DNA from: Alistipes sp.
GTDB lineage: Bacteria > Bacteroidota > Bacteroidia > Bacteroidales > Rikenellaceae
Direction: 5' to 3'
Assembly (NCBI GenBank): GCA_017398555.1
Contig: JAFQFV010000007.1
Location: 1-64,000 of the forward strand
DNA: 64,000 bases
Shown: piece after piece, positions 1 through 64,000 of the stretch
How the letters are laid out: each line of letters starts with the position of its first letter
Position numbering within the stretch: position 1 is the stretch's first letter
Program-made: the position numbers and the translations under genes
Notes under the pieces: generated by a model
Told to the model about the DNA's origin: nothing
The model's input: the letters and a program-made list of their open reading frames with translations, nothing else
Databases searched by the model: none

Positions 1-1
1 C

Positions 2-304
2 TTTGAGGGTAAGACATATAGCCCAAAGATTCAGGGTTATGCCGTGCTCAACCTCGCCGATACAAAGCTTCCGCAGGGTCTTGTACGAGGCGTTGTCAAG
101 ATGGTTTTGGGTAAAAATGTACCATCACTCAACTATGCCGATAACGACCACAGCTTACGTAATGCTTGGAAGCTACCTGATGTAAACAATAAATTCGTAC
201 TTATGTTTATAGATAAGGACGGCAATATGGTCTTCTATCGTGAGAGCCCTATGAGCCCTGAGGATAAGGAGCTGATGTACAACACTATTCAGCGTTACAG
301 ATAG
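2..304 (+). CDS. YtfJ-like thioredoxin-fold protein, 3' part only
   Basis: The reading frame is open from the left edge and ends with TAG at 302-304, so the start lies outside the window and about 100 C-terminal residues are visible. The tail AWKLPD...VLMFIDKDGNMVFYRE followed by SPED resembles the end of the YtfJ family, a periplasmic thioredoxin-like fold in which a DKDG beta-turn precedes a final helix. No CXXC motif is visible in this part. An alternative is another redoxin or AhpC-like protein; the N-terminus would be needed to decide. The family assignment is a resemblance by eye, the gene itself is clear. Confidence 0.5.
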   Translation, partial: FEGKTYSPKIQGYAVLNLADTKLPQGLVRGVVKMVLGKNVPSLNYADNDHSLRNAWKLPDVNNKFVLMFIDKDGNMVFYRESPMSPEDKELMYNTIQRYR

Positions 305-312
305 TAAAAATT

Positions 313-334
313 ACCCACGGCACAAGTCGTGGGT
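313..334 (+). terminator. hairpin after YtfJ-like gene
   Basis: ACCCACGGC pairs with GTCGTGGGT (one G-U pair) around an ACAA loop. There is no strong T-run after the stem, so it may be a weak terminator or a transcript-end structure. Confidence 0.5.
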
Positions 335-392
335 GATTTGTATAATAAAAGTGGTTGCTTAGGCGTTATTATTGCAACAAACAGATAATATT

Positions 393-1076
393 ATGAAAAA
401 GTTATTAGTTACAATCCTGGCAGTAGCATTTACTCTGCCCGTTTTTGCACAAGAGAGCGAGAACTATATCCAAGTAACAGGTGTATCCGAGATTGAGATT
501 GTACCAAATCAGATATATCTCACCATCGTTCTTGACGAGAGTGACAGCAAGGGCCGTCAGGCTATTGAGAATCAGCGCCGAGAGATGGTAAATGCGCTGA
601 AAAAGATTGGTATCAACACCGAAAAGAACTTGACCATGGAGAATATGTCAAGTAGCTACTACAAGCGTGGCAATGCACTCTCCAAGGCGAGCTATCAACT
701 CCTACTCACCTCTTCAGAGCAGGTTGTAAAGGTCTATGATGCTCTTGCTGTGCTTAATATCTCGGATGTTAATATCACTCGAGTTTCGCATACCGATATT
801 GAGCAGTTTAAGAGTAAGTGCCGCAAAGAGGCTATGATTAACGCCAAAACTGTAGCTTCAGAACTTGCCGAGGCTGTAGGTCAGACAATCGGTGCCTGCA
901 TCTATATCTACGACTCTAATCGCGGCGTAACTCCGACATACTATAACGACAGAATCGTTATGCGCTCTATGGCAAAGGTTGCAAACGAGGAGGCTGTGAT
1001 TGAGGAGGAGCCTATCGAGTTCAAAAAGATTAAACTCAACTACTCTGTAAATGCCAAATTCCGCATCAACGAGTAG
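393..1076 (+). CDS. SIMPL (DUF541) domain periplasmic protein
   Basis: A 227-residue protein with an N-terminal signal peptide (MKKLLVTILAVAFTLPVFAQ, cleavage expected after AQ). The start is the ATG at 393; an upstream in-frame TTG at 372 would put hydrophilic residues in front of the signal and is rejected. The mature part follows the SIMPL/DUF541 pattern: a first strand IQVTGVSEIEIVPNQIYLTI, a conserved central section predicted to make alternating strands and helices, and a C-terminal strand IKLNYSVNAKFRI. SIMPL proteins are periplasmic or envelope-associated oligomers (BP26/OMP28 group) without a known catalytic activity; some are linked to oxidative stress. The gene stands alone, with a strong terminator after it. 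No function more specific than this can be read from the sequence. Confidence 0.85.
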   Translation: MKKLLVTILAVAFTLPVFAQESENYIQVTGVSEIEIVPNQIYLTIVLDESDSKGRQAIENQRREMVNALKKIGINTEKNLTMENMSSSYYKRGNALSKASYQLLLTSSEQVVKVYDALAVLNISDVNITRVSHTDIEQFKSKCRKEAMINAKTVASELAEAVGQTIGACIYIYDSNRGVTPTYYNDRIVMRSMAKVANEEAVIEEEPIEFKKIKLNYSVNAKFRINE

Positions 1077-1100
1077 TATTAAGGGTTATAATATCGTTAA

Positions 1101-1127
1101 AAGATGGTCACAAGACCATCTTTTTTT
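1101..1127 (+). terminator. intrinsic terminator after SIMPL gene
   Basis: Perfect 9-bp stem AAGATGGTC/GACCATCTT with an ACAA loop, running into seven T residues. Confidence 0.9.
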
Positions 1128-1198
1128 ATTCTTACTTTTTATCTCACACATTTTTTGTTATCTTTGTACACCGAATTATAGAATAATGACTTACTAAT

Positions 1199-1864
1199 AT
1201 GAATATTGTAAAATTTGTCTTCAACCCTATTCAGGAGAATACATACCTGCTCTGGGATGAGAGTTTGGAGTGTATCATTATAGATGCAGGAAACTGCTCT
1301 GCGGGCGAGGACTCTCGTTTGACAGAGTTTATCGCAAAGTATGGTCTTAAGCCTGTTATGGCTGTAAATACTCACGGACACTTCGACCATATTATGGGTG
1401 TTAATTACCTCAAGCAGACCTTTGGCGTTAAGTTTGCGCTCTCCTCGAAGGATGAGTACCTCCGTGCAACGGCACAGCAGAGTTGTGCAATGTTCGGTAT
1501 TGCTGCAGTTGTTGATGTGCCAGAGATTGACATAGACCTCGATAGCGTTGAGAGCATTAAGTTTGGCAATACAGAGCTGATGGTTATCAAGACTCCCGGT
1601 CATACCCCTGGTGGCGTAGCGCTCTATGAGCCGCAGAGCAAGCAACTCTTTACGGGCGATACCCTCTTCCGTGAGAGCATCGGCAGAACAGACCTCCCTG
1701 GTGGCGAATATGGCACAATTATCCGCTCAATTTTGACAAATATCATCACTTTGGGCGATGAGGTTACAGTATATCCGGGCCATGGAGAGAAGACAACTAT
1801 CGGCCACGAATCACTCTACAATCCATTTGTTGTAGAGGCTATAAATGGTGAAATAAACTACTAA
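1199..1864 (+). CDS. metallo-beta-lactamase-fold hydrolase (glyoxalase II-like)
   Basis: A 221-residue MBL-fold hydrolase of the YcbL/hydroxyacylglutathione-hydrolase-like group, a cytoplasmic binuclear metal enzyme acting on thioesters. Visible metal ligands are the T-H-x-H-x-D-H motif (H59, H61, D63, H64), the HTPGG loop with another His, the Asp in LFTGDTLF, and the terminal His in VYPGHGEKT. It lacks the C-terminal glutathione-binding extension of true glyoxalase II, as is usual for the short bacterial form; the substrate is therefore unknown. A -7 box TATCTTTG lies at 1159-1166. The gene is the first of a tight operon: trmD begins 2 bp after its stop and lpxB 3 bp after trmD. Confidence 0.85.
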
Positions 1865-1866
1865 TT

Positions 1867-2541
1867 ATGCGTATAGACATTATTACGGTTGTTCCGGAGT
1901 TATTAGCTTCTCCGCTCAACGAATCAATACTCAAACGTGCGCAAGAGGGCGGCTATGCTGAGATTGTGGTGCATAATCTGCGCGACTATACCGACGATAA
2001 ACGCCGCACGGTTGATGATTACCCATTTGGTGGCGAGGCGGGTATGGTTATGAAGATTGAGCCTGTCTATCGCTGCATCGAAAAGCTCAAGAGTGAGCGA
2101 CACTACGACGAGATTATCTTCACCTCGCCGGATGGCATACAGTACAATCAACACGAGGCAAATCGCCTTTCGACCCTTGAGAATATCATTATTCTCTGCG
2201 GCCACTATAAGGGCGTGGATTATCGCATCCGCGAGCACCTTATCACCCGCGAAATTTCTATTGGTGACTATGTTCTTACAGGCGGAGAGCTCGCTGCAGC
2301 AATTATTACAGACTCTGTTGTCCGCCTTTTGCCGGGTGCTATCGGCGATGAGGCATCGGCCCTTACCGACTGTTTCCAGGACGATTTGCTCGCCCCACCT
2401 GTATATACCCGCCCTGCCGACTTTAACGGCTGGAAAGTTCCCGAAGTTCTCACCTCGGGCAACTTCGCCGAGATTGCCAAGTGGCAGGAGGAGCAGGCCT
2501 ACGAACGCACCAAGGCCCTCAGACCCGATTTATTGGAGTAA
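1867..2541 (+). CDS. trmD: tRNA (guanine-N1)-methyltransferase TrmD
   Basis: TrmD methylates N1 of G37 in tRNAs reading CNN codons using S-adenosylmethionine, preventing +1 frameshifting. At 224 residues it has the usual length. The SPOUT trefoil-knot motif is visible as [13 protein letters not shown] and [14 protein letters not shown], as is the N-terminal [11 protein letters not shown] strand. The family's catalytic Asp lies in the ALTDCFQDD segment. It sits between the MBL hydrolase and lpxB in a tightly packed operon; in many bacteria trmD is instead with rpsP-rimM-rplS, so this setting follows the Bacteroidales arrangement. Confidence 0.97.
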
Positions 2542-2544
2542 AAT

Positions 2545-3684
2545 ATGAAGTATTTCGTTATCGCCGGAGAGCCGTCGGGAGATCTGCACGGAAGTAAATT
2601 GATGCAAGGCATTGCTGCTGAGGATAGCGATGCTTCTTTCCGTTTTTGCGGTGGCGACAGAATGGTCGAGGTTGGTGGCAAAGAGGGGCTTGTAAAGCAC
2701 TACAAGGAGATGTCCTTCTTCGGTTTTGCCAATGTTCTGCGCAATCTGAAGACCATATTCTCGCAGATAGATGAGTGCAAAAGAGCTATCGAGCAGTTTG
2801 CTGCTGATGTTATCATACTTATCGACTACCCCTCATTTAATATGCGCATAGCCAAATGGGCACACAAAAAGGGGATAAAAGTCTATTACTACATCGCCCC
2901 AAAGGTATGGGCGTGGAAGGAGTGGCGAGTAAAGAGCATACGCAAGTATGTCGATAAGGTCTATACAATTTTCCCGTTTGAAACTGAATACTTCAACAGC
3001 AAAGGCATTAAGACAACCTTCTGCGGCAATCCTCTTGTAGATGATATTGCCCAGATGCGCTTAAAACTCGCTCCACGTGAGCAGTTTATAGCCGATAACA
3101 ACCTTGACAACCGCCCTATCGTTGCCCTGCTTGCAGGTAGCCGAGTGGCAGAGATTAAGGAGAATCTGCCAAATATGGTGGCCATCGCCGAGCGTTTTAC
3201 TGACTATCAATTTGTCGTAACTGCCGTGCCGTGGATTGATAAGGCGCTGTATGACAACTATATCTCAGGCACAAATGTCAAGTATCTCTGTAATCAGACC
3301 CAGCAGACCCTTGCCAATGCAGAGGCTGCTATCGTCACATCGGGCACAGCGACACTTGAAACTGCACTGATGGGTATTCCGGAGATGGTTTTGTATCATA
3401 TCCCGAAATTGTACGAGGTGTTGCGCCCATACGTGCTCAAAATACCGTTTGTATCGCTTGTAAACATCAATCTAGGCAGAGAGGCCGTACGAGAGATTGT
3501 CTGTGCCAAGGTGGATATAGATGCAGCTTCAGCAGAGCTCCGCTCAATACTCAAGGGAGGCGACAAGCGTGAGAAGATGCTCGCCGATTTCGCCGAATTG
3601 AGTGCACTTATCGGTAGTGATGGTGCCTCACAACGATTTGCGAAAGAGATTGTAAAAACACTTAAGGTAGGTTCTATAAATTAA
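2545..3684 (+). CDS. lpxB: lipid-A-disaccharide synthase LpxB
   Basis: LpxB condenses UDP-2,3-diacylglucosamine with lipid X to form the lipid A disaccharide at the inner face of the cytoplasmic membrane. The 379-residue protein has the GEPSGDLHG signature at its N-terminus, the APKVWAWKEWR segment in the middle, and SGTATLETALMGIPEMVLY in the nucleotide-binding C-terminal half. Start and spacing (3 bp after trmD) support translation in one operon. The last five residues (V-G-S-I-N) and the TAA stop are encoded by the left terminal repeat of a 192-bp MITE-like element that begins at 3665, so the natural C-terminus was probably slightly different before insertion. Confidence 0.96.
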   Translation: MKYFVIAGEPSGDLHGSKLMQGIAAEDSDASFRFCGGDRMVEVGGKEGLVKHYKEMSFFGFANVLRNLKTIFSQIDECKRAIEQFAADVIILIDYPSFNMRIAKWAHKKGIKVYYYIAPKVWAWKEWRVKSIRKYVDKVYTIFPFETEYFNSKGIKTTFCGNPLVDDIAQMRLKLAPREQFIADNNLDNRPIVALLAGSRVAEIKENLPNMVAIAERFTDYQFVVTAVPWIDKALYDNYISGTNVKYLCNQTQQTLANAEAAIVTSGTATLETALMGIPEMVLYHIPKLYEVLRPYVLKIPFVSLVNINLGREAVREIVCAKVDIDAASAELRSILKGGDKREKMLADFAELSALIGSDGASQRFAKEIVKTLKVGSIN

Positions 3685-3856
3685 GTCGAGTTGATTTTGG
3701 AGGATATTTCGAGGCTATTTTGCAGCTATTTAGAGGGCGCAATCGCCGATTTTAACCGATAAAAGTGTAAAATAGACCGAAATAGACCCAAAAGCGGCCG
3801 AAATAGAACCTACTGTGAAACTGAAATATAATATTACTAGTTTGTAGAACGTACCT
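3665..3856 (+). repeat. 192-bp MITE-like element, copy 1
   Basis: Starts AGGTAGGTTCTATAAATTA and ends with its inverted counterpart (reverse complement AGGTACGTTCTACAAACTA), about 15 of 19 matching. The same 192-bp element, roughly three quarters identical by eye, occurs inverted at 60065-60256. The interior has short direct motifs (AAATAGACC, CCGAAATAGA) and no reading frame. Size, terminal inverted repeats and lack of coding capacity fit a non-autonomous miniature inverted-repeat element. Flanks are TTA and TAA, so the target duplication is unclear. No matching transposase is in the window. Confidence 0.75.
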
Positions 3857-3869
3857 TAAATAATAGAAA

Positions 3870-4442
3870 ATGAAGATTGTTGTAATACATAACATATCAG
3901 GTGGCAAAGAGCCTTATATCTCTCTTCGCCCCGACAATGCCGTTCTGCGCAATAATGATGACTTCTATCTACCCCACTTCTCTGATGATATGGTCTGTGG
4001 TAGCGGTATAGTTGTCCGCATATCTCGATTGGCAAAGTGTATAGCACCCAAGTTTGCATCTCGCTGCTATGACGGCATTACCGCAGGAGTAACATTTGTG
4101 GCACGAGATGTAATGCAGAGAGCCATTGCCGAGGCTCGCCCTGCCGATGAGGCCTATAGCTTTGACCACTCGACAGCCATAGGCACCGAGTGGCTTCTGC
4201 CGGAGCAGCTTACCGATGATTGTTCTCTATCAATGACTGTAGGCAGTAGTGTGCAGAGCTATATGGATAGCGGTTTGCGTGATACAATTGACAAATACGT
4301 AGCATTTGCCTCTGATAAGCTGACACTGAAGACAGGAGATTTGGTATTTATTGCAAACGATATTACAGCCGAGGTAAAGCAAGGTGATAGTGTTATGGTT
4401 ATGTTCAACAACACTTTGCCACTCAATTTCCATATTAAATAG
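3870..4442 (+). CDS. FAH-fold protein lacking the usual metal ligands
   Basis: A 190-residue protein with the layout of the short fumarylacetoacetate-hydrolase family found in Bacteroidales (PDNAVLRNNDDFYLPHFS, VVRISRLAKCIAPKFA, VARDVMQRA, FDHSTAIG). In active relatives a metal is held by Glu-x-Glu in a Y-E-x-E-(I/V)-V strand and by Asp in a G-x-D-x-T-x-R-D motif. Here these read CGSGIVV and GVTFVARD, so by my alignment both Glu are Gly and the Asp is Thr. The N-terminal segment is also shortened. It is therefore probably not a canonical FAH hydrolase or decarboxylase; it may be a pseudoenzyme or have a changed function. It starts 13 bp after the MITE-like repeat and precedes maf by 10 bp, likely as one transcript. 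Confidence 0.7.
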   Translation: MKIVVIHNISGGKEPYISLRPDNAVLRNNDDFYLPHFSDDMVCGSGIVVRISRLAKCIAPKFASRCYDGITAGVTFVARDVMQRAIAEARPADEAYSFDHSTAIGTEWLLPEQLTDDCSLSMTVGSSVQSYMDSGLRDTIDKYVAFASDKLTLKTGDLVFIANDITAEVKQGDSVMVMFNNTLPLNFHIK

Positions 4443-4452
4443 GGATTCTAAG

Positions 4453-5061
4453 ATGTTACTGCATAAAAAGTTAGAGGGCTACAACTTAATCCTTGCTTCA
4501 GCTTCGCCACGTCGCCGTCAGTTACTTGCTGATTGTGGCATAGAATTCACTCTTGCAGAGAAGTTCGAGTGCGACGAGAGCTTTCCGCAAACTATGCCTT
4601 GCAGTCAGGTAGCTGAATATATCTCTACCCTCAAGAGTAACGCCTACCCTAATCCGTTAGGGACAAAAGATATACTGCTTACGGCCGATACAGTCGTAAT
4701 TGCTGAAGGTAAAATCCTCGGCAAGCCCGCAGATAGAGAGCAGGCTGTAGAGATGCTCTCTAACTTATCAGGTCGCAAACATACGGTAATTACAGGCGTA
4801 ACTATTCGTACTGCAACACGTTCTCATAGCTTCTCTGTAGCGAGTAACGTATCATTCCGCGCGCTCACTACCGAGGAGATTGACTACTATATTGACTACT
4901 ATATTGACAACTATCGCCCATTTGACAAGGCGGGAGCTTACGGTATTCAGGAGTGGATTGGTTATGTCGCTATCGAGGGCATTGAGGGCTCATTTTTCAA
5001 TGTTATGGGACTGCCCATACAGCGGTTATATGTCGAATTAGACGCTTTTATAGAGGTCTGA
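4453..5061 (+). CDS. maf: Maf-like nucleotide pyrophosphatase
   Basis: Maf proteins hydrolyse non-canonical or excess nucleoside triphosphates (dTTP/UTP or modified bases) to monophosphates. The 202-residue protein carries the signature LASASPRRRQLL at residues 14-25, then TADTVV and GRKHTVITG, and the C-terminal DKAGAYGIQEW motif. The ATG at 4453 is chosen because it places the signature at the usual distance; an upstream in-frame ATG at 4384 lies inside the previous gene. An odd feature is a 12-bp tandem triplication at 4879-4914 giving IDYY-IDYY-IDNY just before the DKAGAYG motif, where relatives as I recall them have a single unit. The frame is kept. Confidence 0.93.
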   Translation: MLLHKKLEGYNLILASASPRRRQLLADCGIEFTLAEKFECDESFPQTMPCSQVAEYISTLKSNAYPNPLGTKDILLTADTVVIAEGKILGKPADREQAVEMLSNLSGRKHTVITGVTIRTATRSHSFSVASNVSFRALTTEEIDYYIDYYIDNYRPFDKAGAYGIQEWIGYVAIEGIEGSFFNVMGLPIQRLYVELDAFIEV

Positions 5062-5093
5062 TTTGCAAAATTACAAATAATCAATTATCTTTG
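5062..5093 (+). promoter_or_regulatory. Bacteroidetes-type promoter of cysteate synthase
   Basis: TTTG at 5062-5065 and TATCTTTG at 5086-5093, separated by 20 bp, match the -33/-7 consensus of the Bacteroidetes primary sigma factor. The start codon follows 25 bp later. Confidence 0.75.
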
Positions 5094-5118
5094 TCTAATT
5101 AGTTAAATAACGATAATT

Positions 5119-6411
5119 ATGTCACAATTTGCAGCTACAGAGTATAATCTCCTTTGCGTTGCATCTGGAGATAAATTTGAGGATAGTGGATGGCTTCTCG
5201 ACTATGCCGGATGTTCATCGCCATCGCTCATTCGTGCTATTTACGCCAAAAAACAGCTCGAATTAGATAATAGTCAGCAGGGACTCTATAAGTTCCGCGA
5301 TTGGTTGCCTATGCGTCGTATGCTTAAGTGCGATGCTGCACCTATAACCTACCGCAGTGAGGCTTTGGCAGGAGAGTTGGGTCTTGAGAACCTCTATATC
5401 ACCTTCAACGGTTACTTCCCTGAGCGTGGTGCCAATATGAAGACCTGCTCATTCAAGGAGACTGAGGCATATAGCGTTTGTGCCCGTATGGACGAGAAGT
5501 GCGACAAGATTTTAGTTGTTGCCTCTGCGGGAAATACCGCTCGTGCATTTGCTAAGGTGTGCTCAGACAACAATATCCCGTTGTTACTCGCAGTTCCGGA
5601 GGATAATCTGAATGCTCTGTGGTTTACCGAGCCGCTGAATGATTGTGTAAAACTTATCAGTTGCTGTAAGGGAGGTGACTACTTTGACGCCATCCACTTG
5701 AGCAACCTTGCGCTCAAGTCGCCAATGTTCTACGCCGAGGGCGGAGCGAAAAATATTGCTCGTCGTGATGGTATGGCAACAACCGTTCTCTCTGCAGTAA
5801 CTTCTATTGGCCGTATTCCTGACTACTACTTCCAGGCTGTAGGTAGCGGCACAGGCGCTATTGCTGCATGGGAGGCAAATATGCGTCTTATTGAGGATGG
5901 TCGATATGGTAACAACCTTATGAAACTGATGGTGTCGCAGAATGTCCCATTCCTGCCTATGTATGATGCATGGAAGGCAGATTCACGCGCACTGCTCCCT
6001 TATGATGATAATCAGGCGCGTAAGGATGCCGAGACTATCGATGCGAAGGTGCTTTCAAATCGTAAGCCGCCATATTCACTTGCAGGTGGTCTGTATGATG
6101 CACTCAAAGCGACAAATGGCGATGTGCTGAAGGTTGATAACGCCGCTGCGGCGAAGGCTGCGGAGCTCTTCTTGCAGAGTGAGGGTATCGATATCCACCC
6201 TGCTGCATCTGTTGCCCTTGCATCCCTTATCGCAGAGGTAGAGGCCGGTAATATTGACCCTAAGGCGACCATTATGCTCAACATCACAGGTGGTGGCGAG
6301 AAGCGTGCAACCGAGGGCAAGGAGTTGTGGTATCTCAAGCCAAGTTTGGTATTTAACCTTGACCCTAACGAGGCAGAGGTTGTTAGCAAAGTAGAGAAAC
6401 TTTTTCAATAA
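5119..6411 (+). CDS. cysteate synthase (PLP enzyme, threonine-synthase family)
   Basis: A 430-residue fold-type II PLP enzyme. It resembles archaeal cysteate synthase, which makes L-cysteate from O-phosphoserine and sulfite, more than threonine synthase. Shared features are FRDWLPM, YITFNGYFPERGANMKTCSFKE, SAGNTARAF (residues 136-144), the long QAVGSGTGAIAAWEANMRL block and KPPYSLAGGLYDAL. The Schiff-base lysine is expected at K113 in CSFKE. In Alistipes and relatives cysteate feeds the capnine-type sulfonolipids, so this gene suggests a sulfonolipid-making organism; that link is inference, and no cysteate acyltransferase is in the window. It has its own promoter (5062-5093) and is followed 15 bp later by manA. 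Threonine synthase is the alternative call. Confidence 0.82.
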   Translation: MSQFAATEYNLLCVASGDKFEDSGWLLDYAGCSSPSLIRAIYAKKQLELDNSQQGLYKFRDWLPMRRMLKCDAAPITYRSEALAGELGLENLYITFNGYFPERGANMKTCSFKETEAYSVCARMDEKCDKILVVASAGNTARAFAKVCSDNNIPLLLAVPEDNLNALWFTEPLNDCVKLISCCKGGDYFDAIHLSNLALKSPMFYAEGGAKNIARRDGMATTVLSAVTSIGRIPDYYFQAVGSGTGAIAAWEANMRLIEDGRYGNNLMKLMVSQNVPFLPMYDAWKADSRALLPYDDNQARKDAETIDAKVLSNRKPPYSLAGGLYDALKATNGDVLKVDNAAAAKAAELFLQSEGIDIHPAASVALASLIAEVEAGNIDPKATIMLNITGGGEKRATEGKELWYLKPSLVFNLDPNEAEVVSKVEKLFQ

Positions 6412-6426
6412 ATTATACCGTTCCGT

Positions 6427-7407
6427 ATGTATCCAATAAAGCTCAAACCAATACTCAAACAGCATATTTGGGGTGGCGATACTCTTCTTGAGATAAAGAG
6501 GGGTCAATACCTGCGTGTGGATAAGAGTAAAACCTATGGCGAGAGTTGGGATGTATCAGGCATTGAGGGTAATATATCGGTTATCTCAAATGGTTTTCTG
6601 AAGGGCAATAATCTTCAGGAGGCCACTGAGGTCTATATGGGCGAGCTTGTGGGCGAGAGCGTCTTTGAGCGTTACGGCATCGAGTTTCCGTTGCTGCTTA
6701 AGACCCTCTACTGCAAGGATAAGACATCTGTTCAGGTGCATCCTGACGACGATTTGGCAGCAGAGCGTCACCAGAGTTGCGGCAAGACAGAGATGTGGTA
6801 CATCGTGGATGCAGAGCCGGGCGCATTGCTTCATATCGGCTTCAAGGACCCTAAAATCACTCGCGAGCAGTATATCGAGGCTGTTGCAAAGGGTACTATT
6901 GCTGAAGTTATCGAGCCGGTAAGCGTTAAGGCCGGTGATACCTTTCTTATCCCGTCAGGCACTGTTCACTCTATCTCAGGTGGCGTGACGCTCGTTGAGA
7001 TTCAGCAACCGATAGATTTGACATACCGCATCTTTGATTGGAATAGAGTGGATAGCAACGGTAAATCTCGTGAGTTACACACAGCTTACGCCGTTGATGC
7101 TATTGATTTTTCATCTAACGTGGCTGCTTGCAGGCGCGACTATAAAGCTCGCACCAACGAGGCAGTCGAGGTGGCAAAGTGCGACTATTTTACATGTAAT
7201 ATTCTCAAGGTCGAGGGTAGTACAGAGCGTAATCTCGGCTCTTTAGACTCCTTTGTGCTCTACTACTGCACCGAAGGAGATGTAGAGATTATTACCGACG
7301 ACGGTACAGAGACCCTTCGTAAGGGCGAGGTCGTTCTCATTCCTGCCGAGGCCAATGAGATTACCATCAAAGGCACAGCTACCCTACTTGAATATTACGT
7401 AGATTAG
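6427..7407 (+). CDS. manA: mannose-6-phosphate isomerase, class I
   Basis: Interconverts fructose-6-phosphate and mannose-6-phosphate, linking glycolysis with GDP-sugar and glycan synthesis. The 326-residue protein has the short type I form common in Bacteroidetes and Firmicutes. The zinc ligands are visible: Gln and His in SVQVHPDD, Glu in KTEMWYIV and His in PSGTVHSISGG. The C-terminal cupin half (FVLYYCTEGDVEI) is complete. The gene runs with cysteate synthase, and its stop codon overlaps the converging lrgB stop by 4 bp, with no room for a conventional terminator between them. Confidence 0.94.
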   Translation: MYPIKLKPILKQHIWGGDTLLEIKRGQYLRVDKSKTYGESWDVSGIEGNISVISNGFLKGNNLQEATEVYMGELVGESVFERYGIEFPLLLKTLYCKDKTSVQVHPDDDLAAERHQSCGKTEMWYIVDAEPGALLHIGFKDPKITREQYIEAVAKGTIAEVIEPVSVKAGDTFLIPSGTVHSISGGVTLVEIQQPIDLTYRIFDWNRVDSNGKSRELHTAYAVDAIDFSSNVAACRRDYKARTNEAVEVAKCDYFTCNILKVEGSTERNLGSLDSFVLYYCTEGDVEIITDDGTETLRKGEVVLIPAEANEITIKGTATLLEYYVD

Positions 7408-8096
7408 TAGAGATATTTCTCAACAAGTGGCAGTAAAACGGCTGTTCCAAAGCCTGTAAGCGCCATAGCAAGACCGGACATCGCGCCATCGAGAGCACCC
7501 AACTCGATGGCGCGTGCTGTTCCTATACCATGCGATGCTGCACCGAGGGCGAACCCTCGAGCCATAGGGTCTTTTACTCCGCATAACGACAATAATTTCG
7601 CACCACAGAGGCTACCCAATACACCCGTACAAAATACTACAACCGATGTTACTGCGACAATTCCGCCACGAGGCTCACTTATCGCTATTGCAATAGGCAC
7701 GGTGACCGATTTTGGGGCTATAGATGTTATTATATCGCGCTCAACGCCAAATGCCACAGCAATACCGACCACTGCGGCTATTCCAACAACACATCCCGCT
7801 ATTGTAGCAACGAGTACGGGTATAGCAGCACTACGCAGATGCTCAACCTGCTCATACATCAAGTATCCAAGTGCCACAACCGACATTCCAAGTGCAAAGT
7901 CGAGAATACCTACCGCCTGCTTATAGTGCGAATACTCAATACCTGTCCACTTCAAAAAGAGAATGATAATTACCGCCGTAAGCAGTACTGGATGAAATAT
8001 CATCAGTTTGAAACGACGAAATATCGCACCACTGAGCAGAAACAACCCAATAGTGAGCACCAACAGAGATATATCCGAACTGATTATTTCCATCAT
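7404..8096 (-). CDS. lrgB: LrgB/CidB-family membrane protein
   Basis: A 230-residue, highly hydrophobic protein with several membrane segments and the family's C-terminal pattern FALGAASHGIGTARA. LrgB/CidB proteins pair with LrgA/CidA; they were first described as antiholin-like modulators of murein hydrolases, and more recently LrgAB-type proteins were implicated in pyruvate or glycolate transport. The start overlaps the lrgA stop (ATGA-type overlap), indicating translational coupling; ATG at 8093 is an alternative start one codon later. It is the last gene of the beta-galactosidase-lrgA-lrgB operon and converges on manA. Confidence 0.88.
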   Translation of the reverse strand: MMEIISSDISLLVLTIGLFLLSGAIFRRFKLMIFHPVLLTAVIIILFLKWTGIEYSHYKQAVGILDFALGMSVVALGYLMYEQVEHLRSAAIPVLVATIAGCVVGIAAVVGIAVAFGVERDIITSIAPKSVTVPIAIAISEPRGGIVAVTSVVVFCTGVLGSLCGAKLLSLCGVKDPMARGFALGAASHGIGTARAIELGALDGAMSGLAMALTGFGTAVLLPLVEKYLY

Positions 8097-8433
8097 TTTT
8101 GCCTACCCTTATTTACAAGTTGAAATATCCACCCTACCACTGCAATTACAGCAAAGGTACTTACAACTGTAGCAACACTTATTGCCACGATATTATCCAT
8201 TATCACCTCGTAAGAGTCGATAAGACCAACCCCAAACGGGATGAAAAATAGCGCCATTGTACCAAGCAGAAACTTTGCAGCCGGTCGCACGCTCTCCCCC
8301 TTAACAACACCCGTACAAAGAAGTATAAAGAGGAGCAGCATACCGATAATATTACCCGATATATAGCCGTCGATAAGCACAGAGAGTGCATTACCGACAA
8401 GCCAACAAGCGAGTATTATCACTACGCCAACCA

Positions 8434-8434
<1 letters not shown>
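8093..8434 (-). CDS. lrgA: LrgA/CidA-family holin-like membrane protein
   Basis: A 113-residue protein with about four membrane helices, the normal size for CidA/LrgA. The conserved stretch running from PAAKFLLGTMALFFIPFGVG to VGLIDSY is the family hallmark. Its start codon shares one base with the beta-galactosidase stop (TAATG), and its stop overlaps the lrgB start, so the three genes are translationally coupled. The partner LrgB is expected to form the functional complex in the inner membrane. The link to a beta-galactosidase suggests export or import of a fermentation product during sugar use, but that is inference. Confidence 0.87.
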
Positions 8435-11565
<3,131 letters not shown>

Positions 11566-11611
11566 TTAAGGTATTTTCTACAAAGTTAGCAAAATAATTG
11601 ATTGTATAAAA

Positions 11612-11643
11612 TTTTGCAGGCTGAAAAAGTTTGATTATCTTTG
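11612..11643 (+). promoter_or_regulatory. promoter of tRNA-Gln
   Basis: TTTTG at 11612-11616 and TATCTTTG at 11636-11643 with 19 bp between, a near-ideal Bacteroidetes promoter. The tRNA begins 23 bp downstream. Confidence 0.8.
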
Positions 11644-11665
11644 CCACCGCTTACGAGCACTTGTC

Positions 11666-11736
11666 TGAGCTGTGGTGTAATGGTAACACAGCAGATTTTG
11701 GTTCTGTCGTTCTGGGTTCGAGTCCCGGCAGCTCAA
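11666..11736 (+). tRNA. tRNA-Gln (anticodon TTG)
   Basis: The cloverleaf folds completely: acceptor TGAGCTG/CAGCTCA, D arm GTGT-AATGGTA-ACAC, anticodon stem GCAGA/TCTGT with loop TTTTGGT (anticodon TTG, reading CAA), T arm CTGGG-TTCGAGT-CCCGG, discriminator A. The CCA end is not encoded. A terminator follows at once. Confidence 0.97.
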
Positions 11737-11741
11737 CACAC

Positions 11742-11775
11742 AAAGGCACCTTTTTCGGGTGCCTTTGTTGTTTTT
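11742..11775 (+). terminator. terminator of tRNA-Gln
   Basis: AAAGGCACC/GGTGCCTTT, a 9-bp stem with a T-rich loop, followed by GTTGTTTTT. Confidence 0.88.
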
Positions 11776-12015
11776 GTGGAGATTGGCATAGCCTGCGGCT
11801 ATTGTTAAAATGGGAGATTTGCAACTCTTGAGCAAGCTCAAATGCAATATCTTCCATTTTAACACCATCTGCGATGGTATGCCAATCTACAAAAATGTGC
11901 TGCTGGGAGTGTGGTGGGTTACCTCGGTCGTATTTCTCCGCACCGCGCAAGCGCGACACGCGGCACTCCCTCAGTGATGACACGCAGTTAAGACCAACTG
12001 CGTGTCATTCGAGTC
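11762..12015 (+). repeat. palindromic repeat, unit 1 of a tandem pair
   Basis: Begins at CCTTTGTTG and contains two structured parts. The first (11780-11888) is a 109-bp imperfect palindrome from AGATTGGC to GCCAATCT. GTTAAAATGG pairs with CCATTTTAAC, the centre is TTGAGC-AA-GCTCAA, and each arm carries its own small hairpin (ATAGCC-tgc-GGCTAT and ACCATC-tgc-GATGGT). The second part has GGGAGTG...CACTCCC around CGCGCAAGCGCG. A 12-bp perfect hairpin (TGACACGCAGTT/AACTGCGTGTCA, 11978-12007) closes the unit and is absent from unit 2. No gene is seen; minus-strand open frames here merely mirror the repeat. Confidence 0.75.
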
Positions 12016-12230
12016 CCTTTGTTGAAATGTGGCATAGCCTGTGGCTATCGTTAAAATGGGAGATTTGTAACTCTTGAGCAAGCTCAAATGCAATATCTCC
12101 CATTTTAACACCATCTATGATGGTATGCCAATCTTTATAGATGTGCTGTCGGGAGGTGTAGAGGGTTACCTCGGTCGTGTTTCTCCGCACCGCGCAAGCG
12201 CGACACGCGGCACTCCCTCGGTGATGACAA
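12016..12230 (+). repeat. palindromic repeat, unit 2 of a tandem pair
   Basis: Second copy of the unit, offset about 250 bp. The large palindrome spans 12031-12129 and again has two side hairpins, now ATAGCC-tgt-GGCTAT and ACCATC-tat-GATGGT: stems are kept and only loops change. The arms GTTAAAATGGGAGAT/ATCTCCCATTTTAAC are perfectly paired here, whereas unit 1 has a G-T mismatch. The second palindrome (GCACCGCGCAAGCGCGACACG core) is nearly identical. The unit ends 13 bp before the stop of the thioesterase gene on the other strand. Confidence 0.75.
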
Positions 12231-12243
12231 TTCCAATATGGAT

Positions 12244-12615
12244 TTATTTCAATTTTGCCAAGAAGCGCTCGCGATCGACAATAAAGCGGGTATGGGTGCC
12301 CTCGCCGATAACTTTATCGCCTTCGCGGGCAGTAATTGCAAATGTCAGGCTACGGCCATCAACGGCTGTTAAAGTAGCTGTAGCTGAGATAGTTGCGCCA
12401 AGAGCCGACGCCTTGATATGGCTTGTAGTTATCTGTGTACCGACGGTTGTCTGACCCGCCTCAAGGTGTGGAGCTACGGCAGTCATAGCTGCATTCTCCA
12501 TAAGAGCCACCATTGCGGGTGTTGCAAAGACATCCATATCACCCGAGCCCAGGGCCTTTGCCGTATTATTTTGATTGACGGTTGTAGTTGCCGTAAAAGA
12601 TAGTCCGATATTCAT
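12244..12615 (-). CDS. hotdog-fold thioesterase, FlK-like
   Basis: A 123-residue single hotdog-domain protein resembling fluoroacetyl-CoA thioesterase FlK and many uncharacterised relatives. The expected catalytic set is visible: Thr in VFATPAMVALMENA, Glu in the same helix (MENAA), and His in TTSHIKASALG. VGTQITTSHI and GATISATATLTAVDGR match the family strands. In gut bacteria such proteins probably hydrolyse acyl-CoA by-products in the cytoplasm; the fluoroacetyl specificity of FlK depends on a Phe lid that cannot be assigned here, so substrate is unknown. It is monocistronic, diverging from the DUF4294 gene, with the palindromic repeat at its 3' side. Confidence 0.82.
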   Translation of the reverse strand: MNIGLSFTATTTVNQNNTAKALGSGDMDVFATPAMVALMENAAMTAVAPHLEAGQTTVGTQITTSHIKASALGATISATATLTAVDGRSLTFAITAREGDKVIGEGTHTRFIVDRERFLAKLK

Positions 12616-12683
12616 AATTGCGATTTTATTTTCTGCAAAAATAATACTTTGTTCACTATTTCGTTATCTTTGCAGAGGATTTT

Positions 12684-13262
12684 ATGGCAAAAAGGTTATA
12701 CATACTGCTACTTTTGGCGACTTTTTCCCTCTCGGCAATGTGTCAGTCGAGACGGGAGCGACCTTTCTGGCGTCAAGAGTGGGCTGTTGAAAATGGAGAT
12801 TCTATCGCCGTTATCCACATCACACCTGTCCGAAAGTATGCCCGTAAACCCGATATGCGTCGCTATGCACGCCTTGTAAGGGCTGTAAAACGTGTCTATC
12901 CTATCGCCGAGGAGGCTAAAGTTTTAATGGCAACAATGGAAGAAGAGCTGCTCGCCCTACCGAACAAAAAACAGCAAAAATTATACATTAAAGGTATCGA
13001 GAAACGTCTGATTCGCGAATATACGCCAGTGCTGAAGAAGATGACGATATACGATGGTCGCGTACTGCTCAAACTCATTGACCGTCAGACAGATGACACC
13101 GCTTTTGAGATTATCAAAGAGTTCCGTGGCCGCGTCGAAGCGGGTCTATGGCAGGCTCTTGCAAAGATGTTTGGAAATAATCTCAAAACCGACTACAACC
13201 CCGCCAAGGACGACCAACTCCTTGAGCAGATTGTAGTTCTCTACGAGAAGGGGTTATTGTAG
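12684..13262 (+). CDS. DUF4294 domain protein
   Basis: A 192-residue secreted protein (MAKRLYILLLLATFSLSAMCQ signal peptide) of DUF4294, a family restricted to Bacteroidetes. The diagnostic core is a VYPIAEEA helix, a long charged helix pair KKQQKLYIKGIEKRLIREYT, then LKLIDRQTDDTAFEIIKEFRG and a WQALAKMFGNNLK tail. Function is unknown; its location is periplasmic or envelope. A -7 box TATCTTTG at 12665-12672 lies only 11 bp before the ATG, so the leader must be very short. The 3' end overlaps the converging glycosidase gene by 9 bp. Confidence 0.85.
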   Translation: MAKRLYILLLLATFSLSAMCQSRRERPFWRQEWAVENGDSIAVIHITPVRKYARKPDMRRYARLVRAVKRVYPIAEEAKVLMATMEEELLALPNKKQQKLYIKGIEKRLIREYTPVLKKMTIYDGRVLLKLIDRQTDDTAFEIIKEFRGRVEAGLWQALAKMFGNNLKTDYNPAKDDQLLEQIVVLYEKGLL

Positions 13263-14114
13263 CACTACTACAGCCAATCCATTTGGGACAAATCGCTCAC
13301 CTGCCCTATCCGAAGGGCGGTTTATCGGTGCGAACTTTCCATCCCCTGCCGACAAGCAGAATGACGAGCTGCCACCGCCATCAAGATTTATCGCATCATA
13401 AGCACCTAACTTACTGAAAATACGTATCATATCGGCGTACGACAAACCATTTGAATACTCTTTTCTTCGACCATCTCCCACGAGTATAAAGGCGCGTTTC
13501 CCATCCTTTGTAACGCCAATGGCCGTACGTGGTTCAAGTCGGGTCTCCTCACTCTGCGGCACACCGTCGTTGAGCAACATCTGACGACCACTTACCGCCT
13601 CCGCAATAAGATTCTTATCAAATGCTGCATACTCCTCTGCCGTCATGCAACGTGCTGTGCCATCTTTAAGGATAACAAATAGATTTGCAGCACTATCAAT
13701 CTCCCCTTTCAGACACTCACCACCTCGGTAAATTGCCCCACAAACCATATTGCTACGCTTAATGTGATAGAAGTCTGAATTAACACCTCCTAAAACCTTT
13801 ATATTCGGTCGATTAGTCTGCATAGCCTCAAGTTGTTTCGAGATAGGTGCAATAGCTGTTTGTAACTCAACTGTAGGTTTAATTGAGCTATTATTATCAT
13901 CTGCTACTGTGGCAAGTAGTGTCACTTTATCAGACAGAGTAACATCCATTATGAAAAGTTTTGTCGGAAGCTGCTCTCCATCCTTGGTAACGGTGTAGTT
14001 TGCATGGATAACCTCTACCCCATCAGCTATAGTTTGACGGGATGCGATAGTCGCTTGTCGAGGTGTCGAACAAGAGATAAAAAGTAGCGCAAAAAGCAGT
14101 AATATATGTTTCAT
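13254..14114 (-). CDS. phosphodiester glycosidase (NAGPA domain) lipoprotein
   Basis: A 286-residue protein with a lipoprotein signal (MKHILLLFALLFISCS, lipidation at Cys15). The body matches the NAGPA/DUF2233 family, which cleaves N-acetylglucosamine-1-phosphodiesters. GGVNSDFY, the AIYRGGECLKGE segment, a TAIGVTKDGKRAFILVGDGR strand pair and the glycine-rich INLDGGGSSSF signature are all present. Its natural substrate could be a cell-wall or surface-glycan phosphodiester; that is inference. Its stop overlaps the DUF4294 gene by 9 bp on the opposite strand, and it diverges from ffh. Confidence 0.87.
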   Translation of the reverse strand: MKHILLLFALLFISCSTPRQATIASRQTIADGVEVIHANYTVTKDGEQLPTKLFIMDVTLSDKVTLLATVADDNNSSIKPTVELQTAIAPISKQLEAMQTNRPNIKVLGGVNSDFYHIKRSNMVCGAIYRGGECLKGEIDSAANLFVILKDGTARCMTAEEYAAFDKNLIAEAVSGRQMLLNDGVPQSEETRLEPRTAIGVTKDGKRAFILVGDGRRKEYSNGLSYADMIRIFSKLGAYDAINLDGGGSSSFCLSAGDGKFAPINRPSDRAGERFVPNGLAVVVLQ

Positions 14115-14183
14115 ACTACAAATATATGAAAAATTTTATTATCTTCGCGCCGTAATATTGACTAATAATAAACGACATACAAT

Positions 14184-15512
14184 ATGTTTGAAAATTTAAC
14201 CGAGAAACTTGAACGCTCGTTCAAAATCCTCAAAGGTGAGGGCCGCATTACCGAGATAAATGTTGCAGAGACTCTCAAAGAGATTCGTCGTGCACTTATT
14301 GATGCCGATGTAAACTACAAAGTTGCCAAGACTTTTACCGACGAGGTAAAGGCTAAAGCTCTGGGCCAGAATGTACTTACAGCCGTAAAGCCTGGTCAGA
14401 TGATGACCAAGATTGTTCGTGATGAGCTGGCGGCACTGATGGGAGGTACCGCTACCGACATCAAGTTGGAGGGCACCCCTGCTGTAGTGCTGATTGCAGG
14501 TCTTCAGGGTTCTGGTAAGACCACATTCTCCGGAAAGCTTGCATCATTTATCAAGAGCAAGAAGGGCCGTCAGGTGCTGCTCGTTGCAGGTGACGTATAT
14601 CGTCCTGCCGCTATTGACCAGCTTAAGATTTTGGGTCAGCAGATTGGCGTGGAGGTCTATACCGAGGAGGGTAACCAAAATCCTGTACAGATTGCGCAGA
14701 ACGCTATCGCTTATGCTCGTCAGAAGAGCATTAACACCGTTATTGTCGATACAGCGGGTCGTCTTGCTGTCGATGAGGCGATGATGGAGGAGATTACTGC
14801 TATCAAGGCTGCCGTAAATCCATCCGAGACCCTCTTTGTTGTCGATTCAATGACAGGTCAGGATGCTGTGAATACAGCCCGTGAATTCAATAATCGCCTC
14901 GATTTTGACGGTGTAGTTCTCACAAAGCTCGATGGTGACACCCGTGGTGGTGCGGCTATCTCTATCCGCTCGGTTGTAAATAAGCCGCTCAAGTTTATCT
15001 CAAGCGGCGAGAAGATGGATACACTTCAGGTATTCCACCCTGAGCGTATGGCAGACCGTATTCTGGGTATGGGTGATGTTGTTTCACTCGTAGAGCGCGC
15101 ACAGGAACAGTATGACGAGGAGGAGGCACGCAAACTCAAGAAGAAGATTGTCAAGAATCAGTTCAACTTCAACGATTTCCTCTCACAGATTAACCAGATT
15201 AAGAAGATGGGTAATCTGAAAGACCTTGCATCTATGATTCCGGGCATGAGCAAGCTACTTAATGGCGTAGAGTTTGGAGATGATGTCTTCAAGCAGACAG
15301 AGGCTATTATCGGTTCGATGACTCCGGAGGAGCGTGAGCGCCCTGAGATTATCAATGCTCGCCGTCGTGAGCGTATCGCAAAGGGTTCAGGAACTACTAT
15401 GGCTGATGTAAATCGTCTTCTCAAGCAGTTTGAGGATATGCGTAAGATGATGAAGATGGCTGCCGGTGGTAAGATGCGTATGCCTCAGATGCCTCGTGGT
15501 TTTAGAAGATAG
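14184..15512 (+). CDS. ffh: signal recognition particle protein Ffh
   Basis: Ffh binds signal sequences and SRP RNA and delivers ribosomes to FtsY at the membrane. All three domains are present in 442 residues: the N-terminal helical bundle, the GTPase domain (P-loop GLQGSGKTT at 106-113, DTAGR, TKLDGDTRGG) and the methionine-rich M domain at the C-terminus (from about 300, ending MKMAAGGKMRMPQMPRGF). A weak -7 box TATCTTCG lies at 14140-14147. Its RNA partner is also in the window at 37662-37758. Confidence 0.98.
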   Translation: MFENLTEKLERSFKILKGEGRITEINVAETLKEIRRALIDADVNYKVAKTFTDEVKAKALGQNVLTAVKPGQMMTKIVRDELAALMGGTATDIKLEGTPAVVLIAGLQGSGKTTFSGKLASFIKSKKGRQVLLVAGDVYRPAAIDQLKILGQQIGVEVYTEEGNQNPVQIAQNAIAYARQKSINTVIVDTAGRLAVDEAMMEEITAIKAAVNPSETLFVVDSMTGQDAVNTAREFNNRLDFDGVVLTKLDGDTRGGAAISIRSVVNKPLKFISSGEKMDTLQVFHPERMADRILGMGDVVSLVERAQEQYDEEEARKLKKKIVKNQFNFNDFLSQINQIKKMGNLKDLASMIPGMSKLLNGVEFGDDVFKQTEAIIGSMTPEERERPEIINARRRERIAKGSGTTMADVNRLLKQFEDMRKMMKMAAGGKMRMPQMPRGFRR

Positions 15513-15631
15513 GGAACAACGGTATAACTCATTTTTGAATTTTAGGAGAGGTATTACACGGAGTATAGTAAGCTATGCGACCGCAGCCACGACGAAAAGA
15601 TGTCTGTAATTACCTCATAAAGACAAAAATT

Positions 15632-16516
15632 ATGCACAAAAGTGGTTTTGTAAATATAATCGGCAACCCGAATGTCGGCAAATCTACACTGATGAATGCC
15701 CTTGTTGGTGAGCGTCTTTCGATTATCACCTCTAAGGCGCAGACAACTCGTCACCGCATTATGGGTATTGTCAATGGTGACGATTTCCAGATTGTCTATT
15801 CAGACACTCCGGGTATTCTCAAGCCAAACTACAAACTTCAGGAGTCGATGATGAAGTTTGTCCGCGGCGCTGTATCGGATGCCGACGTTATTCTCTACGT
15901 CACAGATACCGTTGAGCAGCCGAGCGATCGCAACACTGATATTCTTGAGAAGATTGCTCTGAGTGGTATCCCTGTACTGCTAATTATCAACAAGATAGAC
16001 CTTACAACTCAAGAGAAACTTGAGGAACTTGTAGCCTTCTGGCAGCAGCGACTCCCAATGGCTACAATCATCCCTGCATCGGCAAAGGAGAGCTTTAATA
16101 TCGGCGCAATATTTGACCGTATTCTCTCGTTGTTACCAGAGGGAGAGCCTTTCTATCCGAAGGATACGCTGACCGATAAGACACTGCGTTTCTTCGCCTC
16201 GGAGATTATCCGTGAGAAGATTCTCAAGAACTACGATAAGGAGATTCCTTATTGCTGCGAGATTGAGATTGACTCATACAAGGAGGAGCCGGCTATTGAC
16301 CGTATTAGCGCGACAATATACGTTGCACGCGACTCTCAGAAGGGTATTGTCATCGGTCATAAGGGCGAGAAGCTCAAGAAGGTGGGTCAGCAGGCTCGTG
16401 AGGATTTGGAAAAGTTCCTCGACAAGAAGGTATTTTTGCAACTATTTGTAAAGGTTAATGACGATTGGCGCAACTCTGATCGCCAACTGCGACGTTTTGG
16501 CTACGAGCTTGAGTAA
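15632..16516 (+). CDS. era: GTPase Era
   Basis: A 294-residue ribosome-assembly GTPase that binds the 3' end of 16S rRNA. G1 GNPNVGKST (11-19), G3 DTPG, G4 NKID and the C-terminal KH domain with VIGHKGEKLKKVGQQAR are all seen. The ATG at 15632 is chosen because it places G1 at the usual distance from the N-terminus; an upstream in-frame ATG at 15575 would add 19 unusual residues. Its stop shares a base with the start of the TPR gene (TAATG), so the two are translationally coupled. Confidence 0.97.
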   Translation: MHKSGFVNIIGNPNVGKSTLMNALVGERLSIITSKAQTTRHRIMGIVNGDDFQIVYSDTPGILKPNYKLQESMMKFVRGAVSDADVILYVTDTVEQPSDRNTDILEKIALSGIPVLLIINKIDLTTQEKLEELVAFWQQRLPMATIIPASAKESFNIGAIFDRILSLLPEGEPFYPKDTLTDKTLRFFASEIIREKILKNYDKEIPYCCEIEIDSYKEEPAIDRISATIYVARDSQKGIVIGHKGEKLKKVGQQAREDLEKFLDKKVFLQLFVKVNDDWRNSDRQLRRFGYELE

Positions 16517-18519
16517 TGAGGCGTAAGTTACAGATATTCATCATTTTAATCATAACTTTAGTCGGTACTAACAGCGTATCGGCTCAGTATAACCGTGAGT
16601 ACTTCTTCTGGGTCGGCAGACAGCAGATGATGGAGAACGAGTTTACTGAGGCCATTCGTACGCTCAATGTGCTGCTACGTTTTGATGATGATGCTTACGA
16701 GGGTTACTTTCTCAGAGGTATTGCCAAATATAACCTCGATGATTTGATTGGTGCCGAGGCTGACTTCTCTATCGCTATCGATAAAAATCCCGTCTTCACA
16801 ACCGCCTTTACATACCGAGCTATTACTCGCTCAAGATTAGGCAATTACGATGACGCACTTAAAGATTTCCGTGAGGCGATAGAGCTGCGTCCCGACCTGC
16901 CAAATCCATACTTCAGCCGTGGTGTTACCCGACTGCTCAATCAGCAGTTTAAGGATGCTATTGAGGACTTTGACAACTTCATCCGCTATGAGAAGAAGGT
17001 TGCCGATGCCTACATCAATCGTGGTGTCTGCTACCTCTACCTCAAGGATACGGTGCGTGCTTACGAGAATTTCAACCTCGCTGTGCGCACAAACCGTGAA
17101 AATCCAATCTCATATAACCGTCGTGGAGCGCTGTTTTTAGACCAGAAGCGCTATGAGGAGGCTGAGGCGGACTTTAATAGAGCTATCGCGTGCGATTCTA
17201 CCATTCCGCTCTCCTTCTTTAATCGAGCTTTGGTCTATAACGAGACCTCTCGACCTATGCAGTCCCTTGCCGACCTTGACAAGGTTATCGAGCTCGACTC
17301 AACAAGCTCTATCACATATTTTAACCGAGCCATAATTCGCAGTAGTATAGGTGATTACAACCGCGCACTTGAAGATTACAATAAGGTGGCGCAGTACTCC
17401 CCTAACAACGTATTATTGTACTACAATCGAGCAATTTTGCGTACTCAACTTGGTGATATTAAACAGGCCGTGGAGGACTATAGCCGTGCCATTGAGCTCT
17501 ACCCTGACTTTGCCAATGCCTACCTTGGTCGTAGCCATCTAAGACAACTTTTAAGAGATAATGCCGGTGCCAAACGCGACCGTCAGACGGCAGAGCGTAA
17601 GATTGCAGAGTATCGCTCACGTTTGAGCGATAGCACATACTCTATATACGGAGATACTACGCAGAAATTCAACCGTCTGCTCGCCTTTGAGAGTAAGATT
17701 GCCGGCGCATCGTTCGAGCGCATCAAGAGCCGCAATAATAATCAGGATGACAATATGACCCTGTTGCCACTCTTCCGCTTTACTATGCGAAATCGCGACT
17801 CTATCGACCTTGAGCAGGCGACAAAACGCTTCCACTCGCAGCGCGCAGAGGACTTTATTGCATCTCTTGACAACAATTTGATAAATATATCACGCTTGGA
17901 GACCAATATTTCGCCTGATTCATTGGTTATTTTGAACCAAAAGTCGCGCGAGGAGGTTAAGGTTGCCATTGGTGATAATGCTTGGCAGAAGCTCTTTGAG
18001 CTCGCCATTAGCGAGTCACTTATCAAGCAGTACACAAATGCTGTCAATACATACTCGCAGGCCATTGCCCTTAATCCGTCAAATCCGTTCATATACCTGA
18101 ACCGAGCAGCAACAAATGCCGAGATGATTGACTTTATCTCCTCTATCGACAACGGCTATCAGCGTCTGTCCATTGAGAGTGACCCTGCGCGTCGTCTGCA
18201 GAATGCAGGTACAAGAACCTACGACTATAGCGAGGCTATCTCAGACCTTAATAAGGCGATTAAACTGCACCCTGGCTTTGCCTACGCATACTACAACCGT
18301 GCAAACCTCTATGCCCTATCGGGAATGTTACCTGAGGCGGCTGATGACTATACAAAGGCGATTGAGCTCAACCCTTCATTTGCCGAGGCCTACTACAATC
18401 GTGGTCTGCTACAGATATATATGAAGGATACGCGTAAGGGTTGCTTGGATATCTCCAAGGCCGGAGAACTTGGCATTAAGGAGGCATATAAGGTGCTGAA
18501 GATCTACTCAGACAGATAA
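16516..18519 (+). CDS. TPR-repeat secreted protein
   Basis: A 667-residue protein with an N-terminal signal peptide (ending SVSAQ). Most of the chain is tetratricopeptide repeats: about ten consecutive units from residue 30 to about 370 (pattern AYxxRGxxxxxxxxxxxAxxDFxxAI), then a charged linker (about 370-480), then further repeats from about 490 to the C-terminus. TPR arrays bind partner proteins; periplasmic TPR proteins in Bacteroidetes act in gliding, secretion or glycan uptake, but nothing here identifies the partner. Coupling to era suggests constitutive expression. Confidence 0.88.
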   Translation: MRRKLQIFIILIITLVGTNSVSAQYNREYFFWVGRQQMMENEFTEAIRTLNVLLRFDDDAYEGYFLRGIAKYNLDDLIGAEADFSIAIDKNPVFTTAFTYRAITRSRLGNYDDALKDFREAIELRPDLPNPYFSRGVTRLLNQQFKDAIEDFDNFIRYEKKVADAYINRGVCYLYLKDTVRAYENFNLAVRTNRENPISYNRRGALFLDQKRYEEAEADFNRAIACDSTIPLSFFNRALVYNETSRPMQSLADLDKVIELDSTSSITYFNRAIIRSSIGDYNRALEDYNKVAQYSPNNVLLYYNRAILRTQLGDIKQAVEDYSRAIELYPDFANAYLGRSHLRQLLRDNAGAKRDRQTAERKIAEYRSRLSDSTYSIYGDTTQKFNRLLAFESKIAGASFERIKSRNNNQDDNMTLLPLFRFTMRNRDSIDLEQATKRFHSQRAEDFIASLDNNLINISRLETNISPDSLVILNQKSREEVKVAIGDNAWQKLFELAISESLIKQYTNAVNTYSQAIALNPSNPFIYLNRAATNAEMIDFISSIDNGYQRLSIESDPARRLQNAGTRTYDYSEAISDLNKAIKLHPGFAYAYYNRANLYALSGMLPEAADDYTKAIELNPSFAEAYYNRGLLQIYMKDTRKGCLDISKAGELGIKEAYKVLKIYSDR

Positions 18520-18549
18520 CATAAACTTAAATTCTTAAATAAAACTTTT

Positions 18550-19959
18550 ATGACTCAAACTATTCAGAAGAATCTCAACGACCACGCTTGGGCACGTTGG
18601 ACAGCAATGGTTCTCATTGCACTAATGATGCTCTTTGCGCACATGTTCGTTGATGTAATCTCTCCTATCAAGGAGTTGATTCAGGTTCAGCGCGGCTGGA
18701 CATCCGATATCTTTGGAACCTACGCAGGTTCGGAGTATCTTCTCAATGTATGGGGTTTCCTCATTTTGGCGGGTATTATTCTTGACAAGATGGGCATCCG
18801 CTTTACAGGCCTTGCATCGGCTATTATTATGATTATCGGTGCAGCTATCAAGTTCTACGCGGTATCTGACGCCTTTGCAGGCTCAGGCCTTGAGAGCTGG
18901 CTCAATAGCTGGTGGACATCATTCCCTGCATCTGCAAAGCTTGCATCAGCCGGCTTTATGATCTTCGGTTGCGGCTGCGAGATGGCGGGTATTACCGCAT
19001 CAAAGGCTATGGCGAAGTGGTTTGAGGGTAAGGAGATGGCTCTTGCTATGGGTCTTGAGATGGCTCTGACCCGCGTGAGTGTATTCCTTATCTTTACTAT
19101 CTCTCCTCGTCTTGCAGGTATTGGTGGTGCTAACCCATCTGTAGTTCGCCCTGTAGCATTCTGCTTGGCTCTGCTCTGCATTGGTTTGCTCTTCTACTCT
19201 ATCTTCTGCGTGATGGATAAGAAGCTCGATAAGCAGACCGGCGCAGCAGATAGCGTTGATCCTGAGGATGAGTTTAAGTTCTCTGATATCGGTAAGATAT
19301 TCAGCAGCAAGCTCTTCTGGATTGTAGCAATGCTTTGCGTGCTCTACTACTCTGCTATCTTCCCATTCCAGAAGTTCGCAGCAAATATGCTCCAGAGCAA
19401 CCTTAACCTCGATGCTACAACAGCAGCAGATATCTTCCGTTGGTTCCCTATCGGCGCAGCTTGTGTAACTCCATTCCTCGGTTGGTATCTCGATAAGCGT
19501 GGCAAGGGTGCTACAATGCTCATTCTCGGTGCTCTGCTGATGATTGTTTGCCACTCTATCTTTGCACTTGTACTGCCTGCGGTACCAAGTAAGATTATCG
19601 CTTACTCGGCTATTATTCTGCTCGGTGTATCATTCTCACTCGTTCCGGCAGCTCTCTGGCCATCAGTGCCAAAGATTATGGATAAGCGCTTCCTCGGTAG
19701 CGCATACTCACTTATCTTCTGGGTACAGAACTTCGGTCTGAGCTTTACTCCAATGCTTATCGGTTGGGCTCTCGAGAAGACCAATCCTGGCGTTGCAGAG
19801 CAGATTGCAGCCGGCGTTGAGGGTGTAACATATAACTATACTGCTCCAATGCTCGTCTTTGTGGGTCTTGGCGTTCTGGCACTGCTCTTCGCCCTCTACC
19901 TGAAGGCAGACGACCGCAAAAATGGCTACGGCCTCGAGCTGCCAAATATCAAGGAGTAA
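18550..19959 (+). CDS. MFS transporter
   Basis: A 469-residue inner-membrane transporter of the major facilitator superfamily, with about twelve membrane segments. The helix 2-3 loop shows the family pattern LAGIILDKMGIRFTG, repeated in the second half as FLGWYLDKRGKGATM, the internal pseudo-symmetry of MFS proteins. A hydrophilic central loop (about 225-255, DKKLDKQTGAADSVDPEDE) separates the halves. Substrate cannot be read from sequence. Neighbouring minus-strand genes (GDPD, rhamnulose-1-phosphate aldolase, 2-hydroxyacid dehydrogenase) converge on it and hint at a sugar, polyol or organic-acid substrate. Confidence 0.88.
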   Translation: MTQTIQKNLNDHAWARWTAMVLIALMMLFAHMFVDVISPIKELIQVQRGWTSDIFGTYAGSEYLLNVWGFLILAGIILDKMGIRFTGLASAIIMIIGAAIKFYAVSDAFAGSGLESWLNSWWTSFPASAKLASAGFMIFGCGCEMAGITASKAMAKWFEGKEMALAMGLEMALTRVSVFLIFTISPRLAGIGGANPSVVRPVAFCLALLCIGLLFYSIFCVMDKKLDKQTGAADSVDPEDEFKFSDIGKIFSSKLFWIVAMLCVLYYSAIFPFQKFAANMLQSNLNLDATTAADIFRWFPIGAACVTPFLGWYLDKRGKGATMLILGALLMIVCHSIFALVLPAVPSKIIAYSAIILLGVSFSLVPAALWPSVPKIMDKRFLGSAYSLIFWVQNFGLSFTPMLIGWALEKTNPGVAEQIAAGVEGVTYNYTAPMLVFVGLGVLALLFALYLKADDRKNGYGLELPNIKE

Positions 19960-19982
19960 TCGCTTTGTGCTATTAATATTTG

Positions 19983-20007
19983 GGTCGCCAATCGGCGGCC
20001 ATTTTTT
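19983..20007 (+). terminator. terminator of MFS gene
   Basis: GGTCGCC-AATC-GGCGGCC (7 bp, one G-U) followed by ATTTTTT. Confidence 0.8.
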
Positions 20008-20028
20008 ATCAAAGTATCTGAGTCGTTA

Positions 20029-20067
20029 AAAACAATAAAGGCGTTGCAACACTGCAACGCCTTTATT
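20029..20067 (-). terminator. terminator of the GDPD-rhaD-dehydrogenase operon
   Basis: A perfect 15-bp stem (AATAAAGGCGTTGCA and its complement) with a 4-base loop. On the minus strand it is followed by GTTTTT, so it mainly ends transcription from the GDPD side, but it can act both ways. Confidence 0.85.
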
Positions 20068-20081
20068 ATTGTGCCGATAAT

Positions 20082-20861
20082 TTATTCGGTAATTGCATCG
20101 TAGAAGTCTGTTGTAGCCCAAGTGAAGCCCAACTCCTTAGCGATATTGTAGGTATAAGGGGTATTAACCATCCAGAGAAAGGTCTCGATGCCATACTCAC
20201 GGAACTGCTCAATCCACTCGATGTGGTTGAGAATTACATTGATATTGTACGATACAGCAGTGTAACCCTTCTCCTTAACCTCTGCAGGAGTAAGTGAGTG
20301 GTGAAGGCTGCTTGAGTTGAGCACAATCTTCATATTTGGCTCCTGACGCAGCACCTCATCAACAACCTCTGTATCGAATGAGAGCATATACATCTGATCG
20401 AGCATATCGAGCTCACGGATAATCTCCAAACTCTTTGTAATCAGCTCCTTCTCTCTATCGCCCTTATGCGCCTTGATCTCAAGCAGCTGAACGATATGCG
20501 GAGTCTTCTTCGCCTGCTCCAACCACTCACGCAGAGTCGGAATCTGATGACCGAACGGCAAAACGTGCGCGCGAATCTCCTCAAGGGTACTACCCTGACA
20601 GCTCAAGCCCGGAACAATCTTATTATCGTGACGAATAACAAGCTCGCCATCTGCAGTCAGATGTACATCAAACTCTATACCGTCAAAGTTAAGTTCCTGA
20701 GCACGACGAAGTGCATCGAGGGTATTCTCATCTGTAGTAAACTCGCTACCGGTACTTGCATTTCCACGGTGCGCAAGAAGCTTTACCTTATGTGTTGGTT
20801 GCTCTGTACAAGCTGTAAAGGCCATCAGAGCAACTGATAGTAGTGCAAAAATCTTCTTCAT
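20082..20861 (-). CDS. glycerophosphodiester phosphodiesterase lipoprotein
   Basis: Hydrolyses glycerophosphodiesters to glycerol-3-phosphate and an alcohol. The 259-residue protein has a lipoprotein signal (MKKIFALLSVALMAFTAC, Cys18) and the GDPD barrel motifs: HRG at 31-33, ENT at 45-47, EFDVHLTADGELVIRHD with metal-binding E63, D65 and catalytic H78. The C-terminal half (WMVNTPYTYNIAKELGFTWATTDF) is typical. Being lipid-anchored, it acts in the periplasm or at the surface on phospholipid head groups. It is the last gene of the operon with rhaD (5 bp gap) and the dehydrogenase. Confidence 0.9.
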   Translation of the reverse strand: MKKIFALLSVALMAFTACTEQPTHKVKLLAHRGNASTGSEFTTDENTLDALRRAQELNFDGIEFDVHLTADGELVIRHDNKIVPGLSCQGSTLEEIRAHVLPFGHQIPTLREWLEQAKKTPHIVQLLEIKAHKGDREKELITKSLEIIRELDMLDQMYMLSFDTEVVDEVLRQEPNMKIVLNSSSLHHSLTPAEVKEKGYTAVSYNINVILNHIEWIEQFREYGIETFLWMVNTPYTYNIAKELGFTWATTDFYDAITE

Positions 20862-20866
20862 ACTAT

Positions 20867-21682
20867 TTATCGCTTATCTGGCAAGTTAAATACAGTTCTA
20901 ATCTTCTGAACAGCCTCCGGAGTCATACCATCAGGAGTAAAACCAAAGTTCTTAGCTGTCATGTAGATATTTGCAGCCTTGTTGAGTACATCAATCTGGT
21001 CGAATGCCTCCATAAGATCCGGGCCTACGGCAATAACACCGTGCTTCTCCCAAAGTACAACGTCGTAACGCTTAATCTTCTCGAGAGTTGGCTCAACAAG
21101 CTCGGTTGATGATGGCATTGCGTATGGTACAACACCGATACCAAGTGGAGCGAATGCAAGAGTCTCAGGAATCATAGACCAAAGTACCTGTGTAAGGTGC
21201 TCAGAGTCAAGGAACTCATTATTGTGTGACATCGCAACAAGCTCAATTGGATGAGTATGCAGTGTCGCCTTATAATCAGTACCGCACTCGAGCATATAGT
21301 TCTGAAGTGCCAAGTGAGATGAAATCTCAGAAGTTGGAACGATAGGCTCGTCAGCAATAATCTCATAGCTTGCGCAGTCGTCCAAAATACGAACGATGCT
21401 ACCGCCGCACATCGGGTCACGAGCAAGGTCACGCATACGCTTGCCTGTACCCTTGCAGTAGAAGTAGCAACCCTTCAGATAAGGGAGTGTTACACCGATT
21501 GGCAGTGCCTTGCTAATTGCAGGCATTGCACGCATCTCGTCATCAACAAACTCGGTAATATTGAGTGTAAGATTTCCTCCGTTACGCTCAGCCCAGCCCT
21601 TCTGCCACAGATAGCCGGCTACCTCAGCAACAGAATCAAGAGCCCTCTTAAGTTCAGGTCGGTTAGTAAGAATAGAGTTCAT
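20867..21682 (-). CDS. rhaD: rhamnulose-1-phosphate aldolase
   Basis: Class II aldolase splitting L-rhamnulose-1-phosphate into dihydroxyacetone phosphate and L-lactaldehyde. The 271-residue protein has RhaD's N-terminal helices (AGYLWQKGWAERNGGNLTL), the catalytic Glu region (TSEISSHLALQNYM, E119) and zinc ligands H142 and H144 in LHTHPIELVAMSH, with a third His in the WEKHGVIAVG segment. No rhaA, rhaB or rhamnose transporter is adjacent, unlike the usual rhamnose locus. The enzyme may serve a different ketose-1-phosphate in this operon, or the rest of the pathway may lie elsewhere. Confidence 0.88.
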   Translation of the reverse strand: MNSILTNRPELKRALDSVAEVAGYLWQKGWAERNGGNLTLNITEFVDDEMRAMPAISKALPIGVTLPYLKGCYFYCKGTGKRMRDLARDPMCGGSIVRILDDCASYEIIADEPIVPTSEISSHLALQNYMLECGTDYKATLHTHPIELVAMSHNNEFLDSEHLTQVLWSMIPETLAFAPLGIGVVPYAMPSSTELVEPTLEKIKRYDVVLWEKHGVIAVGPDLMEAFDQIDVLNKAANIYMTAKNFGFTPDGMTPEAVQKIRTVFNLPDKR

Positions 21683-21703
21683 TTTTTCTCTTCAATTTAA
21701 GGT

Positions 21704-22738
21704 TTATGAAAGTTGGTTTTTATTTACCCAGAACATCAGCTCGCTCTCGCCACGCAGATAGCCTAAGTAGTTCTTCATTGCATAGCCTGGAGCATCACGG
21801 AAAGAGTTGATAGTAATACCGCCGAGGTGGTTTGTAAGGGTAATATTGTCGTACTGACGGTAGAACTCAGGAATATTAGGCTCTGTCTCGAATATATCAA
21901 TTGCAGCACCGAGGAGCTTACCGCTATCCATAGCGCGCTTAAATGCCTCAGTCTCTACGAGGTATGAACGAGCAGAGTTGATAAGATAAGAGTTCTGCTT
22001 CATAAGACCGAACTCACGATCTGTCATAATCGCGCCGTTTGAACGAGCGTGGAGCGATACGATATCTGACTGCTGGAGCAGCTCGTCAAATGATACGAGA
22101 GTTACATAATCTACATTGCACTCCTTGAGGAATGGATCGGCTACCAAAATCTTACAACCGAATGTAGAGAGTTTGTATGCAACAAGGCGACCGATAGAGC
22201 CAAAACCAACAAGACCTACAACAAGGTCGTGCATCTCCTTAACAGTTGTGCGGGTGTTTGGATACTCAAGTCTCCACTCGCCATTCTTAAGCGCCATGTG
22301 TGAACGAGCAACATTACGAGTCTCTGAGAGAATCATCGCTACAGTAAACTCAGCCACAGCATTTGCATTGTGAGCAGGGTTGTTAGATACGATAACCTTG
22401 TGCTCTGTTGCAGCATCAACCTCAATATTCTCAAGGCCGCCACGACAAGTCATTACAGCCTTCAGCTTCTTAGCAGCCTCAAACAAATCGCGCTTGATAG
22501 GACAGAGGTGAACAACGAGCAGATCTGCATCTACCATCTCCTCGTACAATCCTGCAGGCATCTCAATACCCTCAAACTGGCGAGCCTCGATATTCTTGAT
22601 AATATCGCGCATCATCGACTTGTCAGGATCTCCGAAGAAGAAGACCTTCAGGGTGTCATTTTCGTTAAGATATGGACGTACGCCACTCTCCATCATCTCT
22701 GTGGTGATAAATGCATCACCGATACATACTACTTTCAT
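21704..22738 (-). CDS. D-isomer-specific 2-hydroxyacid dehydrogenase
   Basis: A 344-residue NAD-dependent oxidoreductase of the phosphoglycerate/glycerate dehydrogenase superfamily. The Rossmann motif VGLVGFGSIGRLVAYKL is present, and the catalytic triad is complete: Arg in LINSARSYLVE, Glu in DIFETEPNIPE and His in LTNHLGGIT. The N-terminal half is a divergent substrate-binding domain that is not a standard SerA. With RhaD downstream it could reduce or oxidise a sugar acid, but the substrate is unknown. It heads the operon. Confidence 0.87.
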   Translation of the reverse strand: MKVVCIGDAFITTEMMESGVRPYLNENDTLKVFFFGDPDKSMMRDIIKNIEARQFEGIEMPAGLYEEMVDADLLVVHLCPIKRDLFEAAKKLKAVMTCRGGLENIEVDAATEHKVIVSNNPAHNANAVAEFTVAMILSETRNVARSHMALKNGEWRLEYPNTRTTVKEMHDLVVGLVGFGSIGRLVAYKLSTFGCKILVADPFLKECNVDYVTLVSFDELLQQSDIVSLHARSNGAIMTDREFGLMKQNSYLINSARSYLVETEAFKRAMDSGKLLGAAIDIFETEPNIPEFYRQYDNITLTNHLGGITINSFRDAPGYAMKNYLGYLRGESELMFWVNKNQLS

Positions 22739-22860
22739 TTTGGTTAGGTTTATTTGTGATTATTTTAATTTTCTGGCATAATCAATAACAAAATTATGAT
22801 TTTTTCGCAAAACTTCCAATATCTTACACCTATATTTATAGATATTTTTGCAATTATTCA

Positions 22861-22892
22861 AAAAAAATAAAGCGGAGCAACTACTCCGCTTT
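22861..22892 (-). terminator. terminator of glycosyltransferase operon
   Basis: AAAGCGGAG/CTCCGCTTT, with the gene's TAG stop in the loop; on the minus strand it runs into TTTATTTTTTTT. Confidence 0.85.
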
Positions 22893-24005
22893 TGCCATAT
22901 TTAGCACCTCTGTAATCTTATCGCACATCGCAGACCACGAAAATCGTTTGCGCTCTTCCACTATATTCTCTCTAAATCGCGCGAGGTTGTCATCTGCATA
23001 TAATTTCTCTATCGCCTCTGCAACACCCTCGACTGTCGGCTGACAGAGATAACCAACCACATCATTCGGCACAATCTCCGGCAATCCGCCAACCTCTGTC
23101 ACTATCATCGGAGTACAGAAGTTGTACGCAATCTGTGTCACTCCGCTCTGTGTAGCACTCTTGTATGGCAATACGAGCGCATCGGCTGCCGAGAAGTAGT
23201 ACTTCACATCCTGATCAGCGATAAATCTGTCGTGTAAAATCACACTATCGCCCAAACTTGCCAATAGCGATTCATACTTATCTTTATTCTCATAGAACTC
23301 TCCGGCCACTATCAGTTTCAAGTTCTCTCGGCGCACCTTCTCCCACGCTTTGAGCAGCGTATCAAGACCCTTATATTCACGAATTAAACCAAAGAATAGC
23401 AAATAGTTACAATCTTTATCTAAACCTAAGCTACAACACGCCTCATCTCGCTCTATCCTCTCGCCAAAGTTTGAAAACATCGGATGTGGAGAGAATAGCG
23501 CAGGGGCTTCTGTGTACCCCTTTAACTCGCTATGCACCTGCTCCGACATATAGACAAAACCATCCACCGCGCCCAAGTAGTAGCGATTAAACGGGCGGTC
23601 AATAATATGGTGTTCGTGCGGCTCGACGTTATCAATCTGACAGACAAACTTTGTAACACCATTTCGGCGTGCAATACGAGCTATAGTACCAAAACAAGGT
23701 GCCATAAACGGAGTCCAATACTTCATCAGCACCATATCGGGCGCCTCTTTGCGGATACGATTACCCAGAATAATCCAATTTATCGGATTGCAGGTATTCA
23801 TCACACGCTCAATATGCAAATCTGCAGGTGGCGGAGTATCTACAGTCTGACTCTTACCCGGAAAAAGCAATGACGGGTACTGTAACGAGAAGGTGTAGAT
23901 ACGCACCTCATCGCCACGCGAGATATACTCACGCGCCATTGTCTCCATTATCGACGCAAGACCGCCACGATACGGGTGAGCCGGGCCAAGAATAACAATC
24001 TTCAT
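22881..24005 (-). CDS. glycosyltransferase family 4
   Basis: A 374-residue GT-B enzyme. The N-terminal domain opens with ILGPAHPYRGGLASIMETMAREY, and the C-terminal nucleotide-sugar domain shows FFGLIREYKGLDTLLKAW and ADALVLPYKSATQSGVTQIAYNFCTPMIVTEVGGLPE, including the conserved second Glu of the EX7E motif. Acceptor and donor are unknown. It follows the acyl-ACP thioesterase gene with a 3-bp gap, so the two are co-transcribed. It could take part in lipid A, glycolipid or surface-glycan synthesis; the pairing with a thioesterase leans toward a lipid-linked product, as inference. Confidence 0.87.
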   Translation of the reverse strand: MKIVILGPAHPYRGGLASIMETMAREYISRGDEVRIYTFSLQYPSLLFPGKSQTVDTPPPADLHIERVMNTCNPINWIILGNRIRKEAPDMVLMKYWTPFMAPCFGTIARIARRNGVTKFVCQIDNVEPHEHHIIDRPFNRYYLGAVDGFVYMSEQVHSELKGYTEAPALFSPHPMFSNFGERIERDEACCSLGLDKDCNYLLFFGLIREYKGLDTLLKAWEKVRRENLKLIVAGEFYENKDKYESLLASLGDSVILHDRFIADQDVKYYFSAADALVLPYKSATQSGVTQIAYNFCTPMIVTEVGGLPEIVPNDVVGYLCQPTVEGVAEAIEKLYADDNLARFRENIVEERKRFSWSAMCDKITEVLNMAKAE

Positions 24006-24008
24006 AGT

Positions 24009-24737
24009 CTATCTCCAAGTAAAAGCGGCACGAGCAGCCACCACTCCATCCTCTCGAGTAACCTCAAACAGAGTCTGATTTTCAACACTCTGCATACCAA
24101 CCTTAATGGTCTGACCATATAGACACTCATTCATAAAGTGGACATCTATACGCATCGGTCTATTACTCTTAAGCAGCTCAATATCAAGCATATCCACCAT
24201 AAGGCCAATATAACGCATAGTATTCATATGGCGATTAAAATCTATGTCGCTGTATGCCACACGGTGCTCCTTTACAACCTCCGCTTCAATAGCTCTAAGT
24301 CGCAGCGGAGCCTCGCATGGAGACTCAGCCTCGCACACATATGGAGCATAGAGATCTTCGATGGTCTGCAAGTTTACAGGCACTCGCTTCACATAGTCAA
24401 GCATACACCACTGCGAAAGGGAACGGATAAACACATTTCCATCCATATCTGACAGCGTAAAATTACGAGTAGAGACGAGTCTTGAGTTCTGATTAACCCA
24501 TGTGGTGAGGTCAAACTCGGCAAACTGCTCCGGACGAGAATCTATCTCGATAACGAACTTTGAGAGTACCCAAGTAAGATTCTGTGGAGATAAGGCATCC
24601 ACACCAAAACCCTTGCCCTGTGCATCTATACCCGCTGTATTAAGGATATAGTTACCCAAAGAGTCAATTGTTGCACGCAGAGTAAAATCGACATCCTGCG
24701 TAGCTACCTGATAACGGTATGTAGTTTGATTTTTCAT
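24009..24737 (-). CDS. acyl-ACP thioesterase
   Basis: A 242-residue double-hotdog thioesterase of the FatA/FatB-like bacterial family, releasing fatty acids from acyl-carrier protein in the cytoplasm. The first hotdog covers about residues 5-130 (TYRYQVATQDVDFTLRATI), the second about 150-240 with HRVAYSDIDFNRHMNTMRY carrying the Asn and His active-site candidates. The ATG at 24737 is chosen; an in-frame extension to 24857 crosses the promoter region. A -7 box TACTTTTG lies on the minus strand at 24742-24749, which implies a very short leader. Confidence 0.9.
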   Translation of the reverse strand: MKNQTTYRYQVATQDVDFTLRATIDSLGNYILNTAGIDAQGKGFGVDALSPQNLTWVLSKFVIEIDSRPEQFAEFDLTTWVNQNSRLVSTRNFTLSDMDGNVFIRSLSQWCMLDYVKRVPVNLQTIEDLYAPYVCEAESPCEAPLRLRAIEAEVVKEHRVAYSDIDFNRHMNTMRYIGLMVDMLDIELLKSNRPMRIDVHFMNECLYGQTIKVGMQSVENQTLFEVTREDGVVAARAAFTWR

Positions 24738-24909
24738 AGTGCAAAAGTAACAAAAATGTACAAATAAAAAAACTTTGCTACTAATTTGTTTTTTACACGG
24801 ATATTCCTTAATTTTGCTCGCTATTTGTGCGCATGCGTACGTGTGTGCTAATGACACGGTTTTTAGAACTTATTTTTACTTTTTTTAATACTAATTAACA
24901 CAAAGCGTT

Positions 24910-27900
24910 ATGAAAAACATTTTTCGTTCGATCCTTCTTTCAGCTGTAGCGCTGACTGCAGGATTTGCAGTTTCGTGTACCGATCCGGCTCCGGAGAATG
25001 GCCACTACGAGGGTACTCCGACCATTTCGGTATCACCTGCATCGGTAACAGTACCTCTCGCCGGTGGCACGACTGAGGCTATCACTGTTACTACTCCGGC
25101 TGAGTGGACACTCACCATCGATGCCGAGGATGTTGTTGCAAGCACAACAGCCGGCAATGGTGATGGTGTTGTAACTTTCGAGGTACCTGCTGTTGAGGCT
25201 ATGCGTACTATCAAGGTTACATTTACTGCAACCGGTTATGTAAGCGGCTTCCCTATCACTAAGAAGGCAAGCGTATCTATCTCTCAGACCGATACTGAGG
25301 TTCCTTCAGTAGATGGCCCATTCGTTTACTACGACAACTGCGGTGAGGCAGTATCTAAGGTTGACGGTTATTGGCCATATGTTGATGCATACACTGGTTG
25401 GGCTCCAACTGGTGGTGAGGGCTATGACCAGAGCGGTGTTACCTACACTGGTAAGAACGCATCTGTTCGTAACTCTGGTAAGACTTGGGCTCCTGTAGGC
25501 GCTACTTATGCTACTGACGCTCCTTATGCTTACCTCCAGGCAAAGAGTGACACTCAGTTTGTAATCAACAACATCAACATTAAGAGCGGTGTTAAGAACT
25601 ACACCTTCTCTTTCACTGCGTTCAACCAGTACGCATCTCTTATTGCATCGCCTTACACTCCTGTTGTAGCGGCTCTTGAGTCTGGTAAGAACCTTACCGT
25701 TGAGGTGAGCGTTGATGGTCAGAATTGGGGTGCTAGCGCATTTACAACAATGCCTGACGGTAACTGGACTTATGCTATCGCTCCATTTACTCTTCCTGCA
25801 GACGCTGACAAGCTCTTCGTTCGCTTCTCAGGCTATAAGGCTGACACTACTACTCCACTTCCTGATACAACATATCAGTATCAGGCAGCTCTTCGTTTCG
25901 ACGACTTCCGTCTTGTTGAGGGTGGCGAGGGTCCTGTAGTTGATTTCAACAACACCGGTGCTGGCGGTGGTGAGGTTGTAGAGGGCACTATCGAGTCTAT
26001 CCTTGCAGGTGGCGAGGGCAACTACTCACTCAAGAACGCTTGGGTTGTTGCTACATATGGTCGCGGTTGCCTCATTACTGACGCATCTGGCAAGTATATC
26101 CTCTGCTATATGGGTTCAGACAAGACCATCCCTGCTGTTGGTGCAGTAGTAGAGGTTAATGGTGCGGTAACTACCTACGCAGGCCTTCTCCAGTTCGGTG
26201 ACACTGCTGTTGTTACCGCTACAGGCGAGACTAAGAGTGTAGATCACGGTACTGCTGCAACTATGACAGGCGCAGACCTCGACGCATACGTTTCTGCTCC
26301 AGCTGTTAAGTATGCTTCATTTGAGGGTGCACTCGCTATCAGCGGTAACTACTACAACGTAACCGTTGAGGGTGCTACAACTGCTATTGGTTCACTCTCT
26401 TACCCTGCAGGCGAGATTGCTACACAGCTCTCTTCTCTTAATGGCAAGGGTATCAAGGTTACAGGTTACCTTATCGGTGTATCAAGCGGCAAGTTTACTA
26501 ATATGATGGTAACAGCTGTTGTAGCTACAGGTAATGACCCAGAGCCAAAACCAGAGCCAGAGCCACTCGAGGGCACATTTACCCTCATCAACTCTGTTGA
26601 TCAGGTTAAGGCAGGTCAGTACTATATGGCAGGTTATGCTGAGGAGTACAATAACCAGGGTAATATTACTACATTCTCTCCATATCCATACCACATGTGG
26701 ACAGGCGGTATCAATGCTGGTTCAAGTGGCTCTGACCTCATGACTGTAAACTACAGCTATACAGAGGGCAAGCTCCAGCTTAACCCTAACCTCTCTGCAC
26801 AAGATGCAGCTAAGGGTACTGCACAGCTCGTTGAGCTTATCGCTGTAGATGGCAAGACTAATACATATTACATCAAATATGGCGAGAAGTACCTCACTTG
26901 TACTGGCAAGCGTGCTGCTGCACTTGTTGACACTCCTGCTGAGTGGGCATTCTCTGCACACGCAAAGGGTGGCATCTGTCTTACCGACGTTGCAAACAAC
27001 ACAATCCTTGGTACTGCTGGTGCTACTTACAATATGCTTCGCGGTTATGTTTCTCCTGCATCTTCACTGCTCTATGGTGTAGTATTCTTTGCTGTTTCAG
27101 ACGGCACAGTTACCCCAGACCCTACTCCGGACCCAGAGCCAGAGCCAGAGCCAACACCAGGCGAGGCAAAGACTATCGCTGAGATTCTTGCTGCTGGCGA
27201 TGGCGCAGCACTCTCTGGCACTATCGAGGGCGTTGTTGTATCAAATATGGACCTTAACAACCTCACTTCAAAGAAGGGTCTTTATGTTCAGGACGAGACC
27301 GGTGCACTTCAGTTCTACCTCGCTGCAAACCACGAGCTTGCTTTCGGTACAAAGGTTCAGATTGACCTTACAGGCACAACTCTTGGTCAGTACAATGGTG
27401 CAGTTCAGGTTAGCGGCCTTGCTCTTGAGAAGATTACTACCGTATCTACCGGCAACACAGTAGAGCCAAAGGTTGTAACTATCGCTGACTTCCTTGCAAA
27501 CAAGTATGAGGGTCAGTATGTTGCTATCGAGGGTGTTCAGGTTGCATCTGCAGACCTTGCAAAGACTTGGGTTACAGGCGGTGCTCACACATCTATCAAT
27601 ATGGAGGATGCAGCAGGCAACAAGTTTGTTGTATTCTCTTCAAAGTATGCTTCTTACGGTGCTGAGACCGTTGCACAGGGTTCTGGTACTATCAAGGGTA
27701 TCTCATCTATCAACAACGGTACAATGCAGATTATCTTTGCTCAGGCATCTGACTACGCATCTCTTACCGGCGAGCGCTTTGACACAGGTACAACTCCTGA
27801 TCCGGAGCCAGAGCCAGAGCCAACTCCAGACCCAACACCAGGCGAGGGCACTACTGTTACCGCTACTTTCAATCAGATGGGCTTTACAAATGCACAGACA

Positions 27901-28239
27901 GTTGATGGTGTTGATATCAAGGTTGATGACAACGTAATTGTCAAATTTAGCAAAGCTAATTCAGGTACTGCTCCTGCATATTACGATGCAAGCAACGGCA
28001 TTCGTATGTATCAGAACGGAGCTACACTTGATGTAACTGCTAATGGCAAGACAATTACTAATATTGAGTTTGTATTTGATTACAGCCAGTGGTACCTTGG
28101 TGCAGATAGCGGTACACTTTCAGCTGAGGGCGATACTCGCACTTGGACAGGCTCGGCTACTGCTGTTAAGTTCACTTCAACAGGTACTGACAAGACCCAC
28201 AGAGCTTACATTAAGGCGATGACTATCACCTACAAATAG
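24910..28239 (+). CDS. multidomain surface lipoprotein (BACON, anchor-type, OB-like/DUF5689)
   Basis: A 1109-residue lipoprotein, Cys23 in GFAVSC followed by TDPAPE, consistent with surface export in Bacteroidetes. Modules in order: BACON domain (about 38-130, TPTISVSPASVTVPLAGG); a choice-of-anchor-like jelly roll (about 138-340, FVYYDNCG ... LRFDDFRLVEGG); an OB-like domain (about 360-545, EGTIESILAGGEGNYSLKNA); a beta-rich module (about 555-745, TFTLINSVDQVKAGQYYMAG); a DUF5689/OB-like domain (about 765-975, KTIAEILAAGDGAALSGTIEG); and a C-terminal beta sandwich (about 990-1109). Pro-Glu-Asp-rich linkers (DPEPEPEPTP type) separate them. No catalytic site is visible, so it is probably a binding or display protein. 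It heads the nuclease-TonB locus and is followed by a terminator-like hairpin that may reduce expression downstream. Confidence 0.8.
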   Translation: MKNIFRSILLSAVALTAGFAVSCTDPAPENGHYEGTPTISVSPASVTVPLAGGTTEAITVTTPAEWTLTIDAEDVVASTTAGNGDGVVTFEVPAVEAMRTIKVTFTATGYVSGFPITKKASVSISQTDTEVPSVDGPFVYYDNCGEAVSKVDGYWPYVDAYTGWAPTGGEGYDQSGVTYTGKNASVRNSGKTWAPVGATYATDAPYAYLQAKSDTQFVINNINIKSGVKNYTFSFTAFNQYASLIASPYTPVVAALESGKNLTVEVSVDGQNWGASAFTTMPDGNWTYAIAPFTLPADADKLFVRFSGYKADTTTPLPDTTYQYQAALRFDDFRLVEGGEGPVVDFNNTGAGGGEVVEGTIESILAGGEGNYSLKNAWVVATYGRGCLITDASGKYILCYMGSDKTIPAVGAVVEVNGAVTTYAGLLQFGDTAVVTATGETKSVDHGTAATMTGADLDAYVSAPAVKYASFEGALAISGNYYNVTVEGATTAIGSLSYPAGEIATQLSSLNGKGIKVTGYLIGVSSGKFTNMMVTAVVATGNDPEPKPEPEPLEGTFTLINSVDQVKAGQYYMAGYAEEYNNQGNITTFSPYPYHMWTGGINAGSSGSDLMTVNYSYTEGKLQLNPNLSAQDAAKGTAQLVELIAVDGKTNTYYIKYGEKYLTCTGKRAAALVDTPAEWAFSAHAKGGICLTDVANNTILGTAGATYNMLRGYVSPASSLLYGVVFFAVSDGTVTPDPTPDPEPEPEPTPGEAKTIAEILAAGDGAALSGTIEGVVVSNMDLNNLTSKKGLYVQDETGALQFYLAANHELAFGTKVQIDLTGTTLGQYNGAVQVSGLALEKITTVSTGNTVEPKVVTIADFLANKYEGQYVAIEGVQVASADLAKTWVTGGAHTSINMEDAAGNKFVVFSSKYASYGAETVAQGSGTIKGISSINNGTMQIIFAQASDYASLTGERFDTGTTPDPEPEPEPTPDPTPGEGTTVTATFNQMGFTNAQTVDGVDIKVDDNVIVKFSKANSGTAPAYYDASNGIRMYQNGATLDVTANGKTITNIEFVFDYSQWYLGADSGTLSAEGDTRTWTGSATAVKFTSTGTDKTHRAYIKAMTITYK

Positions 28240-28252
28240 TATTTACTATCCT

Positions 28253-28289
28253 CTTGGTGGGGGAGGATGCTCCCCTGCCAAGATTTTTT
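28253..28289 (+). terminator. hairpin between surface lipoprotein and nuclease genes
   Basis: CTTGGTGGGGGA pairs with TCCCCTGCCAAG (two G-T pairs) around a 6-base loop and is followed by ATTTTTT. The nuclease ATG is only 7 bp beyond, so it could act as an attenuating terminator setting a high ratio of lipoprotein to nuclease. Confidence 0.75.
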
Positions 28290-28295
28290 ACCACG

Positions 28296-29537
28296 ATGAA
28301 TAGACGACTTTTATACCTGCTGCTTGCAGCATTTACAACAATTTTAACTTTTTGGGCTTGTGACAATGAGGACCCGTGGTCACCATACCAGTCAAAGGCC
28401 TCACTGAGTCACAATACAAAGGGTTGGGACGAAACTACCATAACACTCAAGACTTCAGGTGATATTCGTTTCACCTGGGAGGCAGTTATTGTTGAGGGCT
28501 ACGAGTGGGCCTCTTTCAACTCATCTTCAGAGCAGATTTCGACTACAGGCAAGGTTGGAAACAACGCCACAATCTACTTTGATGCTAACGACACAGCCGT
28601 ATCGCGTTCGGCTACGGTTTTTATAAAATTCTCCGACGGATATAATACAACACTCTCTTTCACTCAGCTTGTCAAGAGTGAAAACACATCATACGACAGA
28701 GCGTGGGGCGAGCAGCCTGCACACACCTCTGGTGCCAATTTAGTCCATAAGACCTACTACACTACCCTATCTAACGGGCAGTATGTGCGTAACTACTCCA
28801 TTTGCTACGATACCGACAAGTTGGTATCTCGCTGGGTGGCTTACCCACTGCACGAGGTCTATACAAACGGTCGCAGCTACCCTGGTGGCGGTAGCGGTAG
28901 AACAGACGCGTGGGCATTTGACGATGCAATTACCGAGTACTACAATGGTGGCTACCAGATTGTAGAGTACGAATATACCGACCCTGTAATTCCACAATCA
29001 AAGCAGCAGAACATTGTCGAGGGCGCATACGGCACAGGCGACAGCCGCGGTCATATGCTTCCTTCAGCATCACGCTATAGCACCTGGATGACAAATGCTC
29101 AGACCTTCTATGCAACCAATATGATGCCACAGAACAGCAAGTTCAATAGCGGCGTATGGGCAACTGTTGAGAATGGTGCTCGCAAAAACGTCTGCGCCGA
29201 TACTCTCTACGTTGTTGTAGGTACTCTGTTTGAGGGGGCCAAGACCTTCACTGCTCGCGGAAGAACTATCACCCGCCCTACTCACGCCTATAAACTGCTG
29301 CTTAGAACAAAGAGTGGCAACTCGAAGAAGAGTATCTCTCAGATTACCGACCCTAACGAGATTAAGGCTATCGGTTTCCTCTTTGCCAACGAGTCAAACG
29401 CTGTATCATATCAGCAGGCTGTTGTCTCAATCAAGGAGGTTGAGGAGCGCACAGGATTTACCTTCTACCAGAACCTCAATCCGGCTATTGCCGACAAGGT
29501 GAAGAGTCAGAAGAACATAAACGATTGGAGTTTCTAA
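28296..29537 (+). CDS. NUC1-type DNA/RNA non-specific endonuclease lipoprotein
   Basis: A 413-residue protein. The signal ends in LTFWACDN with a lipidation Cys, so it is membrane-anchored and probably surface-exposed. Residues about 25-135 form a BACON-like beta domain (ASLSHNTKGWDETTITLKTS). The C-terminal half is the beta-beta-alpha-metal nuclease: DSRGHMLPSA with catalytic H253, then FYATNMMPQNSKFN with the metal-binding Asn (N275) and WATVEN. The usual DRGH is here D-S-R-G-H, a variant found in bacterial members of the family as I know them. Such Mg-dependent nucleases cut DNA and RNA of any sequence. The ATG at 28296 is chosen because the upstream in-frame region lies in the hairpin. 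An 18-bp gap separates it from the next nuclease gene. Confidence 0.9.
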   Translation: MNRRLLYLLLAAFTTILTFWACDNEDPWSPYQSKASLSHNTKGWDETTITLKTSGDIRFTWEAVIVEGYEWASFNSSSEQISTTGKVGNNATIYFDANDTAVSRSATVFIKFSDGYNTTLSFTQLVKSENTSYDRAWGEQPAHTSGANLVHKTYYTTLSNGQYVRNYSICYDTDKLVSRWVAYPLHEVYTNGRSYPGGGSGRTDAWAFDDAITEYYNGGYQIVEYEYTDPVIPQSKQQNIVEGAYGTGDSRGHMLPSASRYSTWMTNAQTFYATNMMPQNSKFNSGVWATVENGARKNVCADTLYVVVGTLFEGAKTFTARGRTITRPTHAYKLLLRTKSGNSKKSISQITDPNEIKAIGFLFANESNAVSYQQAVVSIKEVEERTGFTFYQNLNPAIADKVKSQKNINDWSF

Positions 29538-29555
29538 ATAAAAACATATCACATT

Positions 29556-30590
29556 ATGAAAAAACTACTTTTAACCACACTGCTCGTTGCAGGCGTATTT
29601 ATGAGTTGTTTTGCACAGAAGCCTCACATGGTTGTCTTCTACAACCTTGAGAACCTGTTCGATACAATCAACGACCCTGACAAGTTGGACGAGGAGTTCT
29701 TGCCACAGGGCGTAAAGAAGTGGAATAGTACCAAGTACTACCGCAAGCAGAGCAACCTGGACAAGGTATTCTTCGACATTGCACTTATCAACCGACAGTT
29801 CCCTGCCGTTATCGGTGTATCCGAGATTGAGAACCGTCTGGTACTTGAGGACCTTGTTACCCAGCCAAAGATGAGCGCAGGTAACTACCGCATCGTTCAT
29901 TACGACTCTCCTGACCGTCGTGGTGTAGATTGCGCATTCCTCTATCGTCCTGACGTCTTCAAACTTGAGGGCAGCAAGGCTCATAAGTTCGAGATGCCGG
30001 GTTGGGAGAACTTTTATACCCGTGACCTTGTAACTATGTGGGGAACAATCGAGGGCGAGCCATTCTTCTTCCTCGTTTCACACTGGCCATCTCGTCTTGG
30101 TGGCAAGGAGGCATCCGACCCTAAGCGTGAGGCTGCAGCTGCGCAGTGTCGCCGTATTGCAGACTCTGTACGCACTGCCAATCCAAATACAAAGGTTGTA
30201 ATTATGGGTGACCTTAACGATGATGCTACAGATAAGAGCATTACCGAGGTACTTGGCGCAAAGGCTAAGATTAACAAACTTGCAGCAGGTGACCTCTACA
30301 ACCCATATATCGACCTTCTGAAGGCCGGTTATGGCACTTTGGGTTATCGTGACTCTTGGAATCTGTTTGACAACATCATAATCTCTGAGAACCTCGCAAC
30401 AGGCTCTACAGGTAAGCTCAAGATTGTTCGCGCAGAGAAGAGTAAGTTCTACGGCAATATCTTCTCTCGTCCATATATGATGCAGCGTGAGGGTCAGTAT
30501 CGCAACTATCCATTGCGTACCTTCGTTGGTAACAACTTCCAGAATGGTTTCTCTGACCACCTTCCTGTATTTATCTACGTTGGAAAATAA
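29556..30590 (+). CDS. secreted endonuclease/exonuclease/phosphatase family protein
   Basis: A 344-residue EEP-superfamily (DNase I-like) enzyme with a signal peptide (cut expected after CFAQ; the MSC preceding could alternatively be a lipobox). Motifs are complete: YNLENLF at 29-35, metal-binding Glu in VSEIEN (89-93), DRRGVDCAFLYR, VSHWPSR with catalytic His, MGDLNDD and the terminal GFSDHLPVF. Members hydrolyse phosphodiester or phosphomonoester bonds in nucleic acids, nucleotides or inositol phosphates. Between a NUC1 nuclease and a TonB receptor, a role in trimming nucleic acid outside the cytoplasm is the simplest reading. Confidence 0.9.
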   Translation: MKKLLLTTLLVAGVFMSCFAQKPHMVVFYNLENLFDTINDPDKLDEEFLPQGVKKWNSTKYYRKQSNLDKVFFDIALINRQFPAVIGVSEIENRLVLEDLVTQPKMSAGNYRIVHYDSPDRRGVDCAFLYRPDVFKLEGSKAHKFEMPGWENFYTRDLVTMWGTIEGEPFFFLVSHWPSRLGGKEASDPKREAAAAQCRRIADSVRTANPNTKVVIMGDLNDDATDKSITEVLGAKAKINKLAAGDLYNPYIDLLKAGYGTLGYRDSWNLFDNIIISENLATGSTGKLKIVRAEKSKFYGNIFSRPYMMQREGQYRNYPLRTFVGNNFQNGFSDHLPVFIYVGK

Positions 30591-30602
30591 TCACTCTAAT
30601 AT

Positions 30603-33467
30603 ATGAAAAAACTTCTACTTTTAACACTGTTTGCCCTCTGCTCTTTCGGCGTTTATGCTCAAAGTGGCATTAAGGGTCAGGTTGTATCCCGCAACGGCAG
30701 AACGGCCGTGGGTCAGGTCAAGGTAACTCTTGACGCAACCGGTCAGAGCGTTACCACTGATGATAATGGTAACTTTATCTTCCCTGAACTTGAGAAGGGT
30801 GACTATCGTCTGTTGTTTACCGCACCGGACTTTGAGTCTCTCGAGGTTATGGTTCGCGTAGATACAAATATGCGCGATCTTCACACTGTCATCCTTGTTC
30901 CGACCTTCCGTAATGAGATTATTGATGACTCTATCTTTGCCGAGTTTGACAGCGACTCTTCAGCATCAGACACTCAGGCTCTGCCATCAACTCTCAACTC
31001 TTCAAAGGATTTGTACAACAACATCGCCTCTTACCGCTTCAGCGAGATGCGTTTCAATGTGCGTGGATACGACTCTATGTACCAGGATGTATATCTGAAT
31101 GGTATCCGTTTTAACGACGCTATGACAGGCTACGGTCCTTGGTCATTGTGGAGCGGTCTTAATGATGCAACCCGTAACCAGGAGAGCTATGCAGGTCTTA
31201 CCCCTACCGATTACGGTGTTGGTGGCTTCGGTGGTACTACTAACGTAAACGCTCGTGCATCGCAGATGCGTAAGGGTTTCCGTACAAGTGTATCAAATGC
31301 TAACCAGATGTACCGTTGGAGAGCTATGGTGTCATACGCATCAGGTGCTCTTGACAATGGTTGGTCATACGGTTTCTCTGTATCTACTCGTCAGGGTGGT
31401 AACGGCTATGTTGATGGTATCTACTACAACTCTTACGGTTACTTTGCATCTGTAGAGAAGCTCTTTGGCACCAAGCATCGCCTTGCGCTGACCATTTTGG
31501 GTACACCACAGCAGCGTGGTGCACAGCAGGCATCTACACAGGAGGCTTACGACCTGTTTGGCAGCAACTACTACAACCCTAACGTTGGTTATCAGGATGG
31601 CAAGCTGCGTAACACCCGTGTACGCCGTACTCACGAGCCTATCGCAATGCTCAACTACTACTTTGACATCTCTGACAAGACTCGCCTTACCGTTGCAACC
31701 TCTCTTCGTTTCGGTTTCAATGGCTACTCTGCACTCACTTGGAAGGATGGCGCAGATCCACGCCCAGACTACTATCGTTATCTGCCATCAAACTACCTAA
31801 GCCAGATTACCCCTGAGATTCCGGGTATCTTCGATGCAACTACAGATACACAGATTGAGAACTATGTGAGCGGTGCTATCAACGCTATTCAGATTTGGAA
31901 CGGCTATATCGACTTCGACCGTATGTTCAACCTCAATCGCCGTGAGGACCCTAACACATCGGAGTATGCAAGCGGTTTCCGCTCTAACTATATGATTGAG
32001 GAGCGTCGTACAGACCAGCTCGACTACAACTTTGTTGCAAATATCTCTCACGAGTTCAACGCTAACCACCGTATCATCGGCGGTCTGAAGGCTCGCGTAA
32101 ACCGCACAGAGTACTACAGCACCGTTAAGGATCTGCTTGGTGGTGACTATTGGCTTGATATCGACAAGTTCGCAGAGCGTGATAAAGGTAGCGATGTTAT
32201 CGCTTATCAGAACGATGTGGACTACTACAACGAGCACGGTCACGCTCGCGTAGTGAAGGAGGGCGATAAGTACAACTACGACTACTACGCACACCTCCGT
32301 CAGGCACAGGTTTGGGCTCAGTATGGCCTTACTTTGGGTGGTTTCAATATGAATTTGGGCGCTGAGGTTGGTTATAGCTCAATGTGGCGTCAGGGTCTGT
32401 GGCGCAAGGGTCTTTTCCCTAACGGTAACGACTCATTCGGCGACTCAAAGCACCTTAACTTCCTCACTTATAAGGCTAAGGCTGCTTTTGCATACCGTTT
32501 CTCAGGTGCTCACTCACTCTCTCTCAATGCTTCGGCTATTGCAGACGCACCTAAGTTTGCTGCTGCATTCGTATCTCCTCGTACTCGTAACCACCACAAC
32601 CCTGGTCTTACCACCGAGAAGATTTACAGTGCTGATATTACCTACAACCTCAATCTGCCTTATATCAAGGCTCGTCTGTCTGGTTACTTTACTCAGATGA
32701 ACGATTTGGCAAAGGTTATCTCTTACTATGACGATACCCAGTCTTCATTTACCAACTTCGCTATGTCTAATATCGACAAGCGCTATATGGGTGTTGAGTT
32801 TGCTATCAACGTTCCTATTTGGGGCGGTATCGCATTCCAGGGTGCTGTAAACTATGGTGACTACCGTTACACATCAAACCCTAACTTCGTACAGATTATC
32901 GACAATAGCGCAGAGGTTGTGCTGGTAGATAAGGTAAATTGGAAGAACTTCTTTGTAGAGAGCACTCCGCAGGTGGCTGTTAATGTTGGTCTTGACTACC
33001 GCAGCTCAAACAATTGGTTTGCATCTATCAACTTCAACTACTACGACAAGCTCTACCTCTCTATGAACCCTGCTTACCGTACAAACAACGCTGTTAAGTC
33101 TTACGTTGAGGTTCTCTCTAACGAGAATGCAACAGATGAGGCTAAGGTTTGGGCGCTGACCAATATCGGTAAGATGCGTGAGCAGGAGTACCTTGGCAAC
33201 GCTTACACTCTGAGCGCAAGTGTTGGTAAGAACTTCTACATCAAGCGCAACTATATGCTCGGATTTAGCTTGGAGGTTAAGAATATTCTCAACAACCAGA
33301 CCATCAGAACAGGTGGTTATGAGCAGATGCGTATGCGTCGTACACGAGGCTACAACGGTACTGCAGCCGGTTCAAACCCTGCAGAGCCATTCTACTCTCG
33401 CTTTGACTCAAAGTACTTCTATATGCTGGGAACAAACTACTTCCTTAACCTTTACTTCAGATTCTAA
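30603..33467 (+). CDS. TonB-dependent outer-membrane receptor
   Basis: A 954-residue receptor: signal peptide ending in VYAQ, a carboxypeptidase-regulatory-like domain (about 22-100, GIKGQVVSRNGRTAVGQVKVTL), a plug (about 130-235, FNVRGYDSMYQDVYLNGI, GVGGFGGTTNV), then a 22-strand-type barrel ending in aromatic residues (YFLNLYFRF). No SusD-like gene accompanies it, so it is not a SusCD glycan importer. It follows the EEP nuclease by 12 bp and precedes a DUF5689 lipoprotein by 12 bp, so it probably imports what the nucleases release (nucleotides, oligonucleotides or phosphate). That substrate is inference. Confidence 0.92.
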   Translation: MKKLLLLTLFALCSFGVYAQSGIKGQVVSRNGRTAVGQVKVTLDATGQSVTTDDNGNFIFPELEKGDYRLLFTAPDFESLEVMVRVDTNMRDLHTVILVPTFRNEIIDDSIFAEFDSDSSASDTQALPSTLNSSKDLYNNIASYRFSEMRFNVRGYDSMYQDVYLNGIRFNDAMTGYGPWSLWSGLNDATRNQESYAGLTPTDYGVGGFGGTTNVNARASQMRKGFRTSVSNANQMYRWRAMVSYASGALDNGWSYGFSVSTRQGGNGYVDGIYYNSYGYFASVEKLFGTKHRLALTILGTPQQRGAQQASTQEAYDLFGSNYYNPNVGYQDGKLRNTRVRRTHEPIAMLNYYFDISDKTRLTVATSLRFGFNGYSALTWKDGADPRPDYYRYLPSNYLSQITPEIPGIFDATTDTQIENYVSGAINAIQIWNGYIDFDRMFNLNRREDPNTSEYASGFRSNYMIEERRTDQLDYNFVANISHEFNANHRIIGGLKARVNRTEYYSTVKDLLGGDYWLDIDKFAERDKGSDVIAYQNDVDYYNEHGHARVVKEGDKYNYDYYAHLRQAQVWAQYGLTLGGFNMNLGAEVGYSSMWRQGLWRKGLFPNGNDSFGDSKHLNFLTYKAKAAFAYRFSGAHSLSLNASAIADAPKFAAAFVSPRTRNHHNPGLTTEKIYSADITYNLNLPYIKARLSGYFTQMNDLAKVISYYDDTQSSFTNFAMSNIDKRYMGVEFAINVPIWGGIAFQGAVNYGDYRYTSNPNFVQIIDNSAEVVLVDKVNWKNFFVESTPQVAVNVGLDYRSSNNWFASINFNYYDKLYLSMNPAYRTNNAVKSYVEVLSNENATDEAKVWALTNIGKMREQEYLGNAYTLSASVGKNFYIKRNYMLGFSLEVKNILNNQTIRTGGYEQMRMRRTRGYNGTAAGSNPAEPFYSRFDSKYFYMLGTNYFLNLYFRF

Positions 33468-33479
33468 ACTATTGATACT

Positions 33480-34763
33480 ATGAAATTTATCAAAATATAC
33501 GCTATCGCACTCATCAGTCTGCTGTTTGTAGGCTGCTATGAGCAGTTTGATACTCCTACAGTCCCTGCTGTGATGACTGACGAGCTTATGCAGGCACAGG
33601 GTATGGAGCATCTGACTATCGCTCAGATGAAGAGTATGTTCGGTGAGTTGAATAACTCAGGATCTACCAACTCTCAGGCTGAGACTAAATACAAGCGCTT
33701 TGTTCTCGACGAGTCGGAGTGCACCGAGTATGAGCTGGACAACAACCGTTATATCGTAGGAAACTACTATATCAAAGGCAAGGTTGTGAGCAATGACGAG
33801 CAGGGTAATATCTACAAGTCACTCCACATCTTCGACGGTACAGCTGCCATCGAGCTTAAGCTCACTAACGGCCTTTTTGCCGAGTTCCCTTGCAACCTTG
33901 ACACAAAGGAGAGCTGCTGGGTATATGTTCGCCTTACAGGCCTCTATTTGGGTAGTTTCCGTATGATGCTCTCTTTGGGTGACATCCCTACCGAGAGCCT
34001 TAACGCTTACGGTATCTACAAGTACTACGCAAACTCAAATATCGTATCTCCAAACCGAGTTGCACAGTTTGTCTTCAAGGGTGAGGATTGCACCCTTACA
34101 GAGGGTAAAAATCCGACTGACGATATCTACGTTGTCGAGAACTATGAGGAGTCAAAGAGCATCTATAACAAGGAGTTCCTCGGTCGTCTTATCCGCTTTA
34201 AGAACCTGCAGGTTACATATCGCGGTGTAGCAGATGAGAGCGGCTCTGAGCCTTATCCTGCACTTACCAGCGGTAGCAATACCAATATCTACCCAAGCTG
34301 GCTCTGCACCAGCGGTATTGTTGTAGATGGTGCTGTGCAGTATGTTGTCAGCAAGCCTTGGTATAAGCTCGCCTACTCTATCAACAACATCTGTCTCTAT
34401 GGTAGTATCGCTCTTTGCTATCCTGAGGCTTTGAGCACTACCCACGCCTCTACCCCTGGCTTCTATACAGCTCGTACCAGCGGTTACTCTCGCTTTGCTA
34501 ACAGAGTAGTACCACAGGACGGTGCAACAGGTAGTGTGCTTGCAATCTACGCTATCTACTCACACAGCTACAACTTCTCTAAGACTAACGACCAGAGCGC
34601 TGCTTTCCAGCTCAGCACCTGCCGTTTCCAGGACTTCCTTCCTGAGTACTACAATAGTCTTACAGATGACAAGTTGGCTGCTTGGGAGTCTTGGATTGAC
34701 GCCAATACCCCTGAGGACTCAGTTGCCCTCCCTCAGACCCTGAAGGACGACGATATGGAGTAA
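33480..34763 (+). CDS. DUF5689 lipoprotein
   Basis: A 427-residue lipoprotein (signal MKFIKIYAIALISLLFVGC, Cys19) of DUF5689. The N-terminal half shows the expected IVGNYYIKGKVVSNDEQGN followed by YKSLHIFDGTAAIELKL, an OB-like fold; the C-terminal half is an Ig/OB-like domain ending in QDFLPEYY. Together with the TonB receptor it may form a surface lid or binding partner, as SusD does in glycan systems, though it is unrelated to SusD in sequence. The giant lipoprotein at 24910 carries a related domain, tying the locus together. It is the last gene of the locus; a strong terminator follows. Confidence 0.83.
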   Translation: MKFIKIYAIALISLLFVGCYEQFDTPTVPAVMTDELMQAQGMEHLTIAQMKSMFGELNNSGSTNSQAETKYKRFVLDESECTEYELDNNRYIVGNYYIKGKVVSNDEQGNIYKSLHIFDGTAAIELKLTNGLFAEFPCNLDTKESCWVYVRLTGLYLGSFRMMLSLGDIPTESLNAYGIYKYYANSNIVSPNRVAQFVFKGEDCTLTEGKNPTDDIYVVENYEESKSIYNKEFLGRLIRFKNLQVTYRGVADESGSEPYPALTSGSNTNIYPSWLCTSGIVVDGAVQYVVSKPWYKLAYSINNICLYGSIALCYPEALSTTHASTPGFYTARTSGYSRFANRVVPQDGATGSVLAIYAIYSHSYNFSKTNDQSAAFQLSTCRFQDFLPEYYNSLTDDKLAAWESWIDANTPEDSVALPQTLKDDDME

Positions 34764-34783
34764 TCCGCAGTAAATATTTATGA

Positions 34784-34820
34784 AAAAGATTGCCAAACAT
34801 TGTATTGGCAATCTTTTTTT
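34784..34820 (+). terminator. terminator of the nuclease-TonB locus
   Basis: AAAAGATTGCCAA/TTGGCAATCTTTT with an 8-base loop, running into T residues. Confidence 0.88.
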
Positions 34821-34858
34821 GTATATTTGTGAAAACTAACCCCTTAAACATTACAACT

Positions 34859-36556
34859 ATGAGACGGTTTGTTATCATTATCATCTCTTTATTCGCATTT
34901 TTTACCCCTATTTATGCGCAGCGTCCTATAACAGAGGAGGATGAAAATGTTACTGCCGAGATTCGCAAGAGATACCCAAAACACTCACTCTCTTACAACG
35001 AGGAGTATGGTGTATATCTGTTGAGTGAGACTATCACACCAAAGAGCCCAAAGTACAGTGATTATAACCGATACAGCCTTTTAGATAGTAAAGGTAACGA
35101 ACTGTTCCCCAATTGTTCATTTACTAAAATTTACTTCCGCTCGGCAGATGAATTAAACAAAAACTACTATCCATACATTGAGGCGCATCTTGAAAAGACA
35201 ATGTGGGCGCTATCTTTTGATGGACGATGGCGTACAATGCCTATAAAGGGGAATATATGGTCTTTTAAGAGAAAAAACAATCAGACCCAGAAGACAAGCA
35301 TATTCTATTCACTGCCTGAATACCCACTAAAATACTCTCCAGAAAGCGGTTTTTATCTTGGTTACTATAGCAATCAAAAAAAGAAGAAGGCTCCTAAAAT
35401 TAAGGGTGCTTTGTGGATAGACATCAACGGTAATTCCACATATAAATCCCCTATTCCAGAGTCAAAAGATAAGATTATAAAGATGCTTGAAGAGCGATAT
35501 AAGATAGGTGTTCTCTATGATGCAGCAACGCACACCTACCGCGTGGTTAATGGCGCGTTGTGCGATGAGAATGGCAACGAGTTGGTACCTCCAGCAAAGG
35601 ATAATGAGTATACTTGGTCAAAGTTCTATCAAGGTTATGCTCTTGTACACAATGCCCAGACCGGAAAATATGGTATCTATAGCCTCAAGGGCGAGCGACT
35701 TATACCCGTAGAGCATTATGGCATTGAAATAGAACACGACAGAACTAACACATATAGATACTTCGTCTGTCACACAACTGCTCAGAAAACATACGATGAT
35801 AATTACAACGCCACCATTTACGATATGGCGGGCAATATGCTCATACCCCCATATTACGGTAGCATCAGCCAATATCACAATGAACATGGATTCTGTATGA
35901 GATATGCATATACTCCAAGCCAAACTTGGTTCAAAATATTTCTTGATGAAAATTCTATACTTGACCCATCTCGCAGCGAGGAGATTGACTACTCTATTCC
36001 AGAGGCATATTTTGCACGAATTAAGGCTAACGAAGAGCGTCGTATAGAGGAGGAGCGACTTGCCGCACAGCGTCGTGCAGCAGCCGAGGCGGCAAGGATT
36101 CAGCGACAGCAAGCTTGGCAAGAACTCGCTGCTGCAGTCGGTAATTTGGCTACAAATGTTAATAATGCCATCAACCAACATAGTGGCAGCAGAACATACT
36201 CCACTACCCCGACATACTCACGCTCTACTACCGCCTCAAGCAGCAGCTCTGTTGCCAATACGACAGATATTCAGCACTGCAAGAGCTACTATCGCCAGTG
36301 GGAGAACAAGGCTGGATCCTGGATAAACAATTTTACCAAGGAGCAGGCGTGGTTTAAGGCAAACAAAAATACGATAGTGTCACAACTTGAACTTACAGGC
36401 CATCAACGCAGTCGTAGCGACGCACGCGCACAGTTAAAGAACATCCAGGGTATGCTACAGAACTACCGCTCTCGCGCAGCAAAGGCGGGAGGCAATATCC
36501 CTAAAGGCAATATAGAGTCGCAGATTGACGCACTGCTCAACCAACCAAACTATTAA
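34859..36556 (+). CDS. WG-repeat-like secreted protein with coiled coil
   Basis: A 565-residue protein with a signal peptide (ending IYAQ). The N-terminal 380 residues contain WG/KWG-like beta units (SLLDSKGNELFPNCSF, GALCDENGNELVPPA, GIYSLKGERLIPVEHYG, TIYDMAGNMLIPPYYG). A charged coiled coil follows (about 385-430, EERRIEEERLAAQRRAAAE), then a Ser/Thr-rich stretch and a helical C-terminus with a second Lys/Arg-rich helix (GHQRSRSDARAQLKNI). WG repeats form beta-propeller or solenoid-like scaffolds of unknown ligand. Start at 34859 because the signal peptide begins there; an in-frame ATG at 34790 lies inside the upstream terminator. Function unknown. Confidence 0.75.
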   Translation: MRRFVIIIISLFAFFTPIYAQRPITEEDENVTAEIRKRYPKHSLSYNEEYGVYLLSETITPKSPKYSDYNRYSLLDSKGNELFPNCSFTKIYFRSADELNKNYYPYIEAHLEKTMWALSFDGRWRTMPIKGNIWSFKRKNNQTQKTSIFYSLPEYPLKYSPESGFYLGYYSNQKKKKAPKIKGALWIDINGNSTYKSPIPESKDKIIKMLEERYKIGVLYDAATHTYRVVNGALCDENGNELVPPAKDNEYTWSKFYQGYALVHNAQTGKYGIYSLKGERLIPVEHYGIEIEHDRTNTYRYFVCHTTAQKTYDDNYNATIYDMAGNMLIPPYYGSISQYHNEHGFCMRYAYTPSQTWFKIFLDENSILDPSRSEEIDYSIPEAYFARIKANEERRIEEERLAAQRRAAAEAARIQRQQAWQELAAAVGNLATNVNNAINQHSGSRTYSTTPTYSRSTTASSSSSVANTTDIQHCKSYYRQWENKAGSWINNFTKEQAWFKANKNTIVSQLELTGHQRSRSDARAQLKNIQGMLQNYRSRAAKAGGNIPKGNIESQIDALLNQPNY

Positions 36557-36557
36557 C

Positions 36558-36586
36558 AAAAATGCCGACTGTCGTCGGCATTTTTT
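36558..36586. terminator. bidirectional terminator between WG protein and mltG
   Basis: AAAAATGCCGAC-TGTC-GTCGGCATTTTTT serves both converging genes; it has A/T runs on both sides. Confidence 0.85.
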
Positions 36587-37613
36587 ACTTCTTAAGACGC
36601 TTGAGCGCCTCATTATACCTCTTTGAATTTGCGTTGTGCTCGCTCAGGGTGCGGGCAAAGTTATGGGTGCCGTTAAACTCCGGTTTTGCGCAGAAGTAGA
36701 GGTAGTTGCTACTCTCGTAGTTCAGCACCGCATCGATAGCCGCAATGCTCGGAATAGAGATTGGTGCCGGTGGCAGTCCCGCGTTGCGATAGGTGTTAAA
36801 TGGCGAGTCATAACGCAGGTGCTTATAGAGTATGCGCGTGAGGGCAAAATCACCGATAGCATACTTTACTGTCGGGCACGCCTGCAGTGGCATACCTTTA
36901 CGCAGACGATTGATATACACACCCGCAATTTTCGGCATCTCTCCCCTATTTTTCGTCTCTTCATAGACTATCGAGGCAAGTGTCATCACCTGATACTTTG
37001 AGAGCTTTGTGCGGGCTAATTTTGCCGTGCGAGCCTCATTCCAAAAGGCGTCAGACTCGCGCTTCATACGCTCAAGCAACTTTTCGGGGGTGATAGTCCA
37101 ATACACCTGATAACTATTGGGCACAAACATCGCAATCAGCGAGTCGCGCTTATAGCCGAGTGTTGCCTTCAGCTCGCTGTTACGCATAGCCGAAAGTAGA
37201 GTCGTTGAGTCCGCCATAATCTGCTTTGAGAGTCTGCCTGCAAGCTGTGGAAGTGTTCGAGCCTCGCCCACAACAAGATTTACAGGAGTCTGCTCGCCGA
37301 GGGCAAACATTCGGACAATCTTGATGACATTCATCCCCTCTGCAAGTGTGTAGTGTCCCGCCTTGAGTCGATTTTTGAGGTTCAGACGTGCCGCATAGAG
37401 GTCAAACGCTCGCACCTTGAGTGGATTTGAGAGCTGCGATTTGACACTCTCTGCCAACTGCTCATATTCGGTCTTATCGGTAACAAAAATCTGCTGACTC
37501 TCACGAATTGCCGAGCCGAAGAGTGAATTGTAGCCAACTATCAGAGCAGCAGCCACAAAGGCACCTATAAAGATACCCCAAACGAATATTTTTTTAAGAA
37601 ATTTACGATTCAT
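36585..37613 (-). CDS. mltG: endolytic murein transglycosylase MltG
   Basis: MltG cuts nascent glycan strands in the periplasm to set their length. A single N-terminal membrane helix (VWGIFIGAFVAAALIVGY) anchors the 342-residue protein. A LysM-like region is followed by the YceG catalytic domain, with the conserved Glu in LASIVYEETKNRGEMPKIAGVYINRL and the downstream QACPTVKYAIG segment. ATG at 37613 is used; the in-frame TTG at 37631 is unlikely. It diverges from the SRP RNA gene. Confidence 0.92.
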   Translation of the reverse strand: MNRKFLKKIFVWGIFIGAFVAAALIVGYNSLFGSAIRESQQIFVTDKTEYEQLAESVKSQLSNPLKVRAFDLYAARLNLKNRLKAGHYTLAEGMNVIKIVRMFALGEQTPVNLVVGEARTLPQLAGRLSKQIMADSTTLLSAMRNSELKATLGYKRDSLIAMFVPNSYQVYWTITPEKLLERMKRESDAFWNEARTAKLARTKLSKYQVMTLASIVYEETKNRGEMPKIAGVYINRLRKGMPLQACPTVKYAIGDFALTRILYKHLRYDSPFNTYRNAGLPPAPISIPSIAAIDAVLNYESSNYLYFCAKPEFNGTHNFARTLSEHNANSKRYNEALKRLKK

Positions 37614-37624
37614 AGCCCAATTTT

Positions 37625-37656
37625 TTTGCAAAGATACAAAAAAAGTTCTACTTTTG
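37625..37656 (+). promoter_or_regulatory. promoter of the SRP RNA gene
   Basis: TTTG at 37625-37628 and TACTTTTG at 37649-37656 with a 20-bp spacer; the RNA begins 5 bp downstream. Confidence 0.72.
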
Positions 37657-37661
37657 TGCCC

Positions 37662-37758
37662 GGGTAAGTCTTATACGACCAGCTCCTGCAGAACTCCCCC
37701 AGGCAAGGAATTGAGCAAGGGTATGCGGTTGTAGCGGTGCGATATAAGTAGCTTACCC
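37662..37758 (+). ncRNA. ffs: signal recognition particle RNA (4.5S, short form)
   Basis: About 97 nt. The ends pair (GGGTAAG with CTTACCC, then CTTATA with TATAAG), making the long hairpin of bacterial SRP RNA. The conserved apical helix 8 is seen as CCCCCAGGCAAGGAATTGAGCAAGGGTA: a GGAA tetraloop with the asymmetric internal loop (A..GAGCA) that binds the Ffh M domain. A Bacteroidetes promoter sits just upstream and a T6 run follows. Exact 5' and 3' ends are estimates. Confidence 0.82.
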
Positions 37759-37774
37759 TTTTTTATTGATACAA

Positions 37775-37804
37775 ATAATGCAGACTGGTTTCAGCCTGCA
37801 TTAT
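37775..37804. terminator. hairpin between SRP RNA and the DUF4293 gene
   Basis: ATAATGCAG-a-CTG pairs with CAG-c-CTGCATTAT across a GTTT loop (one A/C mismatch). T-rich sequence on the + side (CTATTTTTAT) suggests a terminator; it also lies just past the end of the minus-strand DUF4293 gene. Confidence 0.7.
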
Positions 37805-37822
37805 CTATTTTTATACCTCTCC

Positions 37823-38296
37823 TTATCGTATTCTATCCAGTGAGCGGACGAGTAGTTCGTCGCGAAGGATTGCTCGCATAGCAAGCGGAGTGAGGATGAC
37901 CGATACTATCGGCATAAGGATTGGGAAGCGGAAGACGATATTTGTCCAAGTGATATCGAACTCCGCGAAGATGTTGTTGCAAATAGTGTAGGTAAATGCC
38001 GCGACAAGTGCCACAGCACCGATAAGCAGCACGCACTCAACACCGCAGAGGCGAATCTGCAGCGGGCGGTTTTTATAGAGAAAAATAGTTACAAACGGCA
38101 GCACGGCAGCAAGCGTCAGCACGCCACCAAGCCACGCCGAGACGTGCGACAGCGTCCCCTCTGCATCCGAAATCGAGAAGGCCGAAAGGGTCACCTGATG
38201 GCCATCCACACCGATAAAAACGAGTGGGAAGATAAGCGTTACAACCATCAGCAGTGTAACTGCCATTAGATATAGTGTCTGTACTCTCTGTAGCAT
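37823..38296 (-). CDS. DUF4293 membrane protein
   Basis: A 157-residue inner-membrane protein with four predicted helices and the DUF4293 N-terminus MLQRVQTLYLMAVTLLMVV, a family limited to Bacteroidetes. A polar loop (VDGHQVTLSAFSISDAEG) lies between helices 1 and 2, and the RAILRDELLVRSLDRIR tail is typical. No function is known. It is last in the DUF4199-GT2-DUF4293 operon, 3 bp after the glycosyltransferase. Confidence 0.82.
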   Translation of the reverse strand: MLQRVQTLYLMAVTLLMVVTLIFPLVFIGVDGHQVTLSAFSISDAEGTLSHVSAWLGGVLTLAAVLPFVTIFLYKNRPLQIRLCGVECVLLIGAVALVAAFTYTICNNIFAEFDITWTNIVFRFPILMPIVSVILTPLAMRAILRDELLVRSLDRIR

Positions 38297-38299
38297 AGT

Positions 38300-39262
38300 T
38301 TACATTCGTTTATCGATTAAATATCTATTTCTATCGCTCGAATTGCGGTTGATAAGCTCTCCCAAAAAGCCTGCAAGGAAGAGCTGCACACCAAGAATAA
38401 TTGCAAGAATCGCCAGATAGAAGAGCGGCTGGTCGGTCACAGCGCGCAGAGGCAAGTCCATAACCTGCTTATAAATCTTACTGCCGATAACCCAGCAGGT
38501 AGTAAAGCCTCCGATTATAAACATCAGCGTACCCAGGCCACCGAAGAAGTACATCGGCGAGCGGCCAAAGTGCGACATAAAGGTCACCGAGATAAGGTCA
38601 AGGTAGCCCTTAATCATTCGCTCCATACCGAACTTCGACACGCCATACTTACGCGCCTGATGGTGCACCTCCTTCTCGCCAATGCGCTTAAAACCTGCAT
38701 ATTTTGCAAGAATCGGGATATAGCGGTGCATCTCTCCATAGACCTCGATAGACTTGACAACGCTATTACGATAGCACTTCAGACCACAATTAAAGTCGTG
38801 CAACTTAATGCCAGAAACAGTTCGTGCAGTCCAGTTAAAGAACTTGCTCGGCAGTCGCTTACCCAGCGGATCGTAGCGCTTACGCTTCCAACCCGAAACA
38901 AGGTCATAACCCTCTTCAAGCACCATACGACGCATTGACGGTATCTCATCCGGAGAGTCCTGCAAATCGGCATCCATAGTAAATACCACCTCACCCTCGG
39001 CAGCCTCAAAACCACAATAGAGGGCAGCACTCTTGCCATAATTACGCATAAAGTGTATAGCGCGAAGTCTCTCGCCATACTGCTCCTTAAGCTGCTCTAC
39101 AACCTGCCAAGAGCCATCATTTGAGCCGTCATCGACCATTATAACCTCATACGAGAGCTTTTCGCCACTGCACACGCGGTCAATCCACGCCATAAGTTCC
39201 GGCAGTGACTCACGCTCATTATAGAGAGGTACGACAACCGATATATCCAACTTTACAGCCAT
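38300..39262 (-). CDS. membrane glycosyltransferase family 2 (DPM1/GtrB-like)
   Basis: A 320-residue GT-A enzyme with two C-terminal membrane helices, as in GtrB/ArnC-type enzymes that transfer a sugar to a polyprenyl phosphate at the inner membrane. Visible are DISVVPLYNERESLPEL, the nucleotide-binding VDDGSNDGS, the metal-binding DADLQDSPDEIP and the HQARKYGVSKFG segment. The product would be an undecaprenyl-phosphate sugar for modification of surface glycans. Its start overlaps the DUF4199 stop by one base, so the two are translated together. Confidence 0.9.
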   Translation of the reverse strand: MAVKLDISVVVPLYNERESLPELMAWIDRVCSGEKLSYEVIMVDDGSNDGSWQVVEQLKEQYGERLRAIHFMRNYGKSAALYCGFEAAEGEVVFTMDADLQDSPDEIPSMRRMVLEEGYDLVSGWKRKRYDPLGKRLPSKFFNWTARTVSGIKLHDFNCGLKCYRNSVVKSIEVYGEMHRYIPILAKYAGFKRIGEKEVHHQARKYGVSKFGMERMIKGYLDLISVTFMSHFGRSPMYFFGGLGTLMFIIGGFTTCWVIGSKIYKQVMDLPLRAVTDQPLFYLAILAIILGVQLFLAGFLGELINRNSSDRNRYLIDKRM

Positions 39263-39852
39263 TACTCCTCTGTTTTATCCTCGAACAAATTAGGCTCACG
39301 CTTAACCATCGCAGCGACGATAAGTCCCACAATCATACCCCAAACCATATAGCTCCACACGGTCGAGAAGATTGTAGCAAATACACCCGGCTCCGGCTGG
39401 GTCATCATCTGCTTGAGCATAGGCTCATAAGCACTCATAAGGCTTGAGCTCTCAGGATTTGCACTCAACGCAGTCTGCACTGAGGTAACCATAGAGGTAA
39501 GGTATCGCTGATGACCGATAACAAAGCTGTGCAAAATGTAGCGACCAAGACCTACGATAACACCCGAAAGAGTAGATACCGAAACCACATACGAGAGTCC
39601 TCGACCGTAGTTAAACATCTTGATACCACTCTGAGCATCCATAACAGCGAGCGAATACCCCTTTGCAAAACGGTAGAGCATCCAAACGTATAGAGCGGCA
39701 GCAGCCAACATCTCAAAACCCATAATCGAGAACCAAGTCATAGTGCCGCCATAGACTACAGCACACTGCTCAAAGATATGCGAACAGAGCATAACCACAC
39801 CAAGAATTGCTCCACTGGTGAGCAGACTATTCAAAAAGAGATTCTGTTTCAT
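39262..39852 (-). CDS. DUF4199 membrane protein
   Basis: A 196-residue Bacteroidetes-specific membrane protein with four helices; DUF4199 markers are an N-terminal helix NSLLTSGAILGVVMLC, a central RYILHSF segment, and a last helix that ends VAAMVKREPNLFE. The ATG at 39852 begins the first helix; an earlier start at 39885 would include the promoter. A -7 box TACCTTTG (minus strand, 39873-39880) with TTG 20 bp upstream gives a plausible promoter. It heads the operon with the GT2 and DUF4293 genes, a conserved arrangement in Bacteroidetes as far as I know. Confidence 0.83.
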   Translation of the reverse strand: MKQNLFLNSLLTSGAILGVVMLCSHIFEQCAVVYGGTMTWFSIMGFEMLAAAALYVWMLYRFAKGYSLAVMDAQSGIKMFNYGRGLSYVVSVSTLSGVIVGLGRYILHSFVIGHQRYLTSMVTSVQTALSANPESSSLMSAYEPMLKQMMTQPEPGVFATIFSTVWSYMVWGMIVGLIVAAMVKREPNLFEDKTEE

Positions 39853-40015
39853 CTTATTTATATTTAGATGTACAAAGGTAGTCAAAAATTATCATTTATC
39901 CCAACATTTCCCCGTTCTGTGTGGTAAAATAGCGTATATTTTGCGGCATAAATATGGGAATGTCGATTTTTTTGCTATATTTGCACCCGAAACCATTCTT
40001 TATTTTTTATGGGAA

Positions 40016-41077
40016 ATGAAAAAAATACTTGTTCTGGCAGTAGCTGTACTATGCTACTTTTGTACTTACTCACAAGAGGCTAAGACATCAGACAATGTTC
40101 CTACGCTGATTATCTCGCCTCGATTTGAAGTGAACCCTTACATTCCGACAGGCAGTGAGGGGCTTGATGGGGTGGATTTTGGCAACTCATCCCTTTACAC
40201 TCTCTTTGAAGGCTCTATAGGCGAAAATTTCTCCTACTCCATGAGCAACCATTGGGTATCTACAGACCCTAAATCTCTCTATCAGAACGCTTTTCGCTCG
40301 GATGATGTAGATTTTATCGATTGGCTTACACTGAGCTACTCCGTTGGCAGTTTTACCTTTACCGTCGGTAAGGATATGCTTGCTGTGGGTGGTTATGAGC
40401 TCGACCCGATGGATGTGGACCAGCATCCGTTGCTCTGCTCGACCTTCTGGCACAACTGCGCTATCTATCAGTGGGGCGGCAGAGTGGAGTACGCCACAAA
40501 AGACGAGGCATCTTCTATCGCCTTTCAGTTTGGCACCTCCCCATTCGGAGAGTACCCTTTCAAGAGCAAACTATTCACCTACTCCCTTATTTGGTATGGA
40601 GAGTATGGCTGTTTTGCACCAATTTGGTCGGCAAACCTTATTGAGTACGACCGTGGCTGCTTTGTAAAGATGGCTTCGCTGGGCAATGGCCTCTACTTCG
40701 GCAATTTCGGTGCAGAGATAGATTTGATGTACAAACACCTGAACTACGAGGGCTCTAACCACGAGTTCTCGGCTGTCGGCAAGCTCGGCTACACTATTGC
40801 AGACAAGGTTGAGATATTTGCAAAAGGCGGCTTTGAGTACCGTTCAGGGCTCGATATCTTCGGTTATGAGGATGAGTTTGGCTTTATCCCGACCGATAGC
40901 TCCGCACGTAACTACGCCTTCTATGGTGGTGGCGTGAATTACTATCCTCTGCGCGACAGTCAGGATTTGCGCCTGCACGCCGTTATTGCAGCAAATAACT
41001 ATGCAAAGAGTATCGCCCTGAGCATTGGCGCTACATATCACTTTAATCTAACCGACACTATTCGCAAACACAGATAA
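40016..41077 (+). CDS. outer-membrane porin of the potABCD operon
   Basis: A 353-residue beta-barrel protein: signal peptide [20 protein letters not shown], then alternating amphipathic strands ending in an aromatic C-terminal strand region ([17 protein letters not shown]). It resembles OprP/OprO-type porins of Bacteroidetes in the segment [20 protein letters not shown]. The ATG at 40016 begins the signal peptide. -7 box TATATTTG at 39976-39983. It is the first gene of an operon with an ABC polyamine transporter (1-bp gap to potA), so it probably admits that transporter's substrate through the outer membrane. No plug or TonB box is present. Confidence 0.78.
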
Positions 41078-41078
41078 G

Positions 41079-42464
41079 ATGATGACCAACAACGACTCTA
41101 TCATTAAAATCGAGCATCTTTCCAAAGCTTTTGGAGATAAGGTTGTTCTTGACGACATAAACCTCTCTATTCGCCGTGGCGAGTTTATTACACTGCTCGG
41201 CCCTTCGGGTTGTGGTAAGACTACCCTGCTGCGTATGATTGCAGGTTTTCTCAAGCCCGATTCGGGTGTGATACTTATGGAGGGTAACGATATCTCCAAC
41301 GTACCACCACATCGTCGTCCGCTCAATACGGTCTTTCAGCGTTATGCGCTCTTTCCACATCTGAACGTCTATGACAACATCGCCTTCGGTCTTAAGCTGA
41401 ACAAGGTGCAGTCATCCGAGATTGAGGCCCGTGTACGCAAGGCTCTGAAGATGGTGAGTATGACCGACTATGAGGATCGTGATGTAAACTCACTCTCAGG
41501 TGGTCAGCAGCAGCGTGTAGCTATCGCTCGTGCTATTGTAAACCGACCAAAGGTGCTGCTTCTCGATGAGCCGTTGGCTGCACTCGACCTGAAGATGCGT
41601 AAGGATATGCAGATGGAGCTCAAGCAGATGCACCAGGAGCTGGGTATCACCTTTATCTACGTAACTCACGACCAGGAGGAGGCACTGACCCTCTCCGATA
41701 CCGTTGTGGTTATGAGCGATGGTAAGATTCAGCAGATAGGCACCCCTATTGACATCTATAATGAGCCTGTAAACTCGTTTGTCGCCGACTTTATCGGTGA
41801 GAGTAACATCCTTAACGGTACGATGATTAAGGACCGTGAGGTGGAGTTTATCGGCCATACATTCGAGTGTGTCGATGAGGGCTTTGGCAACAATGCTCCG
41901 GTGGATGTTGTAGTGCGTCCGGAGGATATCTACATCATCGCCAATGCCGAGAATGCAAAGTTCACAGGTACGGTTAAGTCCTGCATCTTCAAGGGCGTGC
42001 ACTACGAGATGTTTGTCGAGACCGATAAGGGTTATGAGCTGATGCTTCAGGACTACAACGCCTTTGAGGTGGATAGCACCGTAGGTATGTTTATCAAGCC
42101 GTCAGATATCCACGTTATGCAGAAGGAGCGCACCTGCAACGTCTTTGAGGGTAAGATGGTATCCTCTACAGATGTTGAGATTTTGGGCGGTCAGTTCCAA
42201 TGTGCTGACTGCGGTCTGAAGGAGGGCGATAATGTCTATGTATCTGTAAACTTCGAGCATATCGAGCTGATGGACAACAAGGAGGACGGAACAGTGATTG
42301 GCGAGGTTGAGTTTATCCTCTACAAGGGCAACCACTACCACCTGACAGTACTCACCGATAGTGGCGAGAAGGTCTATGTCGATACAAACGATATTTGGGA
42401 TAAGGGTGATATTGTCGGTATCTCTGTAAATATCTCTGATCTACACATCTCAAAGAAGGTATAG
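41079..42464 (+). CDS. potA: spermidine/putrescine ABC transporter ATPase PotA
   Basis: Energises polyamine import at the cytoplasmic face. The 461-residue protein has Walker [10 protein letters not shown] (41-49), the Q loop, the LSGGQ signature (139-143), Walker B LLDEP and the D-loop. PotA is usually about 370-380 residues; here the C-terminal TOBE region is extended and appears duplicated ([12 protein letters not shown] and [12 protein letters not shown] units, near 305 and 415). This adds about 80-90 residues that could sense substrate or regulate ATPase activity. potB follows 3 bp later. Confidence 0.93.
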
Positions 42465-42467
42465 TCG

Positions 42468-43271
42468 ATGAAAATATTGCGTAACATACTCAACTATCTC
42501 TCGCGTCGCTCTACCTGGGCACTGCCGTATGCCATCTTCCTCGGCATATTTGTCGCTCTGCCTATGATTTTGATTGTAATCTTCGCCTTTACAAACAATC
42601 AGGGAGAGTTCTCGCTCATAAATTTTGAGAAGTTTATCACACAGCCGGAGGCGGTAAATACCTTTGTCTATTCGATTGGTATTGCACTTGTGACAACATT
42701 TCTCTGCATCCTGCTCGGATACCCTGCGGCATATATTTTGAGCAACAAAAACCTCAATCGCTCGCAGACAACGGCGATGCTCTTTATTCTGCCGATGTGG
42801 ATAAATATCTTGGTGCGTACGCTTGCTACCGTGGCGCTGTTTGACTTTATCCATATCCCACTTGGAGAGGGGGCACTGATTTTCGGTATGGTCTATAACT
42901 TTTTGCCGTTTATGATATACCCTATCTACAACACTCTGCAGAAGATGGACCACTCGCTTATCGAGGCGGCAGAGGATTTGGGAGCAAAGCCGAGCACAGT
43001 ATTCTGGAAGGTCACCGTACCACTCTCTATGCCGGGTGTAATGAGCGGTATTATGATGGTATTTATGCCGACCATCTCAACTTTCGCCATTGCGGAGTTG
43101 CTGACAATGAACAACATCAAGCTCTTCGGAACAACTATCCAGGAGAATATCAATAACGGAATGTGGAACTATGGCGCTGCGCTGTCACTGATTATGTTGG
43201 TGATTATCGGCATCTCGTCACTCTTCTCGGATAGCGACGAGCAGAGCCAAAATGAGGGAGGAATTATCTGA
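42468..43271 (+). CDS. potB: spermidine/putrescine permease PotB
   Basis: A 267-residue inner-membrane permease with six helices. The EAA loop that docks with the ATPase is visible as LIEAAEDLGAKPSTVFWKVTVPLSMPG. It pairs with PotC to make the transport channel. The stop overlaps the potC start, typical for this operon. The C-terminal tail (SDSDEQSQNEGG) is hydrophilic and slightly longer than in E. coli, with no domain recognised in it. Confidence 0.92.
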   Translation: MKILRNILNYLSRRSTWALPYAIFLGIFVALPMILIVIFAFTNNQGEFSLINFEKFITQPEAVNTFVYSIGIALVTTFLCILLGYPAAYILSNKNLNRSQTTAMLFILPMWINILVRTLATVALFDFIHIPLGEGALIFGMVYNFLPFMIYPIYNTLQKMDHSLIEAAEDLGAKPSTVFWKVTVPLSMPGVMSGIMMVFMPTISTFAIAELLTMNNIKLFGTTIQENINNGMWNYGAALSLIMLVIIGISSLFSDSDEQSQNEGGII

Positions 43272-44071
43272 TGAAGAAGTTTTTTGCACAGACATATCTC
43301 TGGTTGCTCCTTGCACTGCTCTATGCTCCGATTCTCATTATCGGTGTATTCTCCTTCACTGAGGCAAAGGTGCTTGGCAACTGGACAGGCTTCTCGACAA
43401 AGCTCTACACATCGCTCTTTGCAGGTGGTGTGCGTCATAGTCTGATTGACGCTATCGAGAACACGCTCACCATCGCCCTTATTGCTGCGGCAGTATCGAC
43501 CATTCTCGGCTCTATTGCAGCCATCGGTATTCACAATATGCGCGGAAGAAGGCGTCAGGCGATATTCTTCCTTAATAACGTTCCGATGCTTAATCCCGAC
43601 ATTATTACGGGTATATCGCTCTTTTTGCTCTTCATCTCACTCGGTATCAGTCAGGGTTATATGACCGTTGTGCTGGCCCATATCGCCTTCTGTACTCCGT
43701 ATGTGGTGCTGAGCGTTATGCCTCGACTGCAGCAGATGAATCCAAATATCTACGAGGCGGCATTGGACTTGGGAGCAACACCGTTCCAGGCTCTGCGCAA
43801 GGTGATTATTCCTGAGATTCGTCCGGGTATGATTTCGGGCTTTATCCTCGCCTTTACCCTCTCGATTGATGACTTTGCAGTCACCATCTTTACAATCGGA
43901 AACGAGGGACTGGAGACGCTCTCAACCTTTATCTATGCAGATGCTCGCAAGGGTGGATTGACTCCTGAGCTGCGACCACTATCGACAATTATCTTTGTAA
44001 CAGTACTTATACTGCTCATTATCATCAATGTTCGCTCACGTCGTGCAGCGCGTAAACAAGAGAATATCTAA
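43271..44071 (+). CDS. potC: spermidine/putrescine permease PotC
   Basis: A 266-residue permease, the second channel subunit. EAA-loop IYEAALDLGATPFQALRKVIIPEIRPG and the family segment LSIDDFAVTIFTIGNEGLETLS are conserved. It shares one base with the potB stop (TGATG) and its stop abuts the potD ATG, so all four pot genes are translated together. Confidence 0.93.
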   Translation: MKKFFAQTYLWLLLALLYAPILIIGVFSFTEAKVLGNWTGFSTKLYTSLFAGGVRHSLIDAIENTLTIALIAAAVSTILGSIAAIGIHNMRGRRRQAIFFLNNVPMLNPDIITGISLFLLFISLGISQGYMTVVLAHIAFCTPYVVLSVMPRLQQMNPNIYEAALDLGATPFQALRKVIIPEIRPGMISGFILAFTLSIDDFAVTIFTIGNEGLETLSTFIYADARKGGLTPELRPLSTIIFVTVLILLIIINVRSRRAARKQENI

Positions 44072-45385
44072 ATGAGAAGATTTTTTACACTTATAGTTGC
44101 ACTCTGTGCCATCTTCGGCACCACAACTGCTGCCGATAGAGCGCATACGCTCAAGATTTACAACTGGGCAGACTACATCGACGAACAGGTGCTTGTTGAG
44201 TTTCAGCAGTGGTACAAGGAGCAGACAGGCGAGGAGGTGGAGGTTATCTACCAGCTCTTCGACATCAACGAGATTATGCTTGCCAAGATTGAGCGTGGTA
44301 AGGAGGATTTTGACGTTGTCTGTCCTTCGGAGTACATCATCGAGAGAATGCTCCGAAATGACCTTCTACTGCCTATAGACAAGGATTTTGGCAACACCCC
44401 GAACTATATTGACACCAATATCTCGCCATACATCATCGATGTCTTCAACAAGATTGACGGCTCAGGCAAGAATGCAAATGACTACGCTGTAGGCTATATG
44501 TGGGGTACTACAGGTCTGCTCTACAACACCAAGTATGTCACCCCTGAGCAGGCGGCTACCTGGTCCACTCTACACAACGAACAGTTTGCAAAGAAGATAT
44601 TTATCAAGGATGCGTTCCGTGACGTCTATGGCCCTATTTTGGTATATCTGAAGCGTGATGCGATAGACCGAGGCGAGATTACGATGGATGAGGTGATGTA
44701 TGACGCCTCTGACGAGTCTATTGCCCTTGTAGAGTCATTCCTCAAGCAGGCAAAGCGCCTTGTGGCGGGTTGGGAGGCTGACTTTGGTAAGGAGATGATG
44801 ACCAAGGAGAAGGCCTACCTGAACCTCACCTGGAGTGGTGATGCTGTGTGGGCTATCGAGGAGGCTGCAGAGGTGGGCGTTTCGCTCGACTACTACGTGC
44901 CTGATGAGGGTAGCAACGTCTGGTTTGACGGCTGGGTGATACCGAAGTATGCTCAGAATGTCAAGGCTGCACGATACTTCATCAACTTTATGTGTCGCTC
45001 CGACATCGCTCTCAGAAATATGGACGCTATCGGCTATGTGAGTGCTGTGGCAACACCTGAGGTGCTTGAGGCGAAGATTGACGAGGAGTTGGAGGAGGCT
45101 ATCGATGCCAGCTACTTCTTCGGTCCCGGTGCAGAGTCTGTGAAGATTGATGCTGTGCAGTATCCCGACCGCAAGGTTATTGAGCGATGCGCGATGATGC
45201 ACGACTCAGGAGCTCGTACAGAGCAGATGCTCGAGATGTGGGCAAGAGTCAAGGGCGAGGTGGTAAAGCCGTGGGTATTGATTGTTATCGGCACTACCCT
45301 ACTCGGACTGCTTGTGCTCGGTATCCGCCGCAAAATCCTCAAGCATCGTCGCCGTGCACGCCGTCTGCACCGACATCGCAAGTAG
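44072..45385 (+). CDS. potD: polyamine-binding protein PotD with C-terminal membrane anchor
   Basis: The periplasmic polyamine-binding protein. 437 residues with a signal peptide (ending TTTAA) and the PotD core from LKIYNWADYIDEQVL through GYMWGTTGLLYNTKYV and LNLTWSGDAVWAIEEA to the VWFDGWVIPKYAQN segment. E. coli PotD has 348 residues; this one has an extra tail: after a helix, VLIVIGTTLLGLLVLGI (about 401-417) is a clear membrane segment followed by a 20-residue Arg/His/Lys-rich end (RRKILKHRRR...). It should therefore be tethered to the inner membrane with the basic tail in the cytoplasm. A terminator follows. Confidence 0.9.
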   Translation: MRRFFTLIVALCAIFGTTTAADRAHTLKIYNWADYIDEQVLVEFQQWYKEQTGEEVEVIYQLFDINEIMLAKIERGKEDFDVVCPSEYIIERMLRNDLLLPIDKDFGNTPNYIDTNISPYIIDVFNKIDGSGKNANDYAVGYMWGTTGLLYNTKYVTPEQAATWSTLHNEQFAKKIFIKDAFRDVYGPILVYLKRDAIDRGEITMDEVMYDASDESIALVESFLKQAKRLVAGWEADFGKEMMTKEKAYLNLTWSGDAVWAIEEAAEVGVSLDYYVPDEGSNVWFDGWVIPKYAQNVKAARYFINFMCRSDIALRNMDAIGYVSAVATPEVLEAKIDEELEEAIDASYFFGPGAESVKIDAVQYPDRKVIERCAMMHDSGARTEQMLEMWARVKGEVVKPWVLIVIGTTLLGLLVLGIRRKILKHRRRARRLHRHRK

Positions 45386-45407
45386 AGTCGCTAATAGATA
45401 GAAAAAA

Positions 45408-45438
45408 GGGCTGTACATCGCTGTACGGCCCTATCTTT
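45408..45438 (+). terminator. terminator of the pot operon
   Basis: GGGCTGTACA-TCGC-TGTACGGCCC followed by TATCTTTT. Confidence 0.82.
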
Positions 45439-45455
45439 TACCCTCTGTCGCATCA

Positions 45456-47111
45456 TTACAACAGGAAGAGAATCATACTCTGGGCAATGACCACTCTGAG
45501 GAACATCACAAGTGGATAGACCGTAGCGTAGCTGATAGCGGGCATATCGGAGCCTGCGATATTGTTGGCATAGGTAAGGGCAATCGGGTTTGTCATACTG
45601 CCTGCGAGGGTACCCATAAGGGTATAATAGTCCATCTTATAGACCTTACGAGCAAAGATGCCCACCAAGATAAGTGGCAGGATGGCGATTATCAGAGCGT
45701 AGAGTATCCAAATATAACCGCCTGACACTAAGGCATTTACAAAACCATCTCCCGACGCAAGACCAACTGATGCGAGGAACATGGCAAGACCCACCTCGCG
45801 CAGCATAAGGTTTGCACTGACAGTGGTATATGTAATAAGGTGCCAATGTGTTCCGAAACGGCCTATCAGAATAGCCATCAGCATTGGGCCTGCGGCAAGT
45901 CCGAGGCGGATTTGAGGGGACTCAACGAGTGGAATAGAGCCGACAAAGACACCGAGTGCAATACCGAGGAAGATGGTAAAGATATGTGGCTGGTGGAGCT
46001 TCTTGAGTGAGTTTCCAAGCAGCTCTGCCACCTGCTCGATAGCGCTCTCCGAGCCGACAACCATCACCTTATCGCCCAACTGCAACTCCATACCCTGATA
46101 TGGGATAAGATCGACACCTGCACGGTTTACACGGGTGATATTGATGCCATACTTAGTCCTCAGGCGCAGGTCAGAGAACTTCATTCCGTTAATCTTCGAG
46201 CGGGTGACCACGATACGGCGAGAGACGAGTTTACCGTCGAACTGACCCCACTCCTGCTCAAGCATATCCACCTCGTGGCCCAAAAAGGCGAGAATTGCCT
46301 CCTTATCCTCGGCTGAGCTGACGATGAAGAGTTTATCTCCGCAGTGTACAACGCTCTCCGAATCGGCTATAAAGGCCTTATTTCCGTCGTGCGAGATGCG
46401 GGAGATGACAAACTGACGGGCAATGATATTGCGGATTTCGCTCACCTTCTTGCCATCTATCTGGCTATTGACAACCTCAAGCGAGAACTTGGCAGCAAAC
46501 TTACTCTCATTACTCAGTGCTGCAAGTGCCTCATTCTCAACATCGAGCTTTATACGGAGCAGCGGTTTGAGTATCAAAAAGGCGATAATTACAGCCACCA
46601 CACCAAACGGGTAGGCAATGGCAAAGGACATCGGAATTGAGCTATCCTCCACGCCCGTAATGTCCATATATGCCTGTTGTGTGGCACCCATAGCAGGGGT
46701 ATTGACCGCAGCACCATCCATAACGCCCACCATAGTCTGCAGCGGAGTATCCGTAACCACAGCGATAACGTATGTCACAACAACGCCCAGCACCATTACA
46801 AGCACCGCCAAGAACATCTGCCTAAGGCCACCCTGACGCAGTGACGAGAAGAAACCCGGACCAATCTGTAGGCCTATCGAGAAGACGAAGAGTGTCAGAC
46901 CGAAATCACGCGCAAAGGCGAGCATATCCGTCTCAACCCTCATACCGAAGTGGCTCAGGGCGATACCGGCAAAGAGTACCCACGTCGAGCCGAGTGATAT
47001 TCCGCCAATACGAACCTTGCTCAGCGCAGTACCGATAGCAATTACAAGTGCAAAGATAAATATCGAGTGTGCCACACCCTCGCCAAAGAGTATATCAGTA
47101 ATAAAATCCAT
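45456..47111 (-). CDS. AspT/YidE/YbjL-type transporter
   Basis: A 551-residue membrane protein of the aspartate:alanine antiporter family. Membrane-helix blocks (about 1-170 and 370-551) flank two cytosolic TrkA-C (RCK-C) domains in the middle (about 190-360, containing VVNSQIDGKKVSEIR and RSKINGMKFSDLRLR). The duplicated family motif SLGSTWVLFAGI ... NTPAMGAT and GSMTNPIALTY are seen. Substrate is unknown; relatives exchange dicarboxylates or act as putative transport channels with RCK regulation. The ATG at 47111 is chosen because an upstream extension (to 47165) reads into the leader region. It diverges from the TPP-riboswitch gene. Confidence 0.88.
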   Translation of the reverse strand: MDFITDILFGEGVAHSIFIFALVIAIGTALSKVRIGGISLGSTWVLFAGIALSHFGMRVETDMLAFARDFGLTLFVFSIGLQIGPGFFSSLRQGGLRQMFLAVLVMVLGVVVTYVIAVVTDTPLQTMVGVMDGAAVNTPAMGATQQAYMDITGVEDSSIPMSFAIAYPFGVVAVIIAFLILKPLLRIKLDVENEALAALSNESKFAAKFSLEVVNSQIDGKKVSEIRNIIARQFVISRISHDGNKAFIADSESVVHCGDKLFIVSSAEDKEAILAFLGHEVDMLEQEWGQFDGKLVSRRIVVTRSKINGMKFSDLRLRTKYGINITRVNRAGVDLIPYQGMELQLGDKVMVVGSESAIEQVAELLGNSLKKLHQPHIFTIFLGIALGVFVGSIPLVESPQIRLGLAAGPMLMAILIGRFGTHWHLITYTTVSANLMLREVGLAMFLASVGLASGDGFVNALVSGGYIWILYALIIAILPLILVGIFARKVYKMDYYTLMGTLAGSMTNPIALTYANNIAGSDMPAISYATVYPLVMFLRVVIAQSMILFLL

Positions 47112-47221
47112 ACTATAACCACCTAATTTTGCGGCAAATATATAAATTAAAGTGGCAGATAGCAATTTTTTCTGCTAAAAGAGTTACAACGAGCCATTTT
47201 TTCTGCTACCTTTGTGCCGAC

Positions 47222-47326
47222 ATAAGGGGTGCTAAGTATCCTACTGCGAGCAAAACGTGCAGCATGGGCTTGGCTGAGATTATACCCATTGAACCGAAGC
47301 GGGTAATGCCGGAACGGGAGGAGTAC
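47222..47326 (+). promoter_or_regulatory. TPP riboswitch (THI element)
   Basis: The thiamin-pyrophosphate aptamer is clear: AAGGGGTGCT at the 5' end, GGCTGAGATTATACCC (the pyrimidine-binding CTGAGA region), then GAACCGAAGCGGGTAATGCCGG and a closing GGGAGG. An insertion between the first and second parts (about 47236-47265) lengthens the optional P3a arm. It sits about 50 bp before the TonB-receptor start, so it probably blocks translation initiation when TPP is plentiful; no terminator follows. Confidence 0.95.
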
Positions 47327-47377
47327 AAATCACATACGCCCCTTTTCAAACTATTTACTAATTAAAAAACAGTAGTT

Positions 47378-49588
47378 ATGAAAAGGTTTTTTGTTTTGTC
47401 GGCGGCAGCCATTGCTGTATGCCACAACGCCTCAGCAGAGGAGGTAACCTTGAGCGATTCGCTCACAATTCACACAATCGAGCAGGTCAATATCGTGACC
47501 TCAAGGGCTACAGAGAAGAGCCCAATTCCCCACACAGAGCTCAGTTACGAGCAGATTGAGAGTTGCAACTTTGGCGAGGATATACCGTCGCTGCTCAGCT
47601 CTATGCCATCTGTTGTATGCTCCTCCGAGAGCGGTATAGGCATAGGCTCTACATCGTTCCGTGTGCGAGGAACAGACCCTACACGCATCAACGTAACACT
47701 TAACGGTGTGCCGATGAATGATGCCGAGACTCACTCGGTCTATTGGTATGACACACCCGACCTCATCTCCTCTGTCGGCTCGGTGCAGCTACAGCGCGGC
47801 GTAGGACTCTCTACAGCGGGAACGGGCGCCTTCGGTGCTTCGCTGGCGATGAATACACTTGCCCCACAAGTGAACTTCTCAGGTCGTGCCTCACTGAGCT
47901 ACGGCTCTTTCAACACCCAAAAGCAGGAGGTGGCTATAAGCTCAGGTCTGCTCGGCGGCCATTGGACTATAGATGGGCGACTCTCGCACCTCTCCTCTGA
48001 CGGATATGTGGATAGAGCAAAGAGCAATCTGCACTCCTACCTCTTCCAGGCGGGCTACTACAAGGGTGGCACAACACTCAAACTGCTCAGCTTTGGTGGC
48101 GTGGCAAAGGTCTATCTGACCTATACGGGTGTGACGGCAGAGCAGCTCGAATCCGACCGCCGATACAACCCTGAGGGCGAGATTTGGGGCTACAGGCCAA
48201 CAGCCAGCGGAGAGATGGAGTATGCCGTAGTCGGATACTTCGACGACCACACGGACAACTACACGCAGATTAACAACCAACTCATTCTAAACCACCGATT
48301 TTCAGATAGTTGGCAGCTAAATGCAACAGCCCACTACACCTACGGCAACGGCTACTATCTCAACTACAAGAACGACCAAAAACTCTCCAAGTACGGCTTC
48401 GCCCCTATCGCTGTGGGTAGCAACACCGTCGAGCGAACAAACCTCCTGCGCCGAAAGAGTATGACAAACCACTTCGGAGGTCTTGTCGCTGCAGCAAGGT
48501 ACAACAGCCGTGCTCTGCAGCTCGACTTCGGTGGCTCGGTCTCTCTCTATGACGGCGTGCACTTCGGAACAATCTCTGCCCTTGAGCTTGCGCCCGACTT
48601 CGCCGAGGCGGAGTACTACAGAAACGCTACGACCAAGTACGACTGCTCACTCTTTGCCCGTGCGGATCTATCTATTACAGAGCGACTTAACCTCTACGCA
48701 GACTTGCAGTTCCGCCACATCACCCACACCATAGCAGGCGTGAACGACAACTACGACCCAACTATCAGCGCTATGCAGCGACTTGATATCGACCGCAACT
48801 ACAACTTCCTAAACCCGAAACTCGGACTCTACTACACCCCAAATGACCACCACGCACTCTACATCTCGGCAGCTGTGGGTCAGAAGGAGCCGACACGAAA
48901 CAACTTCACCGACATCCGCGAGGGTGAGTACCCGACAGCAGAGCAGATGCTCGACCTTGAGGGTGGATATACTCTGAAAAGCAAGGTCGTCACTGCCAAT
49001 ATCAACCTCTACTATATGCTCTACCGCAACCAACTTGTGCAGACGGGCGAGCTATCGGATACGGGCGAGTTGCTCTCTCGAAATATCCCGAAATCGTATC
49101 GCCGAGGAGTTGAACTTATGGTTGATGTAAGGGCTACTAAGTGGCTGACACTCGGTGCAAATGCCACACTGAGCCAAAACCATATCTTGGACTATGTGGA
49201 CAACATCGACGGCACAGCCTTTGAGCGCGGTCGAACAACTATCGCCTACTCCCCTGCCATCATCGCAGGCGCCTATATCGAGGCTGCTACACACGGCTTT
49301 GTTGCCCGCCTTTCAACCCGCTATGTGAGCAAGCAGTATCTGACAAATGGTCAGTATGAGGACCTTACCCTGCCACGCTACACCGTAAGCGACCTGAACC
49401 TCGCATATACCCTCGGCAAGGTGCGCTTCGGAGTGAAGATAGGCAACCTCTTCAACGCTCACTACTGCGCCAGCGGCTATGGCGGCTCTTGGCTTGAGGG
49501 ACCAACCCTCGCCGACCGCAAATCGTGGGCATACTACTTCCCACAGGCCACCACCTCCGTTCTGGCAAACATCACGGTTAAGTGGTAG
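47378..49588 (+). CDS. TonB-dependent receptor under TPP-riboswitch control (thiamin)
   Basis: A 736-residue outer-membrane receptor. Signal peptide ends at about residue 20 (HNASA); the plug has EDIPSLLSSMPSVVC, FRVRGTDPTRINVTLNGVPMN and GTGAFGASLAMNT; the barrel ends in the expected aromatic strand (TTSVLANITVKW). There is no carboxypeptidase-like N-domain, in contrast to the receptor at 30603. The riboswitch implies a thiamin or thiamin-phosphate substrate, like the Bacteroidetes OMP-thi group; it is inferred from regulation. No thiamin biosynthesis or inner-membrane thiamin transporter gene follows, so it is a single-gene riboswitch regulon. Confidence 0.9.
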   Translation: MKRFFVLSAAAIAVCHNASAEEVTLSDSLTIHTIEQVNIVTSRATEKSPIPHTELSYEQIESCNFGEDIPSLLSSMPSVVCSSESGIGIGSTSFRVRGTDPTRINVTLNGVPMNDAETHSVYWYDTPDLISSVGSVQLQRGVGLSTAGTGAFGASLAMNTLAPQVNFSGRASLSYGSFNTQKQEVAISSGLLGGHWTIDGRLSHLSSDGYVDRAKSNLHSYLFQAGYYKGGTTLKLLSFGGVAKVYLTYTGVTAEQLESDRRYNPEGEIWGYRPTASGEMEYAVVGYFDDHTDNYTQINNQLILNHRFSDSWQLNATAHYTYGNGYYLNYKNDQKLSKYGFAPIAVGSNTVERTNLLRRKSMTNHFGGLVAAARYNSRALQLDFGGSVSLYDGVHFGTISALELAPDFAEAEYYRNATTKYDCSLFARADLSITERLNLYADLQFRHITHTIAGVNDNYDPTISAMQRLDIDRNYNFLNPKLGLYYTPNDHHALYISAAVGQKEPTRNNFTDIREGEYPTAEQMLDLEGGYTLKSKVVTANINLYYMLYRNQLVQTGELSDTGELLSRNIPKSYRRGVELMVDVRATKWLTLGANATLSQNHILDYVDNIDGTAFERGRTTIAYSPAIIAGAYIEAATHGFVARLSTRYVSKQYLTNGQYEDLTLPRYTVSDLNLAYTLGKVRFGVKIGNLFNAHYCASGYGGSWLEGPTLADRKSWAYYFPQATTSVLANITVKW

Positions 49589-49601
49589 AGTAGGATAACC
49601 C

Positions 49602-49678
49602 AATAACTAAATAACTAAATAACTAAATAACCTGTGTGCACACCCCCGTTATTGCGTTATTTCGTTATTTCGTTATTT
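49602..49678 (+). repeat. inverted octamer array I
   Basis: Three direct copies of AATAACTA (49602-49625), then a GTGTGCACAC palindrome (49634-49643), then four copies of CGTTATT(G/T) (49647-49678). The left and right halves are inverted with respect to the TAAC/GTTA core. Confidence 0.75.
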
Positions 49679-49798
49679 GCCGTGAAAATACGGCATTAGC
49701 CGCATATCCCTTAACTCCCCGAATGGGACGTACATTAAGTACTACCCATCCGAGTATTTTTCACGATATGCACCTACTACCGCATTTTGACGACAAAT
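49675..49798 (+). repeat. palindromic element, copy A
   Basis: 124 bp with terminal inverted repeats (ATTTGCCGTGAAAATACGG at the left; ATTTGTCGTCAAAATGCGG as the reverse complement of the right end, 17 of 19 matching). The core is a hairpin: CCGAATGGGACGTAC opposite GTACTACCCATCCG. Copy C at 58925-59051 has the same ends and a differently sequenced hairpin core. No coding potential. Confidence 0.7.
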
Positions 49799-49810
49799 TG
49801 GTGCAGACCT

Positions 49811-49868
49811 GTAACAGAGTAACAGCAGTAACACGTGTACACGCCTTGTTACCTTGTTACCTTGTTAC
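49811..49868 (+). repeat. inverted octamer array II
   Basis: GTAACAGA/GTAACAGC/AGTAACAC units, a CGTGTACACG palindrome near 49833-49842, then three exact copies of CTTGTTAC (49845-49868). Same architecture as array I with a different octamer. Confidence 0.7.
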
Positions 49869-49871
49869 ATT

Positions 49872-50066
49872 TGGGCTGTGGGGTCACTACGGGCAGCACT
49901 CTGCATCAGTTAGTACGGGCAGGCGTTGCAGCTTTAGTCACTACCTCACGGTATTAGGCACCCCACAAGGGAGTAGAGAGGTATATGTATATATACAATT
50001 CCCCCCAACTACTGATATATCTACCAGCAGCCAGGGGGCTTCAATATATGAGCATATACCTAAACG
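49872..50066 (-). ncRNA. candidate structured RNA, no known family recognised
   Basis: This gene-free stretch folds well on the minus strand. Near the presumed 5' end AGGTATATG (50061-50053) pairs with CATATACCT (49987-49979) and encloses ATATAT and CCCCC/GGGGG stems. A second domain is closed by TGTGGGGT (49967-49960) with ACCCCACA (49884-49877) and contains two copies of CTGCCCGTA. A Bacteroidetes promoter lies immediately upstream at 50073-50103. Extent and ends are guesses, no terminator is evident, and it could instead be a set of unrelated DNA palindromes. Confidence 0.4.
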
Positions 50067-50072
50067 GTAGTG

Positions 50073-50103
50073 CAAATATACAACATTTTAGAGGCGTTGT
50101 CAA
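50073..50103 (-). promoter_or_regulatory. minus-strand promoter in the repeat island
   Basis: On the minus strand TTG (50103-50101) and TATATTTG (50080-50073) are 20 bp apart, the Bacteroidetes spacing. It points into the structured region 49872-50066 and not to any gene. Confidence 0.5.
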
Positions 50104-50181
50104 GTATTTTGGCAATTATTTTTCAAAAATTGTACATTTTTCTGTAAATACTTGAACATCTGCGCCTACGTACGGGCAAGT

Positions 50182-50228
50182 GTAACGTTGTAACACCGTG
50201 ACAGCTAACGGCTAACAGCTAACAGCCA
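50182..50228 (+). repeat. octamer array III (GTAAC/CTAAC-type)
   Basis: GTAACGTT-GTAACACC-GTGACAGC then TAACGG/CTAACAG/CTAACAG. It is a one-sided array without the opposite half; the repeat unit drifts from 8 to about 7 bp. Confidence 0.55.
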
Positions 50229-50251
50229 TTTATTGTCAGAGTGGTGTAGTT

Positions 50252-50271
50252 AATCCATCTTAAGATGGATT
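50252..50271. repeat. perfect 20-bp palindrome
   Basis: AATCCATCTT followed by its exact reverse complement. It stands alone at the edge of palindromic element B; there is no T-run, so a terminator is unlikely. Confidence 0.7.
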
Positions 50272-50333
50272 TTCCTCCTCGCAGTTCGGCATAGTCTGCA
50301 AGCAGTCTCTGCCCTCACGAGCAGCGTCGGTTG

Positions 50334-50426
50334 GCGGTATATCGTGAGAATACCCCGGATGGGTAGTACTAATGTACGTCCCATTCGGGGGATTGAGGGA
50401 TATGACGCAAATGCGCCACTATCACA
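50334..50426 (-). repeat. palindromic element, copy B (ends degenerate)
   Basis: Inverted relative to copy A. The core hairpin CCCCGGATGGG...CCCATTCGGGG around TACT/GTAC is nearly the same as in A, and CGTGAGAATACC matches its CGTGAAAAATACT. The outer 19-bp terminal repeat is no longer recognisable. Confidence 0.6.
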
Positions 50427-50428
50427 AT

Positions 50429-50508
50429 AAATAACGAAATAACGCAATAACGCAATAACGGGGGCGTGTACCTGTTATCACGTTATTTAGTTATCGGGTT
50501 ATTGCATT
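50429..50508 (+). repeat. inverted octamer array IV
   Basis: AAATAACG twice and CAATAACG twice (50429-50460), a GCGTGTAC segment, then TTATCACG/TTATTTAG/TTATCGGG/TTATTGC. Approximately the reverse complement of array I. Its last unit overlaps the -33 region of the aminotransferase promoter. Confidence 0.7.
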
Positions 50509-50531
50509 TAATCTATTTTTTTGTACCTTTG
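50502..50531 (+). promoter_or_regulatory. promoter of aminotransferase gene
   Basis: TTG at 50502-50504 and TACCTTTG at 50524-50531 with 19 bp between. The -33 box lies inside the final octamer of array IV. Confidence 0.7.
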
Positions 50532-50555
50532 CACATCTAAACATTTTTATTGGCT

Positions 50556-51740
50556 ATGAGCAAAGTTGAGATTCAGCGTGCCCACCGTATGGATGGTACG
50601 GGCGAGTACTACTTCTCGCGTCGTCTGCGTGAGATTGCAGAGATAGAGGCGACTACAGGTCGTCAGATTATTAAGTTGGCTATGGGTAGCCCTGACCTGC
50701 CGCCACACCCATCAGTGATTGAGCGTCTGCATCAGGAGGCGTTGCGCCCTGACGTACACAAGTATATGTCATTCAAGGGCGAGCCTGTACTGCGTAAGGC
50801 TTTTGCCGATTGGTACGCAAAGTGGTACGGCGTGGAGGTGGATTACAACACCGAGGTACTGCCACTTATCGGCTCTAAGGAGGGTATTATGCACATCTGC
50901 CAGACATTTATCAACCCTGGCGACAAGGTGCTTGTACCAAACCCTGGCTATGCAGCATACAAGGCTGCGGTGAGCATGACAGGCGGTATTATGCAGCCAT
51001 ACGCGCTCAACAAGGCTAACGACTTTATGCCTGACTTCGATGCTATCGAGGCAGAGGGCGTTGAGGGTGTGAAGATTATGTTTGCCAACTTCCCGGGTAT
51101 GCCGACAGGTAAGACTCCGACCCGTGAACTGTTTGAGAAGATTATTGCCTTCGGTGCAAAGCACAATATCCTTATCATCCACGACAACCCATACAGCGTT
51201 ATCCGCAACGCCGACAAGCCTATGAGTATCCTCTCTATCCCTGGCGCGAAGGATGTGGCTATGGAGATGAACTCACTCAGCAAGGGCCACTCTATGGCGG
51301 GCTGGCGTGTAGGTGTTATCATGGGTAAGAGAGAGTGGATTGACTCTATCCTCACATTCAAGAGCAATATGGACTCAGGTATGTTCTACCCTGTTCAGGC
51401 TGCTGCTGAGACAGCGCTCTCACTTGGTGATGAGTGGTTTACAGAGCTCAACGCCATCTATCGTGAGCGCGAGAAGGAGGGTATGGCTCTGCTCGATGCA
51501 CTCGGCTGCCACTACCAGCCAAATCAGGCGGGACTGTTCATCTGGGCTGAGATTCCTGAGGATTATGCGGGCGACTGCTACGACTTCTCTGACGAGGTTA
51601 TGGAGAAGTGCGACGTCTTCCTCACCCCTGGTGGCATCTTCGGTACTGAGGGTAAGCGTTACGTGCGTATCACACTCTGCTGTCCGGCCGAGCTTCTGCG
51701 CCGCGCAACCGAGAATGTGAAGGCTCGTTTTACAAAGTAA
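50556..51740 (+). CDS. PLP-dependent aminotransferase, class I/II
   Basis: A 394-residue fold-type I aminotransferase. The PLP lysine is in the SLSKGHSMAGWRVG motif; the substrate Asn/Asp segment reads NFPGMPTGKTPTRELFEKI, followed by IIHDNPYSVIRN with the PLP-ring Asp. The final Arg-binding region is YVRITLCCPAELL. It could be an aspartate/alanine-type or DapC-like aminotransferase; sequence alone does not decide. ATG at 50556 is used; a TTG two codons earlier is less likely. It stands alone between the repeat island and the polysaccharide cluster. Confidence 0.9.
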   Translation: MSKVEIQRAHRMDGTGEYYFSRRLREIAEIEATTGRQIIKLAMGSPDLPPHPSVIERLHQEALRPDVHKYMSFKGEPVLRKAFADWYAKWYGVEVDYNTEVLPLIGSKEGIMHICQTFINPGDKVLVPNPGYAAYKAAVSMTGGIMQPYALNKANDFMPDFDAIEAEGVEGVKIMFANFPGMPTGKTPTRELFEKIIAFGAKHNILIIHDNPYSVIRNADKPMSILSIPGAKDVAMEMNSLSKGHSMAGWRVGVIMGKREWIDSILTFKSNMDSGMFYPVQAAAETALSLGDEWFTELNAIYREREKEGMALLDALGCHYQPNQAGLFIWAEIPEDYAGDCYDFSDEVMEKCDVFLTPGGIFGTEGKRYVRITLCCPAELLRRATENVKARFTK

Positions 51741-51806
51741 AAGTTTCACATATAGTTAGGGCACAATCTTTTTGGAAGGTTGTGCTTTTTTTTATATCTT
51801 TGCTCT

Positions 51807-53009
51807 ATGAAGATATCGACCCTGATAAAGATACTCTTTACGATATATTGTTTGGCCACATTGTCGTTTTTCCAGCCCCTCAATCTAATTAGTGCAGAGG
51901 CGGGAAAGGGTGTTTCGTACATCTTTCTGTTGGCGATATTTGCCATCTCGATAATGTGTAGTAACGATGACGGATTACTGCACCAAAAACGCTTTAGCAG
52001 ACCGATGAGGTGGCTGTTATGCCTTATGCTCTTCTCTATACTCATGCCTACAATAACCTATCTTGAGCAGAGTGCTACACAGACGGCGGTCGCTACCCTT
52101 CCATACTTAAGCTACGGACTCTACTTTGCACTGCGCAAGTTTGATATAGATTGGCGGTTTTTCGTTCGTCTTTCGGGTGCTATAACGGTTATAGCCATCA
52201 TTACGCACCTTATAAACCTCCACTACTTCCCTAATATTCTCTTTGGAACACCTACCGAGGAGTACGACACAGAGCGTGGTGGTCTGCGTTTGATTATCAT
52301 CGGCTTCAACTTTATCGTACTGTTATTTTTTATTGCAGCCTCTCAAATAAAGCACAACAAGGGCGGTTGGTGGTGGATTGTTTTTGTCGTATGCTATACG
52401 ATGATTATCTTCTCTTACACCCGTCAGCACATCGTTGTCTGTACTATTTTAGGCACGATTATCATCATCTCCAAGCTGCGTCACGCCGCAAGTCGCATAT
52501 TACTCACATTGCTAATCTGTGGTAGTGCTTTGGTTATCTTGCCTAAGGTAAAAATCTACCAGAGCCTGCTCACCCTTACAATCGAGCAGAGTGACTACAA
52601 TGAGCTTCACAACCGAGAGAATGTCCGCATTATGGCAGCCAAATACTATGGTTGGGAGGGTTTTGACAATACATCTAACCGACTATTTGGCCACGGAGTG
52701 CCATCGTACCGTTCTCAATGGGGTACCGATGTAAAGAATATGTCAGACCTTGAGCATATGTATATGGCTGACGTAGGATGGTTTGGACTCAATTGGCAGT
52801 TCGGTATCTTCGCCGTATTGGCTATGATGGTTGTCTGCTTCAAGGCTATATCACGCGGCAATGCATACTCAACAGCGGGCCGTGGCTACTTTCTCTGGCT
52901 TCTTGGAACAGGTTTTACATCCGGTTCGCTGCTGTATCAATATGAGATAGTAGTCACCGTTATTGCGCTCTGTATTATTGACTACCAAAACGAGCATAAA
53001 CTACTATAG
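51807..53009 (+). CDS. O-antigen polymerase/ligase-like membrane protein
   Basis: A 400-residue inner-membrane protein with about ten to twelve helices and a large periplasmic loop (about 255-320, SDYNELHNRENVRIMAAKYYG, SNRLFGHGVPSYRSQWG). The HGVPSYRS stretch just before the last helices is of the Wzy/WaaL type. It likely polymerises repeat units of a surface polysaccharide. The -7 box TATCTTTG at 51795-51802 ends 4 bp before the ATG, so the mRNA could be leaderless or start downstream. It opens a cluster with three glycosyltransferases, an acetyltransferase and a nucleotidyltransferase-fold protein. Confidence 0.82.
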   Translation: MKISTLIKILFTIYCLATLSFFQPLNLISAEAGKGVSYIFLLAIFAISIMCSNDDGLLHQKRFSRPMRWLLCLMLFSILMPTITYLEQSATQTAVATLPYLSYGLYFALRKFDIDWRFFVRLSGAITVIAIITHLINLHYFPNILFGTPTEEYDTERGGLRLIIIGFNFIVLLFFIAASQIKHNKGGWWWIVFVVCYTMIIFSYTRQHIVVCTILGTIIIISKLRHAASRILLTLLICGSALVILPKVKIYQSLLTLTIEQSDYNELHNRENVRIMAAKYYGWEGFDNTSNRLFGHGVPSYRSQWGTDVKNMSDLEHMYMADVGWFGLNWQFGIFAVLAMMVVCFKAISRGNAYSTAGRGYFLWLLGTGFTSGSLLYQYEIVVTVIALCIIDYQNEHKLL

Positions 53010-53010
53010 T

Positions 53011-53907
53011 ATGAAGACCGGCATTGTCATACTCAACTACAATAATGCTACAGACACTATCAGCTGCCTGCGTTCGCTCTATGCCACTACCAGCATAGAT
53101 AAGTTTCGTGTCGTGGTGGTAGATAACGGCTCTCGAAGAGAGGTTGTATCACAGTTGTCGGACTTTATAACCCGCTTTGCGCCATCGGTCACACTACACC
53201 TATTACCTAAGAATGTTGGTTATGCAAATGGCAATAATGAGGGCTGCAAGCTACTATACAACGACCCAGAGGTGGGCTATATCGCCATCCTAAACAACGA
53301 TACCATAGTACTTGAGGACTTTGTCACACCTCTTCAGGCTGCAATAGATAACACTCCGGATACGGCTCTTATCTCACCGCTGTTGCTTCGTTCAGATGGC
53401 AAAACAATAGAGCACAATTGCGCCCGCCGAGCACCTAAACTCAGAGAGATATTCACGGGTTGGGCTCTACTCCACCGCAATACATTCGGTATTTTAGGCC
53501 GAATAGAGCACCGCAACTCTATGCTTCCTGACAAGATTGAGGGCAAGACTATCCCCGTCGAGCTCATCTCCGGCAGCTGTTTTATGGTCAAAAAGTCACT
53601 CTTTGAGGAGTTGGGAGGTTTTGATAGTGGCACATTCCTCTACTACGAGGAGAACATTTTGTGGGAGAAGATTCGCCGTCGTGGGCTTAAAAACTACCTT
53701 AATTGCTCCGTACGCCTTATTCACCTCGGTGCAGCAACCACATCAACTCAGGTAAAGTCTATCTTTGTTGCCAAGTGTTTGGTTAATAGTACACGATACT
53801 TTATTCGCAACTTCACCAATGCAGGGGTCTTTTACAGAGCAGCCATAGCTCCATTCTATGTCCTCTTTCTACTTAAAATAGGCATTAAATCACTAATCAA
53901 AGGATGA
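53011..53907 (+). CDS. glycosyltransferase family 2
   Basis: A 298-residue GT-A enzyme, rhamnosyltransferase (WbbL)-like. VILNYNNATDTISCLRSL is the family N-terminus, VVDNGSRREV the nucleotide-binding part, and YIAILNNDTIV the DxD-like site (NND). SGSCFMVKKSLFEELGGFDSGTFLYYEENI is characteristic. The ATG at 53011 lies 1 bp after the polymerase stop; the stop overlaps the next gene by 4 bp. Confidence 0.9.
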   Translation: MKTGIVILNYNNATDTISCLRSLYATTSIDKFRVVVVDNGSRREVVSQLSDFITRFAPSVTLHLLPKNVGYANGNNEGCKLLYNDPEVGYIAILNNDTIVLEDFVTPLQAAIDNTPDTALISPLLLRSDGKTIEHNCARRAPKLREIFTGWALLHRNTFGILGRIEHRNSMLPDKIEGKTIPVELISGSCFMVKKSLFEELGGFDSGTFLYYEENILWEKIRRRGLKNYLNCSVRLIHLGAATTSTQVKSIFVAKCLVNSTRYFIRNFTNAGVFYRAAIAPFYVLFLLKIGIKSLIKG

Positions 53908-54944
53908 TAAGCAGGGTTGCACATATAGTTTGGGGGTTTGAAACCGGAGGCATAGAGACGATGCTGGTAAATATTGTCAATTACCAGGTTATCTCTACCA
54001 ACGTTACGCTGATAGTGATCAATGACAAGGTTAATAATGCTCTACTGCAGCGTATAGACCCGCGAGTGGAGATTATTCTGCTCTCCCGTAAGGTTGGCAG
54101 TCGCAATCCCATGCCGCTCATTAGGCTCAACACTATACTTCTACAGCTGCGTGCTACGGCTATACATTGCCACTCCTACACCATTGCAGGCTACCTGTTA
54201 CCGCATCTGCGTCGCCGTTGTCTGCTTACAATACACACCACATTTATAGGCGGGATGACCGGCAAGGCTCTGCGTAAATATAAGCGTATTTATGCCATCT
54301 CCAAGGCTGTACAGAGCATGCTGAGGGAGCAGTTTGCCATCGACTCCAAATTGATATATAACGGCGTAGATTTCAAACGCTTTGAGTCGCGTAAGCTGTC
54401 TCACGATACTCCTCGCATTGTGCAGGTAGGTCGCCTGATACCGGAGAAGGGACATAATCTCTCTTTGGCAGCACTCTGGGCACTAAGAGATGAGAGGTGG
54501 CAATTTGATATTATCGGCAGTGGAGAGCAAGAGGCCCATCTTAAGTTGCTTGTTGAGCAGATGGAGATTGGTGACCGAGTACATTTTCTGGGTAACCGTA
54601 GCCAAGAGTATCTCTTCGAGAATCTGTGCAAGTATGACATCCTGCTACAGCCATCTATTGTTGAGGGTTTTGGGCTTACCGTTGTGGAGGCTATGGCAGC
54701 AAATGTTGCGGTTATCGCCTCGGATGTAGATGGATTGAGCGAGGTTACCGAGGGTGGTAAGTATGCGACCCTCTTCCACTCCGGAGACAGCGATGCTCTG
54801 GCTACCGTTCTTGAACATATGCTACGCGAGCCTATAGATGATGAGTATCTATACAATATTCGCAGCGCTGCACTCGACAAATTTGATATACGTTCCACCG
54901 TCAAGCAATACCTGACAGAGTATGAGAATATTGCTAATCAATAA
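53904..54944 (+). CDS. glycosyltransferase family 4
   Basis: A 346-residue GT-B enzyme with VWGFETGGIETMLVNIV at the N-terminus, LIYNGVDFKRF in the middle, IVQVGRLIPEKGHNLSLAAL and QPSIVEGFGLTVVEAMA at the donor-binding C-terminus. It adds a sugar to the growing surface-glycan unit on the cytoplasmic side. It overlaps its neighbours on both sides (4 and 23 bp). Confidence 0.9.
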   Translation: MISRVAHIVWGFETGGIETMLVNIVNYQVISTNVTLIVINDKVNNALLQRIDPRVEIILLSRKVGSRNPMPLIRLNTILLQLRATAIHCHSYTIAGYLLPHLRRRCLLTIHTTFIGGMTGKALRKYKRIYAISKAVQSMLREQFAIDSKLIYNGVDFKRFESRKLSHDTPRIVQVGRLIPEKGHNLSLAALWALRDERWQFDIIGSGEQEAHLKLLVEQMEIGDRVHFLGNRSQEYLFENLCKYDILLQPSIVEGFGLTVVEAMAANVAVIASDVDGLSEVTEGGKYATLFHSGDSDALATVLEHMLREPIDDEYLYNIRSAALDKFDIRSTVKQYLTEYENIANQ

Positions 54945-56139
54945 CTTCCACTACATCAAGGGTGGTTCGGAGGCTGTATATTTCAATATGGCGCGTATGT
55001 TCACGCAGGCGGGTCACGATGTTCTCTTCTTCAGTTGCACCTCTGACCGCAATTTGGAGTATGGAGCAAATGAGCACTTCGTTGCGCCAAATAGCGAGGT
55101 AAATCCCGTTGTGGGTGCTATGCGCTACATCTACAACGGCTCTGCTGCCCGTGCGCTTGATAGGCTGCTGACAGAGAATAGGGTCGATATTGCCCATATA
55201 CACCTCTTCTGGGGTGGTCTGTCGTCATCTATTCTGGGCGTTCTTAAGCGCCATAAAGTACCTGTGGTGCATACGGCACACGACTACCGTATGATATGCC
55301 CTGCATACACTCTGCGTCGTCCTGACGGCACTATTTGCGATAGTTGCTACGGTGGTAACTACCTCCACTGCATCGCCCATAAGTGCTCCAAAAACAGCCT
55401 TTTACACAGCTGTCTGATGAGTGGCGAGTTCTTCTTCCGTAATTGGTTTATCCGCCCTCTGAAGGCCATTGACGGACTTGTCTTTGTCAGCCGTTTCAGC
55501 TATGAGCAACACCTGAAGGCACTGCCTGCGCTTGCCCAGAAGCAGACCCTTGTTGCCCACAACGCTATAGACTTTCTGCCTGAGAGTGCAATCAGCCGAC
55601 AGATGGGCAGTTATTACCTCTATTTCGGCCGTTTGAGCCACGAAAAGGGTCTTGTGACGCTGATAGAGGCATTTAATGCTCTATCTGATTTACGCCTTAA
55701 AATCGTCGGTGAGGGCCCTATGGAGAGCAGTCTGAGGGAGATAGCCGGTGCTAATATCGAGTTCTGCTGCTACCAGAGTGGCGATGCTCTGCGACAGACT
55801 ATTCGTCATTGTAAGGCTATTGTCGTGCCGTCGGAGTGGTATGAGAACAACCCTATGACCATTATAGAGGCATCTATGGCGGGTATTCCGACTATCGGTG
55901 CAAGGATTGGCGGCATCCCTGAGATTATCGTGGAGGGCAAGACGGGCTACATCTTCACCTCGAAGAGTGTAAGCGAACTTACCGAGGCGGTAACAAAGCT
56001 GGAGGCACTGTCAGCCGAGCAGTACCAAGCGATGAGCCTTGAGTGCCGCAAGTTTGCCGACGAGAAGTTCTCAAGTAGGGCGTTGTATGAGAAGATTATC
56101 AAGTTTTACACCTCAATATTAGAGAGTTATGAGTCTTAA
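54922..56139 (+). CDS. glycosyltransferase family 4
   Basis: A 405-residue GT-B enzyme: INNFHYIKGGSEAVYFNMARMF at the N-terminus, HTAHDYRMICPAY with the conserved His, YFGRLSHEKGLVTLIEAF, and VPSEWYENNPMTIIEASMAGIPTIG at the donor site. A Cys-rich insert follows the acceptor site (CDSCYGGNYLHCIAHKCSK), a feature of a WcaL-like subgroup; it may bind a metal or be structural. The start overlaps the previous gene by 23 bp. Confidence 0.9.
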   Translation: MRILLINNFHYIKGGSEAVYFNMARMFTQAGHDVLFFSCTSDRNLEYGANEHFVAPNSEVNPVVGAMRYIYNGSAARALDRLLTENRVDIAHIHLFWGGLSSSILGVLKRHKVPVVHTAHDYRMICPAYTLRRPDGTICDSCYGGNYLHCIAHKCSKNSLLHSCLMSGEFFFRNWFIRPLKAIDGLVFVSRFSYEQHLKALPALAQKQTLVAHNAIDFLPESAISRQMGSYYLYFGRLSHEKGLVTLIEAFNALSDLRLKIVGEGPMESSLREIAGANIEFCCYQSGDALRQTIRHCKAIVVPSEWYENNPMTIIEASMAGIPTIGARIGGIPEIIVEGKTGYIFTSKSVSELTEAVTKLEALSAEQYQAMSLECRKFADEKFSSRALYEKIIKFYTSILESYES

Positions 56140-56596
56140 GCAGAGAGGTATCAACCTCGATTTGAGCCATTTGCGCGCACTATTCTTCTTTGCGCTTGCG
56201 AGGATTCCTATGCCCAGAACGTGGCGTAAGTGCTTTATCCGTCTTGCGGGAGTAAATCTTGTCGGTCATAAGTACTTCATTGCACGAGATGTGCAGTTTG
56301 ACTCCATACATCCGGGTAATATCACCATTGAGAACGATGCCCACATCGCCGCAGGTGTCCGCATACTGACCCATCGTCTTGACACAAGCAACCCCGATTT
56401 GAGCGATATTCACTTTATCGAGGGCCATATCACCATCGGCGAGCACGCCTTTATCGGCAGTGGCGCCATCATCACGGGCAACCTCTCTATCGGTCGCAGT
56501 GCCATTATCGGTGCAGGCAGTGTAGTTACCAAGTCTGTTGGTGAGGGAGAGGTTTGGGCAGGCAACCCTGCAAAGTTTATCAAAAAGCGTGGATAG
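56129..56596 (+). CDS. hexapeptide-repeat acyltransferase
   Basis: A 155-residue left-handed beta-helix protein. Hexapeptide repeats run from ITIENDAHIAAGVRIL to IGEHAFIGSGAIITGN and on to IGRSAIIGAGSVVTKSV, ending with EVWAGNPAKFIKKRG, the WbbJ/maltose acetyltransferase-like signature. It likely O-acetylates a sugar of the polysaccharide with acetyl-CoA. It overlaps the preceding glycosyltransferase by 11 bp. Confidence 0.9.
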   Translation: MSLKQRGINLDLSHLRALFFFALARIPMPRTWRKCFIRLAGVNLVGHKYFIARDVQFDSIHPGNITIENDAHIAAGVRILTHRLDTSNPDLSDIHFIEGHITIGEHAFIGSGAIITGNLSIGRSAIIGAGSVVTKSVGEGEVWAGNPAKFIKKRG

Positions 56597-56597
56597 T

Positions 56598-57692
56598 ATG
56601 AGCATAAGCAGCACAACCGAAAGAGGCATATTCTCCCTGCTCCGCACATCTATCTTCGGGGCAGAGGCGGAGTGCTCCCTCTTTGAGGGTATGAGTACAG
56701 AGCAGTGGCAGCAGATATACACCCTTGCCACCGCTCAGGGCGTGCTGGCCTTTGTCTATGATGGTATAAAGTGCCTTCCTGAGGCTCTGCAACCGGGATT
56801 AGATATTCGTATCCAATGGGCGTACAACGTCAGCCATATCGAGAAGATTTATGACCACCAATTGGCCGTAGCTACTCTTGTTGCCGACACCTTTGCCAAA
56901 AGTGGCATCAAGACACTGATACTCAAGGGACTATCCAACGCACAGCTCTACCCCAAGCCGTCACATCGTCAGTCGGGAGATATAGATATCTATCTGATGG
57001 GTGACTTTGAGCGTGGCAATGAGATTATCCGCCAGAAGGGCATCAAGGTCAAGCACGACTACTTTGTCCACAGCGAGTTTATCGTGAAGGGTATCAACAT
57101 CGAGAACCACCTTCACTTTGTCAATCCGAATGTCAATAAGACGGGCCGTTATATCAACGATATGCTCTTGCAACTCTCCGAGGGCTCACTACCCCACCCG
57201 ACTGTTGCAAGTGCGTTAATCCCCTCTGCAACCTTTACAGCGCTATTTCTGCTGCGCCACTCAAGCTGGCACTTTGCCCGTGAGTCTATTAAACTGAGGG
57301 ATTTGTGTGATTGGGCTATCTTCCTTGCCCGTTGCGGTGAGCAGATTGATAGAGAAAAACTTATGGATATGCTCCGCCAGAGCGGACTTGAGCGCTATGC
57401 CGCGATACTGACTACCCTTGCCGTCAAGTACCTTGGCGTAACCTCCCCACTGCCATTCTCGGAGAGTTACGACAAGTTATCTGAGCGCGTGAAAGAGGAT
57501 ATACTTACTTTCGATGCAGGTAAGAGCGGCAAGCGTGGCGTGATTGCCACCTTTATCGGCAAAATCCGCAACAGACGCTCCCGTAAATGGTGCTACGAGC
57601 TGGTTGTACCCGATGGATATATGGGCAATATATGGTTCTCGATTAGAGGATACTTACAAAATCCGTTTGCAATATTCAAAGCGAAGTTGTAA
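56598..57692 (+). CDS. nucleotidyltransferase-fold protein (NTP_transf_5-like)
   Basis: A 364-residue protein. LKGLSNAQLYPKPSHRQSGDIDIYL contains the nucleotidyltransferase signature: a small Gly/Ser segment, then D128 and D130. It belongs to a family often found in capsule and polysaccharide loci, whose members' biochemical role is uncertain. ATG at 56598 begins 1 bp after the acetyltransferase stop; an earlier in-frame start at 56538 would overlap that gene. It is the last cluster gene and converges with the SDR gene, the two stops being 1 bp apart. Confidence 0.78.
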   Translation: MSISSTTERGIFSLLRTSIFGAEAECSLFEGMSTEQWQQIYTLATAQGVLAFVYDGIKCLPEALQPGLDIRIQWAYNVSHIEKIYDHQLAVATLVADTFAKSGIKTLILKGLSNAQLYPKPSHRQSGDIDIYLMGDFERGNEIIRQKGIKVKHDYFVHSEFIVKGINIENHLHFVNPNVNKTGRYINDMLLQLSEGSLPHPTVASALIPSATFTALFLLRHSSWHFARESIKLRDLCDWAIFLARCGEQIDREKLMDMLRQSGLERYAAILTTLAVKYLGVTSPLPFSESYDKLSERVKEDILTFDAGKSGKRGVIATFIGKIRNRRSRKWCYELVVPDGYMGNIWFSIRGYLQNPFAIFKAKL

Positions 57693-57693
57693 C

Positions 57694-58482
57694 CTACAAC
57701 CTATCCAATATTCTGCGGATAGCGGGTATCTTCATCACGGGCAGCAGCACAACTGCCGGCAGTACGGCACAGATAGCCACCACAATCTTCGTAAACAGAC
57801 CGGGGATAACCCTTCTACGGCGACGATTCATCGCCCTAAGACCCTTTTTGGCTACACTCTGGGCAGATGACATCACACCCAACGCCCTAAACAGACGACG
57901 CTTTGAGTCGCTAAGGTTGTAGAGCGGAGTATCTACCGCACCAGGGAATACCGTTGTCACGCTCACACCCTTCTCGCGCATCTCATACCAGAAAGACTGT
58001 GCAAAGCTCTTCAGAGCCACCTTTGTCGAGCCATAGAGAGACATTGTCGGGAATGGTGTCCACGCCGTCATCGAGCACATTATCAAAATCTTACCTTCGC
58101 CCTTTGCCGCCATATCAAGACCAAAGAGGCGACATAACTTCATCGGTGTTGTATAGTGCAGAGCCGTGATAAAGTCAATATATGAGTCTGTTGTCGAGAG
58201 AAACTTACCAAAGTGCAACACTCCTGCATTGGATATAAGGATATCCACCTCGCCCCACTCCTTGGCTCTGCCATATATCTGCTCTGCCGCATCTGCTGCC
58301 GATAGGTCAATATCGATGCACTTCACCACCACATCGCATAGTGACCGCACCTCGGCTGCCACCTGTTCGAGCTGCTCTGCCTGATTGCTTACAAGTATGA
58401 GATTTTGCCCCGCCAGAGCACTCTGACGCGCATACATCGCCCCGATACCGGAACTTGCACCTGTGATTAGAGTAAATTTCAT
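57694..58482 (-). CDS. short-chain dehydrogenase/reductase
   Basis: A 262-residue SDR of the classical type: TGASSGIG at 7-14, NAG at 85-87, catalytic S137, Y150 and K154 in SMTAWT and SLYGSTK. A C-terminal hydrophobic end (VVAICAVLPAVVLLPVMKI) suggests membrane association, as in the Bacteroidetes YqjQ/DltE-like SDRs. Substrate unknown. A TACCTTCG box on the minus strand (58487-58494) is immediately upstream. Confidence 0.9.
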   Translation of the reverse strand: MKFTLITGASSGIGAMYARQSALAGQNLILVSNQAEQLEQVAAEVRSLCDVVVKCIDIDLSAADAAEQIYGRAKEWGEVDILISNAGVLHFGKFLSTTDSYIDFITALHYTTPMKLCRLFGLDMAAKGEGKILIMCSMTAWTPFPTMSLYGSTKVALKSFAQSFWYEMREKGVSVTTVFPGAVDTPLYNLSDSKRRLFRALGVMSSAQSVAKKGLRAMNRRRRRVIPGLFTKIVVAICAVLPAVVLLPVMKIPAIRRILDRL

Positions 58483-58542
58483 AGTGCGAAGGTATCAATT
58501 TCTCAAGAAAATAACTAATTTTGCGACCAAAATCGACACAAT

Positions 58543-58911
58543 ATGCTTACACGAGGACTCGGTGCAATAGCACTCTTGGTTTGTTCAAACCTATTTATGA
58601 CGCTGGCTTGGTATGGTCAGGTGATGTTCAAGTCACGCTTTGAGCGCATCGGAATTATTGCCGTTATCGCTATCAGTTGGCTTGTTGCGCTATTTGAGTA
58701 CTGCTTTATGGTACCTGCAAACCGCCTTGGTAGTAGCGAGTATGGTGGCCCGTTCTCTATTTGGGAGCTGAAGGTTATTCAGGAGGTCGTCTCTCTTACG
58801 GTCTTTACCGTTATCGTACTGCTTGTGATGAAGAATGAGGCCCTGCGTTGGAACCACCTCGTCGGCTTCCTCTGCCTCGTCCTCGCAGTATTCTTTATCT
58901 TTAAGAAGTAA
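58543..58911 (+). CDS. DUF486 (DMT-superfamily-like) membrane protein
   Basis: A 122-residue protein with four helices, matching DUF486: FMTLAWYGQVMFKS, a SWLVALFEYCFMVPANRLGS segment and a second half NEALRWNHLVGFLCLVLAVFFIFKK. It is a small multidrug-transporter-like inner-membrane protein of unknown substrate. A -7 box TAATTTTG lies at 58516-58523. Palindromic element C follows its stop by 13 bp. Confidence 0.87.
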   Translation: MLTRGLGAIALLVCSNLFMTLAWYGQVMFKSRFERIGIIAVIAISWLVALFEYCFMVPANRLGSSEYGGPFSIWELKVIQEVVSLTVFTVIVLLVMKNEALRWNHLVGFLCLVLAVFFIFKK

Positions 58912-58924
58912 TATTCCTTACACC

Positions 58925-59051
58925 ATTTGTCGTCAAAATGCGGTAGTAGGCGTGCATCGTGTAAAAAGCCCAGCGAAGGATAGTACTAAAACGTACAGCC
59001 TTTGCTGGGCTTTTAGGGATGTGCGGCTAATGCCGTATTTTCACGACAAAT
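58925..59051 (+). repeat. palindromic element, copy C
   Basis: 127 bp, inverted relative to copy A, with outer ends ATTTGTCGTCAAAATGCGG and (reverse complement) ATTTGTCGTGAAAATACGG. The core hairpin AAAGCCCAGC...GCTGGGCTTT with GTAC/GTAC in the middle is quite unlike A in sequence, yet fully paired. The 3' T of the element is the last base of the obg stop codon on the minus strand. Confidence 0.72.
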
Positions 59052-60061
59052 TACTGGAGCATTTGCCAGAGACGATCCTTAAGCTTTTGGATATTGTACC
59101 CTGCCACTGACGATATAAAGATTGTCTCAACGCCCTCTGGGAGTTCGGGTTTCATCTGCTCAATAAGCTCCTCGTCGAGCATATCGCACTTGGTAATGGC
59201 AAGGATGCGCTGTTTATCGAGCAGTTCGGGGTTGTACTGCGTCAGCTCGCCCAAAAGCACCTTATAGTCCTCGGCGATATTATCACTATCGGCAGCAATC
59301 ATAAAGAGAAGCGTCGAGTTACGCTCGATATGGCGCAGGAATCGTGTACCGATACCCTTACCCTCGTGTGCACCCTCGATAATACCCGGAATATCCGCCA
59401 TAACGAACGAGTGGCCATCTCGCACCTCCACAATACCGAGATTTGGTTCAAGAGTAGTGAAGGCATAGTTTGCAATCTTCGGTTTTGCAGCCGACACTAC
59501 AGAGAGCAGCGTACTCTTACCCGCATTCGGGAAGCCCACAAGACCCACATCGGCAAGCACCTTCAGCTCAAGGATAAACGCACCCTCATCACCCTCCTCA
59601 CCAGGCTGTGAGTAGCGTGGAGCCTGATTTGTAGCGGTTTTGAAGTGCCAATTACCCAAACCACCGCGACCACCCTTAAGCAGTACCAGCTCCTCGCCAT
59701 CCTCGGTCACCTCACCGACATACTGTAGCTCTGTCTCGCCATCCTCGGTCTCTACTACGCGACGAGCAACAGTTCCCAGCGGCACAGGGATAACGATATC
59801 CTTCGCATCCTTACCACTCGAACGAGCACCTGAGCCACACTGACCATCCTCAGCGAATTGGTGACGCTGATACTTAAGGTGAATCAGAGTCCAATATTGG
59901 CTGTCACCCTTTAAGATGATGCTACCGCCCTTACCGCCATCGCCACCATCGGGGCCACCGAAGGCGACAAACTTCTCACGACGGAAGTGCGCCGAGCCTG
60001 CTCCACCGTGACCGGAACGGGCAAATATCTTTACGTAATCTACAAAATTAGAACCAGCCAT
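59051..60061 (-). CDS. obg: GTPase Obg
   Basis: A 336-residue ribosome-associated GTPase. Obg fold (1-160, glycine-rich: [16 protein letters not shown]), G domain with G1 GFPNAGKST at 176-184, DIPGIIEGA and the G4 motif TKCD. No C-terminal OCT domain, which is common in Bacteroidetes. The leader upstream of its ATG is the 192-bp MITE-like element (3 bp gap), while its stop codon overlaps the end of palindromic element C. It follows argS on the same strand. Confidence 0.96.
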
Positions 60062-60064
60062 AAT

Positions 60065-60256
60065 AGGTATGTTCTATAAATTAGGGTAATTGTATTTTCA
60101 CTACTTAGCAGACTCTATTTCGGCCACTTTTGGATCTATTTCCGTCTATTTCGCACCTTTTCTCGGTCACAATAGGCTATTGCTCCCTCAAAAACCTGCA
60201 AAATAGCCACGAAATATACTCCAAAATCGTCTCGACCTAATTTATAGAACCTACCT
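60065..60256 (-). repeat. 192-bp MITE-like element, copy 2
   Basis: Reverse complement of copy 1 at 3665, the same length. Its terminal inverted repeats are cleaner: AGGTAGGTTCTATAAATTA and AGGTATGTTCTATAAATTA, 18 of 19 matching. Flanks ATAAT and CTGTT do not show a clear target duplication. It lies between argS (upstream) and obg and would supply the 5' leader of obg mRNA. Confidence 0.75.
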
Positions 60257-60284
60257 CTGTTTCAAGATTTAACGCTATACTTGA

Positions 60285-62063
60285 TTACATACGCTCTGGT
60301 ACCTCAATACCAAGCAGTGCCATACCTCGGCGAATTACACGAGCCACCTGTGCTGCGAGCTGCAGACGCATACGCTTTGTATTCTCATCCTGCTCACGAA
60401 GGATTGAGTGGTCGTGATAGTAGCCGTTAAAGAGCTTACAGAGCTCATAAGTATAGGCAGCAATCATAGATGGAGCAAATGCCTCACCTGCGGCTGCAAC
60501 GGTCTGAGGATAGTCACAAAGCACCTTTACCAGCTCAACCTCCTCCGGCAGATAAGCTGCTGTAGCGCTCTGGCTATAATCTATACCCTGCTCCTCTGCC
60601 TTACGAAGCACTGAGCAGATACGGGCGTGTGTGTACTGAATAAATGGGCCTGTATTACCGTTAAAGTCGATACTCTCACGCGGATCGAAGAGCATAGTCT
60701 TCTTAGGATCGACCTTGAGGATAAAGTACTTGAGCGCACCAAGACCAATCATTGCGCAAATCTTGTTTGCCTCCTCCTCAGTACAGCCATCGAGCTTTCC
60801 GAGCTCTGCCGACATCTCACGAGCAGTCGAAATCATCTTCTCTACAAGGTCATCTGCATCAACAACAGTACCCTCACGTGACTTCATCTTACCCTCCGGA
60901 AGCTCAACCATACCGTAAGAGAGGTGATAAATGTCGTCACTCCACTGGTAACCGAGTTTCTTAAGCACCAACTTGAGCACCTGGAAGTGGTAGTTCTGCT
61001 CGTTACCCACAACGTATGTGATACCGTCGAGGTTATTCTGCTCAAAGCGCTGCAGTGCTGTACCCAAGTCCTGAGTCATATATACCGAAGTGCCATCGCC
61101 ACGCAGCAACAACTTCTGATCGAGGCCGTCAGCAGTGAGGTCAATCCAAACCGAACCATCCTCCTTGCGGAAGAAGATACCCTTCTCAAGACCCTCGGCA
61201 ACGATGCTCTTACCGAGCAGGTAGGTCTGACTCTCGTAGTAAACCTTATCAAAATCTACGCCCAAAGCCTTATAAGTGACATCAAAGCCCTCATAAACCC
61301 AGCCGTTCATAGTCTGCCACAACTCGCGCACAGCCTCATCCTTAGCCTCCCACTTACGGAGCATATCCTGCGCCTCAAGAAGGATTGGAGCCGACTTCTT
61401 AGCCTCCTCCTCTGACATTCCGCCCGCTACGAGCTCTGCAATCTCTGCCTTATAGTGCTTGTCGAACTCTACGTAGTAGTCACCCACAAGGTGGTCACCC
61501 TTAATACCTGTGCTCTGAGGAGTTGCACCGTTACCATAACGCTGCCAAGCCACCATAGACTTACAGATGTGGATACCACGGTCATTTACAAGATTTGCCT
61601 TGATGACCTTATGGCCATTTGCTGCAAGAATCTGAGAGACAGAGTAACCGAGCAGGTTGTTACGAATATGACCCAAGTGGAGCGGCTTATTGGTATTTGG
61701 CGAAGAGTACTCAACCATAATGGTCTTACCTGTAGCCTCTGCCTGACCATAGTTCTCTGTAGCGACAATCTGAGCAAAACGCTCCTGCCAGAACTCAGCA
61801 GAGAGTGAGATGTTCAAAAAGCCCTTGATAACATTAAATGCGCTCACCTGACTGCATGTAGCCACCAGCTTCTCGCCAATCTCTGTAGCGGTAGCCTCAG
61901 GAGCCTTACGCGAGAGTTTAAGCAGCGGGAAGGAAACAAGTGTGTAGTCGCCCTCAAACTCCTTACGAGTCTTCTGTATCTGAATCTGTGCAGGGTTTAC
62001 CTGACCATAAAGTTCGGTAACAACACCTAACACAAGCTCCGAAATGTAGTTGTCAATATTCAT
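60285..62063 (-). CDS. argS: arginyl-tRNA synthetase
   Basis: Class I synthetase of 592 residues. The HIGH motif is HLGHIRNN, the KMSK-like motif KMKSREGTVV, the N-terminal Add-1 domain covers about 1-110 and the helical anticodon domain ends in MRLQLAAQVARVIRRGMALLGIEVPERM. A -7 box TATATTTG (minus strand, 62081-62088) lies upstream, and dedA ends 42 bp away on the same strand. Confidence 0.97.
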   Translation of the reverse strand: MNIDNYISELVLGVVTELYGQVNPAQIQIQKTRKEFEGDYTLVSFPLLKLSRKAPEATATEIGEKLVATCSQVSAFNVIKGFLNISLSAEFWQERFAQIVATENYGQAEATGKTIMVEYSSPNTNKPLHLGHIRNNLLGYSVSQILAANGHKVIKANLVNDRGIHICKSMVAWQRYGNGATPQSTGIKGDHLVGDYYVEFDKHYKAEIAELVAGGMSEEEAKKSAPILLEAQDMLRKWEAKDEAVRELWQTMNGWVYEGFDVTYKALGVDFDKVYYESQTYLLGKSIVAEGLEKGIFFRKEDGSVWIDLTADGLDQKLLLRGDGTSVYMTQDLGTALQRFEQNNLDGITYVVGNEQNYHFQVLKLVLKKLGYQWSDDIYHLSYGMVELPEGKMKSREGTVVDADDLVEKMISTAREMSAELGKLDGCTEEEANKICAMIGLGALKYFILKVDPKKTMLFDPRESIDFNGNTGPFIQYTHARICSVLRKAEEQGIDYSQSATAAYLPEEVELVKVLCDYPQTVAAAGEAFAPSMIAAYTYELCKLFNGYYHDHSILREQDENTKRMRLQLAAQVARVIRRGMALLGIEVPERM

Positions 62064-62105
62064 AGTTCTAAAATTTTGTGCAAATATACTAAATAAAGTT
62101 GAAAA

Positions 62106-62735
62106 TCACTCTTTTTTAACACCCTTATAGATAATAAAAGCGAGTGCTATAGCCACCACAGCAGCAATACCATAGCCTATCTCGTGGCTATACTTGGTAA
62201 CGGTCGCTATCAGCTGCTCCTCAGGCACTACCGCCTCAAGGAAGTAACCCAAAGCTGCAAGTACGCCGTTCCACGCACCTGCGCCAATGGCTGTAAAGAG
62301 CGCAAACTTGGCAATATTCATCTTCGCCAAACCTGCAGGGATTGATATGAGCTGACGCACTGCCGGCACAAGACGACCCACGAGTGTTGCCGCAACGCCG
62401 TAGCGAATAAAAAACTGCTCCGCCTTAACCACCTTCTGCTCATCCAGCAGACACATGTGACCCACACGGCTGTTTGCAAACTTATAGACTATCGGCTTAC
62501 CGAGCCACAGAGCCAAAAAGTAGTTTATAAAGGCTCCTATAAGCGCTCCGAGTGTGGCAAATAGGATGACAAGCCAAACATTCAGCTCGCCCGTAGCAGC
62601 CGCCTTATAGGCAGCAGGAGGCACTACAACCTCGCTTGGGAATGGAATAAACGAACTCTCAATGGCCATCAGCAATGTGATAGTCCAATAGTTCAGATTC
62701 TCCAAACACCACTCTATAAAACCTAATGACTCCAT
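62106..62735 (-). CDS. DedA family membrane protein
   Basis: A 209-residue inner-membrane protein with the DedA (SNARE-associated) fold. The re-entrant motif FIPFPSEVVVPPAAY and a conserved GRLVPAVRQLISIPAG arginine-rich segment are seen. DedA proteins act in membrane homeostasis and polyprenyl-phosphate recycling. The -7 box TACCTTTG (minus, 62768-62775) and a GGAGAG Shine-Dalgarno-like element precede the start. Confidence 0.93.
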   Translation of the reverse strand: MESLGFIEWCLENLNYWTITLLMAIESSFIPFPSEVVVPPAAYKAAATGELNVWLVILFATLGALIGAFINYFLALWLGKPIVYKFANSRVGHMCLLDEQKVVKAEQFFIRYGVAATLVGRLVPAVRQLISIPAGLAKMNIAKFALFTAIGAGAWNGVLAALGYFLEAVVPEEQLIATVTKYSHEIGYGIAAVVAIALAFIIYKGVKKE

Positions 62736-62940
62736 ATAACTCTCCTATTTTCTACACATTCAAGACGCAAAGGTAGTGATTATTTCCTGAATTTCCTCGC
62801 CTTTGTTCTATGAACAAAAATAATACTGCAATCAGCAACAGGGATTAACCGATTGATTTTCGCTTTTCGCCGCCACAAAAATTCAAAATTCAGCAGAAAA
62901 GGGTAATTGTGAATAAAAAAATGGCGTCATTACCCCCCCC

Positions 62941-62979
62941 AAAAAAAAAAACGACCACGCAAATCATTTTGCGTGGTCG
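62941..62979 (-). terminator. terminator after the P-loop protein gene
   Basis: CGACCACGCAAA-TCAT-TTTGCGTGGTCG, a 12-bp stem; on the minus strand it is followed by eleven T and then eight G residues (62933-62951). The homopolymer junction is error-prone in sequencing. Confidence 0.85.
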
Positions 62980-63000
62980 GCTCATTGAATATGGCAAAAA

Positions 63001-63399
63001 TTATGGTTTAAGTATTTGTTTTACAACAGCTTGCACAAACTTTGTCAAGGCTGTATAATCGGATTTCTGCTTATTGAATACAATAGGATTATAGACATTA
63101 CGAACGGCCTTGCCAAAAGTTGCATAGTTGCGACTTGTAACTACAACGACATCAAGATTAATATAAGTAGTTATATTCGTTAATACCCAATTCAATTGAT
63201 CGCCACGAGAGCATATGGCAATTCTCTTTTCTTTATATTCAATTACAGCAACAAAATCACCTTTAAGGTTGCCCAATCCGTTCAATGCGGTGTAACTAAC
63301 CAACTTTGCGCCTTTATATAGCAACACTTGTAGTATAAACCTCGATGCGGTGGTTTTTCCCGCATTAGGATCGCCTTTAATCACAACTACTTTTGCCAT
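63001..63399 (-). CDS. small P-loop NTPase-like protein
   Basis: A 132-residue protein of unknown function with a Walker A motif (GDPNAGKTT, 9-17) followed by a helix and an alternating strand pattern (KGDFVAVIEYKEKRIAICSRGD, DVVVVTSRN) as in RecA/kinase-type P-loop folds. No Walker B acid can be assigned surely. It is too short for any P-loop family I can name. It lies 42 bp downstream of an LRR surface protein on the same strand, perhaps in one transcript, and ends with a strong terminator. Confidence 0.6.
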   Translation of the reverse strand: MAKVVVIKGDPNAGKTTASRFILQVLLYKGAKLVSYTALNGLGNLKGDFVAVIEYKEKRIAICSRGDQLNWVLTNITTYINLDVVVVTSRNYATFGKAVRNVYNPIVFNKQKSDYTALTKFVQAVVKQILKP

Positions 63400-63441
63400 A
63401 ATCTTAAAATTTTAATTGTTAATACTTTATTTGTTATTTGG

Positions 63442-64000
63442 TTAAAAATCATACTCGACAATATACGAAGCATAACTGCTCCAACCTGATGCCGATTTAT
63501 ACGCATCTACCGATGCTCGCGGAACGTAAATCTTACGACCGGAAGCGTTGTTGTCGAACATCCCTGAGCCACCCGCTGGCGGAGTTGTCGGCTTACAATA
63601 TACGCTTGTCAGCGAGCGGCAATAAGAGAATACATAATTTCCAATCGAAGTAACACTATCTGGAATTGTAACACTTTTCAGCGAGTAGCATTCATAGAAT
63701 GCACCACTTCCAATCGAAGTAACACTATTCGGAATTGTAACACTTGTCAGCGACCTGCAAGAACTGAATGCACCATGTCCAATCGAAGTTACGCTATCGG
63801 GAATAGTAATGCTTGTTAGCGATTCGCAACCAAGGAATGCTTCACCTCCAATCTCAGTAACGCTATCGGGAATAGTAATGCTTGTTAGCGATTCGCAACC
63901 AAAGAATGCTCTACTTCCAATAAATCTAGTTCCCGCCTTAATTGAATAGCTTGTCAAGGATCTATCAACAGCCTGTACTAAGCATGTATCAGCGTATCTA
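63442..64000 (-). CDS. BspA-like leucine-rich-repeat surface protein, C-terminal part
   Basis: The frame stays open to the right edge, so the start is missing. About 185 residues contain five LRR_5 (Treponema/BspA-type) units of 23 residues each, e.g. A-F-x-x-C-x-S-L-T-S-I-T-I-P-D-S-V-T-S-I-G. A C-terminal domain follows (PPAGGSGMFDNNASGRKIYVP, then a terminal WSSYASYIVEYDF). Such proteins are exposed on the surface and bind host or bacterial ligands. The DNA units are 69 bp and near-identical, suggesting recent expansion. Confidence 0.88.
   Translation of the reverse strand, partial: RYADTCLVQAVDRSLTSYSIKAGTRFIGSRAFFGCESLTSITIPDSVTEIGGEAFLGCESLTSITIPDSVTSIGHGAFSSCRSLTSVTIPNSVTSIGSGAFYECYSLKSVTIPDSVTSIGNYVFSYCRSLTSVYCKPTTPPAGGSGMFDNNASGRKIYVPRASVDAYKSASGWSSYASYIVEYDF

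Follow-up and report, generated by a model that had tools for sequence, protein, structure and literature searches.

A putative TonB-linked nucleic-acid import locus of Alistipes with homology to a Riemerella transformation operon

Five clustered genes in an Alistipes genome probably encode a TonB-linked importer that takes nucleic acids across the outer membrane of Bacteroidia; in its present form it is enlarged by a nuclease of the NUC1 type and by a large lipoprotein. Judged by their sequences, its barrel protein and its last lipoprotein are homologous to RA0C_RS04915 and RA0C_RS04920 of the duck bacterium Riemerella anatipestifer, and this homology is a new fact; the operon of these two genes is reported to be essential for natural transformation (PMC8459023). 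The initial annotation had proposed that the cluster captures and imports extracellular nucleic acids for nutrition, in analogy to glycan utilisation loci. Capture and import gain support from the homology of two of the proteins to Riemerella transformation genes, whereas the nutritional, glycan-locus-like purpose is tentative. Nothing we found ties homologous receptors to a substrate other than nucleic acids.

Layout and conservation of the cluster

In the window, that is, the whole analysed stretch of 64,000 nucleotides, a check of the open reading frames placed all five genes (g1 to g5) on the + strand between positions 24910 and 34763, with intergenic gaps of 56, 18, 12 and 12 bp, in agreement with the co-directional arrangement and gaps of 12-56 bp described initially. 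The features are as follows.

24785..24816, + strand: match to the Bacteroidetes-type promoter pattern TTTG-N20-TAATTTTG, upstream of g1
24910..28239, + strand: g1, large lipoprotein of 1109 aa with DUF5689 at aa 771-948 (Pfam)
28252..28283, + strand: terminator-like hairpin at the g1/g2 junction, 14 pairs followed by T6
28296..29537, + strand: g2, NUC1 / Endonuclease_NS lipoprotein (Pfam)
29556..30590, + strand: g3, secreted EEP enzyme, Exo_endo_phos_3 (Pfam)
30603..33467, + strand: g4, putative plugged beta-barrel, a relative of TonB receptors and of RA0C_RS04915 (profile comparison, alignment and tree)
33480..34763, + strand: g5, lipoprotein with DUF5689, homologous to that part of RA0C_RS04920 (Pfam and profile comparison)
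34782..34819, + strand: terminator-like hairpin 3' of g5

The order g1-g2-g3-g4-g5, whose presence elsewhere in Bacteroidales had been suggested as a check of the proposal, recurs among genus relatives, i.e. beyond chance, and g2 to g5 are under purifying selection (w of 0.05-0.11 against the window copy). Carriage of the cluster by viruses was considered and rejected, the search pattern having matched four stretches in viral contigs, none of them related to g4.

The pattern TTTG-N20-TAATTTTG, which we take to be the Bacteroidetes promoter consensus, has five exact matches in the window, compared with a mean of 0.40 and a maximum of 3 in 100 shuffles. At the g1/g2 junction, the hairpin with its T run is kept in all six relatives that were folded. 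Terminator-like sites in the region are not more numerous than expected by chance (10 found versus 9.3 expected), and the weight of the g1/g2 hairpin lies in its strength and conservation rather than in the number of such sites. Because this conserved hairpin follows g1, a single operon of five equal genes is doubtful, and g1 is probably made in excess of the other products. The initial annotation had not recorded the hairpin.

The g1 product, which varies in length and sequence among relatives, had been described as a BACON/OB-like lipoprotein. It is indeed a large lipoprotein, with a DUF5689 match of E 1.9e-33; BACON yielded no match in g1 at E<=0.01, the single sub-cut-off match (E 0.006) being in one homologue, and the OB-like character comes down to weak matches, to ExeM/NucH in g1 itself (E 0.0028) and to OB domains in one DUF5689 homologue at E 0.0053 and in another at E 0.0016. 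In g5, the DUF5689 assignment made initially was confirmed by Pfam (E 3.3e-21), with DUF5689 alone and no Pfam match to DUF5017; several relatives carry DUF5689 and DUF5017 parts on one or two genes. Matches of g1 and g5 to the NCBIfam M949_1556 lipoprotein fell far under the cut-off and were set aside, and no solved structure was found to match the DUF5689 profile.

The barrel protein and the Riemerella operon

Pfam detected CarboxypepD_reg-type domains in g4 and no match to Plug or TonB_dep_Rec at E<=0.01. By profile comparison, g4 is nonetheless a relative of TonB receptors: its profile matched them at 98% (E 1.4e-13), with an alignment running through the plug of true receptors, and matched a paralogue family at 100%, a scanned member of which has a Pfam Plug match. 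Among solved structures, the barrel profile recovered CarboxypepD-type domains and the N-terminal domain of a SusC homologue, together with a weak match (E 0.0098) to the TonB-dependent porin OprC. Profile searches of the five proteins found no SusD match, in agreement with the initial description, and no SusC-family match. The cluster resembles a SusC/SusD glycan utilisation locus in grouping a TonB-receptor relative bearing a CarboxypepD_reg extension with surface lipoproteins and degrading enzymes; it differs in the missing SusD and SusC-family matches, for which membership was rejected, and in having nucleases in place of glycan enzymes.

Homology of g4 and g5 to the Riemerella proteins was measured against a locus (L186, genome G356) that we infer from its gene order to be the Riemerella operon. 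From recA, comEC follows at +5, the barrel at a further +4 and the DUF5689 gene at +1, the same spacing as in the published tags RS04870/04895/04915/04920. RS04915 is listed with pfam13620 and RS04920 with DUF5689 and DUF5017 (PMC8459023), and the L186 locus likewise encodes a pfam13620-type barrel and a DUF5689 lipoprotein with DUF5017, the latter below cut-off. Over its full length, g4 is 28% identical to the L186 barrel (E 7e-109) and falls with it in one clade, apart from types B and C, with a support of 0.98. The g5 profile matched the DUF5689 set led by L186 at 100% (E 7.8e-52).

Further likenesses between the two loci are the DUF5689 lipoprotein directly downstream of the barrel, an EEP gene adjoining the barrel and a genome without a secretin match. 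They differ in the orientation of the EEP gene, divergent in Riemerella and co-directional here, in the NUC1 nuclease and large g1 added here, in the lack of a Pfam DUF5017 match in g5, and in a DprA that is shortened here. Deletion of either Riemerella gene is reported to lower transformation from 5.4e-5 to under detection, about 4.2e-10, and the channel role of the barrel is the authors' speculation (PMC8459023). In that 2021 report, the screen named two genes, the EEP gene is not among the deletions and the nuclease is left open; Flavobacterium johnsoniae is described there as having homologues, yet as not transformable under the authors' conditions (PMC8459023). Mutation of tonBA or tonBB also lowers Riemerella transformation, that of tonBA without an iron defect (PMC8383284).

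The two nuclease-type enzymes

The initial annotation held that nuclease motifs are directly visible in both enzymes. The motifs themselves were verified, with two corrections: the NUC1 protein carries SRGH instead of DRGH, and the nuclease activity of the EEP enzyme would follow from its family. The g2 reading frame is listed from a TTG at 28254, from which residues are numbered here, and the ATG at 28296 begins the signal peptide. Its match to Endonuclease_NS (PF01223) has an E of 8.9e-34, it reaches the family score and has the His/Asn/Glu site, and R265, G266, H267, N298 and E306 are invariant in 17/17 sequences. At the DRGH position, the window and five relatives have SRGH, three others have A or V and eight have DRGH; SRGH is reported as the signature of ExoG (PMC6547421).

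The g3 product matches Exo_endo_phos_3 (PF19580) with E 1.5e-115, reaches the family score and has the EEP residues, which are invariant in 24/24 sequences. Assignment of PF19580 as a nuclease is by family, and the enzyme could act on another phosphoester; no solved structure matching the EEP profile was found. Weak similarity links g3 to the surface nucleases ExeM/NucH and MnuA (E 4.3e-7 and 8.5e-4), but its scores are far under the cut-offs, at 29 bits against 300 and 19 against 185, and no transport gene is known to be part of those families. An EEP gene adjoins the barrel in 43/47 other loci read, and also at the Riemerella-type locus.

Food, transformation or DNA clearance

Under the importer reading, the DUF5689 surface lipoproteins g5 and g1 would catch extracellular DNA, and g4, by its homology and the published Riemerella genetics, would form the TonB-linked channel. 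Synteny and active site suggest that g3 would cut or trim the DNA at that channel. The lineage would have added the second nuclease g2 and the large lipoprotein g1.

What purpose this serves here is a separate matter. A plausible but tentative answer is food alone: g2 and g3 would digest DNA or RNA outside the cell and g4 would take in the fragments as a source of phosphate, carbon or bases, transformation playing no part in this lineage. Two nuclease-type genes next to surface lipoproteins are in line with it, as is NUC1 itself, seen in 19/19 genus loci with a barrel that were read and additionally in G298, G290 and G044. The DprA homologue points the same way: it has 292 aa with altered stretches and lacks the DprA_WH domain present in G030. 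Five sister genomes have a shortened, altered DprA, whereas g2 to g5 stay under constraint. Within the window's subclade DprA identity is 52%, against 69% in reference pairs, the barrel having 90% versus 86%. One genome (G038) has the barrel, EEP and DUF5689 genes and no ComEC match. On the other hand, the sole genetics on homologues concerns transformation, homologues of ComEC, ComF-like, HHH and NamZ (DUF1343) proteins, which belong to the further essential set of the Riemerella system, are present in this genome, and the w of DprA is 0.20 in the subclade compared with 0.17 in reference pairs; DprA is therefore not drifting freely. ComEC is equally divergent in both sets (49% in reference pairs, 51% in the subclade).

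Those homologues, together with the homology and operon layout shared with Riemerella, are what natural transformation, with or without food, would predict. This possibility, to which we give a little over one chance in three, assumes the Riemerella machine at the surface, ComEC, ComF, the HHH protein and DprA inside, and extra nucleases cutting long DNA to size. It also agrees with the secretin search (PF00263), positive in 0/21 genomes and in 6/14 controls. A second surface nuclease would, however, destroy transforming DNA, the altered DprA of the sister genomes fits poorly, and the ComF match is below the model cut-off in 20/20 genomes, the Riemerella-like one among them. Nor are the other transformation genes strictly tied to the barrel: besides the genome without ComEC, G057 has the barrel and no HHH_3 match, and G007, G024 and G041 have it and no NamZ match. 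Four genomes with neither a DprA match nor a barrel (G010, G016, G049 and G053) are only 70-79% complete. Since ComEC, DprA and HHH occur in 60, 57 and 60 of 61 relatives, their co-occurrence with the barrel is little informative and was dropped as evidence.

It is unlikely that the nucleases serve to dispose of DNA, such as that of the biofilm matrix, host DNA traps or foreign DNA, while the barrel imports something else, e.g. phosphate compounds or a cofactor, the neighbourhood being regulatory rather than mechanistic. Counting against the importer reading as well, the EEP gene is not tied to the barrel: PF19580 occurs in 60/61 relatives, the barrel is absent from 9/37 genus genomes and G020 keeps g1-g2-g3 without it; action of PF19580 on another phosphoester would also suit the clearance reading. 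Yet in Riemerella, transformation itself requires the barrel and DUF5689 genes (PMC8459023), and no NUC1 was seen at that locus.

The importer reading bears on the passage of DNA through the outer membrane of Bacteroidota, a step that is poorly understood. The pilus and secretin uptake of Gram-negative bacteria would do this work, but no secretin was found in the 21 genomes searched here. Some Bacteroidota, e.g. F. johnsoniae, are reported to have a PilQ-like protein (PMC7965970). We tentatively propose, at somewhat less than even odds, that in Bacteroidia a TonB-powered plugged barrel, a DNA-catching DUF5689 lipoprotein and a coupled EEP nuclease replace pilus and secretin, and that this lineage, with NUC1 added and DprA decaying, may have turned from gene uptake to eating DNA. 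The present analysis connects the two genes of the 2021 screen with a conserved EEP neighbour, with TonB receptors and with a larger Bacteroidales form that has a second nuclease, which makes the route testable by single-gene deletions. If this form feeds the cell, DNA would be a nutrient served by a dedicated importer; if it transforms the cell, competence may be more widespread among Bacteroidales than is currently known.

Layout and transcription of the locus

The five genes described as co-directional in the initial annotation do all lie on the + strand, spanning 24910-34763. Domains were assigned with Pfam, and NCBIfam gave only sub-cut-off matches for g1-g5.

Features of the locus
24785-24816, +, Bacteroidetes-type promoter match (pattern match)
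24910-28239, +, g1, large lipoprotein, DUF5689 at aa 771-948 (Pfam)
28252-28283, +, terminator-like hairpin 3' of g1 (fold and T run)
28296-29537, +, g2, NUC1 lipoprotein, Endonuclease_NS (Pfam)
29556-30590, +, g3, secreted EEP enzyme, Exo_endo_phos_3 across almost its full length (Pfam)
30603-33467, +, g4, beta-barrel with a putative plug, CarboxypepD_reg-type domains (Pfam)
33480-34763, +, g5, lipoprotein, DUF5689 (Pfam)
34782-34819, +, terminator-like hairpin 3' of g5 (terminator-like site search)

The exact promoter pattern, whose consensus we take to be of the Bacteroidetes type, has 5 matches in the window vs 0.40 expected, and none between g1 and g2. Terminator-like sites occur in the region at chance frequency (10 vs 9.3 expected); the hairpin at the g1/g2 junction is kept in all six relatives folded (G003, G029, G028, G030, G006 and G002), judged by fold alone, with letters that differ from those of the window and a similar stem and T run. 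Given this hairpin and the lack of an exact promoter pattern between g1 and g2, g2-g5 are probably transcribed by run-through, with g1 produced in excess. Downstream of the hairpin after g5, a 588 aa protein that matches neither Pfam nor NCBIfam is encoded at 34790-36556; its gene has a promoter match with one mismatch, and its homologue adjoins g5 in G029 and G028 (92-93%).

Homology to the Riemerella transformation operon

In the literature searched, DUF5689 was traced to a single paper, a transposon screen for natural transformation of Riemerella anatipestifer (PMC8459023). There, RA0C_RS04915 (predicted outer membrane, pfam13620) and RA0C_RS04920 (DUF5689, DUF5017) form a predicted operon, and markerless deletion of either lowered transformation from 5.4e-5 to below detection (PMC8459023). 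The authors speculated on a DNA-binding role for 04920 and a channel role for 04915, with single strands generated by another protein that they did not identify; in the paper, RS04910 is mentioned once, as a transcription control, the word 'exonuclease' is absent, and homologues are stated to be wide in Bacteroidetes, yet RS04915 to be found only in Flavobacteriaceae (PMC8459023).

In locus L186 of genome G356, recA is followed by one DinB-like and three succinate dehydrogenase-like genes and then by comEC; after two more genes come EEP, barrel and DUF5689, where neighbours without a Pfam scan are named by our own reading. Pfam returned RecA, Competence, PF19580, pfam13620 and DUF5689 with sub-cut-off DUF5017. 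If RA0C_RS tags step by 5, the convention we assumed in aligning L186 with Riemerella, the spacing of recA, comEC (+5), barrel (+4) and DUF5689 (+1) equals that of RS04870, RS04895, RS04915 and RS04920, which places an EEP gene in the RA0C_RS04910 slot. We infer from this gene order that L186 corresponds to the RA0C_RS04915/RA0C_RS04920 operon. L187 and L188 share the order, and L189 and L190 carry EEP-barrel-DUF5689 with no comEC within the stretch. Across family f29, 291 of 296 sampled genomes have a barrel match at E<=1e-60, and in its genus g147 comEC lies ~4 kb from the barrel in 3 of 6 genomes checked. Between the barrels of G356 and of the large f29 genus g29, identity is 65%; the value reported for Riemerella vs Chryseobacterium is 65.9% (PMC8459023).

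The window's g4 aligns with the L186 barrel over its full length (28% identity, E 7e-109), and a tree built from 33 type A (g4 family), 5 type C and 1 type B barrels groups type A as one clade (0.98) containing both. By profile comparison, g5 matches a DUF5689 set headed by the L186 protein (100%, E 7.8e-52). This unexpected homology to a transformation operon supports the initial idea of nucleic-acid capture and import.

Profile comparison also aligned g4, plug included, with a small alignment of three receptors (98%, E 1.4e-13), all of which have a barrel match and a Plug match (weak in one of them, E 0.0036), and with the paralogous type C family (100%, E 3e-105), in which the Plug match is known from the one member scanned. 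Type C barrels are followed by a lipoprotein at L036:7291-11816 (barrel with Plug match, lipoprotein with DUF5017) and L045:6973-10930 (lipoprotein without Pfam match). In the window's own genome, an Exo_endo_phos (PF03372) protein directly precedes the type B barrel (L035:5679-8995, G000:C25), which has no Pfam match and branches beside the type A clade; the two may be another enzyme-importer pair. Two further DUF5689 proteins of this genome lie distant from the locus (L002, G000:C34; L003, G000:C37).

As for energy, mutation of tonBA or tonBB reduces Riemerella transformation, iron acquisition is affected by tonBB only, and the authors suspected nutrient supply behind the tonBA effect (PMC8383284, in part). 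A putative TonB-linked DNA channel is our own reading of these data. The literature searched, which lacks most subscription papers and preprints, showed no account of a Bacteroidota importer that takes up DNA in a TonB-dependent way, and none of an EEP neighbour of the barrel.

Distribution and enzymatic neighbours of the barrel

Among the 37 genus genomes, 28 carry the type A barrel (in G009 and G026 as contig-end pieces). The other 24 families of the order were represented by one genome each, and 9 of these carry it (G045 as a piece). Phylum-wide, 39 of 247 genomes carry it at E<=1e-100, the sample being genomes at least 90% complete plus the window's own (89% complete); counted from the result table and its order, these are 39 of 61 genomes of the class vs 0 of 186 others. 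In one of the 39, at G282:C19:401300-404102, the match is split over two adjacent frames (491 + 461 aa). The best 80 of 579 matches in the named scan include Chitinophagaceae, Saprospiraceae and others.

Among 47 other type A loci read, a subset of those found, EEP adjoins the barrel in 43, the exceptions being G037, G077, G097 and G048 (at a contig edge). It is divergent in 21 and co-directional in 22 (19 genus loci, G298, G290 and G044); NUC1 accompanies EEP in all 22 co-directional loci and is absent from the remaining 25. The gene order whose conservation was expected to favour the initial proposal does recur in genus relatives. A g1-like match is present in 17 genus loci, the other two (G018, G025) being cut off there, and DUF5689 in all 11 loci where genes after the barrel were Pfam-scanned (L038, L039, L041, L042, L161, L164, L166, L167, L169, L171, L186). 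The type A barrel is missing from two further regions read, one in G013 and one in G020. The latter (L253:2686-6507) keeps g1-NUC1-EEP, with barrel and g5 absent from the part covered; the enzyme genes can thus occur by themselves.

Eleven EEP positions are invariant in 24/24 sequences (N30, E32, E90, E92, R122, D125, H176, D219, N221, D334, H335), and presumably have a role in the predicted g3 enzyme. In NUC1 (numbered from TTG 28254), R265, G266, H267, N298 and E306 are invariant in 17/17; at the Asp position of DRGH, the window and five relatives carry Ser, three others Ala/Val, and eight keep Asp. The predicted g2 enzyme thus shares SRGH with ExoG, a 5'-3' exonuclease of which it is given as the signature (PMC6547421, in part).

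Nutrition and transformation

The window's genome encodes ComEC (500 aa), NamZ, a homologue of DprA, a protein in which HHH_3 is matched in three stretches, and a ComF-like protein (238 aa) that scores under the cut-off of its model, as was the case in 20/20 genomes searched; a secretin search was positive in 0/21 genomes and in 6/14 controls. DprA is ~290 aa in G000 (L224:2922-3800) and in G003, G006, G029 and G028 (L225-L228), stopping before the winged helix, a domain scanned for in G000 and G030 only, and differs from the 367 aa G030 protein in several of its stretches. Within this subclade DprA identity is 52% (10 pairs) vs 69% in 7 reference pairs, with a selection ratio w of 0.20 (8/10 pairs computable) vs 0.17, while identities are 90% vs 86% for the barrel and alike for ComEC (51% vs 49%). 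Against the window copy, g2-g5 have w 0.05-0.11. ComEC (PF03772) has no match in the 99% complete G038, which has barrel, EEP and DUF5689 genes (L042), nor do HHH_3 in barrel-bearing G057 and NamZ in barrel-bearing G007, G024 and G041.

A nutritional purpose of the locus is one of two live readings. The changes in DprA, the loose ties of the barrel to ComEC, HHH_3 and NamZ, and the constraint on g2-g5 hint, short of proof, that in some lineages, including that of the window, import serves something besides classical transformation.
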